A stretch of DNA of 51,632 nt. Origin: Candidatus Uhrbacteria bacterium RIFCSPHIGHO2_02_FULL_46_47 (GTDB lineage Bacteria; Patescibacteriota; Patescibacteriia; GWA2-47-26). The position numbers and the translations under genes were made by a program. Positions 1 through 51,632 of the stretch are shown here, in pieces. Location of the stretch: positions 1-51,632 of the forward strand of contig MGDU01000025.1 of NCBI GenBank assembly GCA_001790815.1. Direction: 5' to 3'. The notes beneath the pieces are model-generated. The model saw nothing but the letters and a program-made list of their open reading frames with translations, searched no databases and was not told the DNA's origin. Within the stretch, counting starts at the first letter, position 1, and every line of letters begins with the position of its first letter.

Positions 1-65
1 CCAGGGAAAGACAATGGATACCCCGCCTCAGCTTCGTTTATTCACCTAGGGCCATGCCGTTGGTC

Positions 66-93
66 ATACCCCGCGGCTTGCCGCGGGGTTGTT
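66..93. repeat. GC-rich palindrome, same as one at the right edge
   Basis: CCCCGCGG-CTTG-CCGCGGGG forms a perfect 8-bp stem. The same stem recurs near position 51584, so it is a dispersed palindrome. On the + strand it is followed by GTTGTT rather than a clean T-run, so terminator activity is only possible. The first 65 bases show no gene. Confidence 0.7.
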
Positions 94-101
94 GATTCAA
101 A

Positions 102-146
102 TGCACAGGGCTAAGCCCTGTCCTCAAAAGGGCTTAGCCCTGGTCT
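102..146. repeat. REP palindrome pair upstream of the RAYT gene
   Basis: It contains ACAGGGCTAAGCCCTGT followed by a second GGGCTTAGCCCTGG. The same core lies inside the gene (about 330-350) and across its end (808-848) in inverted order. REP sequences flanking their own transposase are the known arrangement for REP-associated tyrosine transposases. Confidence 0.85.
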
Positions 147-160
147 GTTGAATACTCAAT

Positions 161-841
161 ATGCGTAAAGTCCAATTTGCAAATAACTATTATTACCATG
201 TTTATAATAGAGGTGTGGATAAACGCGAGATATTTTTAGATCAGAATGATTATTTACGGTTTTATAAAAGTCTTTTTCTATTTAATGATGCGAATTATTT
301 TGCAATGAGCGGGAAAAATGTTGAAAGCGTACAGGGCTTAGCCCTGTCCAATCGGCAACCACTTGTTAATATAGCCAGCTTTTGTCTTATGCCGAATCAT
401 TACCACTTTTTATTAGAGCAAATATGCGATAACGGTATTACTAGTTTCATGCATAGTCTTTCTACGAGTTACACTCAATATTTCAATCTTAAAAATGATC
501 GCACCGGTCGTCTATTTGAAGGTCCATTTAAAGCCGTGCTGGTTAAGCGCGACGCGCAACTGGAACACCTGCCGCGCTACATCCATCTCAATCCGCTTGA
601 CCTTACGGATGTGAATTGGCGAGAGGGGAAAGGTGAAGATTGGGCTAAAGCCGAAAAACTTTTGGAGGAGTATCCGTGGTCCAGCCATAATGTTTATCTT
701 GGCAAGCCCCAGCAATTACCGGTTGTAGAAAAATCAGTAATAGGACAAATATTCAATACTCCGGAAAAGTATAAAATATTCTTAAAACAATGGGGCGGAC
801 GAGAGATTGCAGGGCTAAGCCCTTTTGAGGACAGGGCTTAG
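161..841 (+). CDS. REP-associated tyrosine transposase (Y1/HuH, RAYT)
   Basis: Single-strand DNA transposase of the IS200-like Y1 superfamily; RAYTs are thought to mobilise REP palindromes. The HuH metal-binding motif is seen as PNHYHFLL (His80, His82). The likely catalytic tyrosine is in SYTQYFN near residues 103-109. RTGRLFEGPFK and PRYIHLNPL are typical of the family, and 226 aa is a usual length. The gene is bracketed by REP palindromes, one of which also lies in frame inside it (peptide VQGLALSN). Its last residues (AGLSPFEDRA) are encoded by the downstream REP, so the C-terminus has been rewritten by the repeat. Function is confident; activity is unknown. Confidence 0.93.
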   Translation: MRKVQFANNYYYHVYNRGVDKREIFLDQNDYLRFYKSLFLFNDANYFAMSGKNVESVQGLALSNRQPLVNIASFCLMPNHYHFLLEQICDNGITSFMHSLSTSYTQYFNLKNDRTGRLFEGPFKAVLVKRDAQLEHLPRYIHLNPLDLTDVNWREGKGEDWAKAEKLLEEYPWSSHNVYLGKPQQLPVVEKSVIGQIFNTPEKYKIFLKQWGGREIAGLSPFEDRA

Positions 842-849
842 CCCTGTAC
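808..849. repeat. REP palindrome pair at the RAYT 3' end
   Basis: GCAGGGCTAAGCCC and ACAGGGCTTAGCCCTGT sit in the opposite order to the upstream pair, so the transposase is flanked by inverted REP units. The repeat supplies the stop codon of the RAYT gene. Confidence 0.85.
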
Positions 850-892
850 TTGTAATGGGCAAAATTGGGGGAATGGTATACAATAGGAAACT

Positions 893-2944
893 ATGCGTTG
901 GTGTTTATCCCTTTTCACTCTTATCTCCATTTTTATTCTGCCTTTTTCCGTACTTGCCAGTCCGGTTTATCCCGGCGATCCGGACGCGGCCTCCAAGCAA
1001 TGGTATTTGCAAAAAATTGAGGCCTATGAGGCCTGGTCAAAAACCAAGGGCTCGGAAAATGTGGTGGTCGCGGTTATTGATACCGGCGTGGATTTGAATC
1101 ACTTTGATCTTAAAGACAATCTCTGGATCAATTCGGGCGAACGGCTGGACGGCAAAGACAATGACGGTAATATCTACATTGACGATATCAACGGTTGGGA
1201 TTTTGTTGATGGCGATAATGATCCCTCGCCCAGCATCAATGAACCGGACGCGCGCCCGCAAGCCATTCACCATGGGACGCTGGTGGCAGGATTTCTTGGT
1301 GCGGCCGGCAATAACGGAATCGGCGGCGCGGGCGTGGCTTGGCGCGTAAAAATCATGCCGCTTCGCGCGCTGGATTCTCGCGGGCGCGGAAATGTCGCTA
1401 CTGTTGAAGAGGCGATTAAGTACGCGGTGGCCAAAGGCGCCAACATCATCAATCTTTCTTTCGTGGGGCCGGGGTTTGACACGCAATTATTTTTAACGCT
1501 TAAAGACGCGCTGAATCGCGGTGTGCTGGTAGTTGCCGCAGTGGGGAATAATGAAATTACAAATGGCGGCGGACTTGATCTTGATGGCGCTCCACTGTAT
1601 CCGGTTTGTTATACCGGTAGCTCCGGAGAAGATGTGGTATTGGGTGTCGCGGCGGTTGATGAACAAGATAAAAAATCGGCCTTTTCAAATTACGGCGCAA
1701 ACTGCGTGGATATTTCAGCGCCGGGAAATAATATGTATGGGCCGCAGTATTATCGACCAAGCCAGGGGTTTATTGATGTGTTTGGCAATGGCTGGGCCGG
1801 CTCTTCCATGGCCGCCCCATTGGTTTCCGGAACCGCCGCGCTGATTAAGGCGCTCAACCCTTCTTATCGCGCGCAGGAAATTCGCAACATTTTATTGCAG
1901 AGTGCTGATCCTATTGATTCAGCCAATCCTGCTTTTTCGGGGAAATTAGGCAAGGGGCGTTTGAATGCGCGACGCGCGCTTGAACTTGCCGCAACCGGCG
2001 GGAGCAGTATTTTTGGCCCGTCTTCCGGCGTATCATATGTAATGGGCGCGGCGTTTTCCGGCGGACAAAGTACGGTGCGCGTTCTTACTCCTTCAGGCGT
2101 GCTGTCGCGCGATTTTCTCGCGTTTCCGGAGCAATTTAAAGGCGGAGCGCGGTTGGCCTCCGGAGATGTTGATAATGACGGCGTTTCCGAAATTATGGTT
2201 GGAGCAGGAGCAGGCGGATCTCCACAGGTGCGCGTATTTGCGCCGGATGGAACATTGGAACACAGTTTTTTGGCTTATAGCGCGGGATTTCGCGGCGGAG
2301 TAAATGTTGCGGTAGGGGATGTAAGCGGGGACGGCGTGGCAGAAATTGTAACCGGCGCCGGCGCAGGGGGCGGACCTAATATCAGAGTGTTGAATGCGCA
2401 GGGCAAAGCGCTGTCGTCATTTTTCGCCTATGACAAGTATTTGCGCGGAGGAGTAAATGTCAGCGTGGCGGATATTGACAAAGACGGCGTTTCCGAAATT
2501 ATTGCCAGTCCCGGCCGCGGCGCCGGCTATCGCGGAGAAATTAAAATTTTTGACCTGCGCGGGCGGTTGAAACGAAAATTCTCAGCGTATCCGGCAACTC
2601 TTATCGGAGGAATTACTACTTCCGCCGGAGATCTTGATGGTGATGGAGCGGCTGAAATTGTGACTGCGCCGGCCGCGGGAGCTTTGCCGGAAGTGCGTGT
2701 GTATTCCGCGGATGGAAGTTGGCAAAGAGCATTTTTGGCTTATAGCGATGCGTTTCGCGGTGGTGTAAATCTTGCGGTTGGCGACCTTGATCGCGACGGT
2801 CAAGCCGAGATTATTGCCGGGCCTGGCAAAGGCGGCGGGCCGCATCTTGTTGTGTTTGACGGTTTTGGTAGACTCAAGAGCCAGTTTACTGTTTTGGACA
2901 AGGCCTTCCGCGGCGGGCTAAGTGTTGGTATAATAAAGTTATGA
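893..2944 (+). CDS. Secreted subtilisin-like serine protease (S8) with FG-GAP repeats
   Basis: Exported endopeptidase. A signal peptide covers about residues 1-22 (hydrophobic core, LAS end). The S8 triad is visible: Asp63 in AVIDTGVD, His127 in HHGTLVAG and Ser305 in GSSMAAPLVSG, with oxyanion Asn in AVGNN (about 220). From about residue 375 to the end come five FG-GAP/VCBS-like repeats, each with a calcium-loop core such as GDVDNDGVSEI or GDLDRDGQAEI; these usually form a beta-propeller-like surface module. A TATACAAT box lies 9-16 nt before the ATG, suggesting a nearly leaderless mRNA. The stop codon lies in a 90-bp palindromic repeat. It is probably a cell-surface or released protease; the substrate is unknown. 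Confidence 0.93.
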   Translation: MRWCLSLFTLISIFILPFSVLASPVYPGDPDAASKQWYLQKIEAYEAWSKTKGSENVVVAVIDTGVDLNHFDLKDNLWINSGERLDGKDNDGNIYIDDINGWDFVDGDNDPSPSINEPDARPQAIHHGTLVAGFLGAAGNNGIGGAGVAWRVKIMPLRALDSRGRGNVATVEEAIKYAVAKGANIINLSFVGPGFDTQLFLTLKDALNRGVLVVAAVGNNEITNGGGLDLDGAPLYPVCYTGSSGEDVVLGVAAVDEQDKKSAFSNYGANCVDISAPGNNMYGPQYYRPSQGFIDVFGNGWAGSSMAAPLVSGTAALIKALNPSYRAQEIRNILLQSADPIDSANPAFSGKLGKGRLNARRALELAATGGSSIFGPSSGVSYVMGAAFSGGQSTVRVLTPSGVLSRDFLAFPEQFKGGARLASGDVDNDGVSEIMVGAGAGGSPQVRVFAPDGTLEHSFLAYSAGFRGGVNVAVGDVSGDGVAEIVTGAGAGGGPNIRVLNAQGKALSSFFAYDKYLRGGVNVSVADIDKDGVSEIIASPGRGAGYRGEIKIFDLRGRLKRKFSAYPATLIGGITTSAGDLDGDGAAEIVTAPAAGALPEVRVYSADGSWQRAFLAYSDAFRGGVNLAVGDLDRDGQAEIIAGPGKGGGPHLVVFDGFGRLKSQFTVLDKAFRGGLSVGIIKL

Positions 2945-3030
2945 TACGAATCAGCGAATGAGTGACGAATCTACAAATATACGAATTCGCATATTCGTTG
3001 ATTCGCCAAAAATTAGTAGATTCGTATCAT
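2941..3030. repeat. 90-bp palindromic intergenic element, copy 1
   Basis: Terminal arms are ATGATACGAATC and GATTCGTATCAT, and the interior is rich in ACGAAT/ATTCGT units. It is identical over 90 nt to 19948-20037 and related to 11116-11217. It begins in the stop codon of the protease gene and ends 6 nt before the next start. Confidence 0.95.
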
Positions 3031-3036
3031 AATTAT

Positions 3037-4053
3037 ATGCCTAAAATTCCCATTTTCGAGAAAAAGAATGTTTTGGTTACCGGCGGGGCCGGGTTTCTTG
3101 GTAGTCATGTGTGCGAGGCGCTTTTGAAAGAAGCCAAGGTTATTTGCATGGATAATCTGGTTTCCGGCAGTTTGCAGAACATTGATCATCTTTTGCGTTA
3201 TCCGGATTTTGTATTTATCAAACACGATGTAAACGAACCATTTGATTTAGCAAAGTGGCCGGAGCTTGCAAAATTTAAAGTGCAGTTTCAAGGCCTGCAG
3301 GAAATTTATCATCTGGCCTGCCCAACTTCGCCCAAAGATTTTGATCGTTATAAAATTGAAACTATCAAAGCAAATTCTACGGGGATGATCACTGTAATGG
3401 AACTCGCGGCAAAGTGGCATGCCAAGGTGTTATTTGCTTCTTCCTCAGTAGTATATGGTCCTCGCCCAAAAGGTGATTCATTTATCGCGGAGGATGCGCA
3501 GGGAGTTGTAAATCATCTTTCCCCGCGCGCTTGTTATGATGAAGGAAAAAGGTTTGCGGAGACAACCGCGGATACTTATCGCGCTGTTTATGGTCTTGAT
3601 GTGCGTATCGCGCGTATTTTTCGTACTTATGGTCCGCGTCAGAAACTGGGGATTGGCGAGATGATGCCGGATTTTGTGGTCAATGCCCTAGAAGGAAAAC
3701 CGCTTGAAATATACGGAGATAAAAATTTCCGCACTTCGCTTTGTTATATGTCAGATCTCGTGGATGGATTATTAAAGCTGATGAACGCGGAACACAATCC
3801 CGGGCCGGTAAATCTTGGAAGTGATCAGGATATTTTGCTGGCTGATGTGGCAAAGAAAATCATTGAACTTACCAACTCATCTTCACAAATTGTGTTCAAA
3901 CCGCGTCTGATGTTTATGACTGAGCTTCCCTTGCCTAGCATTGTCAAGGCCAAAGAGGATCTGGGATGGTTCCCGATTGTCCGGCTTGAAGATGGACTTA
4001 AGGATATGATTGAATACGCACGCGGGCAAAAACACCTCCTGGGTGCAAAATGA
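3037..4053 (+). CDS. NAD-dependent sugar epimerase, UDP-glucuronate decarboxylase-like
   Basis: Extended short-chain dehydrogenase acting on a nucleotide sugar. The Rossmann motif is TGGAGFLGSH near the N-terminus and the catalytic Tyr-x-x-x-Lys is in ACYDEGKRFAE. TYGPR and TSLCYMSDLVDGL match UDP-xylose synthase-type enzymes, which turn UDP-glucuronate into UDP-xylose. I chose the ATG giving MPKIPIFEKK; an upstream in-frame start would translate the palindromic repeat. At 338 aa the length is normal. It starts a glycan gene run with GT4 genes. The family is sure; decarboxylase rather than epimerase activity is an inference. Confidence 0.88.
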   Translation: MPKIPIFEKKNVLVTGGAGFLGSHVCEALLKEAKVICMDNLVSGSLQNIDHLLRYPDFVFIKHDVNEPFDLAKWPELAKFKVQFQGLQEIYHLACPTSPKDFDRYKIETIKANSTGMITVMELAAKWHAKVLFASSSVVYGPRPKGDSFIAEDAQGVVNHLSPRACYDEGKRFAETTADTYRAVYGLDVRIARIFRTYGPRQKLGIGEMMPDFVVNALEGKPLEIYGDKNFRTSLCYMSDLVDGLLKLMNAEHNPGPVNLGSDQDILLADVAKKIIELTNSSSQIVFKPRLMFMTELPLPSIVKAKEDLGWFPIVRLEDGLKDMIEYARGQKHLLGAK

Positions 4054-4057
4054 CGAA

Positions 4058-4150
4058 TGGCGAAATCCGAATGACTAATCAATGTTCAAATTCATTAATG
4101 CATTCAATCATTGGGGTTTGATTAGTCATTAGTCATTCTGGTTTCGGATT
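4058..4150. repeat. Intergenic inverted repeat before the GT4 gene
   Basis: AATCCGAATGACTAATCAA is matched further on by TTGATTAGTCATTAGTCATT and TTTCGGATTT, giving a long imperfect hairpin. It is one of several unrelated palindromes that fill gaps in this glycan cluster. Confidence 0.7.
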
Positions 4151-4199
4151 TTTAGACAAGTCTTCACAGGCTCTGTTTTTTTATGTAAGATAAGGCAGT

Positions 4200-5483
4200 A
4201 TGAAGATTGCCTATCTTACCTGCGTCTATCCTCCATATCCGGGCGGTATTGGAGTATCAGCACAAAACATGGCGCAGGAAATGGCAAAAAGAGGACATGG
4301 GGTGCATGTGTACACCCCACATGGTGGGGTGAAATCCCAAATCCCAAATCCCAAATCCCAAACAAATTCAAATTATCAAAATCCAAAAGTTCATCTTTTA
4401 AGGCCAGCGGTGCGATGGGGTAATGGCGCTTTTTTGCCCCAGCTACTTTGGAAGCTGCGCGATTTTGATATCATTCATTTGCTTTACCCATTTTACGGCG
4501 TAGCCGAGCTTTTGCCTTTGATAAAAAAGATAAGCCGCGCAAATATTATTGTGCATCATACCATGGATGCTGCCTATGATGGCTGGCTTGGGCATTTTTT
4601 TACTTGGCATACCGCTAAGCTCATGCCGCGCATTTTTGCATGTGCTGATATTTTATTTACTCTTTCAGAAGATTTTTTCCGCGCAAGCAGTTTGGCAAAA
4701 GTATATCAAGAATCCGACAATGCTCCACCGATTGGGTTTGTGCCAAACGGGGTGGATACCGACCTTTTTCACCCTGCGCAAGAACTACATACTACATCCT
4801 ACCTACTACCTACTATCTTATTCGTCGGCGGACTGGATCGCGCGCATTATTTTAAAGGAGTGCATGTGCTTTTGGCGGCTTTGCGCATGCTGCAGTGGGG
4901 AGGAGTATCTTTTAAGTGCGTTATTGCGGGAGATGGCGATCTGCGCAAAGAATATGAGGCGCAGGCACGGGAAGCGGATTTACTCGTCACTGAGTGTTGG
5001 TTAGGGAAACACTCAGTGACGGACTCGCACAACACTGAGTGTTTTTTGGGCGATACAGCCGCTCAACACTCAGTGTTGGGTTCGGGTGTAACTCTTGCAC
5101 CCGGATCAGTGGAGTTTGTCGGGCTTGTGCCGCATGAAAAACTTCCGCCATATTATCAAAATGCCGCTATTTGCGTTGTGCCTTCAACTGCGCCGATTGA
5201 GAATTTCAGCATTACTGCGGCGGAGGCACAAGCCTGCGGTATTCCAGTAGTTGTATCAGATTTGCCCGGAGTGCGTTTAACAATAGAAGATCGCGTTTCC
5301 GGATATCTTGTACGTCCGGGCGATCCGGAAGATTTGGCAACTAAGATATTTTATGTTTTGGAAGATCGCGCGCGAGCGGAAAAAATGGGAGAGGCCGGCC
5401 GCGCGCGCGCAGTCGCTAATTTTAACATGCAAGTGATAGGTGATAAATTGCAAACCATTTATGAAAATTTGCGTCATCCATAG
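4200..5483 (+). CDS. Glycosyltransferase family 4 (GT-B fold)
   Basis: Retaining glycosyltransferase. The N-terminus (YLTCVYPPYPGGIGVSAQNM) and the C-terminal donor-binding motif (SITAAEAQACGIPVVVSDLPG) are typical of GT4. Two stretches are not explained by the fold. Residues about 44-60 come from an AAATCCC tandem repeat (SQIPNPKSQ). Residues about 262-300 come from a palindrome array with AACACTCAGTGTT units (peptide LGKHSVTDSHNTECFLG), just before VEFVGLVPHEKL. Both insertions keep frame. It overlaps the next GT4 gene by 23 nt, so they are co-transcribed. Donor and acceptor are unknown. Confidence 0.9.
   Translation: MKIAYLTCVYPPYPGGIGVSAQNMAQEMAKRGHGVHVYTPHGGVKSQIPNPKSQTNSNYQNPKVHLLRPAVRWGNGAFLPQLLWKLRDFDIIHLLYPFYGVAELLPLIKKISRANIIVHHTMDAAYDGWLGHFFTWHTAKLMPRIFACADILFTLSEDFFRASSLAKVYQESDNAPPIGFVPNGVDTDLFHPAQELHTTSYLLPTILFVGGLDRAHYFKGVHVLLAALRMLQWGGVSFKCVIAGDGDLRKEYEAQAREADLLVTECWLGKHSVTDSHNTECFLGDTAAQHSVLGSGVTLAPGSVEFVGLVPHEKLPPYYQNAAICVVPSTAPIENFSITAAEAQACGIPVVVSDLPGVRLTIEDRVSGYLVRPGDPEDLATKIFYVLEDRARAEKMGEAGRARAVANFNMQVIGDKLQTIYENLRHP
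4333..4366. repeat. AAATCCC tandem repeat inside the GT4 gene
   Basis: About four to five copies of a 7-nt AAATCCC unit stay in frame and encode SQIPNPKSQ. The translated stretch interrupts an otherwise normal GT4 N-domain. Confidence 0.75.
4984..5092. repeat. In-frame palindrome array inside the GT4 gene
   Basis: Units of CACTGAGTG and AACACTCAGTG alternate in both orientations (4986-5022 and 5031-5078). About 36 extra residues are inserted without a stop just before the conserved VEFVGL strand. Confidence 0.85.
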
Positions 5484-6792
5484 CATTTTCCCGCCGTATG
5501 CGCGCGGAGGAGCTGAACATGTGGCGCAGGCGTTTACGCGCATTTGGCCGGAGGCGGAAGTTTTTGTAATCAGTGCTATGCCTTTTTCCGGATGGGCCAG
5601 CTTTGCCGGGAAGTGGGAACCCCTCACCCCAACCCCTCTCCCTGAGGGAGAGGGCAGGGTGAGGGTATTCCGTTTTACCCCCTTTAATCTTTTTACAATT
5701 TTCAATATTGTAAAATATCCGCCGCTACTGCGTATCATGTGGCATATCATTGATATGTTCAATTTACACACCTATCTTGTGGCGCGTAAAATTTTGCTTC
5801 GCGAAAAACCGGATCTGATTATTACGCGCAATCTTAAAGGCCTTGGTTACACAATTCCTCTTGCGATTCGCTACACGCTACCTGCCTACCGGACAGGCAG
5901 GCACGCTACACGCTACACGACAAAATGGATTCATACCCTTCACGATGAAAGTCTTTTGCATCCGCGAGGATTTATGGAATGGGGCAAGGAAGGCGCGCTT
6001 CGCAATCCCAATCCTTTGGTGCGAATTTATCGCGCGGCCGCACGGCATCTTTTTGGATCGCCAAATGCGATTGTCGCGCCGTCGCGGTTTATCTTGAATG
6101 AATATAATGCCGCGCAATTTTTCCCGCGTTCTAAAAAATTTGTCGTGCCCAATCCGGTGATGGATATTGCAAACAATTCTTCTATATCCCCCTCACCCCA
6201 ACCCTCTCCCACAAGGGGAGAGGGAGTAAATCGCGTTCCCTCGCCCTTCATGGGAGAGGGACAGGGTGAGGGTGTTCGTTTTCTCTATGTGGGACAATTG
6301 GAGCCATATAAAGGCATCAAACTGCTTTTAAGCGCATGGCAAGAATTTGTACGGGAGTATTCCTCTGCTACACTTGAGATTGTCGGACAGGGAAGCATGC
6401 GAGATGAAGTAGATCGCGTCTCGCGGATGTTTCCGAGTGTGCATTATCGCGGTTTTGTGCCGCATGATGAGCTTACGCAAGTATTTATGGGTGCAACTGC
6501 GGTTATTTTTCCAACGCTTGCCTATGAAAGCTTCGGGCTTGTGGCAATTGAAAGTTTTGCTGCGGGCGTGCCGGTAATTTCATCGCGCATTGGCGCGCTT
6601 CCGGAAATTATTGAGGATGGCCGGCAAGGTATATTGATTACTCCCGGAGATAAAACAGAGCTTTTGCGTGCGATGCGTATTTTAATAAAGGATGGTGCGG
6701 CCCTCCGGCGCTCCGCCATTTCGCGCTCCGCAGATTTTTCTCTGGCGTCTTTTCAAAAGCGAATGTATAGCGTGTATAAAGGATTGACATAG
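5461..6792 (+). CDS. Glycosyltransferase family 4
   Basis: Retaining GT-B glycosyltransferase, 443 aa from the ATG of MKICVIHSIFPP; this start overlaps the previous gene by 23 nt and matches the usual N-terminus. Conserved segments are FLYVGQLEPYKGIKLLL, VHYRGFVPHDEL and PTLAYESFGLVAIESFAAG. Three in-frame palindromic insertions are visible: 5620-5665 (LTPTPLPEGEGRVRV), 5877-5922 (LPAYRTGRHATRYT) and 6188-6272 (SPSPQPSPTRGEGVNR and on). Without them the protein would be of ordinary GT4 length. Likely part of surface polysaccharide synthesis; specificity unknown. Confidence 0.9.
   Translation: MKICVIHSIFPPYARGGAEHVAQAFTRIWPEAEVFVISAMPFSGWASFAGKWEPLTPTPLPEGEGRVRVFRFTPFNLFTIFNIVKYPPLLRIMWHIIDMFNLHTYLVARKILLREKPDLIITRNLKGLGYTIPLAIRYTLPAYRTGRHATRYTTKWIHTLHDESLLHPRGFMEWGKEGALRNPNPLVRIYRAAARHLFGSPNAIVAPSRFILNEYNAAQFFPRSKKFVVPNPVMDIANNSSISPSPQPSPTRGEGVNRVPSPFMGEGQGEGVRFLYVGQLEPYKGIKLLLSAWQEFVREYSSATLEIVGQGSMRDEVDRVSRMFPSVHYRGFVPHDELTQVFMGATAVIFPTLAYESFGLVAIESFAAGVPVISSRIGALPEIIEDGRQGILITPGDKTELLRAMRILIKDGAALRRSAISRSADFSLASFQKRMYSVYKGLT
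5620..5665. repeat. CTCACCC palindromic element, in frame (GT4)
   Basis: Nested arms CCCTCACCC/GGGTGAGGG and TCTCCCT/AGGGAGA. Encodes TPTPLPEGEGRVR inside the glycosyltransferase. Confidence 0.95.
5877..5922. repeat. Short in-frame palindrome (GT4)
   Basis: CTGCCTACC-GGACAGGCAGG core flanked by CACGCTACACGCTAC-type repeats also seen at 16214-16295. Stays in frame. Confidence 0.65.
6188..6272. repeat. CTCACCC palindromic element, in frame (GT4)
   Basis: CCCTCACCCCAACCCTCTCCC at the left and GAGAGGGACAGGGTGAGGG at the right, with a second hairpin between them. About 28 residues are added in frame. Confidence 0.93.
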
Positions 6793-6822
6793 TATCAGAT
6801 ATCCCGTATATTTTAAGAATGT

Positions 6823-7422
6823 ATGCAGAAAACTGAGCAGGAGTACAATCAGAATATCAAGCTCACATTTTACGATGTGATGTTGCGCTACACGCTTTTG
6901 CCGCTTATTCCTAGTTTCATAAGGCCAAATCATGTAACAATGTTTCGACTTTTCGCGTCTCCCGCGGTATTTTTGCTTTTTTTGAAAGAGCAGTATTTTG
7001 TCGGCCTTATCGTCTTTGTTGCAGTGGCGTTGACAGACGCGATTGACGGGGCGCTCGCTCGTACGCGCAAGCAGATTACTATTTGGGGCATTGCCTATGA
7101 TCCTGTGGCGGATAAATTTTTAATTGGCGGCACTGTTCTTATCCTGGTAATAAAGCATCTTGGAATATGGCTTGCTGGCTTTATTGTCGGGCTTGAAACT
7201 CTGGGCATATTTGGAGTGCTGTATTTTAGGCAAAAAGGAACAATTCATCCGGCAAATTTGTGGGGAAAAATAAAAATGAATTTGCAGGTTATTGCGACTG
7301 TTGTATTGCTGGTTGATGTTATATGGGGCAGGGCAGTATGGTCTGATGTTTCCATTTGGATTTTTGTAAGCTCAATCGCGTTTGGAATTTTGAGCATTAT
7401 CGTACATGTCCGACGCGTATAA
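6823..7422 (+). CDS. CDP-alcohol phosphatidyltransferase family membrane protein
   Basis: Integral membrane enzyme that joins a CDP-activated alcohol (often CDP-diacylglycerol) to an alcohol acceptor. The family signature DG-x2-AR-x8-G-x3-D-x3-D is visible in DAIDGALARTRKQITIWG followed by IAYDPVADK. Four to five hydrophobic segments follow; 199 aa is standard. It could make phosphatidylglycerophosphate or an inositol-type lipid; the sequence does not decide. It overlaps the next gene by 17 nt, suggesting coupled translation with the membrane glycosyltransferase. Confidence 0.9.
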   Translation: MQKTEQEYNQNIKLTFYDVMLRYTLLPLIPSFIRPNHVTMFRLFASPAVFLLFLKEQYFVGLIVFVAVALTDAIDGALARTRKQITIWGIAYDPVADKFLIGGTVLILVIKHLGIWLAGFIVGLETLGIFGVLYFRQKGTIHPANLWGKIKMNLQVIATVVLLVDVIWGRAVWSDVSIWIFVSSIAFGILSIIVHVRRV

Positions 7423-9130
7423 ACTTCAAGAACCAGTCATAACTGTCGTCTCCACACGTCTGAGGCGAAGTGTGCACAGAGCGCGCCAAGGATTTAATCG
7501 GTGGAATGCTGCTCTTTTGATCCTTGGGGTAGCTTTCTTTTTTATTTACTGCGCGCTAATCTTTTTTTTGTGGCTACCAAAAGAGCGTGAAGTAGGGCAC
7601 TTGATTTACAACTGGCCGGACGCTACAGCAAATCAAGCGGTGATTGATGCTTTTATTGATTCATCGCGTTTTTCACTGCCGGAGCCATTAAATGAGTCGC
7701 TTGAAAATATTGTGCATCCGCGCAGTATGAAAGCATTGAATGGCGCGATTGTTCCTGCCGGATTTTTAGGAATGCCTATTTTGTTTGGCGCGCTGGGCAA
7801 GATTTTAGGGCACACCGGCATATTATTTTTGGGGCCATTTTTTTCCGTGATTGGAGTGTGGTGTTTTTATTGGCTTTTGCGGAAAGTATTTGATCGTGAA
7901 ATTGCCTTTTGGTCCGCGGTACTGGCCTTTGTCTTGCCAGCATATTGGTATTACAGCACGCTTATCATGCTTCCTAATATTGTATTTGTGAGCATACTTA
8001 TCGCAGGGTTTGCGCTTATTGTGCATAGCCCCGGCAAAGATAAATTTGACATATATCGTTTTGCACTAGGCATAAATCTTATTGGCATTGCTCTAACAAT
8101 TCGAACGGTTGAATTGCCATGGATTATGCTTACTTTGGCATTGCTTTGGGTTGCGCACGGGTCTTCTCGTTGGTTTTCCCATTTTATAATTAGCACAGCG
8201 GCATTCGCGATTGCATTTGTCCCCATACTCTTTTTTAATAAAGAACTATACGGAGAATATGTAAGCGTTGGATATTTTACTCTGGGACAAACTGGCAATT
8301 ATATTTCACGGCTTCCACGAGAGTTTAATGTCGGAGATTTACCGACACTTTTTACAATAATAAAAGCTTTAATTCTTCCATTTGGCTGGGATGCCAATAC
8401 ATTTCTTAAAATTATCGCGCGCTATGTAGTGTTTGCAAATCTCGCGTTCGCCTCTGGTGCAGTTTTGGGAGTTGTGACTTGGTTTATAAAAGGCCGGAGA
8501 ACTCGCAGTGAGAAGTGGTTTCTTGGAATATCGCTTATGATTTCTGCATGGATTGCGCTGTATTATGGAAATTGGCATTTTGGCGACCAGCTCGTGCTTA
8601 AATATAATCTTATCGGGAGTTCATATACGCGTTATTTTATACCGATATTTATGCTTTTTCTTCCTTGGATTGGTATGTTAATCAGCGTCATGCTCAAATC
8701 AAAAATTCCAAAAATAATCTCTCGCGCAATTTTAGCGCTTGCGCTTGCGGCATTTGGATACCATTCATATCAAACCGTATATGCCGCGCGATATGACGGA
8801 CTTTTGAGTGTCAAGCGCGATACTGAAAGTTACTACCAACTGTATGAAACGGTCAGTAGAATAGTTGACCCAAACGCTATTCTTATTGTGGATCGCACGG
8901 ATAAAATATTTTTTCCAAAGTATGATGTTGTAGTTTTTCTTTTGGATTACACGATTTTTCCGCGCTTGAAAACAATGATAGGCGAGCGACCAATCTATTA
9001 TATAAGCGCGCTTCCTGATCGCGATATTGATTATATTAATCGCGTAAAATTTAAAGAATTGAAATTGAAGTTCGTTTCTCCACAAATATTGGATTGGCAA
9101 TATCGGCTGTTTCAGCTTGTAAAAATCTGA
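7406..9130 (+). CDS. Multi-spanning membrane glycosyltransferase-like protein (GT39/PMT type)
   Basis: A 574-aa protein with about 10-11 hydrophobic segments from residue 35 on. The first external loop carries the acidic and aromatic pattern of polyprenyl-phosphate sugar transferases (NWPDATANQAVIDAFIDSS). Segments such as FWSAVLAFVLPAYWYYSTLI resemble the GT39/ArnT group, which transfers sugars from lipid-linked donors outside the membrane. A soluble C-terminal part (about 465-574) follows the last membrane span. No in-frame repeat insertion is seen. Donor and acceptor unknown. Confidence 0.72.
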   Translation: MSDAYKLQEPVITVVSTRLRRSVHRARQGFNRWNAALLILGVAFFFIYCALIFFLWLPKEREVGHLIYNWPDATANQAVIDAFIDSSRFSLPEPLNESLENIVHPRSMKALNGAIVPAGFLGMPILFGALGKILGHTGILFLGPFFSVIGVWCFYWLLRKVFDREIAFWSAVLAFVLPAYWYYSTLIMLPNIVFVSILIAGFALIVHSPGKDKFDIYRFALGINLIGIALTIRTVELPWIMLTLALLWVAHGSSRWFSHFIISTAAFAIAFVPILFFNKELYGEYVSVGYFTLGQTGNYISRLPREFNVGDLPTLFTIIKALILPFGWDANTFLKIIARYVVFANLAFASGAVLGVVTWFIKGRRTRSEKWFLGISLMISAWIALYYGNWHFGDQLVLKYNLIGSSYTRYFIPIFMLFLPWIGMLISVMLKSKIPKIISRAILALALAAFGYHSYQTVYAARYDGLLSVKRDTESYYQLYETVSRIVDPNAILIVDRTDKIFFPKYDVVVFLLDYTIFPRLKTMIGERPIYYISALPDRDIDYINRVKFKELKLKFVSPQILDWQYRLFQLVKI

Positions 9131-9156
9131 TACATTTGTTACACTGGACAGGACTT

Positions 9157-9564
9157 ATGAATGATTGTATTTTTTGCAAAATTATCAAAGGTGAATTACC
9201 TTCCTCAAAAGTATATGAGGACGAACATGTCGTGGCGTTTTTAGATATTCATCCCACCCGTCCCGGGCATACGCTTCTCGTTCCCAAGGCGCACTGTAAT
9301 GATTTTCTTGATTGCAATCCCGAAGTAGGTACACAGCTGATAAAGGCGGCGCAGAAAGTCGCCGCGGCCGTAGTAAAAGGAGTGGGCGCAGAGGGATTTA
9401 ACCTGGGGGTGAACAACGGGCGCGCCGCCGGACAGATTATTTTTCATCTGCACATGCATATAATTCCTAGAAAAGCAGGAGACGGCTTAAAACCCTGGGG
9501 ACAAGGTGAATATGCAGAGAGAGAGATATCTGCAATAGCAGAGCGTATCCGCCAAGCATTATGA
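9157..9564 (+). CDS. HIT family nucleotide hydrolase
   Basis: Histidine-triad hydrolase of the Hint/HinT type, usually cleaving nucleoside phosphoramidates or dinucleoside polyphosphates. The motif HLHMHIIPR is complete. The N-terminal CIFCKIIKGELPSSKVYED is typical, with a possible zinc Cys pair (C-x-x-C). I chose the start giving MNDCIFCK (135 aa, normal size); the upstream in-frame extension runs through the previous gene. A TACACT box lies 11 nt before the ATG. Its stop overlaps the rfbB start by 4 nt (ATGA). Confidence 0.95.
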   Translation: MNDCIFCKIIKGELPSSKVYEDEHVVAFLDIHPTRPGHTLLVPKAHCNDFLDCNPEVGTQLIKAAQKVAAAVVKGVGAEGFNLGVNNGRAAGQIIFHLHMHIIPRKAGDGLKPWGQGEYAEREISAIAERIRQAL

Positions 9565-10613
9565 AGTTACTTGTTGCCGGTGGTGCCGGTTTTATTGGCT
9601 CTAATTTTATCCGCTATATTTTCCAAAAGTATCCGGATTGGTCAATTGTCAATTATGACAAACTAACCTATGCTGGCAATTCTTTGAATTTGAAGGATTT
9701 AGAATATAGGGAAGCTCAGCTTCCGTTGCAACGGAAGCTGAGCTTCCCACGATATCAGCTTGTCCGTGGCGACATTGCAGATCAAGAAGCAGTTGACGCA
9801 GTTGTTGAAATGCATAAGCCAGATGCGATTATCTCTTTTGCCGCGGAAACGCATGTGGATCGCTCAATTCACGGGTCACTGCGCGATTTTGTATTTGCCA
9901 ATGTCATGGGGCCGCAAGTACTCTGCGAAACCACAAAAAAATATAAAGTGCCGCTTTTTATTCAAGTTTCAACTGATGAAGTTTTTGGCGCGCTTCGCCT
10001 TGATGAAAAGCGTTTGTTTCATGAGGAAACACCATTTGCGCCTAACATGCCATATGCGGCTTGCAAAGCCGGCGGTGATTTAATTTGCCGTTCATATTTT
10101 CAAACCTTCAAAACACCAGTGATTGTCACGCACTGCTCAAACAATTACGGCCCCTACCAATTTCCGGAAAAATTTATTCCGCAGACAATTTTCAAAGCCA
10201 TGGCTGATGAGGCAATTCCAATTTATGGTGATGGTTTGTATGTGCGCGATTGGATTCATGCGCTTGATCATGCCAGCGCGCTAGAACTTTTGCTTTTAAA
10301 AGGCGTGCCGGGAGAAGTATATAACATTGGCGCGGACAATGAGCGATCAAATCTGGAAGTGGTAAAGATGTTGCTAACTATGTTAAATAAACCAGAATCG
10401 TTAATGAGCCATGTGCAAGACCGTCCCGGGCACGACCGTCGCTATGCCATTGATGCGTCAAAAATTATGAAATTGGGCTGGACTCCGCAATATCCGCGTC
10501 AAAATTTTGAAGAAGGCCTGCGCAAAACTGTGGAATGGTATCAGCAAAATACGGCATGGGTAGAAGCATTGCGCAAGCGGCAAAGCGAAGTTAATCCGCA
10601 TATTAAAATGTAA
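9561..10613 (+). CDS. rfbB: dTDP-glucose 4,6-dehydratase
   Basis: Converts dTDP-glucose to dTDP-4-keto-6-deoxyglucose, the second step of dTDP-rhamnose synthesis. NAD-binding GGAGFIGSNF, catalytic STDEVFG and the Tyr-x-x-x-Lys motif PYAACKAGGD are all present, as is SNNYGPYQFPEKFIP. A 40-nt perfect palindrome at 9709-9748 lies in frame and encodes EAQLPLQRKLSFP in a surface region. The start overlaps the HIT gene by 4 nt. With rfbD and rfbA in the same window a dTDP-sugar pathway is nearly complete. Confidence 0.95.
   Translation: MKLLVAGGAGFIGSNFIRYIFQKYPDWSIVNYDKLTYAGNSLNLKDLEYREAQLPLQRKLSFPRYQLVRGDIADQEAVDAVVEMHKPDAIISFAAETHVDRSIHGSLRDFVFANVMGPQVLCETTKKYKVPLFIQVSTDEVFGALRLDEKRLFHEETPFAPNMPYAACKAGGDLICRSYFQTFKTPVIVTHCSNNYGPYQFPEKFIPQTIFKAMADEAIPIYGDGLYVRDWIHALDHASALELLLLKGVPGEVYNIGADNERSNLEVVKMLLTMLNKPESLMSHVQDRPGHDRRYAIDASKIMKLGWTPQYPRQNFEEGLRKTVEWYQQNTAWVEALRKRQSEVNPHIKM
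9709..9748. repeat. Perfect 40-nt palindrome inside rfbB
   Basis: Arms GGGAAGCTCAGCTTCCGTTG and its exact reverse complement. It is translated in frame, adding about 13 residues absent from the family core. Confidence 0.9.
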
Positions 10614-10616
10614 CAC

Positions 10617-10703
10617 CGATCTACGGATTCATGCTGATCTACGGATAATTCATTCGTTGTATCCGTAAATCCGCATGGTCATCCGTATCATCCGCATTGC
10701 ACT
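10617..10703. repeat. Intergenic inverted repeat with ATCCGTA units
   Basis: ATCTACGGAT units on the left face ATCCGTA and ATCCGCA units on the right, making an imperfect long hairpin that fills the gap between rfbB and the cupin gene. Confidence 0.75.
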
Positions 10704-11114
10704 ATGTTTAAAAAATTTGAACTTAAGACATCTGAGAGCCGCGGATATAAATTAACTTCGGTGGAGTTTAAGGATGTTGTTCCGTTTGAGGTAAAGCGAG
10801 TATATTATTTTCAGAATGAAGGCGCAGGGGTGCAAACCGGCGAGCATTGCCATAAAGTAGAAGAGGAAGTGTTTGTGCAAGTCAAAGGAAGTTCTGTTGC
10901 GATTATTGATTATGGTCAGGGAAAAATGGAAATTCCGATGCAAGGACCCAATGACGCTATTTATGTGCCAAACTTTGTATGGCATGGATTTAAAAATATG
11001 TCTTCCGATTCCATGATCATGGCTATATCTTCTACCAATTACAACCCCAACCGCGAGGATTATATTGAGGATTACGAAGAATTTAAAAGAGTGAGTCCAT
11101 ATTATGAGCAGTAA
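10704..11114 (+). CDS. WxcM/FdtA/QdtA-like cupin, putative dTDP-sugar isomerase
   Basis: Small cupin of 136 aa. Family members isomerise dTDP-4-keto-6-deoxyglucose to the 3-keto sugar for amino-sugar synthesis (QdtA, FdtA). Visible cupin features are GEHCHKVEEEVFVQVKGSS and a second strand with VPNFVWHGFKN. It sits between rfbB and rfbD, where rfbC (the 3,5-epimerase) would be expected, and no rfbC is present in the window. It either diverts the intermediate or replaces RfbC. The family call is fairly sure; the reaction is inference. Confidence 0.82.
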   Translation: MFKKFELKTSESRGYKLTSVEFKDVVPFEVKRVYYFQNEGAGVQTGEHCHKVEEEVFVQVKGSSVAIIDYGQGKMEIPMQGPNDAIYVPNFVWHGFKNMSSDSMIMAISSTNYNPNREDYIEDYEEFKRVSPYYEQ

Positions 11115-11115
11115 T

Positions 11116-11217
11116 ATGATACGAATCAGCGAACGAATATCTGACGAATCTGCGAATATACGAATTCGTTGATTCGCATATTTGTTGATTCGCCTATAAT
11201 TTGTAGATTCGTATCAC
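11116..11217. repeat. ATGATACGAATC palindromic element, copy 2 (variant)
   Basis: A 102-nt relative of the 90-bp elements at 2941 and 19948, with the same terminal arms (GATTCGTATCAC at the right). It ends 3 nt before the rfbD start. Confidence 0.9.
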
Positions 11218-11220
11218 ACT

Positions 11221-12300
11221 ATGCTTATTTTGATCGTCGGTTCACAAGGAATGTTGGGGCAAGAATTTGTGAAACAATTGGGTAGCCGCCGGTCTTTAGC
11301 CGGCGCTGAAGTGACCGGTTGGGGCAAGGAAGACATTGATATTACGAATGAAAAGGAAGTAATGCAGAAAATTTGTAGCCGCCGGTCTTTAGCCGGCGCT
11401 AAAGCCAGGTTTGATGTTATTATCAATTGCGCCGCCTACAACAATGTTGACAAAGCTGAAGAAGAGCCGGAAATTGCCAATCTTATCAATGGAGAAGCAC
11501 CCGGCTATTTAGCTCGCGCCGCCGCAGAGTGTGGAGCGATTTTTGTACACTTCTCAACCGACTATGTCTTTAGCGGCAATCGTCCAGTGGGTAAAAATTC
11601 TGCGGCCGCAGAAAATCTGACCGCAGGAGAATATACTGAAGAGGATACGCCAGATCCGATTTCAAAATATGGAGAATCCAAAGCATTAGGGGAATATAGA
11701 GTAAGTACGATTCCTCACGATCCCGCCTCTCAGTCCGTCGCTTTACCATTCGGTTCTGTGGCGCCCATATACTCGGCGGGCAGGCGTGAGGAATCGTCTT
11801 TTTGGTATATTGTGCGCACATCAAAACTTTTCGGTCCTCCCGGCACAGGCGCGACAAGCAAAAAAAGCTTTCCAGAAATGATGATTGGTTTTGCGCGGCA
11901 AAAAGGAAAAATTGAAGCCATTGATAGTGAAGTTGGCTCGCCAACTTATGTGAAGGATTTAGCGGAGGCGACGCTACAACTCCTTGGTTTTCCTCCCCTT
12001 AGGGTAAGGGGAGGTGAGGAGGGGTTACGAACCGCTCATAACTCCCCCCAGCCCCCTCTTACCTTAAGAGGGGGGGCATCCGGCATTTATCACATTACCA
12101 ACAGCGGTTCTTGTACTTGGTATGAATATGCCAAAGCCGCGGTGGAATTTGCTGGTATTAAAGCAGAAGTTGTACCCGTTGGCCCTGATTATTTTCCGCG
12201 CAAAGCCAAGCGCCCGGCAAAAGTTGTGCTTTTAAATACTAAACTCCCGCCCTTGCGTTCATGGCAAGACGCGCTTAAAGAATTTTTGAAGGCTGTATAG
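11221..12300 (+). CDS. rfbD: dTDP-4-dehydrorhamnose reductase
   Basis: NADPH-dependent reductase for the last step of dTDP-rhamnose. LIVGSQGMLGQEFVKQL, the INCAAYNNVDKAEEEP segment, FSTDYVFSGN and the catalytic SKYGESKALGE are clear. Four stretches are repeat-derived and in frame. Two copies of SRRSLAGA come from GCCGGTCTTTAGCCGGC palindromes (11284 and 11376). A tract near 11700-11800 (HDPASQSVALPFGSVAP) is not conserved in the family as I know it. The CCTCCCC element at 11991-12077 encodes PPLRVRGGEEGLRT and on. The TAG stop shares its last base with the left end of the IS that follows. Confidence 0.93.
   Translation: MLILIVGSQGMLGQEFVKQLGSRRSLAGAEVTGWGKEDIDITNEKEVMQKICSRRSLAGAKARFDVIINCAAYNNVDKAEEEPEIANLINGEAPGYLARAAAECGAIFVHFSTDYVFSGNRPVGKNSAAAENLTAGEYTEEDTPDPISKYGESKALGEYRVSTIPHDPASQSVALPFGSVAPIYSAGRREESSFWYIVRTSKLFGPPGTGATSKKSFPEMMIGFARQKGKIEAIDSEVGSPTYVKDLAEATLQLLGFPPLRVRGGEEGLRTAHNSPQPPLTLRGGASGIYHITNSGSCTWYEYAKAAVEFAGIKAEVVPVGPDYFPRKAKRPAKVVLLNTKLPPLRSWQDALKEFLKAV
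11284..11305. repeat. GCCGGTCTTTAGCCGGC palindrome in rfbD, copy 1
   Basis: The palindrome core is repeated at 11376-11399 in the same gene and at 27503-27524. Each coding copy here gives SRRSLAGA. Confidence 0.9.
11376..11399. repeat. GCCGGTCTTTAGCCGGC palindrome in rfbD, copy 2
   Basis: Second in-frame copy 92 nt after the first, again encoding SRRSLAGA. Confidence 0.9.
11991..12077. repeat. CCTCCCC/GGGGAGG palindromic element in rfbD
   Basis: Two nested hairpins (CCTCCCCTTAGGGTAAGGGG, then CCCCCTCTTACC/TAAGAGGGGG). Encodes about 29 in-frame residues between two conserved blocks. Confidence 0.93.
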
Positions 12301-13122
12301 TTAACCTTGCGGGGTGACACTTTTAGCAATTAGGGTAAGGTAATTTTGATACTTCTGATAAGGGGTGAGTCCATGCATTCCTTTGCCCAAGTGGTACCGT
12401 TCATGATTGTACCATCTGGTATATTCTGCCAAAGTCTTCCAGGGTTTTCCAGTATTCAAATAAAACTCATCATCCACTGATCTGTTAGCTCTCTCTACCT
12501 TCCCATTCCAAGGAGCACTGCGCTTGGGAATGAACCGGTGCGCGATGCTCATCCTTTGCAGAAGTAACGCAAACATTCCCCGAAACTCTGATCCATTATC
12601 AGTCTGAATGCCGGTAATGTCAAATGGAAATGAACGACGCGCTAAGCGGAAGGCATAGATTGTGGAGGCGGCTGATTTATCCATACAATCTACCGCATAT
12701 TGCATATTGGTAAAAGTGTCAGTAAAACGGAACTGATAGTTCCAGCTCTTATCTTCCCCAGGCACATATTTCACGTCTAATTGGACGTTTTCTCCGGGTT
12801 TCGTGGATACAAACGGTTCTTTCATAGGAGTGTACCAGGCTTGTTTGCGTTGCGGCTTTTTAATCAGCCGCCTCTTTTTGAAATACTTGTATATGGCCGT
12901 AGTAGATACCTCCACTCCGCATTGATCCTTAAGATAGAGTTTCATCTTTTTTGGACCATAGTTGTATTTGAGTTTTGCTTCATACACGATGATCCGTACT
13001 CGGGGGGGGTGAGCTTGGTGTGAGGATGTTGTTGCTGGCTCCGGTAGGTGGAAGGGCCGTAACCATGATCCCGGGCATACCATTTGTAATAGGATTTGCG
13101 AGGCATGCCAAAGAGCTGACAT
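12301..13122 (-). CDS. IS transposase, DDE integrase (rve) part
   Basis: Catalytic half of the IS transposase. The retroviral-integrase triad is visible: Asp in VQLDVKYV, Asp in TDNGSEF and Glu in GKVERANRSVDD, with about 34 residues between the last two. An upstream helix-turn-helix segment (MKLYLKDQCGVEVSTTAIYKYFKK) is in the same frame. Homology begins near RVRIIVYEAKLKYNYG, so the true product probably starts in the other ORF and shifts frame at the C8 run near 13004. The first 30 residues of this frame are not meaningful. Confidence 0.9.
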   Translation of the reverse strand: MSALWHASQILLQMVCPGSWLRPFHLPEPATTSSHQAHPPRVRIIVYEAKLKYNYGPKKMKLYLKDQCGVEVSTTAIYKYFKKRRLIKKPQRKQAWYTPMKEPFVSTKPGENVQLDVKYVPGEDKSWNYQFRFTDTFTNMQYAVDCMDKSAASTIYAFRLARRSFPFDITGIQTDNGSEFRGMFALLLQRMSIAHRFIPKRSAPWNGKVERANRSVDDEFYLNTGKPWKTLAEYTRWYNHERYHLGKGMHGLTPYQKYQNYLTLIAKSVTPQG

Positions 13123-13211
13123 ACCTCTTTTACTGATTTTCCTTCACCTTCAACTAACCGATACCATCGAAATCGCATCTCCCGTGGTACCTTAGGGACT
13201 TGTTTGGGCAT
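12942..13211 (-). CDS. IS transposase, N-terminal helix-turn-helix part
   Basis: It starts at MPKQVPKVPREMRFRWYRLV and contains a helix-turn-helix (SVKEVCQLFGMPRKSYYKWY), the DNA-binding part of IS3/IS481-type transposases. Useful coding ends at HTKLTPP, where eight C residues on the coding strand precede a switch to the frame of the integrase ORF. A -1 shift there joins TPP to RVRIIVYEAK. The residues after the run in this frame are probably not real. It is either programmed slippage or an inactivating mutation. Confidence 0.85.
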   Translation of the reverse strand: MPKQVPKVPREMRFRWYRLVEGEGKSVKEVCQLFGMPRKSYYKWYARDHGYGPSTYRSQQQHPHTKLTPPEYGSSCMKQNSNTTMVQKR

Positions 13212-13288
13212 AGGGTGCGCTTAAGAGTTAACCTCTGTCACCCCTAGTATGCCATAATGTCACCTCTTAAGGTTAACTCAACAAAGGC

Positions 13289-13317
13289 TTGACATGGTTA
13301 GGTAAAACGTATACAGT
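13289..13317 (+). promoter_or_regulatory. Sigma70-type promoter for the GC-rich gene
   Basis: TTGACA (13289-13294), 17-nt spacer, TACAGT (13312-13317). It lies 11 nt outside the IS right end. The leader then carries a small AGGCA/TGCCT hairpin and a strong AAAGGAGG ribosome site at 13337-13344. Confidence 0.8.
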
Positions 13318-13349
13318 TTGGGCAGGCAAAATGCCTAAAGGAGGATACA

Positions 13350-13910
13350 ATGGAAACGGACGAGGTAGAGAAAGTAGAACAAGAAGTGCTCAACCTGCTT
13401 TCCAAGCTTGGGATCGGTGAGTCCGTGACTTTGCCCGGACGCGGCGGTTGGATGATGCGGGTCACGGTCTGCGACACAGGCTATGACTTCACTCATCGCA
13501 ATCCCACGGATCAGGGTCAGTCCAAGTTCTTCAACTACACCACGGTCGGGAATCCCTACGGCGCGGGCAAGATCAAGCAGGAGCCGTCGCTTGGCGTGCA
13601 GTGCCGCAACTGCGGGGTGGAGGTGGATGGCGCGATCGTCGGGGCCATCGTGCTCAACGATGAAGGCAAGGTCACGGCTCGGTTCAGCTGGTCCAATCTC
13701 ACTTTCCCGCCAGATCCGTCGAAGGCGAAGGTGTTTTCGATCAGTGCCGCTGGCGAGCTCACCGTGGCCGGTGTCTCGCATGGCTATGTCGCGGCCGTGT
13801 TCCTGGCGGACAAGAACCGGCTCACGGGCTACGTGGGGGTGTTCAAGCCCGTCAAGCCCGCGACGGTCAAGGTCGTGGAGATGGAGACGCTCCTGTTCGC
13901 ATCCATCTGA
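13350..13910 (+). CDS. Uncharacterised GC-rich protein with a Cys pair
   Basis: A 186-aa protein I do not recognise. It has a strong Shine-Dalgarno sequence (AAAGGAGG, 5 nt before the ATG), its own sigma70-type promoter and a strong terminator, unlike most genes here. Codons end mostly in G or C (GTC, CTC, GCG, AAG), in clear contrast to its neighbours. Visible features are an acidic start, VTLPGRGGWMMRVTVCD, a C-R-N-C pair near residue 92 and beta-rich alternation; no signal peptide or membrane span. Composition and its position beside an IS end suggest transfer. The opposite strand also has a long open frame, but it lacks these signals. Confidence 0.8.
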   Translation: METDEVEKVEQEVLNLLSKLGIGESVTLPGRGGWMMRVTVCDTGYDFTHRNPTDQGQSKFFNYTTVGNPYGAGKIKQEPSLGVQCRNCGVEVDGAIVGAIVLNDEGKVTARFSWSNLTFPPDPSKAKVFSISAAGELTVAGVSHGYVAAVFLADKNRLTGYVGVFKPVKPATVKVVEMETLLFASI

Positions 13911-13951
13911 CGCGGCACATAAGTTCGCAGTTCGTACACAAGGAGGTTGTG

Positions 13952-14003
13952 GCCGGTGCCCGAAGTATGTCACGCGACATGCCCAAGGGTGCCGGCTCTT
14001 TTT
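13952..14003 (+). terminator. Strong intrinsic terminator after the GC-rich gene
   Basis: GCCGGTGCCC pairs with GGGTGCCGGC (two G-U pairs) and is followed by TCTTTTT. An inner ATGTC/GACAT stem extends it. Confidence 0.85.
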
Positions 14004-14009
14004 AAGTAA
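13956..14009 (+). CDS. Possible 17-aa leader-type peptide with two cysteines
   Basis: GTG start 9 nt after a good AAGGAGG site (13940-13946). The reading is MPEVCHATCPRVPALFK and then TAA. It lies entirely within the terminator hairpin, so translation would affect folding. The ribosome site could equally be chance; an overlapping ATG at 13966 gives a 12-aa alternative. Confidence 0.25.
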   Translation: MPEVCHATCPRVPALFK

Positions 14010-14022
14010 TTTTGCCACTTCT

Positions 14023-14066
14023 AAATTATGTCAACTGTAAACGATCGCTCATAATTGACATAATTT
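14023..14066. repeat. 12-bp inverted repeat in a gene-free gap
   Basis: AAATTATGTCAA and TTGACATAATTT are exact inverted copies separated by 20 nt. It may be an operator or a small mobile palindrome. Confidence 0.7.
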
Positions 14067-14099
14067 GTTTATGGTAGATTTTAGGAGAGTTAAGGCGGG

Positions 14100-14128
14100 T
14101 TGACCAAAAAGTGGTTTTTAGATATAGT
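14100..14128 (+). promoter_or_regulatory. Promoter for the GT2 gene run
   Basis: TTGACC (14100-14105), 17-nt spacer, TATAGT (14123-14128); the start codon is 17 nt further on. Confidence 0.7.
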
Positions 14129-14145
14129 GTCTAAACGTTTATTTT

Positions 14146-15135
14146 ATGGATTTGTCTATTATTATTGTCAGTTGGAATGTAAAAGATAAATTGCGGGAGT
14201 GTTTGAGGTCGATTGAGGAGACATGCCCCTCACCCCAACCCTCTCCCATAAAGGGAGAGGGAGTAAATGGAAATCCCCCTCCCCTTGTGGGAGGGGTTAG
14301 GGGAGGGGATTCCTTTGAGTACGAAGTTTTTGTAGTTGACAATGCGTCCAAAGACGGAAGCGCGCAAATGATAGAAAAAGAATTTCCTTGGGTGCATGTC
14401 ATTGCTAACGATCAAAATTTTGGTTTTGCCAAAGCGAATAATCAGGCGATTCGTTTGTCGCAAGGACGATATGTTTTGTTACTTAATCCTGACATGAGAC
14501 TTTTTGCTGGCACACTGTCTGGTATTGTGAAATTTATGGATGAGGAGCGAAATGCGAAAGTGGGGGTGGCGGGGTGCCATTTAGTTTCGCCCTCACATGG
14601 CTTTCAGCCATCCTCTCCCTTAGGGAGAGGGCAGGGTGAGGGGAATTTTATCACCGTTCCCCATGTACGCAGATTTCCCCGATTTTCAGATCAACTTTCC
14701 ATCATGCTAAAGGTGCCACATATTTTTCCAAAAGTACTAGATTCTTACATGATGACAGATTTTGATTATTCAAAAGAAGCGCGTGTGGATTCTATTCGTG
14801 GGTCTTTTTTTATGATCCGGCGAGAACTCATGGATAAAATTGGATTTCTTGATGAAGGATTTTTTATTTGGTTTGAGGAAGTTGATTTTTGCAAACGCAC
14901 AATTGAGGCCGGATATGAAGTAATGTATACACCATCAGTTAAATGCGTAGACTATGTTGGCCAAAGTTTCAAGCAAATGCGATTGTATCCCAAACAAAAA
15001 ATGTTCACTCGTTCTGTGGTGGCATACTTTAAAAAACATCGGCCATGGTGGGAATACAGGATTGTGTGGGCACTTAGGCCGCCAACTCTTACCGCCGCAT
15101 GGCTGGGCGATAAATTGCGTGCCATTAAAAAATAG
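14146..15135 (+). CDS. Glycosyltransferase family 2 (rhamnosyltransferase-like)
   Basis: Inverting GT-A glycosyltransferase. The N-terminus LSIIIVSWNVKDKLRECLRS, FVVDNASKDGSAQMI, NFGFAKANNQAI, the donor/metal segment LLNPDMR and the acceptor-side FIWFEEVDFCKR are characteristic of rhamnosyl-type GT2 enzymes. Two palindromic insertions are in frame: 14226-14309 (PSPQPSPIKGEGVNG and on) and 14590-14643 (SHGFQPSSPLGRGQGEG). Its own promoter lies just upstream. It is followed at one nucleotide (TAG-T-ATG) by another GT2 gene. Likely adds sugars from the dTDP pool; donor not proven. Confidence 0.92.
   Translation: MDLSIIIVSWNVKDKLRECLRSIEETCPSPQPSPIKGEGVNGNPPPLVGGVRGGDSFEYEVFVVDNASKDGSAQMIEKEFPWVHVIANDQNFGFAKANNQAIRLSQGRYVLLLNPDMRLFAGTLSGIVKFMDEERNAKVGVAGCHLVSPSHGFQPSSPLGRGQGEGNFITVPHVRRFPRFSDQLSIMLKVPHIFPKVLDSYMMTDFDYSKEARVDSIRGSFFMIRRELMDKIGFLDEGFFIWFEEVDFCKRTIEAGYEVMYTPSVKCVDYVGQSFKQMRLYPKQKMFTRSVVAYFKKHRPWWEYRIVWALRPPTLTAAWLGDKLRAIKK
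14226..14309. repeat. CTCACCC palindromic element, in frame (GT2)
   Basis: Compound of a CTCTCCC/GGGAGAG hairpin and a CCTCCCC/GGGGAGG hairpin; about 28 residues added near residue 28. Confidence 0.93.
14590..14643. repeat. CTCACCC-type element, in frame (GT2)
   Basis: CCCTCACATGG left arm; CTCTCCCTTAGGGAGAG stem; AGGGTGAGGGG right end. Confidence 0.9.
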
Positions 15136-15136
15136 T

Positions 15137-16213
15137 ATGTCCAAATTATCAGTACATTTAGTAGCTTGGAATGGGGCAAAGTATATCCCGTATCTTTTTG
15201 AGTCATTGCGCGCTCAAACTTATAAGGATTGGGAGTTGCTGGCGATTGATAATGGATCAAAAGATGAAACTGCGGATTTGATTGAACAAGAATTTAAAAA
15301 TTTTCCTGTTCCTGCGCGGTTGATACGCAATAAAGAAAATAATGGATTTGCAGGAGGGCATAATCAGGCAGTGCGTGAGATGAGAGTTCCCCCCACCCTT
15401 CCTCCCCCCACAAGTGGGGGAGGAATGAGGAGGGGGGCGCCGGAATATATCCAACTTTTGAATCAAGACATGTATTTAGCGCCGGATTATTTTGAGCGCG
15501 TGGTCGCGATGATGGATGCCAATCCGGAGGCAGGAGCGGGACAAGGGATGCTATTAAAGTGGGATTTTAATACTAATACTTATACGGATGTGGTTGATAC
15601 GATGGGGTTGAAAGTATTGAGAAATCGGAGAGTGGTGGATTGGAAAACGGGGGAACATAACGCCCCCCAACCCCCTCTTACCTTAAGAGGGGGAGGTGTT
15701 GAAGTCTTTGGCGTCTCTGGTGCTTTGCCTATTTATCGCCGCAAAGCAATAGAAGATGTAATGTTTGAGGGTCAGATGTTTGATGAAGATTTGTTTAGTT
15801 ATAAAGAAGATGTGGATTTGGCGTTTCGTTTGCGCTCTGCCGGATGGAAGGCCTGTGTTTCGCTAGAGGCGCGCGCATGGCATGATCGCACTGCCGCCGG
15901 GCCGCGGGAAAAGTCTGACCGCTCCATGCTAAAAAATCGCAAAACAAAATCCGCATTTGTAAATTACCATTCTTACAAAAATCATCTTACGGTCTTGCTA
16001 AAAAACGAGCATCGTGCTAATTTTGCAAAGGACTGGCCGTGGATTTGTTTCTACGAGTTGAAGAAGTTATTCTATCTTGCGCTGTTTGACTGGTCAACGC
16101 TTAAGGGATTGAAGGAAGTGAAAAAACTTTGGCCGCAAACAAAGAAAAAGCGCAATGTAATTATGAAAAACTATAAAGTAAAGCCGGAAGAAATGAGAGC
16201 TTGGTTCGTGTAG
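15137..16213 (+). CDS. Glycosyltransferase family 2
   Basis: GT-A fold enzyme, 358 aa. I chose the ATG of MSKLSVHLVAWNGAKY, one nucleotide after the previous TAG; longer in-frame starts lie inside the preceding gene. Motifs are LLAIDNGSKDETADLIEQ, NNGFAGGHNQAVREM, LLNQDMYLAPDY and the acceptor-side LFSYKEDVDLAFRLRSAGWK. Two palindromic elements are in frame: 15389-15438 (PTLPPPTSGGGMRRG) and 15661-15697 (PQPPLTLRGGG). Part of the same surface-glycan run. Confidence 0.9.
   Translation: MSKLSVHLVAWNGAKYIPYLFESLRAQTYKDWELLAIDNGSKDETADLIEQEFKNFPVPARLIRNKENNGFAGGHNQAVREMRVPPTLPPPTSGGGMRRGAPEYIQLLNQDMYLAPDYFERVVAMMDANPEAGAGQGMLLKWDFNTNTYTDVVDTMGLKVLRNRRVVDWKTGEHNAPQPPLTLRGGGVEVFGVSGALPIYRRKAIEDVMFEGQMFDEDLFSYKEDVDLAFRLRSAGWKACVSLEARAWHDRTAAGPREKSDRSMLKNRKTKSAFVNYHSYKNHLTVLLKNEHRANFAKDWPWICFYELKKLFYLALFDWSTLKGLKEVKKLWPQTKKKRNVIMKNYKVKPEEMRAWFV
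15389..15438. repeat. CCTCCCCC palindromic element, in frame (GT2)
   Basis: CCTCCCCCCACAAGTGGGGGAGG-type stem with outer CCCCCAC/GAGGGGGG bases; encodes a Pro/Gly-rich stretch. Confidence 0.88.
15661..15697. repeat. CCCCTCTTA palindromic element, in frame (GT2)
   Basis: CCCCCTCTTACC/TTAAGAGGGGG stem, as in the rfbD element; encodes APQPPLTLRGGG. Confidence 0.9.
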
Positions 16214-16296
16214 CGTGTAACTTGTAACGTGTAACTCGAGGATTGGTTTTGACCATCAATCTTGCGCTACACGCTATACGCTACAAGTTACAAGGG
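16214..16296. repeat. Intergenic inverted repeat with CGTGTA units
   Basis: GTAGCGTGTAACTTGTAACG on the left is matched by CGCTACACGCTA and GCTACAAGTTACAAG on the right. It fills the gap between two GT2 genes. Confidence 0.8.
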
Positions 16297-16300
16297 AAAT

Positions 16301-17203
16301 ATGTACGACATCGTTACCATAACAGTCAACTACAAGATGAAAGAAAAAATTTTGGCGATGCTGCGCTCGCTTTTTTGTGATATTGAAGGAAGTGGACTTC
16401 GTGTTCAACCGGTCATTGTGGACAATGCGTCAGGAGATGGAATTAAGGAAGCGTTGGAGAAGGAATTCAGTGTGTGGTCACCCCCTTCTCAATCCTCCCC
16501 CATCAAGGGGGAGGAAGAAAAAAGGAATCCCCCTCCCCTTGTGGGAGGGGATAAAGGGAGGGGAGTTGCCTTCATTGATGCCGGCGCAAATGTTGGATTT
16601 GGACGCGGTAATAATCTTGGTCTGAAAAAATTTGACGCAAAATATTATTTTATTGCCAATCCAGATTTAGTGCTTTTAGAAACTAAGCCGCATACGATCG
16701 AGCGAATGTATCAATTTATGGAGGAGCATCCAAGGGTTGGGATGGTGGCTCCAAGACTCATGCTTCAATCAGGAGATACTCAACCATCTTGTATGCGCTT
16801 TCCACGTTTTTTAGATCAACCAATTTATCGACTTGGGCTTCAAAATAAATATGATTGGGCTAGGCGTCGCGTGGCGCATTTATACATGAAAGATTTTGAT
16901 CATTCCAAAACCCAGCCGATTGACTGGGCAACTGGGGCGGCTTTGTTTGTACGAGGGGAGTGGGCAAAACAAGTGGGATTTTTTGACGAGCGTTATTTTA
17001 TGTATTTTGAAGACACTGATTTGTGTCGAATGTTCTGGTCGCGCGGCTGGCCAGTGTACTTTAAGGGCGATATAGTGATTCAACACGGCCATGAGCGCGC
17101 CTCGGCCCGCGTGCCCGGTCTGAAATCCATACTTTTTAATCCGCTTACCCGTGTGCATATTCAAAGTTTGTTAAAGTACGCCTGGAAGTGGAAGGGAAAG
17201 TAA
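16301..17203 (+). CDS. Glycosyltransferase family 2
   Basis: GT-A enzyme, 300 aa from MYDIVTITVNYKMKEKI; the longer frame reads through the upstream repeat. VIVDNASGDGIKEALEKEF, VGFGRGNNLGLKKF, IANPDLVLL and YFMYFEDTDLCRMFWSRGW are rhamnosyltransferase-type GT2 motifs. One CTCCCC element (16481-16563) is in frame and adds about 28 residues between two conserved blocks. The next module (HicBA) begins with a -35 box 3 nt after this stop. Confidence 0.9.
   Translation: MYDIVTITVNYKMKEKILAMLRSLFCDIEGSGLRVQPVIVDNASGDGIKEALEKEFSVWSPPSQSSPIKGEEEKRNPPPLVGGDKGRGVAFIDAGANVGFGRGNNLGLKKFDAKYYFIANPDLVLLETKPHTIERMYQFMEEHPRVGMVAPRLMLQSGDTQPSCMRFPRFLDQPIYRLGLQNKYDWARRRVAHLYMKDFDHSKTQPIDWATGAALFVRGEWAKQVGFFDERYFMYFEDTDLCRMFWSRGWPVYFKGDIVIQHGHERASARVPGLKSILFNPLTRVHIQSLLKYAWKWKGK
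16481..16563. repeat. CCTCCCC palindromic element, in frame (GT2)
   Basis: TCCTCCCCCATCAAGGGGGAGGA stem (positions 16493-16515) and a second CCCTCCCC/GGGAGGGG stem; translated in frame. Confidence 0.9.
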
Positions 17204-17205
17204 AT

Positions 17206-17234
17206 TTGACAGCGCAAGCTTCGCGTGATATAGT
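17206..17234 (+). promoter_or_regulatory. Leaderless promoter of hicBA
   Basis: TTGACA (17206-17211), 17-nt spacer, TATAGT (17229-17234). Only 8 nt separate the -10 box from the hicB ATG, so the transcript should begin at or next to the start codon. Confidence 0.85.
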
Positions 17235-17242
17235 AAATAACT

Positions 17243-17500
17243 ATGCAAACAGAACAAGTACATCACTACAAAGTCCTTATCGAACGCGGACAGGATGGCT
17301 TTTTTATCGCATGGGTGCCGGCAATTCCTGGCTGTCATACGCAGGGAAAAACCTACGAAGAGTTGATTGCAAATGTGAAAGAAGCTATTCAGTTGTGTCT
17401 GGAAGTTGCTAACGATACGCCAGATTATAAAAAGAAACTTGCGGAAGCTGCATACGCGCCAACCTTTATTGGAATTGAAGAGGTTGCTGTCCGGGTATGA
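17243..17500 (+). CDS. hicB: HicB-type antitoxin
   Basis: An 85-aa partial RNase-H-like fold protein of the HicB group: YKVLIERGQDGFFIAWVPAIPGCHTQGKTYEELIANVKEAI matches the family core. No separate C-terminal DNA-binding domain is obvious, so it is the short form. It neutralises HicA and usually represses the pair. It comes first in the operon, overlapping hicA by 4 nt (ATGA). A strong promoter with a minimal leader precedes it. Confidence 0.93.
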   Translation: MQTEQVHHYKVLIERGQDGFFIAWVPAIPGCHTQGKTYEELIANVKEAIQLCLEVANDTPDYKKKLAEAAYAPTFIGIEEVAVRV

Positions 17501-17730
17501 GCCGTTTGCCGCAGTGCAAACCACGCGAAGTAGTCCGAGCACTTGAAGTGCTCGGTTTTGTGTTAGTGAGGCAAAAAGGAAGCCACGCATTCTATCGAAA
17601 TCCAAAAACCGGACACACGACAGTCGTGTCTATGCACGAGGGACACGATATTGATCGCAGTTTGCTGTATGGAATTTTAAGAGAAGCTGGCGTAAGCGTT
17701 GATGATTTTTTAGAAGCATTGAAACAATAG
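17497..17730 (+). CDS. hicA: HicA-type mRNA interferase toxin
   Basis: A 77-aa double-stranded-RNA-binding-fold toxin. KPREVVRALEVLGFVLVRQKGSHAFYRN contains the conserved GSH with the catalytic histidine, followed by TTVVSMHEGHDIDRSLLYGILREAGVS. HicA cleaves mRNA when free of HicB. Full length, apparently intact. The following gene starts one nucleotide after its TAG stop. Confidence 0.93.
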   Translation: MSRLPQCKPREVVRALEVLGFVLVRQKGSHAFYRNPKTGHTTVVSMHEGHDIDRSLLYGILREAGVSVDDFLEALKQ

Positions 17731-17731
17731 T

Positions 17732-18589
17732 ATGCCCAGACGACCAAAAGGCGAAGGCGGAGAGTTTCCGGTGGCTGATATTCGAGAAGCAAAACATAGA
17801 ATGCTAGAAGCATATAGTGAGGAATTGCACGCGCGGGTCAAACACGCGGAGCAAGAGTTCAACGATTGGATCCGTGATATTTCTGGACAGTACCTCGCCA
17901 TGTCGCAGGAAATAACTATAGCGGCAAGAGCCTTCCACGATCTGAATCAGGATGAGATTGAGTATGCTGCAACGGAAAAGTATTATCCTGTCAGTATTGA
18001 AATTACAATTTGTAAGCAAAGGGCAGCGGCCCGAGGTATGACTAAGCAGGTGTTTGTGCGTGTTGACAAAAGACAATTTTTTTGGAATTTCACGGAGGAA
18101 GAAGTAGTCGGAGAATTAAACGAAGAGTTAGCGGACATACGAGAACGGCTAGGAATACCAGTTCCAATAGTGTCGAAGAGAATTGAGAAGCAAGGGGAGG
18201 AAGTAGATGAAACTAGAGATGATTTGGTGCGTCAGCTACAAAATAAAGGGTACGAAAATATCAATCCGGACATAACAAGCGCGATTGATGATAAAACGCG
18301 AGAATATTATCAAAATCCACCCAAACCCCCCGTTTTACTGGAAGATGCTTCTCAGTATTCCGCCATTTATTATGACGAGTTGGACAAACCGCTTCGTAAC
18401 AATCCCGATGCAAGTTATGTATCATTTAATTATGATTCATTGTTTGGCAATCGCGCAACTCAAGAGTTTGATAGCGTACCATTTAGCGGAACAGTGAACA
18501 TGGGGAATGATCCGGATATGAATCGAAAGCTGTGGGCATATTCGTGTGCACGAGCAGAAGTTATGCATGAAACATTGGTACACAAGTGA
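17732..18589 (+). CDS. Uncharacterised protein linked to hicBA
   Basis: A 285-aa soluble protein I do not recognise. The N-terminal third is strongly helical (IREAKHRMLEAYSEELHARVKHAEQEFNDW and on), with no signal peptide or membrane span. A middle region FFWNFTEEEVVGELNEELADIRERLGIPV is charged, and the C-terminal third is Tyr/Asn/Asp-rich (YYQNPPKPPVLL, YVSFNYDSLFG). It follows hicA at TAG-T-ATG and is probably in that transcript. It contains no palindromic insertion, unlike the flanking GT2 genes, which suggests it arrived with the HicBA module. Confidence 0.6.
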   Translation: MPRRPKGEGGEFPVADIREAKHRMLEAYSEELHARVKHAEQEFNDWIRDISGQYLAMSQEITIAARAFHDLNQDEIEYAATEKYYPVSIEITICKQRAAARGMTKQVFVRVDKRQFFWNFTEEEVVGELNEELADIRERLGIPVPIVSKRIEKQGEEVDETRDDLVRQLQNKGYENINPDITSAIDDKTREYYQNPPKPPVLLEDASQYSAIYYDELDKPLRNNPDASYVSFNYDSLFGNRATQEFDSVPFSGTVNMGNDPDMNRKLWAYSCARAEVMHETLVHK

Positions 18590-18618
18590 AGACGCAGTTT
18601 CAAGACCGGCGACTACTG

Positions 18619-18732
18619 CCCCTCACCCCGCCCTCTCCCGCGGGGAGAGGAGATTGAATGTCATAACCCACCCTAGCCCTCCCTTACCCTAAGGGAGGGG
18701 ATTGACTGGATTCCCGCGTGCGCGGGAATGAC
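18619..18732. repeat. Composite CTCACCC, CCTCCC and CGCGGGAAT palindromes, intergenic
   Basis: Three hairpins in tandem: CTCTCCCGCGGGGAGAG, CCTCCCTTACCCTAAGGGAGG and ATTCCCGCGTGCGCGGGAAT. The first two belong to the families seen inside genes. No gene in the gap. Confidence 0.9.
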
Positions 18733-18740
18733 AGAATTTT

Positions 18741-19946
18741 ATGCAGCCGAAAGTTGGAATCATTTTAATAAATTACAAAACCTACGCAAAAAGGTTTCTT
18801 GAGGATTGTCGGGATAGCATGAGGAAGATGGATTATCCCAAAGACAAATATGTGGTCTACATTGTGGACAATGCCACAACGCCGGAAACTGTGGCATATT
18901 TGAAAGAAGTGTATCCGGAAGCAGTCGTGCTTCCAAATGCGGTAAATGCCGGGTGGGGCGGAGGAAACAATGTGGGTATTGAGCAAGCTTTCAAGGATGG
19001 CTGTGAGGATATTGTGCTTTCCAACATGGATGTGATTGTGCATAAGGATTGGCTAAGTGAGCTTGCAAAGGCGGCGTATTCGGATTCCCCCCCACCTCAA
19101 TCCTCCCCCACAAGGGGGGAGGAAGCACAAGCGAATTCCCCTCCCTCGGTGGGAGGGGCTAGGGGAGGGGGACGTCCAATCGGTATTGTCCAATCAAAAC
19201 TTCTCCTTTGGCCAATTGGCAAAGATGGCATACAGCGTTTGAATTCAGTGGGCAATCAAATTCATTTTCTTGGATTTGGGTATTGTAAGGGGTATGGTGA
19301 ACCAGATCGCCCCTCACCCGGCCTGCGGCCACCCTCTCCCTTAGGGAGAGGGGTTGGGGGTGAGGGAGGAGAGGCGGTGGACATTCCTTATGCTTCTGGC
19401 GCGTCCATGTATGTAAAAGGCGAGGTGTTTAAAAAAATCGGACTTTGCAATCCGGATTTTTTCATGTATCACGATGATATGGAATTGTGTTTGAAAGCTA
19501 AACTTGTTGGTTATCGCGTTGTGCTTGCTCCGCGCTCTATTATGTGGCACAAGTATGAATTCAAGCGCTCAATAATGCAGGTTTATTTTATGGAGCGCAA
19601 CCGATTGCTCACCATGCTGGAATTTTATAAATGGCCCACCCTGATTATTCTTGCCCCGGCGTTTTTCGCACTGGAGTTAGGCGTGCTTGCGGGATCAATT
19701 ATTGGCAAATATGCCAAACCAAAATTGCGTAGTTGGGGATATTTTTTTAATCTGCGAAACTGGAAAATGATTTTGCGCGACCGAAAAAAAATTCAAACAA
19801 TGCGTACCATTTCCGACCGCGCTCTTACGCGCGATTTTACCGGCAAGATTTTGTTTCAGGAAGTAATGAGTCCAGTGCTTAAATATCTGGTGAATCCGAT
19901 TTTCAATGCGTACTGGCAAGTTGCCAAGCGCATGATGTGGTGGTAG
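18741..19946 (+). CDS. Glycosyltransferase family 2 with C-terminal membrane segment
   Basis: A 401-aa GT-A enzyme. VGIILINYKTYAKRFLEDC, YIVDNATTPETVAYLKE, NAGWGGGNNVGIEQAF, LSNMDVIVHKDW and FFMYHDDMELCLKAKLVGY are GT2 signatures. A hydrophobic segment (TLIILAPAFFALELGVLAGSI) near residue 300 suggests membrane attachment. Two palindromic elements are in frame: 19087-19170 (PPPQSSPTRGEEAQANSP and on) and 19310-19368 (PSPGLRPPSPLGRGVGG). It is followed by the second exact copy of the 90-bp intergenic element. Confidence 0.9.
   Translation: MQPKVGIILINYKTYAKRFLEDCRDSMRKMDYPKDKYVVYIVDNATTPETVAYLKEVYPEAVVLPNAVNAGWGGGNNVGIEQAFKDGCEDIVLSNMDVIVHKDWLSELAKAAYSDSPPPQSSPTRGEEAQANSPPSVGGARGGGRPIGIVQSKLLLWPIGKDGIQRLNSVGNQIHFLGFGYCKGYGEPDRPSPGLRPPSPLGRGVGGEGGEAVDIPYASGASMYVKGEVFKKIGLCNPDFFMYHDDMELCLKAKLVGYRVVLAPRSIMWHKYEFKRSIMQVYFMERNRLLTMLEFYKWPTLIILAPAFFALELGVLAGSIIGKYAKPKLRSWGYFFNLRNWKMILRDRKKIQTMRTISDRALTRDFTGKILFQEVMSPVLKYLVNPIFNAYWQVAKRMMWW
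19087..19170. repeat. CCTCCCC palindromic element, in frame (GT2)
   Basis: TCCTCCCCCACAAGGGGGGAGGA-type hairpin plus a CCCTCCCTCGGTGGGAGGGG hairpin; open in the coding frame. Confidence 0.9.
19310..19368. repeat. CTCACCC palindromic element, in frame (GT2)
   Basis: CCCCTCACCCGGCCTGCGGCC left part, CTCTCCCTTAGGGAGAG stem and GGGTGAGGG right end. The same GGCCTRCGGCC variant appears at 37491. Confidence 0.9.
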
Positions 19947-19947
19947 T

Positions 19948-20037
19948 ATGATACGAATCAGCGAATGAGTGACGAATCTACAAATATACGAATTCGCATA
20001 TTCGTTGATTCGCCAAAAATTAGTAGATTCGTATCAT
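19948..20037. repeat. 90-bp palindromic intergenic element, copy 3
   Basis: Identical over all 90 positions to 2941-3030. It ends 4 nt before the nucleotidyltransferase start. Confidence 0.95.
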
Positions 20038-20041
20038 ATAT

Positions 20042-21121
20042 ATGAGAAAAGCATTACTAGCCGCTGGTGGACGAGCAACGCGGCTTCGCCCGATTACACA
20101 TACTTTGAATAAACACTTGATTCCTTTGGCTAATAAGCCCATGCTGTTTTACGGCATTGAAACTTTGGTTAAAGCCGGAATTAAAGAAATTTTTGTTAAT
20201 GTAAATCCGGGCGAGATGGAGTTGCAGAAAGTTTTAGGAGATGGCAGCCGTTGGAGTGTAAGCATTAAATGCATTGAACAGCAAGGCGGCCCGCTTGGGC
20301 TGGCGCATATTGTAAAAAATGCTCAGTCTTACATTGGCAATGAGCCGTTTATTTTCTATCTTGGCGACAATGTTATTTTAGACAGTATTGGGCACATGGT
20401 GGAAAAATTTCAGCGCGACAATCTGGATATGTGTTTGGCCTTCGCGCATATTGCCAATCCCAAGCAATTCGGAGTGGCCGAGATTGTAAATGGCAAACTT
20501 GTGCGAATTATTGAAAAACCAGAAAATCCGCCCTCTGATTTGGCGCAAACCGGTATTTATCTGTACAGCCCGAAAATTTTTGAAGCGGTTAAAGCCATTC
20601 AACCGTCGCCGCGCGGCGAATATGAAATTTCCGACGCCAATACTTGGATGATTGAAAAAGGATATAATGTGGGTTGGGTTGAAGTTCCTGGCTGGTGGAA
20701 AGATACGGGAAAGCCGGAAGACCTTTTGGAGGGAAATCAGTTTATTATGTCGCATTTTCGTTTTGAAGATAACAAAAATGGCGCGAAAATTGGCGAGCGC
20801 GTTCAAATACAGGGACGAATTCAAATTGGAGAGGGGACACAGCTTGATGAAAATGTTTTAGTGCGCGGGCCGGTAATTATTGGCAAAAACTGTGTGATAA
20901 AAAATAGTTATATCGGGCCGTACACATCCATTGGAAATGAGGTGGAAATTTACAATACCGAAATTGAGAATTCAATTGTGTTTGATGCCGTAGATATAAA
21001 TGCCGGCACGCGCATTGTAGACAGTATTATTGGATACAACGCGGCAGTTAATTCCGCGCACGCAACTTTACCGCTGGGGCACAAGCTTATTATCGGAGAC
21101 AACACCGTGGTGGAAATTTAA
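20042..21121 (+). CDS. rfbA: Glucose-1-phosphate thymidylyltransferase, long form
   Basis: Makes dTDP-glucose from dTTP and glucose-1-phosphate. The nucleotidyltransferase signature LAAGGRATRLRPIT (residues 6-19), KHLIPLANKPM and YLGDNVI are present. Residues about 245-359 form a left-handed beta-helix-like hexapeptide tail (IGERVQIQGRIQIGEGTQL, VIIGKNCVIKNSYIG), as in the long StrD-like enzymes. It starts directly after the palindromic element. No repeat lies within it. It supplies the substrate for rfbB and ends in a 4-nt convergent overlap with the PEGA gene. Confidence 0.92.
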   Translation: MRKALLAAGGRATRLRPITHTLNKHLIPLANKPMLFYGIETLVKAGIKEIFVNVNPGEMELQKVLGDGSRWSVSIKCIEQQGGPLGLAHIVKNAQSYIGNEPFIFYLGDNVILDSIGHMVEKFQRDNLDMCLAFAHIANPKQFGVAEIVNGKLVRIIEKPENPPSDLAQTGIYLYSPKIFEAVKAIQPSPRGEYEISDANTWMIEKGYNVGWVEVPGWWKDTGKPEDLLEGNQFIMSHFRFEDNKNGAKIGERVQIQGRIQIGEGTQLDENVLVRGPVIIGKNCVIKNSYIGPYTSIGNEVEIYNTEIENSIVFDAVDINAGTRIVDSIIGYNAAVNSAHATLPLGHKLIIGDNTVVEI

Positions 21122-21966
21122 TACAATTCCAAAGACCACACTCCTTCTTTTCCATCGCGGCTTCCTTCAATAAAAAGTGTTTTGCTGTCCTCTGAGAGGA
21201 CAGCGTTTTTAATTTTATCAAATTGCGCAAGATCCCAGCTATTTTGGCGGTCGCGCTTATCAAGTTCAATTGCGCGTACGCGATCATTTAAAATTAGGAG
21301 CAGAGATTCTTGCTTGGGAATTGGAATAACAATTTTAATTTCTTCAAGGAGCCGTGTAATAAGAGTATTTCTTTGATCTTTTGGATTGAATTGCCAAACT
21401 TCATGAGGAGAATATGCAAAAAGGAGCGCAATTGGCACTTGACGCCATACCGCTCGGTTCCCGTTCAACTGCGTAACTCTGCTCTGTGTTCCATTGTTGA
21501 TAACTACAATCGTATCCAATTTTTTGTCATGAAATACTGAAAATTGTTTGAAACGAGAAGGGAGAAGTGAGTGATCCGGAAGTCGTGCCAGTGTAGAAAG
21601 ATTTTGTATCGCCATCGGCTGTGAGTTTTTGAAAAGTGTGACATTGATTGCAAAGGCGGTTTTTTCGCTTTCTATCGCAAGGGTCTTTTGCCAGTTCAAA
21701 TACCCATCTTTTTGAAGTACAATTTCATAATTACCGGGCGTAAGATTTCTGATAAGGATAGGTGTATGCGTTTTTTGCTCATCTCCGTTTAGTATGATAC
21801 TTGCATTTGCTGGTATTGTGGCAAGCGATAGCGCTCCGGTTTTTACAAAACGCTTTTGAGTAAAACTCCAACGATAGCCCATGGTGTATCCGATAAGTAC
21901 TGGCGCTATAACTAAGAATGTGGCAAGCAGACAGTAAAAAAAGAAGCGGCGAAACGTAAGTGACAT
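21118..21966 (-). CDS. PEGA-domain membrane-anchored protein
   Basis: A 282-aa protein from the start MSLTFRRFFFYCLL; the longer frame reads through the murA 5' region. One transmembrane segment (about residues 8-30, CLLATFLVIAPVLIGYTMG) is followed by a PEGA domain (SLATIPANASIILNGDEQKTH, LTPGNYEIVLQKDGYLNWQK), then a beta-rich extracytoplasmic region that could be propeller-like (SLLLILNDRVRAIELDKRD, TLFIEGSRDGKEGVW). PEGA domains are common in surface proteins. It is divergent from murA with only 43 nt between starts, so promoters overlap. Confidence 0.85.
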   Translation of the reverse strand: MSLTFRRFFFYCLLATFLVIAPVLIGYTMGYRWSFTQKRFVKTGALSLATIPANASIILNGDEQKTHTPILIRNLTPGNYEIVLQKDGYLNWQKTLAIESEKTAFAINVTLFKNSQPMAIQNLSTLARLPDHSLLPSRFKQFSVFHDKKLDTIVVINNGTQSRVTQLNGNRAVWRQVPIALLFAYSPHEVWQFNPKDQRNTLITRLLEEIKIVIPIPKQESLLLILNDRVRAIELDKRDRQNSWDLAQFDKIKNAVLSEDSKTLFIEGSRDGKEGVWSLELY

Positions 21967-21971
21967 AAGGC

Positions 21972-22000
21972 TTGATGTGTGGAATAGATTGTAGTATACT
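21972..22000 (+). promoter_or_regulatory. Leaderless promoter of murA
   Basis: TTGATG (21972-21977), 17-nt spacer, TATACT (21995-22000); the ATG follows after 9 nt. It lies in the short divergent gap with the PEGA gene. Confidence 0.82.
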
Positions 22001-22009
22001 GTCCATAGT

Positions 22010-23269
22010 ATGTCAAAATTTGTGATACAAGGACCGCAAGAGCTCGCTGGAGAGATTGCAGTTGCTGGCGCAAAAAACGCAGCGCTTGCGGCAATTCCCG
22101 CCGCTTTTTTATGTGGTGGAATTACGACGCTTACCAATGTTCCGCGTATTCGCGATGTAGAAACAATGCTTGAGATTGTGCAAAAACTCGGGGCAAATGT
22201 TAAGAAGGATGGGCATACTGTAACAATTGATCCATCCTCAACTGTGTCGCATCACATTACTCCGGAACTTTCTGGAAAAGCGCGTTCCTCAATTATGCTT
22301 GTGGGGCCTCTTCTTCTTGCCTTTGGAGAAGTGACAATTGGTCATCCCGGCGGATGTATTATTGGACGCCGGCCTATAGATCAATTTTTGGAAGGGTTTC
22401 GCGCCCTGGGAGTTAAGGTTGAGGATACGGATGAGGGTTACAAATTTTCTGCATCAAATCTTAAAGGTGCGACTTATTTTTTTCCATTTGTCAGCGTAAC
22501 CGCGACAGAGACGCTCATGATGACTGCCGCTCGCATTGCGGGCGTGACGATACTTAAAAATGCCGCCTGTGAGCCGGAGGTGAAAGATCTTGCGCAGTAT
22601 TTGAATAGATGCGGCGCAAAGATTGAAGGCGCGGGAACTAATACTATTTACATTGAAGGAGTAAATAAACTCAGCGCAGGAAAATGGGAGATGATACCGG
22701 ATCGGCTTGAAACAGGAATGTTTGCTGTGCTTTCAGCAGCCACGCGGAGCCGTTTGAGAGTCACAAATTGTAATCCAGAGCATGTAGAAAGCCTGCTTAC
22801 AATTTTTGATCGAATGGGTATAAACTATGCCAAGGGAAATGATTGGATTTTGATTGAACCGTCCAAGAAAGCTTACAAGAGTCCGGGTAAAGTAATCACG
22901 CATGAATATCCCGGATTTGCCACTGATCTTCAGCCGCCGCTTACTGTACTTTTAACTCAAGCAGAAGGGTTAACGCTTGTACACGAGACTATTTTTGAAG
23001 GGCGCCTTTTTTACGTGGATCTTTTGAATCGTATGGGCGCAAGTATAATTCTTTGCGATCCGCACCGAGCGCTTGTTCAAGGCCCGACAAACTTGCGCGG
23101 GAAAAAGATCGAAAGTCCAGACATTCGCGCTGGGATTGCTATGGTCATTGCCGGGCTTATTGCCAGCGGTGAAACTACACTAGATAATATTTATCAAATT
23201 GAGCGCGGCTATGAGAATTTGGACGCGCGCCTTGCGGCGCTTGGAGCAAAAATAGAACGCGTTTCCTAG
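22010..23269 (+). CDS. murA: UDP-N-acetylglucosamine 1-carboxyvinyltransferase
   Basis: First committed step of peptidoglycan synthesis: adds enolpyruvate from PEP to UDP-GlcNAc. AGAKNAALAAIPAAFL carries the catalytic Lys region. The loop HPGGCIIGRRPIDQ keeps the active-site cysteine (Cys116, equivalent to E. coli Cys115, the fosfomycin target). 419 aa is normal. It is expressed from a leaderless-type promoter and is followed at TAG-T-ATG by the S41 protease, so the two are probably co-transcribed. Confidence 0.97.
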   Translation: MSKFVIQGPQELAGEIAVAGAKNAALAAIPAAFLCGGITTLTNVPRIRDVETMLEIVQKLGANVKKDGHTVTIDPSSTVSHHITPELSGKARSSIMLVGPLLLAFGEVTIGHPGGCIIGRRPIDQFLEGFRALGVKVEDTDEGYKFSASNLKGATYFFPFVSVTATETLMMTAARIAGVTILKNAACEPEVKDLAQYLNRCGAKIEGAGTNTIYIEGVNKLSAGKWEMIPDRLETGMFAVLSAATRSRLRVTNCNPEHVESLLTIFDRMGINYAKGNDWILIEPSKKAYKSPGKVITHEYPGFATDLQPPLTVLLTQAEGLTLVHETIFEGRLFYVDLLNRMGASIILCDPHRALVQGPTNLRGKKIESPDIRAGIAMVIAGLIASGETTLDNIYQIERGYENLDARLAALGAKIERVS

Positions 23270-23270
23270 T

Positions 23271-24512
23271 ATGTTTTACATACAGCCAAAAAAATCAAAA
23301 GTTCTTCGGCGATTCGTTACCTTGTATTCAATCCTTATCCTCATAGGAATTTCATTTTTGGGAGGATTGTATATTGGCGGGACTAAGCTGCAATCTAAAG
23401 GCGCAATCACGGAGGGTGGAAGTGTAAAAGGAAAAACAGAAGTGCCGCCGTATCTTTTGAAGGATGTGGATTTTGATTTGTTTTGGGATGTTTGGAATAC
23501 AGTAAAAGATCAATATCTTGAACAACCAGTCCTTGATACGGAGCTTTTCTATGGAGCGGTGGGAGGAATTGTCGCTTCCCTTGGCGATCCATACTCTGCC
23601 TTTCTTGATCCGGAAATGACCAGAAAATTTGCTGAAGAGCTTTCCGGAACATTTGAAGGCATTGGCGCGGAGATTGGTATCAAGCGCGATCAATTGGTAA
23701 TCATCGCGCCCTTGCCTGAAACTCCGGCAGAGCGCGCTGGACTGCGCGCCGGAGATAGAATTTTTAAGATTGATGAGAAGGATACAATTGGTATGCCGCT
23801 TGATGTGGCAGTTTCAAATATACGGGGACAAAAGGGAACAACAGTTACGCTAAAAATTTTGCGCAATGGATGGAAAGAAGCAAAAGATATTGCCATTGTG
23901 CGTGATACCATCAATGTTAAAAGTGTTACTTGGAAAGAATTGCAGGGTGGGATTGCCCATATTAAAGTCAGTTATTTTAATGAAACTACGCCATCTCTTT
24001 TTGAGGAAGCGGTTCAAGGCGTGCTTGCAAAGAATCCAAAGGGAATTATTCTTGATCTTCGCAACAATCCGGGCGGATTTTTTGAGGTTGGGATCGGTGT
24101 GGCTTCGCAATGGATTCCTGCGCAAAGTACGGTTGTGTTTCAAGAATATCAAGGCGGCCGTCGCGAAGCATTCGGAGCGCAAGGGCAAGCGCGATTTAAG
24201 GAAATTCCAACAGCGGTGCTTATCAATCAAGGTTCTGCGTCTGCTTCGGAAATTGTCGCTGGCGCGCTTCAGGATTATAAAGCCGCAACGCTTGTTGGAG
24301 AGAAAACATTTGGAAAGGGATCAGTGCAAACTTATGAACAGCTTCGCGGCGGATCTTCACTTAAATTTACCGTCGCGCATTGGCTTACCCCGCTCGGCCG
24401 GCAAATTGATAAAGAGGGGATTGCTCCGGACATTGAAGTAAAACTTACTCCGGAAGATTACGAAAATGATAAGGATCCTCAGCTTGATAAAGCGGTGGAG
24501 TTATTGAAGTGA
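23271..24512 (+). CDS. S41 family C-terminal processing protease with PDZ domain
   Basis: Membrane-anchored periplasmic-side protease of the CtpA type. One N-terminal transmembrane segment (about 17-37), then a PDZ domain (about 125-200, IIAPLPETPAERAGLRAGD), then the S41 catalytic domain. The Ser-Lys dyad is Ser324 in GSASASE and Lys349 in TFGKG, 25 residues apart as in Tsp/CtpA. 413 aa is standard. Linked to murA by one nucleotide, suggesting a cell-wall-related role. Confidence 0.96.
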   Translation: MFYIQPKKSKVLRRFVTLYSILILIGISFLGGLYIGGTKLQSKGAITEGGSVKGKTEVPPYLLKDVDFDLFWDVWNTVKDQYLEQPVLDTELFYGAVGGIVASLGDPYSAFLDPEMTRKFAEELSGTFEGIGAEIGIKRDQLVIIAPLPETPAERAGLRAGDRIFKIDEKDTIGMPLDVAVSNIRGQKGTTVTLKILRNGWKEAKDIAIVRDTINVKSVTWKELQGGIAHIKVSYFNETTPSLFEEAVQGVLAKNPKGIILDLRNNPGGFFEVGIGVASQWIPAQSTVVFQEYQGGRREAFGAQGQARFKEIPTAVLINQGSASASEIVAGALQDYKAATLVGEKTFGKGSVQTYEQLRGGSSLKFTVAHWLTPLGRQIDKEGIAPDIEVKLTPEDYENDKDPQLDKAVELLK

Positions 24513-24522
24513 ATTAGGAATT

Positions 24523-25011
24523 ATGAATCATGAATCAGGGAAAAAGCGGCGCATAGTCCGCACTGAATACAGCGCTGGCGGGATTGTGTTTCGTAAACAT
24601 CCACATGGAATTGAGATCGCATTTTTGCTAGATCCTTTTCATAAGTGGACATTTGCCAAAGGCCATATTGAGCGTGGTGAAAAACCGGATGTAGCTGGGG
24701 TACGGGAAGTTAAAGAAGAAATGGGAATTCGTAAATTAAGAGTGATGGCGCCGCTTGGACGGATTGATTGGTGGTTTCGCGAGCGGCGTGGCACAGCACA
24801 TTCTCCCAAAGGCGCGTTGGTTCATAAATTCGCCTATTATTTTTTAATGGAAGCACCGGCAGGAACAAAACTTTACCCACAAAAAAGTGAATTAATTAAA
24901 GCCGTGCGTTGGGTACCGCTTGATCAAGCGCTTAGACTTTCAAGCTATAAAGACGTGCGCCCGGTTTTGCAAAAGGCCATTGCAATGCTAAAGAGCAGGT
25001 ATGGTAATTAG
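24523..25011 (+). CDS. NUDIX hydrolase
   Basis: Hydrolase of nucleoside diphosphate derivatives, 162 aa. The NUDIX box GHIERGEKPDVAGVREVKEE followed by MGI (residues 47-69) fits G-x5-E-x7-REUxEExGU. The rest resembles diadenosine-polyphosphate hydrolase-like members (SAGGIVFRK at the start, KWTFAKG before the box), but the substrate cannot be fixed. It overlaps the riboflavin kinase gene by 11 nt. Confidence 0.94.
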   Translation: MNHESGKKRRIVRTEYSAGGIVFRKHPHGIEIAFLLDPFHKWTFAKGHIERGEKPDVAGVREVKEEMGIRKLRVMAPLGRIDWWFRERRGTAHSPKGALVHKFAYYFLMEAPAGTKLYPQKSELIKAVRWVPLDQALRLSSYKDVRPVLQKAIAMLKSRYGN

Positions 25012-25354
25012 AGGAAAGGTGGTAAATGGGTTGGGGGCTGGCAAAAAGCTGGGATATCCAACTGCAAATCTTGAATGCGGTAATGTAATGTGTCCCATGC
25101 CCGGCGTGTATGCCGCGCATGCTACCTTTGATGGTGTAACACGGGATGCCGTGGGAGTAGTGGGAGTACGCAAAGAAGATGGAAAACCACTTATTGAAGT
25201 ACTGGTGCTTGATTTTCAAGGAGATTTGTATGGTAAAGAACTGGAAGTGAAAATTTTAGATAAAATTTCTGAAATACAGCATTTTGAAAATAAAAGTGAT
25301 CTTTTGAAAAAGATTGAGAAGGATATAAAAGAGGCAAAGAAATACTTCGCATAG
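25001..25354 (+). CDS. Stand-alone riboflavin kinase domain
   Basis: Phosphorylates riboflavin to FMN. The 117-aa protein corresponds to the C-terminal domain of bifunctional RibF: GKKLGYPTANL is the ATP/Mg motif, and MPGVYAAHATFDG and IEVLVLDFQGDLYGKELEV complete the beta-barrel. The FAD synthetase half is missing, so FAD must come from another gene. Followed at TAG-T-ATG by riboflavin synthase. Confidence 0.93.
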   Translation: MVIRGKVVNGLGAGKKLGYPTANLECGNVMCPMPGVYAAHATFDGVTRDAVGVVGVRKEDGKPLIEVLVLDFQGDLYGKELEVKILDKISEIQHFENKSDLLKKIEKDIKEAKKYFA

Positions 25355-25355
25355 T

Positions 25356-26108
25356 ATGTTTACTGGGATTATTCAAGCAACAGGCACAGTTGTTAAAACA
25401 CAAAAGACGAAACATGGACGATTTATCAAAATTAAAACCGATCCAAAAATTGCGCGAACAATTCCAGAAGGGGGAAGCGTGGCGATTGATGGAGTGTGTC
25501 TGACATCGTTAGGTAGTCGCAGGCTTCAGCCTGCGCAATATAAGGAACGCAAGCTAAAGCTTGCGCCTACCCGTCATAGTGAGTTGCTTACCTTTGAGTT
25601 GATGGATTCCACGCTCAAGCGCACTACACTTGGCGCGCGCAAAGTAGGGGATCGTGTAAATGTTGAGCCAGCCCTGACTATGGGACAGCCGCTTGGGGGA
25701 CATTTTATTTCTGGACATGTAGATGGAATGGGTGTTGTGCGAAAAATCAGCACGCGCTGGCATACCCGGTATATGGTGATTGATGTGCCACGCGCACTCA
25801 CGCGCTACCTTGTACCGCAGGGTTCGGTGGTGGTTAATGGAGTGAGTTTAACTATCGTAGAAGCGAAACCCCCACTTAATCTCCCCCTCACCCCAACCCC
25901 TCTCCCTCAGGGAGAGGGCAGGGTGAGGGAAAAGTGGGAGAAAGAGGGGGTGGGGTGGTTTTCAGTGGCGCTTACCTCCTATACGCTGAAACATACGAAT
26001 TTAGCGGAATTGAAAAAAGCCGACCGTGTTAATATAGAGGTAGATATGCTGGCGAAATATATGTTACAATTTTTAAATAATTATGAAATACGCAATCATC
26101 GTCGCTGA
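25356..26108 (+). CDS. ribE: Riboflavin synthase alpha chain
   Basis: Dismutates two 6,7-dimethyl-8-ribityllumazine molecules to riboflavin. MFTGIIQATGTV and GHFISGHVDGMG mark the two lumazine-binding barrel repeats. Two in-frame palindromic insertions are visible. At 25512-25570 lies a double palindrome with GCAGGCTTCAGCCTGC and GCAAGCTAAAGCTTGC (SRRLQPAQYKERKLKLAP). At 25883-25929 lies a CTCACCC element (LTPTPLPQGEGRVRE). The first falls near VCLTSL in barrel 1, the second in barrel 2, so tolerance depends on loop position. It overlaps ribH by 26 nt. Confidence 0.95.
   Translation: MFTGIIQATGTVVKTQKTKHGRFIKIKTDPKIARTIPEGGSVAIDGVCLTSLGSRRLQPAQYKERKLKLAPTRHSELLTFELMDSTLKRTTLGARKVGDRVNVEPALTMGQPLGGHFISGHVDGMGVVRKISTRWHTRYMVIDVPRALTRYLVPQGSVVVNGVSLTIVEAKPPLNLPLTPTPLPQGEGRVREKWEKEGVGWFSVALTSYTLKHTNLAELKKADRVNIEVDMLAKYMLQFLNNYEIRNHRR
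25512..25570. repeat. Double palindrome in frame in ribE
   Basis: GTCGCAGGCTTCAGCCTGCG and GCAAGCTAAAGCTTGC hairpins, enclosed by GTAG/CTAC; about 19 residues added. Confidence 0.88.
25883..25929. repeat. CTCACCC palindromic element, in frame (ribE)
   Basis: Nearly the same unit as at 5620-5665, giving LTPTPLPQGEGRVR. Confidence 0.93.
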
Positions 26109-26502
26109 GTTTAATAAAGAAATTACGGATGGACTGCTTAAGGGCACGCTCAAGGCATTTAAAGAAGCGCATGTTAAGCAATCACAGCTCAAGATTGTGC
26201 ATGTGCCTGGCACTTGGGAAATTCCATTTGCCGCGCACATGCTCGGCCGTACAAAAAAGTATGCCGCGATCGTAACGCTTGGCGCTGTGATTAAAGGTGA
26301 AACAACCCATGACTTCTGGATTAATCACGCGGTTTTTCCCGCGCTTCAGGAGATTGTTGAAGAATATATGATTCCGGTAACACTTGGCATTATTACATGC
26401 AACAGCGAAGAGCAAGCCATTGCGCGCAGCCGTAACAACAAAGAAAATCGGGGCTATGTGGCGGCCAAAGCCGCGATCGCAATGAGTCACCTTGTTCTAT
26501 GA
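26083..26502 (+). CDS. ribH: 6,7-dimethyl-8-ribityllumazine synthase
   Basis: Condenses the pyrimidine precursor with dihydroxybutanone phosphate. AEFNKEITDGLLKGTLKAF, VPGTWEIPFAAHML and ALGAVIKGETTHDFW-type motifs are present (here LGAVIKGETTHDFWI). 139 aa is slightly shorter than usual. The start overlaps ribE by 26 nt, and the stop overlaps the next gene by 4 nt (ATGA). With ribE and riboflavin kinase it gives the end of the pathway; ribA, ribB and ribD are not in this window. Confidence 0.95.
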   Translation: MKYAIIVAEFNKEITDGLLKGTLKAFKEAHVKQSQLKIVHVPGTWEIPFAAHMLGRTKKYAAIVTLGAVIKGETTHDFWINHAVFPALQEIVEEYMIPVTLGIITCNSEEQAIARSRNNKENRGYVAAKAAIAMSHLVL

Positions 26503-27518
26503 GGCATATACGTCCAATTTGGTTTGGCATATTGCTTGTGGCACTTGTCTATGCAGTTGCTGTGCGTTTTGCGGAATTGCAGCAAATTTTTGCGTTATTT
26601 CAGCGCGCGGAGTTTGCATGGGTCGTTGTGGCAGTAATCTTGCAGGTCGGAACCTATATTGCCTCAGCTTCAACCTACCGTGATATTTTGAGAACGCTTG
26701 ATTTTCATGTGCGACATGGAGTAATGGTGCGTTTGTATCTGGCGATGACATTTTTAACGCACATGCTTCCGGTTGGCGGATTTTCCGGCTCAGTATATTT
26801 TACAAAAGCACTCAAACGTCTGGGACTTCCGGAAGGGCAAGGCGTTGCCGCCGCCCTTATCAGCATTATTACCGGCTATCTTGCATTTTTTATTTTGCTC
26901 ATTGGCGGAGTATTTTATCTTTCATTTACTCATCCGGGGCAATATGTACGACTTACTGAAGTAATTGCTGTTCTAAGTATAATTATTGTATTTTTTATTG
27001 TGGTGGATCGACTGGTGGTGTATCGCGAAAAGGTGACGCATTTTTTTGAATATATGCTTAAAGCGGTTAATGCGAAAAAACGCCGGTTTTTGCTTTTTGA
27101 TAGATTTTCAACTTTTATGGATGACCTAGGTGAGGGGCGCGCGATGTTTTTGCGATCCAAACGAAAATTTATCGCGCCTACGCTATACCAGCTTGGCGTT
27201 CTTTTGCTTGACGCGCTTACAATTTTTGTAATTTTTCTGGCATTTGGGGAGCGCGCGATGTTTGCGGCAATCATTGTATCATATGTGCTGGCGCGATTTT
27301 TTGGCGCGATTTCATTTTTGCCCGGCGGACTTGGCTCATTTGAAGTGGCGCAAATTGTAACTATGAAGGCCCTGGGTATTCCGCTTGCCACCGCCACAGT
27401 TGTTACTTTATTTTTCCGCCTATTCTCCTTTTGGCTCCCGACTCCTATCGGTCTTTACTTCTATCGTAAGTTAGAGCACAATGATGTTATCTACAAAGAT
27501 GTAGTCGCCGGTCTTTAG
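26499..27518 (+). CDS. Flippase-like integral membrane protein (YbhN/LPG synthase TM family)
   Basis: A 339-aa protein with about 8 hydrophobic segments, typical of the UPF0104/lysylphosphatidylglycerol synthase transmembrane family. LTHMLPVGGFSGSVYFTKALKRLG and the later ISFLPGGLGSFEVAQIV are the two internal signature loops. Proposed roles are lipid or lipid-linked glycan flipping. The last codons and the TAG stop lie inside a GCCGGTCTTTAGCCGGC palindrome, so the repeat sets its C-terminus (DVVAGL). Confidence 0.85.
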   Translation: MRHIRPIWFGILLVALVYAVAVRFAELQQIFALFQRAEFAWVVVAVILQVGTYIASASTYRDILRTLDFHVRHGVMVRLYLAMTFLTHMLPVGGFSGSVYFTKALKRLGLPEGQGVAAALISIITGYLAFFILLIGGVFYLSFTHPGQYVRLTEVIAVLSIIIVFFIVVDRLVVYREKVTHFFEYMLKAVNAKKRRFLLFDRFSTFMDDLGEGRAMFLRSKRKFIAPTLYQLGVLLLDALTIFVIFLAFGERAMFAAIIVSYVLARFFGAISFLPGGLGSFEVAQIVTMKALGIPLATATVVTLFFRLFSFWLPTPIGLYFYRKLEHNDVIYKDVVAGL

Positions 27519-27592
27519 CCGGCGTATTTTGCAGCTCCGACGCTTTAGGTCGGAGTCCGACTGAAACGTCGGACCTAAAGAGCTGTGGCTAC
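27503..27592. repeat. Palindrome cluster between the flippase and dikinase genes
   Basis: GTCGCCGGTCTTTAGCCGGCG (27503-27523) plus CTCCGACGCTTTAGGTCGGAG and GTCCGACTGAAACGTCGGAC hairpins. No gene. It lies directly before the accessory locus. Confidence 0.88.
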
Positions 27593-27600
27593 AATTAATT

Positions 27601-28761
27601 ATGCAACATATTAAATTTTTCAAAGACCTATCTAAGCGTGACGTCGGGATTGCCGGAGGCAAGGGCGCGTCACTCGGAGAGATGACGCGAGCCGGGATTG
27701 CTGTGCCGCTGGGGTTTGTGGTAACCGCCAGCGCGTTTGATCGGTTTTTGCAGGAGACCAATTTAAAAGCCGAGATTGATTCAATCGTGCACGAGCTCAA
27801 TTATAAAGATATCCATCGCGTTGAACATGCCTCTGAAACTATTCGCGATTTGATCCACGACGAGCGCATGCCCAAGGATTTGCAGGTGGAGATTTTGGAG
27901 GCGTATCACAAACTTGCCGCGCGCCCCTCACCCCGACCCTCTCCCCCTCCAGAGGCGGGCAGGCGCGGGAGAGGGGGTTTGAGCACGTCTCCTCTCCCTA
28001 AGGGAGAGGGTGGCCGTAGGTCGGGTGAGGGATTTCTCGTGGCCGTGCGTTCCTCCGCAACCGCTGAAGATTCCAGCCAAGCATCATGGGCAGGGGAGTT
28101 AGAGTCGTATTTAAACACCACGGAAAAAGTTCTGCTGGGCAATGTGAAACAATGTTGGTCATCGCTTTTCACACCACGAGCGCTGGTATATCGCAATGAA
28201 AAAGGCATGCACAAAGCGCATGTTTCCGTAGCAGTGGTGGTGCAAAAAATGGTGCAGTCAGAAATTGCCGGCGTGTGTTTTACTGTGCACCCAGTTACCA
28301 AAGATCGCCATCAAATGATTATTGAGGCCTGCTGGGGGCTGGGCGAAGCCCTTGTAGGTGGGCAAGTAACGCCCGATGCTTATGTCATAGACAAACGCGA
28401 CTGGAGTTTGATTGATGTCAGCGTATCCGAACAAAAAAAGATGATTACGCGCCGTGGTGTTCCTCCCCTTAGGGTAAGGGGAGGTAGGGAGGGGTTACGT
28501 TCTGCGATTCGCGCGAATCGCAGAACGATACAGTCTCCTAGTCGCACGACTAGGAGACTATCTGATGGCGGCGGAACGCGTGAGGTGGTCGTTCCAGATA
28601 AATTTCTGCATCGCCAAAAACTTGATGGCCGACAAATCGTGGAGCTTGCCAAACTCTGCGCCAAGATTGAAACCCACTACAAATTCCCCTGTGACATTGA
28701 GTGGGCATTGGAAAGTGGGAAGTTCTATATTGTACAAAGTCGGCCAATTACGACGTTGTAA
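27601..28761 (+). CDS. ATP-binding half of a PEP-synthase/dikinase-type enzyme
   Basis: A 386-aa protein equal to the N-terminal ATP-grasp module of PEP synthase, PPDK or rifampin phosphotransferase. GIAGGKGASLGEMTRAGIAVP (near residue 20), VAVRSSATAEDSSQASWAG and the C-terminal DIEWALESGKFYIVQSRPIT are classical. It stops right after QSRPITTL, where the phosphohistidine domain would begin, and the next gene starts 3 nt later, so this is a clean domain end. Two repeat blocks are in frame: 27924-28031 (PSPRPSPPPEAGRRGRGG and on) and 28461-28560 (PPLRVRGGREGLRS and on). It may phosphorylate histidines of the separate swivel proteins downstream; that is inference. Confidence 0.9.
   Translation: MQHIKFFKDLSKRDVGIAGGKGASLGEMTRAGIAVPLGFVVTASAFDRFLQETNLKAEIDSIVHELNYKDIHRVEHASETIRDLIHDERMPKDLQVEILEAYHKLAARPSPRPSPPPEAGRRGRGGLSTSPLPKGEGGRRSGEGFLVAVRSSATAEDSSQASWAGELESYLNTTEKVLLGNVKQCWSSLFTPRALVYRNEKGMHKAHVSVAVVVQKMVQSEIAGVCFTVHPVTKDRHQMIIEACWGLGEALVGGQVTPDAYVIDKRDWSLIDVSVSEQKKMITRRGVPPLRVRGGREGLRSAIRANRRTIQSPSRTTRRLSDGGGTREVVVPDKFLHRQKLDGRQIVELAKLCAKIETHYKFPCDIEWALESGKFYIVQSRPITTL
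27924..28031. repeat. CTCACCC palindromic element, in frame (dikinase ATP module)
   Basis: Composite: CCCTCACCCCGACCCTCTCC, a CCAGAGGCGGGCAGGCG-type insert, then CTCTCCCTAAGGGAGAG and CGGGTGAGGG. About 36 residues inserted just before the conserved VAVRSSATAEDS. Confidence 0.93.
28461..28560. repeat. Three palindromes in tandem, in frame (dikinase ATP module)
   Basis: CCTCCCC/GGGGAGG hairpin; then TTCTGCGATTCGCG/CGCGAATCGCAGAA; then AGTCTCCTAGTCG/CGACTAGGAGACT. All three are translated. Confidence 0.92.
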
Positions 28762-28764
28762 AAT

Positions 28765-29283
28765 ATGTTTAAAGAATTTGTGCGCGGAAAGACGATCGTA
28801 TTTATTGACGCCTCCAACATTTACCATTCGCAAAAGACATTGGAATGGAGGATTGATTTACAGAAGTTGATTGAACTTTTGCATCGCGAGGTCGATTTTT
28901 TCAGCGCGTATTATTATCTTGCGTATGATCCGGAAAATAGCGCCCAGCGGAAGTTTATAGATTTTTTAGAGATTATTGGATATCAAGTTCGAAAGAAACC
29001 GATTAAGTTTATTAAAGATGATGATGATGAACGCGGTGGCTACCATAAAGGCAATCTTGATGTGGATCTGGTAATTGATGCGCTTCACAATCGCGATTTA
29101 TACGAATCGGTGATTCTTTTTTCCGGTGATAGTGATTTTGAGTCACTGATCAAGTATTTGAAAAGTTTTAGGAAACAATGTATTGTAGTTTCAACAAAGG
29201 GGCACATTTCCATTGAGCTCATTAAGCAAGCGAAGTTCATTGATCTCAAGAAGTGTAGAGAGATGTTGGAACTCCAAAAATAA
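28765..29283 (+). CDS. NYN/LabA-like PIN-fold protein
   Basis: A 172-aa protein of the NYN (DUF88/LabA) group, predicted metal-dependent RNases. TIVFIDASNIYHSQ carries the first Asp/Asn motif, KGNLDVDLVIDALH the middle acidic motif, and SVILFSGDSDFESLIKYLK the third; IVVSTKGHISIELIKQA closes the fold. All acidic positions are kept. It starts 3 nt after the dikinase ATP module and is surely co-transcribed. A hairpin terminator follows. A related but distinct NYN gene lies at 31729. Confidence 0.9.
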   Translation: MFKEFVRGKTIVFIDASNIYHSQKTLEWRIDLQKLIELLHREVDFFSAYYYLAYDPENSAQRKFIDFLEIIGYQVRKKPIKFIKDDDDERGGYHKGNLDVDLVIDALHNRDLYESVILFSGDSDFESLIKYLKSFRKQCIVVSTKGHISIELIKQAKFIDLKKCREMLELQK

Positions 29284-29287
29284 CAAT

Positions 29288-29315
29288 TTCCACCCCTTGC
29301 GGGGTGGAAGGTTTT
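29288..29315 (+). terminator. Intrinsic terminator after the NYN gene
   Basis: TTCCACCCC-TTGC-GGGGTGGAA stem followed by GGTTTTGG. Ends the ATP-module and NYN transcript. Confidence 0.75.
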
Positions 29316-29355
29316 GGTTCCGCCATACCGTAGTATGACAATACTAGAATAACAC

Positions 29356-29584
29356 ATGGTCCGTATATGTCAAGCGGGGGTATATCCACAGCAAAAGTTT
29401 AACGATCGTCAAATCGTGGAGCTGGCCAAACTTTGTGCAAAAATTGAAACGCATTACAAATTCCCGTGCGATATAGAGTGGGCGCTGGAGCGCGGCAAAT
29501 TCTACATCGTCCAAAGTCGGCCGATTACGACGCTTTGATGGCGAGCTGGTGGATGCGACGCGGGGAGTGGTGCGGAAAATTTGA
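29356..29584 (+). pseudogene. Remnant: dikinase ATP-module tail joined to a swivel-domain tail
   Basis: Codons at 29390-29535 read QKFNDRQIVELAKLCAKIET and on to QSRPITTL, matching the last 50 residues of the protein at 27601. A TGA follows, and overlapping it in another frame comes DGELVDATRGVVRKI and stop (29537-29584), which is the C-terminus of a phosphohistidine swivel protein. Everything between has been lost. The first part is clearly diverged from 28602-28761 at DNA level, so it is an old paralogue, not a fresh copy. It implies that a second ATP module and a swivel gene once lay here, or were one fused gene. Confidence 0.85.
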
Positions 29585-29610
29585 CACAATTTGTAATAGC
29601 ATGATATTAT
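29581..29610 (+). promoter_or_regulatory. Leaderless promoter of the first PIN toxin-antitoxin module
   Basis: TTGACA (29581-29586), 18-nt spacer, TATTAT (29605-29610), ATG after 9 nt. The -35 box overlaps the TGA stop of the swivel remnant. Confidence 0.82.
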
Positions 29611-29619
29611 TATCATTGT

Positions 29620-29874
29620 ATGCAGAATACACAAGCAACCATTACTATTTCCCATCGGCTTGCGGAAGAGCTGGACCGTGCGGCAAAACAGGCAGGAAAG
29701 GACCAAGAAACATTTCTCCATGAACTCATTCACCGCCTTACACGCGATCATTCAGATCGCGCAAGGCATTGGAGTGAGGCAATTGCCATACAAAATAAAA
29801 TTAAGGCCAGTGCACAAGCTGGCAGTATTGTTGAATTTATTCGCCGTATGCGTGATACACGGTATGGCCGATAA
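29620..29874 (+). CDS. Ribbon-helix-helix-type antitoxin
   Basis: An 84-aa protein. ATITISHRLAEELDRAAKQAG gives the N-terminal beta strand and first helix of a ribbon-helix-helix fold; a basic helical tail follows (DRARHWSEAIAIQNKIKA, IRRMRDTRYGR). Such antitoxins bind their own promoter. It overlaps the PIN-domain ORF by 11 nt, the usual antitoxin-toxin coupling. Expressed from a leaderless-type promoter. Confidence 0.78.
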   Translation: MQNTQATITISHRLAEELDRAAKQAGKDQETFLHELIHRLTRDHSDRARHWSEAIAIQNKIKASAQAGSIVEFIRRMRDTRYGR

Positions 29875-30058
29875 AAGTTATGTCGTTGATACATCAGCCA
29901 TTGGCGCTTGGTTTATACAAGATGAATTTTCTCCAGGCGCCGAGCGCTTGAGAGACGCAATTTCAGCCGGACAAGTACAGATGTATTGTCCGGATTTTCT
30001 TCTTTTAGAGCTGGCCAATCTTCTTATCTTCAAACGCATTGACCGTCTTAATGTCTGA
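29864..30058 (+). pseudogene. Truncated PIN-domain toxin (VapC-like)
   Basis: A 64-aa ORF. KSYVVDTSAIGAWFIQDEFSPGAERL contains the first catalytic Asp of PIN RNases, and CPDFLLLELANLLIF the conserved Glu region. It stops where about 65 more residues (the third and fourth acidic positions) are expected, so it is probably inactive as a nuclease. The antitoxin may still be made. Confidence 0.8.
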
Positions 30059-30197
30059 AGAGGCGCGATTTCGAGGATTAATTCACGAGAAGGAAGTTCG
30101 TGATCTTATCGCCAAAGTAGGATTTTCTGAAAGTGAATGGATAGTCCTGGATAAGGACATTTGCCAAAACATGCCCATTATCAAATTGAGAAAATAA
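30051..30197 (+). CDS. Short ORF, possible detached C-terminal fragment
   Basis: ATG within the stop of the truncated PIN ORF; 48 aa, reading MSEEARFRGLIHEKEVRDLI and then AKVGFSESEWIVLDKDICQN and on. I do not recognise it. It ends 1 nt before the next gene start. It does not look like the missing PIN C-terminus because no D-x-D pattern is visible. Confidence 0.35.
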   Translation: MSEEARFRGLIHEKEVRDLIAKVGFSESEWIVLDKDICQNMPIIKLRK

Positions 30198-30198
30198 A

Positions 30199-31593
30199 AT
30201 GAACAAGAAATTACTAAAATACATATTGAGCCAGGATTGGTACCGGAAAAATTTTGAAGCCACTGCTTTCGCGGATTATCAGTGGCAGGCTCTTTTGCCT
30301 TACCAAAAAAAAGATAAATTTTTTAAAGTGCGTTTGAAAGAAGCGATAATAATCGCTTCCAATTTCCAGGTCAATTGGTTTTGGAATCAGAAGGATTTGA
30401 AACGGGTCAGGGATTGGTTGGTTGCGGAAATTAAGAATGACTCCTTATTTTCTAGAAAATTGGTGCATAAATGGGAACTTCGCTTGAAGACATATCTTAA
30501 ATTATTGGAAAAAGTGAGATCCCTGGACCTGGCCAAGCTCCCGGACCCAGAACTGTTGGAAAATTTTCATTCGCTTTACGATTTTTATCTCAAAACAATA
30601 ACAGTTTCGGTAATCATCGAAGGATTTTCGCTTAACGCCGAGAAGTGGCTGGGCGGGGAATTTCAGCAATTTCTTGCCAAGAAAAAAATGGCGGAAAAAT
30701 CCCGCGAATATTTTTCTTTGCTTACGCAAACCACCAGACCATCTTTTGTCCAGGAAGCGGCCATTGCCAAAAAAAGCGGAATGAACCCCAAAAATCTTGC
30801 TGCTAATTTTTATTGGATTCATTTCAATTACTTGCACATTAAACCTTTGACCGAGACTTTTTTCAAATCATGGCGGCCTGATTCAACGCCTAATTTCAGA
30901 CAGATTAGAGAAAGGAAAAAACAACTAATGCAAAAGATTGGCTTATCAAAAGAATTGAAAAATATTTTTAACGCGGCGGATTTATTCACCTGGCTGCAAG
31001 ACCAGAGGAAAAAACATGCCCTGCTCGCCACGGAATGGATGTATGAGTTTTTATTTGAAGCCGGCAGAAGAAAAGGGGTTGCAAAAGGGCTGCTACTGCG
31101 GGCCTTGCCTCCGGAAATGGGAAAATTACTTAAAAATAGTCCGGATTACTTAAAACAACTTAAAAAAAGAATTGATCCGGTGCTTGTTTATGTAAACGAT
31201 AAGGGCCAGACTTTTGTGAGCGCCGGCAAAATCGGAGCCATAGTTTTAAAGAAGATTTATTCAGTCAAGCATCAGAGCGAATTATCTGGCGCCGCCACTT
31301 TTTTGGGCAAAATCAGGGGCAAGGTTAAGATTGTAAGCAGTGTTAAGGACATGGCAAGATTTAGACAGGGGAATATCTTGGTTGCATCAATGACTCGGCC
31401 GGAGTTTATTCCTATTTTAGCAAAAGCCGCCGCGATTGTGACAGACGAGGGTGGCATTACTTCTCATGCCGCTATCATTTCTCGGGAAATGCGCAAACCG
31501 TGTATCATCGGCACCAAAATCGCCACGCGCGTGTTTAAGGATGGAGATATGGTCGAAGTAGATGCCACAAGGGGCGTGGTGAGGAAAATTTGA
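30199..31593 (+). CDS. Phosphohistidine swivel-domain protein A
   Basis: A 464-aa protein with a helical N-terminal region and a C-terminal PEP-utiliser mobile domain (about 360-464). The catalytic histidine is His423 in TDEGGITSHAAIISRE. GNILVASMTRPEFIPILAKAAA and PCIIGTKIATRVFKDGDMVEVDA complete the swivel fold. In PEP synthase or rifampin phosphotransferase this histidine is phosphorylated by an ATP-grasp domain, which is absent here. The helical part has TTRPSFVQEA and WLQDQRKKH, weak versions of motifs shared with proteins C, D and E. No PEP-binding barrel. Likely partner: the ATP module at 27601. Low-GC, Lys-rich, and free of palindromic insertions. Confidence 0.85.
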   Translation: MNKKLLKYILSQDWYRKNFEATAFADYQWQALLPYQKKDKFFKVRLKEAIIIASNFQVNWFWNQKDLKRVRDWLVAEIKNDSLFSRKLVHKWELRLKTYLKLLEKVRSLDLAKLPDPELLENFHSLYDFYLKTITVSVIIEGFSLNAEKWLGGEFQQFLAKKKMAEKSREYFSLLTQTTRPSFVQEAAIAKKSGMNPKNLAANFYWIHFNYLHIKPLTETFFKSWRPDSTPNFRQIRERKKQLMQKIGLSKELKNIFNAADLFTWLQDQRKKHALLATEWMYEFLFEAGRRKGVAKGLLLRALPPEMGKLLKNSPDYLKQLKKRIDPVLVYVNDKGQTFVSAGKIGAIVLKKIYSVKHQSELSGAATFLGKIRGKVKIVSSVKDMARFRQGNILVASMTRPEFIPILAKAAAIVTDEGGITSHAAIISREMRKPCIIGTKIATRVFKDGDMVEVDATRGVVRKI

Positions 31594-31663
31594 TATCGAA
31601 TGGTGCTGTGGATAGAGGTCTATTGACAGAAGTTTGGATATCATGTAGAGTAATATCATAAAG

Positions 31664-31703
31664 TCTCCTGCGCCTGTCCGAGAGGACAGTGTGCAGGACT
31701 TTT
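31664..31703 (+). terminator. Intrinsic terminator after swivel gene A
   Basis: AAGTCTCCTGCGCCTGTCC and GGACAGTGTGCAGGACTT form an imperfect stem, followed by TTGTTTTT. Confidence 0.8.
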
Positions 31704-31713
31704 GTTTTTATGC

Positions 31714-31719
31714 TATCAT
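31714..31719 (+). promoter_or_regulatory. -10 box close to the second NYN gene start
   Basis: TATCAT ends 9 nt before the ATG at 31729; it fits the leaderless pattern of this genome. No clear -35 box; the terminator T-run overlaps that position. Confidence 0.5.
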
Positions 31720-31728
31720 AGGCCTACT

Positions 31729-32385
31729 ATGACAACAGCTCCTTTCGGGCGAGTGCATCTGTACCTTGATGGCGGGAATTTTCATCATCTGGTACTGAAA
31801 CGGCTACATGTGCATGAGCTCGATTTTTCTTTTGACCAATTTGCTCATTTCCTTGCTAACGGGAGGGTGGTTACAGGAAAACGATTTTATGTAGGCACAG
31901 TGCGTGAGCGCGTAGGAGATTTGAAGAGTAAGGCAACAATGGCGCGGCAAACGAAATTGTTTACAGTGCTTCACGGTCAGGGATGGGAAATTAAGACCAG
32001 TAAACTGCGCACCAGATTTGAGCATGTAGTTATTGATGAACGAGTGAAGGGCTATCAAGAACTGCGACAAAAAGGAGTTGACAAAATTGAGTATGAGCGG
32101 ACACGCGAGAAGGGGATTGATGTGAAGCTCGCCATAGATCTGATTGTTGGCGCAGTAGACAACCAATATGATACGGCGATTATTGTCAGTTCTGATGCGG
32201 ATCTGGTACCGGCAATAGATTGGATACGATACAGAATGAAAAAGAAAGTTGAGTATGTAGGATTTTCACTGACTGACAGCAGTCGTCCGGAAGAAGTAAC
32301 CAGACCACTGCAGACCATGATTGCTAAATCCGATATTCAGCGTATTTTGGTGGCATCAGATTTAAGGAGATTTTTCAAAAGCTAA
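31729..32385 (+). CDS. NYN/LabA-like PIN-fold protein
   Basis: A 218-aa NYN-family protein, second in this locus and not closely similar to that at 28765. VHLYLDGGNFHHLVLKRL provides the first acidic/Asn motif, KGIDVKLAIDLIVGAVDNQ the central Asp, and AIIVSSDADLVPAIDWIR the third. I chose the ATG of MTTAPFGRVHLYL because a -10 box sits 9 nt before it; the longer frame starts in the terminator. The following swivel gene begins 19 nt after the stop, repeating the NYN/swivel pairing. Confidence 0.9.
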   Translation: MTTAPFGRVHLYLDGGNFHHLVLKRLHVHELDFSFDQFAHFLANGRVVTGKRFYVGTVRERVGDLKSKATMARQTKLFTVLHGQGWEIKTSKLRTRFEHVVIDERVKGYQELRQKGVDKIEYERTREKGIDVKLAIDLIVGAVDNQYDTAIIVSSDADLVPAIDWIRYRMKKKVEYVGFSLTDSSRPEEVTRPLQTMIAKSDIQRILVASDLRRFFKS

Positions 32386-32404
32386 AAATATACGACTTTA
32401 TAGT

Positions 32405-33496
32405 ATGGATGAGAGAATACGCGCCATGATTAGAGAGAAGTTACTCGTACGGACATGGGATCATGCTGACTCGCCGCTTTTGTGGATCGAAATGATCTTT
32501 TGGGCAGATATCAAAAAGATGAAACAATATTTCGGTTTTAGCTATGGCGGTCATTATTTTATATCCTTTAATCAGCACACGACATTCTGGAAGAATACAA
32601 AAAGTGAAGCAAGAGCTCGGCAGTTTGGAAGGAGGAAATATAATGATCCGCAATTTGTGCAATGGTATTGCCGAAAAAGCCATGCTCTTGAGAAAAAACT
32701 AGCCGCATGCGTTAAGGAATTACATTTGATCCGCCCATCAAATATTTCTAACAGTGTGCTAGTAAAATATTTTAAGAATTTTTTTGATCACTATTCCGAT
32801 CTTATGGCATTCTACCGATTTTCCAGGCCAGAATTCTATGAAAAAGCACTTGCAGATCAAGCGGTAAAGCTGGTTCTTTTAAGGGAAGTTGGTAAGCGAC
32901 GACTGGCCATGCATCATGCCTGGATGGATGCTTTTAAAGAGGCCGAGCCACTTTTTCTGGCGATTGGGAAAAAGATTAACATGTCTTCTTTGGAGGTTAA
33001 GAATTTTACTGCTCAGGAAGTCCTGATTGCTTTGCATCAAAATGTAACCCCTTACAATATAAAATCACGTCTTCATAGCTTTGAATTTTTATACAAAAAT
33101 CATTCCTATATTATCAATACTAACCTACCAAAATGGAAAGAAATGTTTCGTATGCGCGCGACGGTACAAGGTCAGCCGGCATATAATGGGAAAGTACGCG
33201 GGATTGTGCATGTGGTACAAGAATCACTCAAAGGAGTTTCAATTACACCAAAGGCATTCCCAAAGAATGCAGTGCTAGTAACGGCGATGACTTCACCAGA
33301 TATGCTGCCCATTATGAAACGTGCGCGGGCGTTTATAACTGATGAAGGCGGCATGTTGTGTCACGCCGCGATTGTGGCTCGTGAACTTAAAAAACCCTGT
33401 ATCATCGGTACCAAAATCGCCACCAAAGTGTTTCGTGATGGTCAGAAGGTAGAGGTTGATGCCACAAAAGGAATTGTGCGACTACTTAAGGAGTAA
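32405..33496 (+). CDS. Phosphohistidine swivel-domain protein B
   Basis: A 363-aa protein, the shortest of the five. The C-terminal swivel domain has His320 in TDEGGMLCHAAIVARE, then PCIIGTKIATKVFRDGQKVEVDA. The N-terminal 240 residues are helical and aromatic-rich (FWADIKKMKQYFGFSYGGHYF) but lack the DERK motif of the other members, so substrate or partner may differ. No ATP-grasp or PEP-binding domain is seen. The protein has no repeat insertion. Closely follows an NYN gene. Confidence 0.83.
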   Translation: MDERIRAMIREKLLVRTWDHADSPLLWIEMIFWADIKKMKQYFGFSYGGHYFISFNQHTTFWKNTKSEARARQFGRRKYNDPQFVQWYCRKSHALEKKLAACVKELHLIRPSNISNSVLVKYFKNFFDHYSDLMAFYRFSRPEFYEKALADQAVKLVLLREVGKRRLAMHHAWMDAFKEAEPLFLAIGKKINMSSLEVKNFTAQEVLIALHQNVTPYNIKSRLHSFEFLYKNHSYIINTNLPKWKEMFRMRATVQGQPAYNGKVRGIVHVVQESLKGVSITPKAFPKNAVLVTAMTSPDMLPIMKRARAFITDEGGMLCHAAIVARELKKPCIIGTKIATKVFRDGQKVEVDATKGIVRLLKE

Positions 33497-33624
33497 TGAG
33501 TTTTCTGCGCCCAAGGCGCATCCGCCTCGGTCGGAAAAGACGGCGACCACAGTAGTAGAGCATAGCTCACTACGTGGCAGGTCGGGTGGAGGCCTGCCCC
33601 GATACCAAAGCAAGCTTGGTACGG
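33497..33624. repeat. Hairpin-rich gap before the second PIN module
   Basis: Contains GGCAGGTCGGGTGGAGGCCTGCC, GTACCAAGCTTGCTTTGGTA-type arms (33602-33622) and other inverted repeats. No gene. It ends at the swivel 3'-end fragment. Confidence 0.65.
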
Positions 33625-33660
33625 GTGGATGCGGTAAAGGGGATTGTGCGGAAAATTTGA
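33625..33660 (+). pseudogene. Orphan 3' end of a swivel-domain gene
   Basis: Reads VDAVKGIVRKI and stop, the exact family C-terminus, without the rest of the gene. Preceded by a palindrome ending GGTACGGG, as in the fragment at 34339. Confidence 0.8.
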
Positions 33661-33685
33661 CAACGGAAATGCAGTATAGTACAGT
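33657..33685 (+). promoter_or_regulatory. Leaderless promoter of the second PIN module
   Basis: TTGACA (33657-33662) overlaps the TGA of the swivel fragment; 17-nt spacer; TACAGT (33680-33685); ATG after 9 nt. Confidence 0.85.
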
Positions 33686-33694
33686 AAATGTACT

Positions 33695-33925
33695 ATGGCG
33701 ACTCCCACTATTACTACGACCGATACAGAAATTATCATTCGGATTCCCAAGGATGCGATTGGTGCTTCTATATATTCCAAAAAGATCCCTCCCAAGAAAA
33801 AAAAAGGTGTTGATTTTAGTTATTTAATTGGTCTTTTGAAAGATGTGCCAGAATTTAAGGGGAAGACATCGGTGGAGGTTCAGCATATGATTTCGGATTT
33901 ATGGGCGAGCAAGTATTCCTCGTAG
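33695..33925 (+). CDS. Putative antitoxin of a PIN module
   Basis: A 76-aa protein: ITTTDTEIIIRIPKDAIGASI suggests a short beta-strand start, followed by a basic stretch (KKIPPKKKKG) and a helical end with VEVQHMISDLWASKYSS. I do not recognise the family. Antitoxin role is inferred from size, its 25-nt overlap with a complete PIN gene, and a leaderless promoter like that of the other TA modules here. Confidence 0.7.
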   Translation: MATPTITTTDTEIIIRIPKDAIGASIYSKKIPPKKKKGVDFSYLIGLLKDVPEFKGKTSVEVQHMISDLWASKYSS

Positions 33926-34332
33926 ATACCAATATATTCCTTGAGGTACTCCTTGAACAATCGCGCGTCAAGGAGTGTCTTTTGTTTTTTGAACGAGTGA
34001 GTCTAAGCCAGTATCGGCAGTATCGGATTGTACTTACTACTTTTTCTTTGTATTCTATAGGTCTGAAGCTCGAAAAACACAATATGCAGGAAGGATTTCG
34101 GTCATTTCTATCCGATTCTGAAAAGCATGAGTTCTTATTCGTCAGTACTGGACCGCATGAAGAAAAAGAGATTCTCACTATCTGCACAACCTACCGCTTA
34201 AGTTTTGACGATGCCCACCAATATTGGGCGGCCAAGAAACTCAACGCAAAACTAGTGAGTTTTGACACTGACTTTGATAGGACTGATCTAAAGCGATATA
34301 CACCGAAGGATATTCTCAAAGAATTGCAGTAG
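33901..34332 (+). CDS. PIN-domain toxin (VapC-like)
   Basis: A 143-aa complete PIN domain. VFLVDTNIFLEVLLEQSRVKE holds the first Asp, the central Glu is likely in the RIVLTTFSLYSIG region or just after, SFDDAHQYWAAKKLNAKLVSF provides the paired Asp, and DTDFDRTDL the last. VapC-type PIN proteins are RNases, often cutting tRNA or rRNA. Overlaps its antitoxin by 25 nt. Bracketed by swivel 3'-end fragments on both sides. Confidence 0.88.
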   Translation: MGEQVFLVDTNIFLEVLLEQSRVKECLLFFERVSLSQYRQYRIVLTTFSLYSIGLKLEKHNMQEGFRSFLSDSEKHEFLFVSTGPHEEKEILTICTTYRLSFDDAHQYWAAKKLNAKLVSFDTDFDRTDLKRYTPKDILKELQ

Positions 34333-34338
34333 TGGAGT

Positions 34339-34440
34339 TGGCAAATCATCGAGCTTGCCAAACTCCCTGCCCCGTACCTCCCGCTCTGGCGGGATGGTAC
34401 GGGGGTGGACGCGGAGCGGGGGATTGTGAGGAAGTTTTGA
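34339..34440 (+). pseudogene. Remnant: ATP-module piece, palindrome and swivel 3' end
   Basis: One open frame reads WQIIELAKL (from the ATP-module tail QIVELAKL), then a palindrome with CCCGTACC and GGTACGGG arms, then GVDAERGIVRKF and stop (swivel C-terminus). It is a second independent junction of the two dikinase halves. Confidence 0.78.
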
Positions 34441-34600
34441 TTGGGCACACATGTAAAATGTGAAGCGCTCCACAGCCTTACGGCCGTGGCATTACCATCA
34501 ACGGGTTCCGGAGCGCGGAATCCCGCACCGAAAGCCGTGGGTGTAGACCATTCATCCACGCCCTTACGGGCGTGGCTTTCTGGTGCGTGGGTAAAAAATA
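34441..34600 (-). repeat. Hairpin block resembling an IS200/IS605-type end
   Basis: On the minus strand it reads AAAGCCACGCCCGTAAGGGC and on, CACCCACGGCTTTCGGTG and CCACGGCCGTAAGGCTGTGG. Tandem foldback hairpins of this kind are typical of IS200/IS605 right ends. No tnpA or tnpB is present, so at most it is a solitary end. Confidence 0.4.
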
Positions 34601-34604
34601 TAAT

Positions 34605-34634
34605 ACAAAAATCCGCCTTTGCAATGGCGGAATT
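34605..34634 (-). terminator. Hairpin with T-run on the minus strand
   Basis: TCCGCC-TTTGCAAT-GGCGGA (34612-34631); on the minus strand it is followed by TTTTTGT. Confidence 0.6.
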
Positions 34635-34860
34635 TTGCTGTTGCAGATTACTAAACGGGAGGGGAGAATTGTCAGCCCTTCCCCTTTCCAAACAGTTAAT
34701 GCGATGGCTTCCCGCCGCGCCACTTGCCAGGTCCGTAGAAAGAACCTTCAGGGTCTCCCAATTACTGGAGCCTCGGCAGTAGTCATTGGGCTTTTCAATA
34801 GCCGAATTCCTAAGTTTTTGGCCCCGAAGCGCGCCTGTTTTACCGCAGCACTTGCCGTAT
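34632..34860 (-). other. Gene-free stretch, possible structured RNA on the minus strand
   Basis: No convincing coding frame on either strand. On the minus strand it ends in a terminator hairpin, and a TATAAT-like box lies upstream at 34915-34920. Local stems such as AGGTTC/GGACCT are visible. It does not match tmRNA, SRP RNA or RNase P RNA cores that I know. It could equally be decayed mobile-element DNA. Confidence 0.25.
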
Positions 34861-34888
34861 TTGACATAACTTTGTATCGCGGTATAAA
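34861..34888 (+). promoter_or_regulatory. Strong promoter of the regulator, GHKL and swivel-C genes
   Basis: TTGACA (34861-34866), 16-nt spacer, TATAAA (34883-34888, as TATAAAAT). The only strong promoter seen before 38481. Confidence 0.88.
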
Positions 34889-34930
34889 ATAGGGGGTGGT
34901 GATACAGATTAAAAATTATACTTAAAGAAA

Positions 34931-34959
34931 ACACTCCCATGCTTTGGAGTATGGGAGTG
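34931..34959 (+). promoter_or_regulatory. CACTCCCAT hairpin, copy 1
   Basis: CACTCCCAT and ATGGGAGTG arms around GCTTTGGAGT, in the 5' leader 12 nt before the regulator start. Nearly identical copies precede the next two genes. Confidence 0.85.
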
Positions 34960-34970
34960 CTCAAGGTCGT

Positions 34971-35282
34971 ATGGCGCGATATAAAGAAGAAAAACTGCCG
35001 TATGCGGTTCAGGATCGGCTCATGGGCATGTTTTGTGAAACGCTTTGTAAACTGAAGACGAAAAAGGCAGTTCAGGATTTTTTGAAAGATCTTCTTAATC
35101 GGCAAGAGCGCGCGATGCTGATTCGGCGTTTGCTCATTGCTGAAATGTTGCTGGATGGTTATACCTATGGAGAAATTATAAATCAGCTACATTGCGGTAC
35201 TACTACGATCGCGCGTGTGGAGCGCTGGCTTAATTTTGGGCGTGGTGGTTTTAAAAGAGCAGTGACAGCAAAGAAAAAGTAA
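34971..35282 (+). CDS. TrpR/YerC-YecD family DNA-binding regulator
   Basis: A 103-aa all-helical protein: LPYAVQDRLMGMFCETLCKLKTKKAVQDFLKDLLNRQERAML is the TrpR-like helical core, and IAEMLLDGYTYGEIINQLHCGTTTIARVERWL the helix-turn-helix. YerC/YecD proteins are TrpR-fold regulators with uncertain ligands. I chose ATG (MARYKEEKLP); an upstream TTG at 34944 would start in the hairpin. It is first in a transcript with a repeated palindrome before each gene, so it may bind that palindrome; this is inference. Confidence 0.87.
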   Translation: MARYKEEKLPYAVQDRLMGMFCETLCKLKTKKAVQDFLKDLLNRQERAMLIRRLLIAEMLLDGYTYGEIINQLHCGTTTIARVERWLNFGRGGFKRAVTAKKK

Positions 35283-35313
35283 GACACTCCCATGCTTTGG
35301 AGCATGGGAGTGA
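35283..35313 (+). promoter_or_regulatory. CACTCCCATGC hairpin, copy 2
   Basis: Perfect 11-bp arms CACTCCCATGC/GCATGGGAGTG with loop TTTGGA. Starts at the stop of the regulator gene. Confidence 0.87.
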
Positions 35314-35332
35314 TTAGCGGAAGAGGGATGTT

Positions 35333-36841
35333 GTGAAATGGATCGAGGTAACACTTATGATCAAAGGCACGATTAAAGTTACAGTGGAAAAAGGACATCT
35401 TTTAACGCTTGGCGAGCGGATGTACGCCGAATCAATTGAACTTATTCGTGAGCTCGTGAACAACGCCTACGATGCGGACGCGACCGAGGTGTATGTGACC
35501 GTAACGCCAGAGAGTGTGGTGATTGAAGATGATGGGAGCGGCATGGACGAGCAAGGGCTTGCGCAATTCTTTACCGTGGGATCAGAGGAGAAACGTATCC
35601 GTTCAGTTTCGCCAAAGCATGGGCGCAAACGCATCGGACAGTTTGGGATTGGTAAATTTGCCGCGCTTGCCGCGGCGCAGCGTTTTGTTGTAGAAAGCAA
35701 ACGCGGCAACTGGATATATTCAGTAGTGTTTGATCGTAATGAGTGGCAAAAGAGCGATCACTGGGAATTACCAATCTCCAAAGAACCGGCAACTCCGCTC
35801 CATCATGAAGGGACCAAAGTGACGTTAGCAAAACTCACCAAACAATTTAGCATGTCGGATGTGGAACGCTATCTTAAAGAGGCAGTGCCGCTCAAGGCAA
35901 AAAAATTTGCCGTGTACTTAAATGGCAAACGTATTACCGCGCGGTTTATTCCCGGCCGACGCATCTCGGTTAACATCAAAACCATGTACGGCGCGATTGA
36001 AGGCGAAATTGTGCTGGCCGTGCGTACGGGTCTTGTGGAAAAACCCGGAGTGGAGTGTAAAGTAAAACAAGCCCTTATTCGCCGCGATTTCTTTGATTTG
36101 GAGCGAACCCATACCATGGGGCTTAATCGCATTGCCGGAGAAGTGAACGCGGATTTTTTGCCAGTGCTGGGGACCCGCGACGATTTTGTGCGCGATAGTC
36201 CGGAGTTTAAATTATTTTATCAGCTTATGCGCGCGCAATTGGAAAAACTCCTTAAAGACTTAAAGCGGGAATCTGAAAAAAAACATCTGCAAAGAATTAC
36301 CGAAGAATTAAAAGAGGTGTTGAGCCGCGTCCGCTCCGCCCTTGAGCTTAATCCCGATTTGACGCCGTCGGGGCGCGCTATCGCGGCGCGGCGCAAGAGA
36401 ATCGGCACAGCAGCAGGAAGCACTATTGAAGCGCATGCGGTTCCGAGAGACGCCTCGGGGGTGGCAGAGGAGCAATCCGCGGAGGAAAAGAAGGCCGCCA
36501 AAGAAGTTAAAGAAAAGGAACAAAAGCCAAAAGAGACAGGGCCGCCTCCCCCAAAGCCAGAAGTCATCAAGCGTATCCGCCTGAAACAGCTTGGTGTTTC
36601 AGTTGCCCTCGGCGCGCTTGGTGTTGATGGACCAGAGGTTTTTTCACAAGGCAACCTTATCTATATCAATACTGACCATCCTTTGTACCAAGCGCTCTAT
36701 CGTAAAAGAGACCAATTTGAATTGCATCTGCTGCGTCTGATTACTCAAGAAATCGTAAGTATGAAAAAATTGCATTTGCGCGCCAGGGAAGCGTTTGAAT
36801 GGCAAAGTAAGCTTTTAACTGACGCAATTTGCGGTAAATAA
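35333..36841 (+). CDS. GHKL ATPase (HSP90/MutL/MORC-like) with extended C-terminus
   Basis: A 502-aa protein from GTG; an ATG at 35357 (MIKGTIKVTV) is an alternative. The Bergerat ATP fold is complete: N box ELIRELVNNAYDADATEVYV, G1 box IEDDGSGMDEQGL, then KRIGQFGIGKFAALA. A transducer-like part follows (GTKVTLAKLTKQFS, LNRIAGEVNADFLPVLGTRDDF). A charged coiled-coil-like stretch, then a Lys/Glu/Pro-rich linker (about 385-425) lead to a separate C-terminal domain. MORC-type ATPases occur in prokaryotic conflict systems, but this one sits among dikinase-like genes. No repeat insertion. Confidence 0.88.
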   Translation: MKWIEVTLMIKGTIKVTVEKGHLLTLGERMYAESIELIRELVNNAYDADATEVYVTVTPESVVIEDDGSGMDEQGLAQFFTVGSEEKRIRSVSPKHGRKRIGQFGIGKFAALAAAQRFVVESKRGNWIYSVVFDRNEWQKSDHWELPISKEPATPLHHEGTKVTLAKLTKQFSMSDVERYLKEAVPLKAKKFAVYLNGKRITARFIPGRRISVNIKTMYGAIEGEIVLAVRTGLVEKPGVECKVKQALIRRDFFDLERTHTMGLNRIAGEVNADFLPVLGTRDDFVRDSPEFKLFYQLMRAQLEKLLKDLKRESEKKHLQRITEELKEVLSRVRSALELNPDLTPSGRAIAARRKRIGTAAGSTIEAHAVPRDASGVAEEQSAEEKKAAKEVKEKEQKPKETGPPPPKPEVIKRIRLKQLGVSVALGALGVDGPEVFSQGNLIYINTDHPLYQALYRKRDQFELHLLRLITQEIVSMKKLHLRAREAFEWQSKLLTDAICGK

Positions 36842-36843
36842 AA

Positions 36844-36873
36844 ATACACTCCCATGCTTTGGAGTATGGGAGT
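36844..36873 (+). promoter_or_regulatory. CACTCCCAT hairpin, copy 3
   Basis: Same 9-bp arms and the same GCTTTGGAGT loop as copy 1. Ends 11 nt before the swivel C start. Confidence 0.85.
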
Positions 36874-36883
36874 GATGTAGTTT

Positions 36884-38458
36884 ATGAAAAGTTTGTTGCA
36901 GAACCAATTGAAAGGGAAAGCGTGGTATCATCAGCGGTTTGATGGATCGCCGCTTTATTTATTTGCGGTGGGCGAAGGGAAGGTGAAGCGGGATCGACGG
37001 AGGCCGTCCGGAACCGAGGCCGGCGTCAGGGTGTGTTTTTTCAAAGATGGAAAGGCGGATTGGTATCTTGATATGGAGGACGTGCAGCGTGGATCAGAAG
37101 TCATGATTGGTCTTGCCAAGCGCGATCCCCATACTGGCGCAAAACTATTACGCGCGTGGCGGAGCGATGAGCAAGCATTTCAACGATTCTTTGAGCAGTT
37201 TTCGACTATCAAGTTGCGGGCGTTTTCCGATGAAGCGTTGTTCAAGTTCTACAATAGGTACATTAATCTTTTTATCAATCGCATCAGCTCTTCTCCCATT
37301 ATTGATCATTTTGCTCTTGGTACAGACCAATATATTGCAAACATGATCCGGCAAGAAATAGGAAAGATAGAACAAGAAACAGAGTTTACCAAGGTCTTTA
37401 GTATAGCTACCGCACCAACACATCAATCGTTTATCAATGAAGCGGAGATGGAGTTGTTGAAAATTGCGATTGAACATAACCCCTCCCAAATTCCCTCACC
37501 CGGCCTACGGCCACCCTCTCCCTCAGGGAGAGGGGAGGGTGAGGGCAAAAAAGGGGGCAGGGGGAGCTATGGCAAAGAGTTCGAGCAGGCACTAAAGAAC
37601 TACCAGCAAAAGTATTTCTGGATCAAGAATAACTATTTTGATGCACATGTGCTTTCCCAGGCTCATTTTAAGAAAGAGGTTGAACTGTGGAGGAAATCTG
37701 GTGCGGATTTGGAAGTGAAGTATAAGCAGTTACGCGATACGCCGCGACTTAGCGCACAGAAAAAAGCCGCCCTATTCAAAAAGTACAAATTCTCGCGGCT
37801 TTTGCGTACGCTGCTTAAAATTTCCGAAGATTTTACTTGGTGGCAGGATGAGCGCAAGAGATCGACATTTTTGAATATCCATATGGGAGTGCGGATCTTA
37901 GGCGAGATGGCGCGGCGGCGCGGGATTGACCCAGAGCTCACCAAATTTTTTGTACCTAACGAAGTGGAGCGGTGGTTTGTACATGGGAAACCGAGTATGT
38001 CAGAACTGAAAGAACGTCAGAAAGGATGTGGAGTGGTGTCTATTCGTAGCGGATATTCCATCGTGACTGGCAAAGCTATAGAGGCAATGCGGCGCACAAT
38101 GTTTCCACAAAAACAACAAGATGCCGTGCGTGATATTCGGGGTCTTGCCGCCTCAGTGGGAAGGGTAGTGGGGACAGTAAAAATAGTAGATTCAGCGCGT
38201 CAGGTTGGGAAAGTTCAAAAAGGGGATATATTAGTGGCAGTCATGACCCGGCCGGATTATATTGCCGGTCTTAAAAAGGCCGCGGCAGTGGTTACCAACG
38301 AAGGCGGCATTACTTGCCATGCCGCGATTGTTTCGCGTGAGCTCGGCATTCCCTGCGTGATAGGCACCAAGATTGCTACCGAGGTGCTTAAAGATGGTGA
38401 TCTGGTAGAAGTCAATGCTAATCATGGGGTGGTGACGGTGTTAAAGCGAGCGGTATGA
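36884..38458 (+). CDS. Phosphohistidine swivel-domain protein C
   Basis: A 524-aa protein. The N-terminal 370 residues are helical and contain PTHQSFINEAEMELLKIA, KYFWIKNNYFDAHVL and TWWQDERKRS, motifs shared with D and partly with E and A. The C-terminal swivel domain has His479 in TNEGGITCHAAIVSRE (Asn replaces the usual Asp before Glu), then PCVIGTKIATEVLKDGDLVEV. One repeat element (37478-37570) lies in frame in a linker after LLKIAIEHN. Linked to the GHKL gene by a 42-nt gap holding the hairpin. It has no ATP-grasp and no PEP barrel; presumed partner is the module at 27601. Confidence 0.87.
   Translation: MKSLLQNQLKGKAWYHQRFDGSPLYLFAVGEGKVKRDRRRPSGTEAGVRVCFFKDGKADWYLDMEDVQRGSEVMIGLAKRDPHTGAKLLRAWRSDEQAFQRFFEQFSTIKLRAFSDEALFKFYNRYINLFINRISSSPIIDHFALGTDQYIANMIRQEIGKIEQETEFTKVFSIATAPTHQSFINEAEMELLKIAIEHNPSQIPSPGLRPPSPSGRGEGEGKKGGRGSYGKEFEQALKNYQQKYFWIKNNYFDAHVLSQAHFKKEVELWRKSGADLEVKYKQLRDTPRLSAQKKAALFKKYKFSRLLRTLLKISEDFTWWQDERKRSTFLNIHMGVRILGEMARRRGIDPELTKFFVPNEVERWFVHGKPSMSELKERQKGCGVVSIRSGYSIVTGKAIEAMRRTMFPQKQQDAVRDIRGLAASVGRVVGTVKIVDSARQVGKVQKGDILVAVMTRPDYIAGLKKAAAVVTNEGGITCHAAIVSRELGIPCVIGTKIATEVLKDGDLVEVNANHGVVTVLKRAV
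37478..37570. repeat. CTCACCC palindromic element, in frame (swivel C)
   Basis: Nested: outer CCCCTCCC/GGGGGAG, middle CCCTCACCCGGCC/GGGTGAGGG, inner CTCTCCCTCAGGGAGAG. Position matches the insertion site in swivel D. Confidence 0.93.
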
Positions 38459-38480
38459 AGGCATGTCTGCCAGCTTGCCT

Positions 38481-38525
38481 AATTGTATCAAAAATGATAC
38501 AATTACAATATAAAAATGATATGAT
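38481..38525 (+). promoter_or_regulatory. Palindromic operator-like site and promoter
   Basis: AATTGTATCA-AAAA-TGATACAATT (38481-38504), a perfect 10-bp inverted repeat, followed by TATGAT (38520-38525) 11 nt before the next start. The palindrome overlaps the expected -35 region, as an operator would. Confidence 0.65.
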
Positions 38526-38536
38526 TTTTAAAATAT

Positions 38537-39298
38537 ATGTCTGAAGGAGAATCAATTATCGTCCGCCACGGCGATAAGGGGAAGTGGAAAATTGATGAGC
38601 AAGAATTGCGCGCCTCGCTTGCGCCGGAAGAAGCCGAATTAGTTTTGTCAGTGTTAAAAAGTGAATTTGAAGAGCTTACTGAAACTCCGCTTAAACTGGA
38701 AGGGATTAAACGCAGTTTGCGGTTAGGCGACGCGCTTTTTGAAAAATTACCAGAGCGGAGTGTGCTGGTAAGCATTGACAGTGGAAAAGATCGGGCGCAA
38801 CTTACTCGCGCGCTGGCCACGGCGCGTATTGCCCAGCGTGAGGCACAGTATAATAAAGAGCATGGGAAAGATGCCAAAAGAGTGGATATGTTGCAGGTGG
38901 ACGAAAAAGAGCTGGTAAAACTCATGGCAGATTCCAGCGATAAAACCTGGACGCCATTTGCGGAAATGATGACCAGAGATGGGATTAGCGAAGCAGAAGC
39001 AGTGGCGCGCTGGCTAAATGAAATGAATAGGATGGTGCCACGCACTGACCCCGCAATTCATCCGGAAGAATCAGCGCAACGGTATCGGCAGGCAGTGCGC
39101 ACTTTGCGCGAAAGAATTACCAGTGATAAAGTGCCTGTAGTATTATTTGGCGCCGGACACAGCGGCGCGCTTGGGCAAATACGATATGAAAAACTAGGAG
39201 TCCGTCCGGCAACTGCCGAAGATGCCCCAAAGTTTTGTGAAATGTTTATGTTTGACGCAGAAGGGAATCTCGTTAAAACAGAAGGGGTGGAGGTATAA
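38537..39298 (+). CDS. Histidine phosphatase superfamily-like protein
   Basis: A 253-aa protein. SIIVRHGDKGKW near the N-terminus matches the RHG phosphohistidine motif of the phosphoglycerate-mutase-like superfamily, and VVLFGAGHSGALGQI the second histidine motif. The middle (80-180) is helical and charged. These enzymes form a phosphohistidine intermediate and remove phosphate from many substrates, including phosphohistidine itself (SixA). Beside five phosphohistidine-carrier proteins that is suggestive, but the substrate is not proven. An operator-like palindrome precedes it. Confidence 0.72.
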   Translation: MSEGESIIVRHGDKGKWKIDEQELRASLAPEEAELVLSVLKSEFEELTETPLKLEGIKRSLRLGDALFEKLPERSVLVSIDSGKDRAQLTRALATARIAQREAQYNKEHGKDAKRVDMLQVDEKELVKLMADSSDKTWTPFAEMMTRDGISEAEAVARWLNEMNRMVPRTDPAIHPEESAQRYRQAVRTLRERITSDKVPVVLFGAGHSGALGQIRYEKLGVRPATAEDAPKFCEMFMFDAEGNLVKTEGVEV

Positions 39299-39302
39299 AA
39301 TC

Positions 39303-39352
39303 CATTCTCCAATTCCCGCCAGAGGCGGACAGGCGCGCGAATTGGAGAATGA
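39303..39352. repeat. Intergenic inverted repeat
   Basis: ATTCTCCAATT and AATTGGAGAAT arms (exact) around a CCAGAGGCGGACAGGCG core similar to the core at 27950. Confidence 0.8.
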
Positions 39353-40206
39353 GTAACAATATGTCAAGGAATAATTTACACCCTATCCAGCAATTATTTT
39401 TAGATCGCGCAAAAAAGCAAAAACGCAAAATCGCGATTGGCATTATGCGGCCGATTCCGGAGACCGTGGAAAGTTTGAAGCGCGCGTCCGAGTATGCGGA
39501 TCTTGTGGTGGTGGGCGCAAAAGTGGATGGCTTTGAGAATATTGCGGAGGCCAATGACGATGAAGCGAGTCGCATTATTATTCGTCTGCTCAAGGAAGGA
39601 AAGGTGGATGGCATTGTGCGCGGGCAAGTCAAGGATTCTTTTACGCTGGATGAGTTTCATCGGCAATTTGGTAAAGAACCTTTGCCAAGCAATCGCAAAG
39701 TGTGTCCGGGCATATTACAAAAAGATCAGTATTGTTTTGTGGCCAGCACCAGTTCAATCTATCAAGGGCACACTTTAGAGGACAAGAAATATGAAATTGA
39801 TCGGCTGATTCGGTACATGGAAGAGGATATTGGCATGATTCCCAAAATTGGCGTGATGTCTAGCTTGCGGCCCACAAGCAAAGTCGGGAAGTACCCCTTG
39901 CTGGATGATATTGCCGCGATCAATACGCAACTGGCAGAATATTTGCGCGGCCGCGGATACGACACAAAAGAATATTATTTTGAGTATGAGACCGCAGTAT
40001 GGGACGGCGCCACACTAATTGTGCCTTCTATGGGGTTGGTCGGAAATGCTTGGTTTAAGGCCCTGCTATATTTGGGCGGTTGGAATTGTCTGGCCTGCCC
40101 ATACCTGGACTTAGGCGTTGTGTATGAAGACGGCACCCGCAATGAAAAAGATTTTTTCTGGCACATCGTTCATGCCGTGGCAATGGCCAATAGCCATCGT
40201 AAGTAA
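39349..40206 (+). CDS. Phosphate acetyl/butyryltransferase-like (MtxX-like) protein
   Basis: A 285-aa protein. KRKIAIGIMRPIPETVESLKRA, ADLVVVGAKVDGFENIAEAND and EGKVDGIVRGQVKDSFTLDEF resemble the phosphotransacetylase fold, especially the MtxX (methanogen marker 4) branch. The second half (PYLDLGVVYEDGTRNEKDFFW) is less clear. Possible role: acyl phosphate or phosphoryl chemistry. Start may be Met1 or Met5. The preceding gene ends 50 nt upstream, with a palindrome between, and the next begins 42 nt downstream. Confidence 0.6.
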   Translation: MSNNMSRNNLHPIQQLFLDRAKKQKRKIAIGIMRPIPETVESLKRASEYADLVVVGAKVDGFENIAEANDDEASRIIIRLLKEGKVDGIVRGQVKDSFTLDEFHRQFGKEPLPSNRKVCPGILQKDQYCFVASTSSIYQGHTLEDKKYEIDRLIRYMEEDIGMIPKIGVMSSLRPTSKVGKYPLLDDIAAINTQLAEYLRGRGYDTKEYYFEYETAVWDGATLIVPSMGLVGNAWFKALLYLGGWNCLACPYLDLGVVYEDGTRNEKDFFWHIVHAVAMANSHRK

Positions 40207-40241
40207 AAAGTTCCATAGTTTCAAGTATAGAACTTTTTCAA
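40202..40241. repeat. Hairpin between the PTA-like and amidohydrolase genes
   Basis: AAAAAGTTC and GAACTTTTT arms (with TATAG/CTATG inside). May act as a weak terminator. Confidence 0.65.
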
Positions 40242-40248
40242 TAAAAAT

Positions 40249-41316
40249 ATGACAGAACGCAGATCATCATGGACACTCCCAGGAGGATTTGAAAGGAGCG
40301 AACTGGCCATTGCTCCGGAGGAGCGGGAGAATGAGCCGCAGATGAAGTGCGTAAACCTTGCTCGTGAGATAGGAATTGAATCGGATCTTACGGGTTCGGA
40401 AGTGAAATCGCATGAAATGACGCCGGCAGAATCAGTGGTGGTCTATAGAGATGCGGTTAAGCGCGGAGAACTGTCGCCGGTTTTTATTGGAATTCCGCAT
40501 AGTGGAGAAATGGTGCCGGAGCATATCTGGCGCAGACGAGCGTCAGATACTAAATCATTCGGGCCGCAAAGCGGGCTGGATGCGGGCACACGCACTTTGT
40601 TTGAGCCGTCGCGCGGGGAATTTTTAGCAGTGCGCACGCGATTGAGCCGCGTGGTAGTGGATTGCAATCGTGAGCCCACTGATTTTTCCGGCAAAGCGCC
40701 AAGTTTTATGGGTGTGTCGTGGGAGAAAGATTTGCAAGGCAATCCAATTTATAAAAATGGGCAAGAGTTGGCACAGCAAGAAAAAGAAAAATTGGTCAGT
40801 CAATTTTACAACGCCTATTACCGCCGTTTGCACGCGGTTGCCGCAACAGTCCTGCGAGAGCATGAACAAGCATTGTTTGTGGACGGGCATTCGTTTCCTG
40901 GTGATGAAGATGTGCCGGCATACGGAGTACGAGCAGATGCATCAAAACCGTTAATTTTGCTCGGCACAGGAAAGGGCAAAGTCGGCATGCTTGGCGTGGA
41001 AGACGAGATTGTTAAGGCGTTGCAGGAAGTGCTTGAGCGTGAAATACCAGATGATTTTAAAGATTGGTCTCCGCTTTTGGATAGAAAAGTTGCGGTCAAT
41101 GAAATGTGGACCGGAACTCGCAATATCAGATATTGGGGACGAGAAGAGTGGTTTAAAAAAGGCCAGCTTCCGCCTACCAGTCGGGCAATTCAGATTGAGG
41201 TAAATCAATGCGGATATTTTAACAATGGTAAATATGATCGCGAGAAGATGAAAGTATTGCATGAGGCGTTATATGCCGGGTTGCAAAGAGTAGCAGAAAT
41301 GGTGCGGAAAAAATAA
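40249..41316 (+). CDS. N-formylglutamate amidohydrolase-like protein
   Basis: A 355-aa protein. FIGIPHSGEMVPEHIWRRR, the D-x-G-T-x-x-LF region (LDAGTRTLFEP), RLSRVVVDCNREP and LFVDGHSFPGDE match the N-formylglutamate amidohydrolase family (zinc-dependent, related to carboxypeptidase folds). An extra N-terminal stretch of about 70 residues is unlike the family. Whether it acts on formylglutamate or on another amide is unknown. It stands next to a creatininase-like amidohydrolase on the other strand. Confidence 0.85.
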   Translation: MTERRSSWTLPGGFERSELAIAPEERENEPQMKCVNLAREIGIESDLTGSEVKSHEMTPAESVVVYRDAVKRGELSPVFIGIPHSGEMVPEHIWRRRASDTKSFGPQSGLDAGTRTLFEPSRGEFLAVRTRLSRVVVDCNREPTDFSGKAPSFMGVSWEKDLQGNPIYKNGQELAQQEKEKLVSQFYNAYYRRLHAVAATVLREHEQALFVDGHSFPGDEDVPAYGVRADASKPLILLGTGKGKVGMLGVEDEIVKALQEVLEREIPDDFKDWSPLLDRKVAVNEMWTGTRNIRYWGREEWFKKGQLPPTSRAIQIEVNQCGYFNNGKYDREKMKVLHEALYAGLQRVAEMVRKK

Positions 41317-41324
41317 AACGGTTT

Positions 41325-41420
41325 CCTCCCCTTAAGATAAGGGGAGGTTAGGAGGGGTTATGAAGAATCCGTAACCCCCTCTAGCTCCCCCTTAATTTAA
41401 GGTGGAGAATTGGGGGAGAA
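41325..41420. repeat. CCTCCCC palindromic element, intergenic
   Basis: CCTCCCCTTAAGATAAGGGGAGG hairpin (41325-41347), then a CCCCCTCTAGCTCCCCCTTAA block with its partner. Same family as the in-frame elements. Confidence 0.9.
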
Positions 41421-41424
41421 TTTG

Positions 41425-41465
41425 GTAAAAAAAAATGGGCGTGCGTCCTGACGGGCGCACGCCCT
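41425..41465 (-). terminator. Intrinsic terminator of the creatininase gene
   Basis: GGGCGTGCG/CGCACGCCC stem; on the minus strand it is followed by ATTTTTTTTT. Among the strongest terminators in the window. Confidence 0.9.
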
Positions 41466-41490
41466 TGTGGTTATCGTCGACTTGTCGTGG

Positions 41491-42294
41491 CTAGGATTCC
41501 ACGAACTCGTTGAACTTGCGCAGAAGTTTTTGCTCCATGAGGCGAAGCATTCGGCGACCTCTTGTGGTGTCCGCCTTGCGCTGGTCGCCCTTGGAGCCGG
41601 AGGGGAACATCTGGCGGAACGCTTCGGGGTTGCCGCCTTGGGTACCGACGCCGTGACCGCCAAGGGTTACCATGTCATCGGTGATCGGCGCGTTCACATA
41701 GCTGAGCATTTCATCAGCGCGGCCATGCTCCTCAAGCATGGTGTAGATGATGGAACACTCGGCCGCGCCGGCATGGCTGACTGCCTCGCCAAAGGAGTTC
41801 AGGAGCTCGCCCAGCTCGCCATCCTTTACGTAGAACAGCGCGTCCAGCGGCTCGCAGATCTGGAGTCCGGCGATCTCCTTGCCGAGTCCTTGGACAGCCG
41901 CGTGGAACGGCGCGACGTTCCCGCCGTGTCCCATGATGGCGAAGAGGTGCGTGACACCCATGCGGTGAAGCGAGCGCAGGACAGACGCGGCGACCCCGTA
42001 GGCCGCTTCTTGCGAAAGCGAAACCGTGCCGGGGAAGGCCTCGTGGTGCCGGCTCATGCCGATGGGAACCGTGGGAAACTGGAGGATGTTGCGCTCACGC
42101 CCGATGAATCGCGCGAAGTGCTCGGCGATGAGCGTGTCGGTGTCCAGCGGCATGCGCGGACCGTGCTGTTCTTGCGAACCCCAGCCCCAGACCGCGAAAC
42201 AGCGACCGTTCGGCGCCTTGTCGCTTCGGATGGCCGCGCCTACTTCTCCCCAACTCATGCGTCCGGCAACGGTTGTATTACGCAGGTTACTCAA
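41491..42294 (-). CDS. Creatininase family amidohydrolase
   Basis: A 267-aa metal-dependent amidohydrolase. GWGSQEQHGPRMPLDTDTLIAE gives the Glu, His and Asp ligands, MGHGGNVAPFHAA the GHGGN motif, and HAGAAECSIIYTML the downstream Glu. Members include creatininase, FAPy deformylase (ArfB) and MftE. Start is TTG, chosen because AAAGGAG lies 8 nt upstream. It is GC-rich with codons unlike its neighbours. It has its own consensus promoter, leader hairpin and terminator, and an orphan IS end upstream: the same setting as the GC-rich gene at 13350. Probably acquired. Confidence 0.88.
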   Translation of the reverse strand: MSNLRNTTVAGRMSWGEVGAAIRSDKAPNGRCFAVWGWGSQEQHGPRMPLDTDTLIAEHFARFIGRERNILQFPTVPIGMSRHHEAFPGTVSLSQEAAYGVAASVLRSLHRMGVTHLFAIMGHGGNVAPFHAAVQGLGKEIAGLQICEPLDALFYVKDGELGELLNSFGEAVSHAGAAECSIIYTMLEEHGRADEMLSYVNAPITDDMVTLGGHGVGTQGGNPEAFRQMFPSGSKGDQRKADTTRGRRMLRLMEQKLLRKFNEFVES

Positions 42295-42311
42295 GGTGCG
42301 TCTCCTTTCAG

Positions 42312-42336
42312 TGTGCTCCGATTACAGTCGGAGCAG
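42312..42336 (-). promoter_or_regulatory. Leader hairpin of the creatininase gene
   Basis: TGCTCCGA-CTGTAA-TCGGAGCA on the minus strand, between promoter and ribosome site. Could stabilise or regulate the mRNA. Confidence 0.6.
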
Positions 42337-42364
42337 GGGGATCAATTACATTCAAAACAATTTT

Positions 42365-42393
42365 ATAGTAACACGAAACTTGCCGATTGTCAA
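42365..42393 (-). promoter_or_regulatory. Consensus promoter of the creatininase gene
   Basis: On the minus strand TTGACA (42393-42388), 17-nt spacer, TACTAT (42370-42365). It lies 11 nt from the GTTAAC of the orphan IS end. Confidence 0.88.
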
Positions 42394-42404
42394 GGCGGTA
42401 TACA

Positions 42405-42447
42405 GTTAACCTTACAGGTTGACATTGTGACATACTGGGGGTGACAT
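42405..42447. mobile_element. Solitary IS end related to the element at 12300
   Basis: GTTAACCTTACAGGTTGACA and on to GGGGTGACA align without gaps to the outer 42 nt of the IS right end (about 35 identical positions by eye). No transposase is attached; it is a remnant or a minimal transposable end. Confidence 0.82.
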
Positions 42448-42469
42448 TTTCTACCCAAGGCAAAAATGG

Positions 42470-42497
42470 TTGACACTTTTTTTGACTTTGGTATAAT
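42470..42497 (+). promoter_or_regulatory. Promoter of the AAA/DUF4143 gene
   Basis: TTGACA (42470-42475), 16-nt spacer, TATAAT (42492-42497). Confidence 0.85.
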
Positions 42498-42550
42498 AAG
42501 GTTGGAGATGATATTATCTTAAATTATCGCTATATGCACACTAAAACACT

Positions 42551-43729
42551 ATGATTCAAGAACGTTACATTCAGCGCATTATTGGAGAGAATCTTAAAGA
42601 AAAGATGGTATTTCTTGGAGGCCCACGACAGGTTGGTAAGACTACTTTGGCAAAGCAGATTGCCAAACAAGAATATCCTCGTTCTCTTTATCTCAATTGG
42701 GATTATCGCGAGGACCGCGCGCAAATGCTGTCTGGCAAAATTCCGGGGGATACACCATTAGTGATATTTGATGAATTCCATAAATATCGGCTGTGGAAGA
42801 CCAGAGTGAAAGGATTGTTTGATAAATATCACGATCGGCTTCATATTTTAGTGACTGGCAGCGCGCGTCTGGATGTATATCGTCGGGGCGGTGATAGTTT
42901 GATGGGGAGGTACTATTATTATCGCCTTCACCCTTTTTCACTTGCGGAAATGCTAGAGTTCAATGCGATGCCGCAGATACTGGGCGAACTTATATTTCCA
43001 GAATTTTTGCCGAAGGCAAGAGCGGCCCTTGATGATCTGTTTGTATTTGGCGGATTTCCTGAGCCCTTGCTCAAAAAAGACCAGAAGGTACTTCGTCAAT
43101 TTCATAATCAATATGTTGATCGTTTGGTACGTGAGGACATTCGTGATATTGAATCAATACGTGATCTTTCGTCGCTTCAAGTCTTGGTTGATCTTTTACC
43201 GCATAAAGTAGGCGCATTGCTTTCACTTAATGCGCTTCGTGAAGATTTAGAGGTCGCCCATAAAACCGTTGCGCTTTGGATGGATATTTTGGAGCGCTTT
43301 TATTATCATTTTCGTATTTACCCTTTTGCATTCGCGACTATAAAATCCTTGCGCAAAGAGCCAAAGATGTATCTATGGGATTGGTCACAGGTGGAAGACG
43401 AAGCGCAACGCTTTGAGAATATGGTTGCCTCTCATTTGTTGAAATTTGTGCACTTTCTTTATGATGCTGAAGGATATAGAGTGGCATTGCATTTTTTGCG
43501 CGATCGTGCTGGCCACGAGACGGACTTTTTAGTTACGGTGGACAAAAAGCCCTGGTTTGCGGTTGAAGTAAAATGGGCCGATACGCAGGTATCAAAATCC
43601 CTGCGATATTTTACGGAAAAACTCCGCATTCCGTTTGCATATCAAGTAGCGCACGAGCCAAAAGTCGATTTTTTGCAGAATGGCGTTAGGGTGATGAGCG
43701 CTGATAAATTTTTAAGCGCATTGGTGTAA
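42551..43729 (+). CDS. AAA ATPase with DUF4143 C-terminal domain
   Basis: A 392-aa protein. Walker A is GGPRQVGKTTLAKQI, Walker B is TPLVIFDEFHKYRLW, and sensor LHILVTGSARLDVYR follows. The C-terminal half with VFGGFPEPLL and VDRLVREDIRDIE is the DUF4143 domain, ending in a restriction-nuclease-like fold (ETDFLVTVDKKPWFAVEVKWA). These ATPases are common in prokaryotes with variable numbers; the function is unclear, possibly stress or conflict. Own promoter; ends 23 nt before swivel D. Confidence 0.92.
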   Translation: MIQERYIQRIIGENLKEKMVFLGGPRQVGKTTLAKQIAKQEYPRSLYLNWDYREDRAQMLSGKIPGDTPLVIFDEFHKYRLWKTRVKGLFDKYHDRLHILVTGSARLDVYRRGGDSLMGRYYYYRLHPFSLAEMLEFNAMPQILGELIFPEFLPKARAALDDLFVFGGFPEPLLKKDQKVLRQFHNQYVDRLVREDIRDIESIRDLSSLQVLVDLLPHKVGALLSLNALREDLEVAHKTVALWMDILERFYYHFRIYPFAFATIKSLRKEPKMYLWDWSQVEDEAQRFENMVASHLLKFVHFLYDAEGYRVALHFLRDRAGHETDFLVTVDKKPWFAVEVKWADTQVSKSLRYFTEKLRIPFAYQVAHEPKVDFLQNGVRVMSADKFLSALV

Positions 43730-43752
43730 CTGGAAGTAAAGCAATCATTATC

Positions 43753-45375
43753 ATGGGTGACATAAAATTAGGCATCAATCCCAAGCGCGAACTTTTTGTC
43801 TGGGGGCCGATTGAGGGGGCATGGCAATATCCTTCGTATTGGGTCTTGACTTACTTCAGTCGGTTTCCAAAAACCTATGGCGTGCATTGGCCAGAGGCGC
43901 TTTTTGCGTTTAATCATCATAAGATGACCTATATTTGCGAATACGATGCGTTGCGTGCCGCAGGATGGCGGGTGATGGAGAAATGGATTTTGCCGGATGA
44001 GAAATATAATTTAGTGCGCGGGAGGTTTGATCAGGCGGTTAAACAGCTTCTTGCGCTCAATCATAAAATAATGCAGATGATTGACCCTCACCCTGCCCTC
44101 CCCGGGGCCTGCGCTCACTCGGCCCGTCTTCGACCCCCGCGGGAGAGGAATAAGGTGAGGGGAGCACTCAATGCAGAACTGTACCATCAGTGGAAAGAAG
44201 CGTATCTAGATTTTTGGAATCATGGGACGGTGTCGGAGCTGGCCAATTGGGGCGGGGAAAAGTTTTTAATGGATGCGCTTAAAAAACGCGGACTGGCTGG
44301 CCAAGAATATCTGCAGGCGCTGGAAGTTTTAAGCGCGCCGTCGGAGTTGGGATTTTTTCAAGAGGAAGAAAGGGATTTGTTGAGGATTGCCCTTATGCAT
44401 AACCCTCCCCAGCCCTCCCTTATCTTAAGGGAGGGAGATCTATTGAAACCCCCTCTTAAGGTAAGAGGGGGTAGGGGGAGTTATGAGGTAGGTGATGATA
44501 ATTTGATGAATGATCTGAAGAAGCACGCGCAAAAGTATTTTTGGCTACACAATAGTTATTATGGCGCACAAGTGCTCAATGTTGCGGATTTTGCAAAGCG
44601 ACTCAAAGAGGAAATAAAGAAGGGCCATATTCAAGAACGACTGCGGGCAATAGAGAAGGCGCCACAAGAGCGTGCGCGCGCCAAAGAAGCCATGATCAAA
44701 AAACTGGAGTTTTCAAAATTGGAAGCCACTGTGGCGCGTAAGCTTGGCCAGACAATTTCCTGGCAAGATGAACGGAAAAAATATGTGTGGCAAGCCAATC
44801 AAGTGATTGATATTTGGTTGCAGGAGGTAGCAAAGCGCGCGCGGGCGCCGTTGGTGATGTGTAAAGATTTGATGCCAGAAGAAATTGAAGCGGTATTGTC
44901 GGGTGCTAAAGTAAATGTGCGCCGCCTGGCACAAAAGCGGCGCGTTAGTGTAATGCATTTGGAATGGAGAAAAGGCACTTTGCGAGTGTATGCCGACAAA
45001 GACGCGCTTAAAAGGTTAGTTCCATTTGAAAGGCGTGCGACTAGTGGTATAGCAGAAGTGCAAGGACTGGTGGTAAGCCGTGGACTAAAGGTACGCGGGA
45101 GAGTGCGTTTGATTTTTTCACCCCATAAAGAACAGCAGCGGATGAAACAAGGAGATATTTTGGTCACTGCCATGACTTCGCCGGACTACATTGTGGTCAT
45201 GAAGCGGGCGGCCGCAATTGTAACCGATGAGGGAGGGATGACCTCGCATGCGGCCGTGGTCTCTCGCGAGCTTGGCATACCCTGCATTGTCGGAACCAAA
45301 GTCGCCACGCAAGTATTTAAGGATGGAGATTTGGTGGAGGTGGACGCTTATAAAGGATTAGTGAAAAAGTTATGA
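43753..45375 (+). CDS. Phosphohistidine swivel-domain protein D
   Basis: A 540-aa protein. The helical region has SAPSELGFFQEEERDLLRIA, KYFWLHNSYYGAQVL and SWQDERKKYVWQ; the swivel domain has His499 in TDEGGMTSHAAVVSRE, then PCIVGTKVATQVFKDGDLVEVDA. Two repeat elements are in frame: 44084-44162 and 44401-44483. The second falls at the same place as the insertion in C, after RIAxxHN, so it is either inherited or a preferred site. Stop and next start overlap (ATGA), coupling it with E. No ATP-binding or PEP-binding domain. Confidence 0.87.
   Translation: MGDIKLGINPKRELFVWGPIEGAWQYPSYWVLTYFSRFPKTYGVHWPEALFAFNHHKMTYICEYDALRAAGWRVMEKWILPDEKYNLVRGRFDQAVKQLLALNHKIMQMIDPHPALPGACAHSARLRPPRERNKVRGALNAELYHQWKEAYLDFWNHGTVSELANWGGEKFLMDALKKRGLAGQEYLQALEVLSAPSELGFFQEEERDLLRIALMHNPPQPSLILREGDLLKPPLKVRGGRGSYEVGDDNLMNDLKKHAQKYFWLHNSYYGAQVLNVADFAKRLKEEIKKGHIQERLRAIEKAPQERARAKEAMIKKLEFSKLEATVARKLGQTISWQDERKKYVWQANQVIDIWLQEVAKRARAPLVMCKDLMPEEIEAVLSGAKVNVRRLAQKRRVSVMHLEWRKGTLRVYADKDALKRLVPFERRATSGIAEVQGLVVSRGLKVRGRVRLIFSPHKEQQRMKQGDILVTAMTSPDYIVVMKRAAAIVTDEGGMTSHAAVVSRELGIPCIVGTKVATQVFKDGDLVEVDAYKGLVKKL
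44084..44162. repeat. CTCACCC element, in frame (swivel D), diverged
   Basis: CCCTCACCCTGCCCTCCCC at the left; GCGGGAGAGGAATAAGGTGAGGG at the right, 44139-44161. The middle is unusual (GCGCTCACTCGGCCCGTC). Translated as HPALPGACAHSARLRPP and on. Confidence 0.8.
44401..44483. repeat. CCTCCC palindromic element, in frame (swivel D)
   Basis: CCCTCCCTTATCTTAAGGGAGGG hairpin (44413-44435) and CCCCCTCTTAAGGTAAGAGGGGG (44450-44471). Encodes PPQPSLILREGDLLKPP and on. Confidence 0.92.
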
Positions 45376-46895
45376 AAATTACAAAATTGATTTCTGAAAT
45401 TGGACGGCATACCTGGTGGTCGGAGGAAGCGCCGGGTGTGCCTCTATTTTGCATTTGGATACGCGCATTTGTGGAGCAATCCAAATTTTGGCATCCCAAA
45501 TTGCCTTCCATGATCATTGGATTTTTCAAAAATGATTTTGTGTACGAAGAAACTCCGGAAGATGAAAAATTAAAAATCTGGAATTATGTTTGGCAGAAAT
45601 ATCAGAAGAGCTCGGGTTTTATGGATGATATTTATCGGCAGTGGCGCGGTTTTGCAAAAGGAATTACCAAAGAAGGGGAGCATTTTCTTACTTACTCCAT
45701 CGCCATGAGTAATGAGGATGTTGCGCGCTCATTTGAACGATTTGCAAACTATGCAACTAATCATTGGCGCGTAACTTGGGGACTGGAAGCGGCTGATATT
45801 TTTACAAGCTATGAATTGCCGCGGATATTAACAAAAGAATTACCACATTTGGATTTTCAGGATCGCAACAATCTCGCGTTTACGCTGTCTGCTCCGACGC
45901 AATTAAGTTTTATGGAAGAAGAGCGGATTAATTTGCTTCGCATGGCAAGCCGGTCATATAGCTTTATTAAAGCGCATAAGGGGCGCGCGATCCCGGTAAA
46001 GATCCGATATGTATGCGAAAATTTGGCCACCAATTATATTTGGTTTTTTTCAAATTATCGCGAAAGCGTGCCGTTTACTGCAACGCAAGTGTGGCGGCAA
46101 TTGCAAGATCTTTGTAAACAAAGAAACCGCGCGGAATTAATAGAAGAAGCGCACAGATTACAGGGAAAGATAATGCGTCTAAAAACAGAAAAGCAAAATT
46201 TATATCGGGTACACCATATTTCAAAGAAATTGCGCTCCGCATTTGAAATTCTGGAATGTTGGAGCGATTGGACTGACGAGCGCAAACAAGTCGCTTTGGA
46301 GGTAAATTATTATTTAGAGCAATATGTCCAAGAAATTGCGCGCAGAATACAATGCGGTATATGGGAAATTAAATATATGACGCTGGATGAGTTACAAAAT
46401 TCATTGCATCAGAGTAGACCGGCTGTATCTTATGCAGTTCTTAAAGAGCGGAGGAAGTTTTCTGTATTTGTGGAGCTGAAACGGCAAGGAATGCATCAGG
46501 AGAGTATTATCACTGGTCGTGCAGCGCATTCATTGTGGGAAGCAATTTTTGGAATGCAAAAAACCGGTGAGATCTCTGGGCAAGTTGCCTCGGCTCCGGT
46601 TGCCCATATGCAAGGGCGTGTTCAAGTTGTTTTGGATGCATCAAAAACAAGATTTAAGCGTGGGGCGATTCTTGTTACAACCATGACGCGGCCAGAGTTT
46701 GTGCCGCTTATGCATCGCGCATCTGCTATCATTACAGACGAGGGTGGATTGACTTGCCACGCGGCAATTGTCTCCCGCGAGCTGGGCATTCCCTGTGTGA
46801 TCGGCACCAAGATCGCGACCAAGGTGCTCAAGGATGGGGATCTCGTGGAGGTGGATGCGACACATGGAGTAGTAACAATGCTAAAGCGGGGTTGA
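45372..46895 (+). CDS. Phosphohistidine swivel-domain protein E
   Basis: A 507-aa protein coupled to D by a 4-nt overlap. Helical part: SAPTQLSFMEEERINLLRMA, NYIWFFSNYRES and WSDWTDERKQV. Swivel domain: GAILVTTMTRPEFVPLMHRAS, His463 in TDEGGLTCHAAIVSRE, PCVIGTKIATKVLKDGDLVEVDA. The shared S-F-x-E-E-E/A and DERK motifs suggest one common helical domain in A, C, D and E. Unlike C and D it has no repeat insertion after RMA. Its TGA stop is part of the next promoter's -35 box. Confidence 0.87.
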   Translation: MKITKLISEIGRHTWWSEEAPGVPLFCIWIRAFVEQSKFWHPKLPSMIIGFFKNDFVYEETPEDEKLKIWNYVWQKYQKSSGFMDDIYRQWRGFAKGITKEGEHFLTYSIAMSNEDVARSFERFANYATNHWRVTWGLEAADIFTSYELPRILTKELPHLDFQDRNNLAFTLSAPTQLSFMEEERINLLRMASRSYSFIKAHKGRAIPVKIRYVCENLATNYIWFFSNYRESVPFTATQVWRQLQDLCKQRNRAELIEEAHRLQGKIMRLKTEKQNLYRVHHISKKLRSAFEILECWSDWTDERKQVALEVNYYLEQYVQEIARRIQCGIWEIKYMTLDELQNSLHQSRPAVSYAVLKERRKFSVFVELKRQGMHQESIITGRAAHSLWEAIFGMQKTGEISGQVASAPVAHMQGRVQVVLDASKTRFKRGAILVTTMTRPEFVPLMHRASAIITDEGGLTCHAAIVSRELGIPCVIGTKIATKVLKDGDLVEVDATHGVVTMLKRG

Positions 46896-46919
46896 CAGAA
46901 TTTATGTCAATGGTATACT
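46892..46919 (+). promoter_or_regulatory. Promoter of the third PIN module
   Basis: TTGACA (46892-46897) overlaps the TGA of swivel E; 16-nt spacer; TATACT (46914-46919). The 36-nt leader is AT-rich. Confidence 0.85.
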
Positions 46920-46955
46920 GATAATAGTTAATAAATATTATTAAATAATAAATCT

Positions 46956-47204
46956 ATGTCTAATACAGCCATTATTCCAATTTCACTCCCTAAAGAACTG
47001 GCGCGCGAAGTTGATCGTGAAGCTAAGGCGCGGTCCATGACACGCTCGGAGTTTGTGCGAGATCTTATACGCCGCCAGGTCTCTTTTTCTGCTCTTCGTG
47101 AATTACAGCGCGAGACAGCGCGCCGTGCTCCGAAGACAGGCATAAAAACATTAGAAGATGCAGTCCGCGCAGTACGCGACTTGCGAAGCGGCCGTTTGAA
47201 ATAA
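46956..47204 (+). CDS. Ribbon-helix-helix antitoxin
   Basis: An 82-aa protein. AIIPISLPKELAREVDREAKARSMTRSEFVRDLIRRQV is a clear ribbon-helix-helix (CopG/Arc-type) DNA-binding domain; the basic C-terminal part (TARRAPKTGIKTLEDAVRAV) likely wraps the toxin. It is 9 nt upstream of a PIN toxin gene. It probably represses the promoter that overlaps the stop of swivel E. Confidence 0.88.
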   Translation: MSNTAIIPISLPKELAREVDREAKARSMTRSEFVRDLIRRQVSFSALRELQRETARRAPKTGIKTLEDAVRAVRDLRSGRLK

Positions 47205-47213
47205 ACAGCGGAT

Positions 47214-47621
47214 ATGGAGCGCATTGTGCTTGACAGTAATGTGCTTGTATCCGCTTTTGCCATGCCATATGGCGTGGTGGGGCAGATTTTTGACGCATGG
47301 CAGGAGAGGCGTTTTCTTTTGGTAACTTCGGATTACATCATCAATGAAATCGGACGTATCCTTGAGATTAAGATAGGCCTTGAGCAAGATTTTATTCTTC
47401 ACAGAATTGAAGAAATATATTATATTGCTGAAGTGGTTGAGCCGGCAGTGGTGAACCATCAAAATATTGATGAAAATGACCTCCCAATACTTGGTACGGC
47501 AGTTGCGGGATACGCAGGAACAATAGTAACCGGCGATAACGTACTGCTTAAATTGCGAACATTTCGTGGTATTCGCATTATTTCGCCGCGAGATTTCCTT
47601 GATGAATTAAACGGGATATAA
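47214..47621 (+). CDS. PIN-domain toxin (COG1569-like)
   Basis: A 135-aa full-length PIN domain of the 'putative toxin component, PIN family' group: RIVLDSNVLVSAFAMPYGVVG with the first Asp, LVTSDYIINEIGRIL with the Glu, DENDLPILGTAVAGYAGTIVTGD with the later Asp residues. Predicted RNase neutralised by the antitoxin just upstream. A swivel 3'-end fragment follows 20 nt after its stop. Confidence 0.9.
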   Translation: MERIVLDSNVLVSAFAMPYGVVGQIFDAWQERRFLLVTSDYIINEIGRILEIKIGLEQDFILHRIEEIYYIAEVVEPAVVNHQNIDENDLPILGTAVAGYAGTIVTGDNVLLKLRTFRGIRIISPRDFLDELNGI

Positions 47622-47641
47622 AATATGCCTGAGATGGCCTA

Positions 47642-47686
47642 GTGGAAGTTGACGCGGTAAAAGGGATTGTGAGAAAGTTGAAATAA
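47642..47686 (+). pseudogene. Orphan 3' end of a swivel-domain gene
   Basis: Reads VEVDAVKGIVRKLK and stop (TAA). Clearly diverged at DNA level from the ends of D and E, so it is not a recent duplicate of either. It lies directly after the third PIN module, which therefore has swivel ends on both sides. Confidence 0.8.
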
Positions 47687-47881
47687 TTATTTTATATCTT
47701 CAAGTAATTTTAGATCGTTCAGTCCTTCATCAAGGCGGTCGGGGAAGTCTTGCTTAGTTGGCTGGGAAGAGGGGAGGGAGGGGATGGTTGGGCCGGTTGG
47801 GGTAGGTGGCTGTGGTGTTGCGCGTAAGCACCCTGCTCCTAAAAGCATGATTATGGCAAGAGGGAAAAATATTTTTTTCAT
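47687..47881 (-). CDS. Small lipoprotein
   Basis: A 64-aa protein. MKKIFFPLAIIMLLGAGC is a lipoprotein signal with lipobox LGAGC (Cys18). The mature part is Pro/Thr/Ser-rich (RATPQPPTPTGPTIPS) with a short acidic helical end. Its start overlaps the stop of the TSP1-repeat gene upstream by 4 nt, so both are made together at the cell surface. Confidence 0.82.
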   Translation of the reverse strand: MKKIFFPLAIIMLLGAGCLRATPQPPTPTGPTIPSLPSSQPTKQDFPDRLDEGLNDLKLLEDIK

Positions 47882-48918
47882 AATACAAGGCGCGGTCTTA
47901 TATTTTCAATAAAAAATCTCCACGCGGTTTGCAAGCTTTGCACAATGCGCACGCGATCCGTATTGTCTTTGGCGGCGTAGAGCGCAATTTTGTGTTCTTC
48001 AACTTGCGTATCAAAATCCGCAACTCGCTCCCATGGCGCGCCGTGGCTTATTAAAAGTTCAGCCGTCACTTCCAGATTATACATGCGGAAAAGCGTAAGC
48101 CAAATAATTTTTTCTTTAAAATCTTCAAGGCAGGTCGTACGCTGAGTGTTAGTTTTTGCAAGGCAGGTTTGCTTTGCCGATTGAAGATCATCCGGCAAGC
48201 CAATTACGCGCTTTGCGCATAAGATGCGCGGTTTGCCGTCTGCTTCATTCCAACATGGCGCAAGTTTGCGATAAAAGTCAGTGCACTTGGCAAATTCTTT
48301 TTGTGTTGTTTGCGCGCGGCAAAGCTCTGGGGCGTATTGAATGGAAAGTTCAAGAGTAAAATCTTCCGGACTTAATTGCAAGCGGCATTTGATGCGTTCT
48401 TTTAATGTAGGAAGCTGTCCGCATTTTAGACCTGGACACAAACGATCAGTAAATGGTCGCGGAGTAGTAATTGCCGGACAATCAAACGTACGCCGGCATG
48501 TCCGCGTTTGGTGTCCAACTTTATTGCAAGCGCTCCAGGGCGCGCAGTTCCAAGTGTCTTCACTGCAGGTTTGAGTTGCACCACCCCTAACCCCTCCTCC
48601 GGAAGGAGGGGAAATGGATTTTTCTCCCCCTGCCAGAGGGGGAGTTAGAGGGGGTGGGAGAGGCGGAGTACAAGTTTGAATTTCCGTAGGTTGGGGCGTA
48701 TCAATTGACAAGCAATCATTGGTTAGCTGGCAGGAGCGGGTTTGAGTGCCAGAGGTTGCGCACTCGCTCCAGTTACTGCAAGTCCAGGCATCAGCGCTAC
48801 AAGCCGGCGGGGGCGTAGGTGCAGATCCGCCACCACCGCCACCACCCCCACCGGCGGCAAGGACAAGGAAAGGAATCAGGAAGGAGAAGGCAGTAATAAG
48901 GGATTTGATAGTCTTCAT
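47878..48918 (-). CDS. Secreted protein with thrombospondin type 1-like repeats
   Basis: A 346-aa protein. Signal peptide (about 1-22), a poly-Gly tract of nine residues, then two TSP1-like repeats: WTCSNWSECATSGTQTRSC and WNCAPWSACNKVGHQTRTC with matching Cys patterns. A CCTCCCC element (48583-48658) lies in frame between the repeats. A Cys-containing helical domain follows (about 170-346; CRLQLSPEDF, CRAQTTQKEF, CWNEADGK). TSP1 repeats usually bind glycans or proteins; here probably a surface adhesin or scaffold. It shares a locus with the tRNA-Trp terminator. Confidence 0.82.
   Translation of the reverse strand: MKTIKSLITAFSFLIPFLVLAAGGGGGGGGGSAPTPPPACSADAWTCSNWSECATSGTQTRSCQLTNDCLSIDTPQPTEIQTCTPPLPPPLTPPLAGGEKSISPPSGGGVRGGATQTCSEDTWNCAPWSACNKVGHQTRTCRRTFDCPAITTPRPFTDRLCPGLKCGQLPTLKERIKCRLQLSPEDFTLELSIQYAPELCRAQTTQKEFAKCTDFYRKLAPCWNEADGKPRILCAKRVIGLPDDLQSAKQTCLAKTNTQRTTCLEDFKEKIIWLTLFRMYNLEVTAELLISHGAPWERVADFDTQVEEHKIALYAAKDNTDRVRIVQSLQTAWRFFIENIRPRLVL
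48583..48658. repeat. CCTCCCC palindromic element, in frame (TSP1 protein)
   Basis: CCCCTCCTCCGGAAGGAGGGG hairpin (48591-48611) and CTCCCCCTGCCAGAGGGGGAG (48624-48644); minus-strand product LPPPLTPPLAGGEK and on. Confidence 0.9.
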
Positions 48919-48936
48919 ACAAGCTAAAGTATATCA

Positions 48937-48968
48937 TACAAAAACACCCCGGTGGCAACCGAGGTATT
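48937..48968 (-). terminator. Intrinsic terminator after tRNA-Trp
   Basis: On the minus strand ACCTCGG-TTGCCA-CCGGGGT (one G-U pair) followed by GTTTTTGT. Confidence 0.85.
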
Positions 48969-48970
48969 TT

Positions 48971-49044
48971 TGGCAGGGGCGGTAGGAATCGAACCCACGA
49001 TAAAGGTTTTGGAGACCTCTGTGATACCACTTCACCACGCCCCC
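48971..49044 (-). tRNA. tRNA-Trp (CCA anticodon)
   Basis: A 74-nt cloverleaf on the minus strand. Acceptor GGGGGCG/CGCCCCU, D arm GUGA/UCAC, anticodon loop CUCCAAA with CCA at 34-36, T arm GUGGG-UUCGAUU-CCUAC, discriminator G, and an encoded CCA end. CCA reads UGG, so it is tryptophan. A terminator follows immediately. Confidence 0.96.
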
Positions 49045-49110
49045 GTAATGTATGTGATTCTATCATATATTATCCATGCAATCAAGTGCGGAAGTAGATT
49101 ATAATCTTGC

Positions 49111-49138
49111 TTGACATTCGCATGCTATTTGATAAAGT
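49111..49138 (+). promoter_or_regulatory. Promoter of the methyltransferase-domain gene
   Basis: TTGACA (49111-49116), 16-nt spacer, TAAAGT (49133-49138); 30 nt to the ATG. Confidence 0.8.
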
Positions 49139-49168
49139 ATAGGAAAGTAATAATTTGTTTTTCTAATT

Positions 49169-50791
49169 ATGACAGAGAGAGGAAACCATCTAACCCCTGA
49201 TGCGGTAGCGGCGGAAGCACCGCGCTTGGAAACTGCAGAGGGAATTTTTGAGGCACCGGAATTAGGAGCGGGTGATCCAAAAGGATATTTCACCGCAGTA
49301 TTTGATGTGGGACAATCTCGCCCGGACTTTCGCGGGCGGAAGTCAGATGTTCCGGTTGTGCGTTTAGAGTATATGCCTCCGCAAAAGGACACACCATGGC
49401 AGGTGGTTGTAAAAGTTGAAGATGGGCATGAAAGCTATGCCGTTACTCTTGATGTTCGTGATAGTTTTGATGAGCGAGCATTAGAACAGTTAGCTAAGGG
49501 TATTCATGATTTTGTTACCCAGTATAAGGCGCAAGAAGTGCGGGGCAGACTTGCCAATATTTTTGGTGAAATGACGCGCAAGGTATGTAATCCATTTGCA
49601 AGTGCGATGCAAAGCAAACGAGGCGAGATACGACCATATTTGCCGTATGATTCTGAAGGTCCAACCAATGATCATAATTTAAAGGATGCGCAGTGGCTGG
49701 CCGAGCATTTCAAAGAGCAGAAGGATGTTGATGTAGATCAGCGCGGTGAGCGGATTTTGCGCGCGACAATCGGAAGCAAAGAGTTTGAGTTTTTGCAGAG
49801 CGGAGACATGTATTTTGTATTAAATAATGTCCCTACTATTGAAGTGATGGATGCCGCCATTTCGGAAGGTATTATGACTGAAAAGGAAAAGGGAGATTTT
49901 GTTAGTTTGGAGGAGGAAGCCAAATTGAAAAAACAGACAGTTGAGCAATATCAACAAAAAGGCGTAAAACGCGGCGCGGAAAAAGACCTGCGTGATATTT
50001 GGCAAAACAGTGGAGCGAATTACGAATATGATGCGGCGCGCCGGTTATATTATTTAGAGATTGCCGGCGAGCCGGTCATGGATGAGTTTGAGCGAGATTA
50101 CATTGAACTCCTTGGCACAAATGCCGCACGCTATGACCACGCGGTTTTAGAAATAGGATTCGGCATGGGCATATCCGGGAATGCTATCCAAAAAGAGCTT
50201 GTACGGCAAGGAGATTTAGCTCTTCAGGAAGGTAGAGAGGCGAATCCCACGCATATTATTATTGAATTTAATCACGCGGTTGCTGAAAAAGCACGCGAAT
50301 GGGCTAAGCGGCAGAAGATTCCAGTAGTGGTACTGGAAGGAGATTGGAAAGAAAAAATTAAGGAAATTCCCAAAGGAATTCTTACCGGTGCTCTTGCTGA
50401 CCCGTATCCGCTTAACCTTGAAGAAAAACATAAGGATGCGGCAATGACACTTCAGGAAATACATGAGCGCTTGCGTCCAGGCGGCGTGGCAAGTATTTAT
50501 GCCGATAGTCAATATGCGCTTTCACCAGATCATGCCGCAATAGCGAAAGAAGCAGGATACAAATACATCGGAACAGTTACGACGCGATTTGCGAAAGGCG
50601 GAAAGAATACGGGTGAATATTATAACCCTAGGCTACGCATGGCTATGCCCGTATTGTACAAAGATGGTGGAACCGGTTCTGCAAATCGGCAGGCCATTGA
50701 GTTGAATGATAATGGAAAGCGGAAGTTAGTGGAGAAATTATTTATTGACAATCCTCGCCACTTCAGAGAAAAATATTTTGGCGTAGCTTAA
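49169..50791 (+). CDS. Protein with C-terminal SAM-dependent methyltransferase domain
   Basis: A 540-aa protein. About residues 325-510 form a class I methyltransferase fold: HAVLEIGFGMGISGNAIQKEL is the SAM-binding glycine motif, THIIIEFNHAVAEKAREWAK the acidic second strand, VVVLEGDWKEKI the third, and LHERLRPGGVASIYAD-like (EIHERLRPGGVASIYAD) the post-motif helix. It resembles guanidinoacetate methyltransferase-type enzymes. The N-terminal 320 residues have no fold I recognise; they are acidic and helical with a beta-rich part (AVFDVGQSRPDFRGRKSD). No signal peptide. Two very small genes follow. Confidence 0.78.
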   Translation: MTERGNHLTPDAVAAEAPRLETAEGIFEAPELGAGDPKGYFTAVFDVGQSRPDFRGRKSDVPVVRLEYMPPQKDTPWQVVVKVEDGHESYAVTLDVRDSFDERALEQLAKGIHDFVTQYKAQEVRGRLANIFGEMTRKVCNPFASAMQSKRGEIRPYLPYDSEGPTNDHNLKDAQWLAEHFKEQKDVDVDQRGERILRATIGSKEFEFLQSGDMYFVLNNVPTIEVMDAAISEGIMTEKEKGDFVSLEEEAKLKKQTVEQYQQKGVKRGAEKDLRDIWQNSGANYEYDAARRLYYLEIAGEPVMDEFERDYIELLGTNAARYDHAVLEIGFGMGISGNAIQKELVRQGDLALQEGREANPTHIIIEFNHAVAEKAREWAKRQKIPVVVLEGDWKEKIKEIPKGILTGALADPYPLNLEEKHKDAAMTLQEIHERLRPGGVASIYADSQYALSPDHAAIAKEAGYKYIGTVTTRFAKGGKNTGEYYNPRLRMAMPVLYKDGGTGSANRQAIELNDNGKRKLVEKLFIDNPRHFREKYFGVA

Positions 50792-50795
50792 ATTT

Positions 50796-50993
50796 ATGAC
50801 CAAACCATATTCTAATGATCGCGGAGATGGATATGAGGAACAGTATGTTAAAGAAAAACTTCATGATTTAGATGAGCTTAAACTCGACGCTTATCCCAAA
50901 GCTATGTCAGCGTTGGTGGCATTAGAATTAAAACCGGCAACAGAGGTGACTGTGCGAGCGAATCATGATAAAATTGATACTCTCACGCGATAA
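50796..50993 (+). CDS. Small acidic hypothetical protein
   Basis: A 65-aa protein, MTKPYSNDRGDGYEEQYVKE then KLHDLDELKLDAYPKAM and on. Charged and helical, with no recognised family. It starts 4 nt after the methyltransferase stop and overlaps the next small ORF by 29 nt, so all three are likely one operon. Confidence 0.6.
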   Translation: MTKPYSNDRGDGYEEQYVKEKLHDLDELKLDAYPKAMSALVALELKPATEVTVRANHDKIDTLTR

Positions 50994-51108
50994 TATAGCG
51001 CAAGAAGTGGATCATTTGCGAAAATGGAAAGCCGCATTGGAAAAGTATGCGCCGGAAACATATAAACAGTTAATTGGTGCCGCGCGTAATGTTGGTAAGC
51101 TAAAATAG
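50965..51108 (+). CDS. Small hypothetical protein
   Basis: A 47-aa ORF, MIKLILSRDNIAQEVDHLRK then WKAALEKYAPETYKQLIG and on. Amphipathic helix-rich. It overlaps the preceding small gene by 29 nt. Not recognised; coding potential is plausible from its Lys/Glu/Ala composition and operon position. Confidence 0.45.
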   Translation: MIKLILSRDNIAQEVDHLRKWKAALEKYAPETYKQLIGAARNVGKLK

Positions 51109-51116
51109 CCCTGTGC

Positions 51117-51153
51117 CCCCACACCTATACGATTTGCTTTGTGAGTGTGGGGG
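51117..51153. repeat. CCCCCACAC inverted repeat
   Basis: CCCCCACAC and GTGTGGGGG arms with an 18-nt loop; there is no T-run, so it may be a weak terminator or a pause before the HU promoter. Confidence 0.55.
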
Positions 51154-51170
51154 GTGTGGATAGATTGATT

Positions 51171-51199
51171 TTGTGGAATTTCTTAAGGTTTGCTATACT
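51171..51199 (+). promoter_or_regulatory. Promoter of the HU gene
   Basis: TTGTGG (51171-51176), 17-nt spacer, TATACT (51194-51199). The -35 box is weak; the leader is 30 nt. Confidence 0.65.
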
Positions 51200-51229
51200 G
51201 GTGGACTAATTACTTAAGATAAAAGCCCT

Positions 51230-51514
51230 ATGGCAAAAGGACTGAATAAGTCACAAACCCTTAACGCGCTTGCTGAAAAGCTCGGCAAAACGCGCAAAGA
51301 GGCAGGAGAGATGCTGGAGGCGCTTGTTAATTTGGCCTACAGCGAGGCCAAAAAGGCAGGGGAGTTTACCATCCCGGGACTCGGAAAGCTTTTGAAAAAG
51401 CACCGAGCCGCGCGCATGGGACGCAACCCTGCAACGGGCGCCTCAATCCAGATTCCGGCCAAGACGGTCGTGAAGTTCCGGGTGGCAAAGGCGGCAAAGG
51501 ATTCCATTCTGTAA
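51230..51514 (+). CDS. HU family DNA-binding protein
   Basis: A 94-aa nucleoid protein. LNKSQTLNALAEKLGKTRKEAGEML is the helical dimer core, and FTIPGLGKLLKKHRAARMGRNPATGASIQIPAKTVVKF the beta-arm that contacts DNA, with GRNPATG at the tip and intercalating Pro. It is expressed from its own promoter and closed by a terminator. It bends and compacts DNA; a general chromosome role. Confidence 0.96.
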   Translation: MAKGLNKSQTLNALAEKLGKTRKEAGEMLEALVNLAYSEAKKAGEFTIPGLGKLLKKHRAARMGRNPATGASIQIPAKTVVKFRVAKAAKDSIL

Positions 51515-51528
51515 AGAACGCGAGATGA

Positions 51529-51562
51529 AAGAGGACAGTCCTTCCAAAAAGGACTGTCCTCT
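51529..51562 (+). terminator. Intrinsic terminator after HU
   Basis: AGAGGACAGTCCTT-CCAAA-AAGGACTGTCCTCT perfect stem, followed by TGTATAAT; the trailing T-run is short. Confidence 0.82.
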
Positions 51563-51581
51563 TGTATAATCCGCGTAGCGG

Positions 51582-51606
51582 ATTTCCCCGCGGCTTGCCG
51601 CGGGAT
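51582..51606. repeat. GC-rich palindrome, same as the one at 66
   Basis: CCCCGCGG-CTTG-CCGCGGG repeats the stem at the left edge of the window. Confidence 0.8.
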
Positions 51607-51632
51607 CCCTGGAGGAAGGTCTGGAAACCCTC

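Follow-up and report, generated by a model that had tools for sequence, protein, structure and literature searches.

Three near-identical 28-bp palindromes in one operon of the window (the whole 51,632-nucleotide stretch analyzed here) very probably serve as DNA operators for the TrpR/YerC-family repressor whose gene lies at 34971–35282. The presence of the palindromes, their uniqueness, the bracketing of the regulator gene, the repeat within each site and a correlation between a recognition-helix residue and site bases are established by the comparisons described below. Together these strongly indicate that the regulator binds the palindromes. Each site is likely to accommodate two repressor dimers, which would lie side by side on overlapping 20-bp sites. 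Operator 1, which follows the promoter and precedes the start codon, would likely mediate autorepression. Operators 2 and 3 lie immediately before the GHKL ATPase and ‘swivel’ genes, where the repressor would hold back transcription; control of individual cistrons at these sites is plausible, either as a roadblock to elongating polymerase or through local promoters.

The palindromes, their genes and the regulator

The palindromes share the sequence CACTCCCATGCTTTGGAG(T/C)ATGGGAGTG, with cores that differ at one base and flanks that are unrelated to one another. No strand is assigned to the sites. Operator 1 (34932–34959) is composed of two 20-bp sub-sites at an 8-bp offset (34932–34951 and 34940–34959), a division based on the sub-site repeat. 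Operator 2 (35285–35312) is a perfect palindrome, with the regulator stop codon 2 nt upstream and the next start codon, a GTG, 20 nt downstream. Operator 3 (36847–36874) has the same sequence as operator 1. The initial annotation had described three near-identical hairpins before the regulator, GHKL ATPase and third swivel genes, and this description holds. Its hairpin starts of 34931, 35283 and 36844 are 1–3 nt off, and the proposed arms of 9–11 bp with loops of 6–10 nt are replaced in each palindrome by a 12-bp stem and the 4-nt loop TTGG. The shorter arms arose because copies 1 and 3 carry a G·T at the tenth stem pair.

All three downstream genes lie on the forward strand. Operator 1 precedes the regulator gene (34971–35282, 103 residues), for which the ATG at 34971 is a more likely start than the mechanically listed TTG at 34944 because relatives have a conserved MARY N-terminus at this position; operator 1 therefore lies entirely upstream of the gene, and its placement before the ATG is common to relatives. 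Operator 2 precedes a predicted target encoding a 502-residue GHKL (HATPase_c_3) ATPase (35333–36841; PF13589, 70.2 bits), for which no full-length NCBIfam equivalog was found at its cut-off. Operator 3 precedes a second predicted target, encoding a 524-residue protein whose C-terminal domain is of the PEP-utiliser mobile (‘swivel’) type (36884–38458; PF00391, 89.6 bits). The best promoter in the region is a σ70-type element on the forward strand (TTGACA-18-TAAAAT, 34861–34890) that matches 11 of 12 consensus positions and predicts, from the consensus match alone, a transcription start near 34897. This promoter is 41 bp upstream of operator 1 and does not overlap it, which counts against the operator reading; a weaker second −10 element (TATACT, 34917–34922) lies nearer the operator. 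Inspection of the sequence at operators 2 and 3 revealed no clear promoter.

The 28-bp pattern, allowing up to three mismatches, has only three matches in the genome (1,022,808 bp in 27 contigs, 100% complete), all in this operon. The initial annotation had noticed no other copy in the window, and the many scattered copies that would have spoken against regulation were not found. The half-site CACTCCCAT occurs seven times in the window, where 0.35 occurrences are expected by chance, and six of the seven are inside the three palindromes; the seventh is a lone half on the minus strand at 37883. A relaxed genome-wide pattern recovered sites of other TrpR-like regulators and two intragenic sites, and no additional site with the sequence of this operon. 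No degenerate site was found at up to three mismatches upstream of the other two swivel genes of the window (A, at 30199, and B, at 32405). Confinement of the motif to the operon is correct for this genome but does not extend to relatives, in which this type of regulator has further sites, including the identical 28-mer in another genus.

The regulator scores 60.5 bits against the Trp repressor superfamily (PF01371, gathering cut-off 27) and 50 bits against the YerC/YecD family (TIGR02531, curated cut-off 42.2). Against the TrpR equivalog (TIGR01321) it reaches 31.4 bits, below the cut-off of 67.25. An AF2 model (pLDDT 88.9) contains six helices with TrpR topology and a helix-turn-helix at residues 66–73/77–89. 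Foldseek identifies 3frw, 3kor and 3g1c as the nearest solved folds, followed by Escherichia coli TrpR (1tro); these nearest structures include YerC/HisR-like proteins. Free Trp is not expected as a ligand in the same pose as in TrpR because the pocket positions G85 and S88 of the E. coli protein correspond to V83 and W86 in a hand alignment. A search of viral contigs for the regulator yielded one weak and partial match.

Bracketing pairs and a candidate recognition code

Three further TrpR-like genes are present in the genome, each with a different palindrome. The comparison set assembled from a class-wide search, a tree and a phylum-wide search contains 81 distinct related genes. A bracketing pair, defined by a single algorithm for all genes as one palindrome just before the ATG and one just after the stop codon, is found for 38–39 of the 81 regulators vs 2 of 404 control open reading frames at the same loci; named relatives belong to Kerfeldbacteria, Uhrbacteria, Falkowbacteria and Nomurabacteria. 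The members of a pair are near-identical, including the centre, and the sequence changes from locus to locus. No pair was detected for 42 of the 81 genes, several of which are of the ordinary HisR type, a point that weighs against the operator reading. The window operon and L166 each have a third copy, placed before another gene. At L218 and L197 the regulator is followed by a perfect palindrome of 48 bp and 44 bp, respectively, much more than two dimers need, which likewise weighs against the reading. At L229 and L147, TrpR-like genes with one in-frame stop codon are still flanked by matching palindromes and appear to be decaying modules.

Alignment of 39 loci gives the half-site consensus (T/C)ACT-nYCA-TRCT-nn, extending from position −14 to the dyad. 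The blocks at −14 to −11 and −6 to −3 are repeats of each other: letter identity within the half-site is 55% at an offset of 8, compared with 19–36% at all other offsets, and the offset-8 identity score is 173 against a shuffled maximum of 124. Base −12 equals base −4 at 31 of the 39 loci (18.9 expected; p ~5e-5 with loci permuted), and where the outer block varies (ACT, GGT, AGT or ACA) the inner block usually varies alongside it. Judged by this repeat, the 28-bp palindrome is two overlapping 20-bp TrpR/HisR-type sites, whose CACT...AGTG-type ends are those of the published HisR motif. In tandem binding by E. coli TrpR the spacing between dimers is 8 bp, and the palindromes provide independent comparative support for this type of binding.

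The first residue of the recognition helix appears to predict a base in both sub-sites. Six loci carry Lys or Arg here, each with G at both −12 and −4. With other residues at this position, G is found at 5 of 41 loci (−12) and 1 of 41 (−4), giving Fisher values of 4e-5 and 7e-7; these statistics ignore kinship and use register and residues assigned by eye. The Lys/Arg loci G019_C38, G237, G114 and the G057/G000_C6 pair lie on separate tree branches, and L211 is outside the tree. A close pair illustrates the correlation, with VTKHTI in L211 accompanied by TAGT..TAGT and VTEHTI in L217 by TACT..TACT. These would be natural specificity switches in which Lys/Arg vs other residues are read as G vs C at two positions within one site. 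The corresponding residue of the window regulator is T77.

At the level of sequence, these comparisons show a TrpR/YerC-like family that appears to re-invent matched repressor–site pairs repeatedly, with a putative protein-to-DNA code. TrpR-like genes reach up to eight copies per genome in the phylum-wide search; in genomes of 0.7–1.5 Mb, the paralog counts include eight in G337, six in G514 and five each in G405, G506, G536 and G559. More tentatively, Patescibacteria may have expanded compact ‘operator-repressor-operator’ modules of TrpR/YerC type, with as many as eight per genome, each flanked on both sides by a double (8-bp-offset) operator of its own. Diversification of the first recognition-helix residue would insulate the paralogs from one another, and each downstream cistron would be acted on separately.

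Probable DNA operators and competing readings

The initial annotation favored regulation and offered operators, RNA hairpins and a local mobile palindrome as explanations; the comparative evidence supports its operator option over RNA hairpins. RNA hairpins within the 5′ UTR and the intercistronic gaps, possibly protein-bound, that adjust how each cistron is translated or processed, or how stable it is, are a very improbable explanation. All three palindromes are in predicted transcribed sequence, 11–20 nt ahead of start codons, and they fold very stably, with z-scores of −5.7 to −7.2 relative to shuffled sequence for 36-nt elements. The one deviating pair in copies 1 and 3 can still form as G·U, and orientation is kept in most pairs: where the centre is asymmetric, 23 pairs have the same orientation and 4 are inverted, a bias left unexplained if the DNA site is purely symmetric. 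However, arm mismatches across the 39 pairs comprise 24 of the G·U type and 28 of the A·C type, which gives no indication that RNA pairing is under selection. Loops vary between loci, and inverted copies occur in four pairs; the loops of L110 (GTGA/TCAC) differ as RNA but are the same as duplex. In five relatives (L146, L230, L226, L187 and L217) a TATAAT-like −10 element is located 23–42 bp downstream of the dyad and the palindrome would therefore not be transcribed from it, and in others the palindrome abuts or overlaps a −10 element. Neither the direct repeat at 8 bp nor the helix-residue code makes sense for an RNA element. An Rfam scan of the window gave no structured-RNA match at the palindromes, its sole match being a tRNA; the scan, the folding and the comparison of G·U with A·C mismatches supported nothing about an RNA element beyond its thermodynamic stability. 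The mismatch pattern, the inverted copies, the sites around −10 elements, the 8-bp repeat and the correlation between helix residue and base thus favor DNA operators over RNA hairpins. The stable hairpins may have an additional effect in the transcript.

A local mobile or replicating palindrome of the REP/MITE kind, with no regulatory role, is extremely improbable. It would account for three near-identical copies with unrelated flanks, and the genome does contain further short palindromes in repeated copies, such as CCTCCCCTTA..TAAGGGGAGG; however, the whole-genome search, with zero copies elsewhere, ruled against it. Related regulators have a palindrome at the same relative position but with a different sequence at each locus, and site bases co-vary with a protein residue. 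Use of the same operators for looping between the sites that flank the regulator gene, in place of tandem dimers and a roadblock, is very improbable. Bracketing pairs are spaced 353–685 bp apart in most loci, as such looping might suggest, but the spacings are highly variable and the third copy, before the last gene, would be left unexplained. Bridging of distant sites is not known for dimers of the TrpR family.

Relation to known systems, swivel genes and other repeats

In Firmicutes, the HisR (YerC) operators at histidine genes each consist of one 20-bp palindrome, cacTTTAnnnnnnTAAAgtg; autoregulation is common and motifs vary between lineages (PMC9413887). That study does not cover phyla of the Patescibacteria type. 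The window regulator resembles HisR as a TrpR-related YerC/YecD protein with a palindromic operator and a CACT half-site. In contrast to the single HisR palindrome, the window site spans 28 bp and contains two 20-bp sites at an 8-bp offset, and the sites bracket the regulator and precede each cistron. The targets (the regulator, the GHKL ATPase and the PEP-utiliser gene) include no his genes. A histidine/HisR reading was rejected, since neither motif length nor neighboring genes fit. E. coli TrpR binds as tandem dimers on operators that contain more than one overlapping site (PDB 1trr; PMC8745587). The regulator shares its fold and helix-turn-helix, and the window sites have overlapping sub-sites like those of the trp operators, with tandem occupancy here predicted from the 8-bp repeat. 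It differs from E. coli TrpR in falling under the equivalog cut-off, in its pocket residues and in its half-site. REP/REPIN families are likewise short, repeated extragenic palindromes, but the window palindrome is undispersed (three copies in one operon) and its sequence is regulator-specific. A literature search pairing TrpR with Patescibacteria yielded no relevant paper, and we found no description of a TrpR/YerC-family form that combines double operators bracketing the gene with diversified specificity. Transcription control in Patescibacteria is little studied, and the sites described here offer a concrete, testable repressor–operator family.

G002, which belongs to another genus of the same family, has a perfect copy of the 28-bp sequence of operators 1 and 3 at C4:11274, between two PEP-utiliser swivel genes. 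The regulator ortholog of G002 is itself followed by a site and then by an ortholog (65% identity) of the window swivel gene. Sites in G043 also adjoin PEP-utiliser swivel genes, and such a gene is next after the C23 regulator of the window genome, suggesting that swivel proteins recur as targets within this regulator subgroup. The three swivel proteins encoded in the window (30199–31593, 32405–33496 and 36884–38458) are homologous, each with its PEP-utiliser domain at the C terminus, an uncharacterised N-terminal part and no ATP-grasp partner; the same family is found in G002 and G043. These findings connect the uncharacterised proteins with a shared regulator in at least three genera. Recurrent neighbors of related regulators include dnaG, rmuC, uvrD, mutM, dut, RNase H, tatD and recG, and equally recurrent are enolase, cysS, glycosyltransferases and ABC permeases. 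A single regulon function was dropped because DNA-metabolism genes are mixed with unrelated ones.

Zero-mismatch family-type 28-bp sites lie within dnaE (L243, G000:C20:64806–64833) and within an mnmA-like gene named by eye (L244, G000:C23:158–185). The dnaE site is identical at 26 of 28 positions, with the same centre, to the operator adjoining the C12 regulator. Both may be intragenic operators or coincidences of coding sequence.

The window also contains other repeats. Small palindromes of the form CCTCCCCTTA-nnn-TAAGGGGAGG are located at 11992, 12052, 15671, 18677, 28462, 41325, 44413 and 44448; they also occur in G002 and elsewhere in the genome and constitute a dispersed repeat family. 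Long perfect hairpins lie near the window ends, at 106–142 and 808–848 (a AGGGCTTAGCCCTG pair) and at 51529–51563 (AAGAGGACAGTCC). Within the third swivel gene, a palindromic low-complexity stretch at 37481–37548 encodes IPSPGLRPPSPSGRGEGEG and looks like a repeat inserted in frame.
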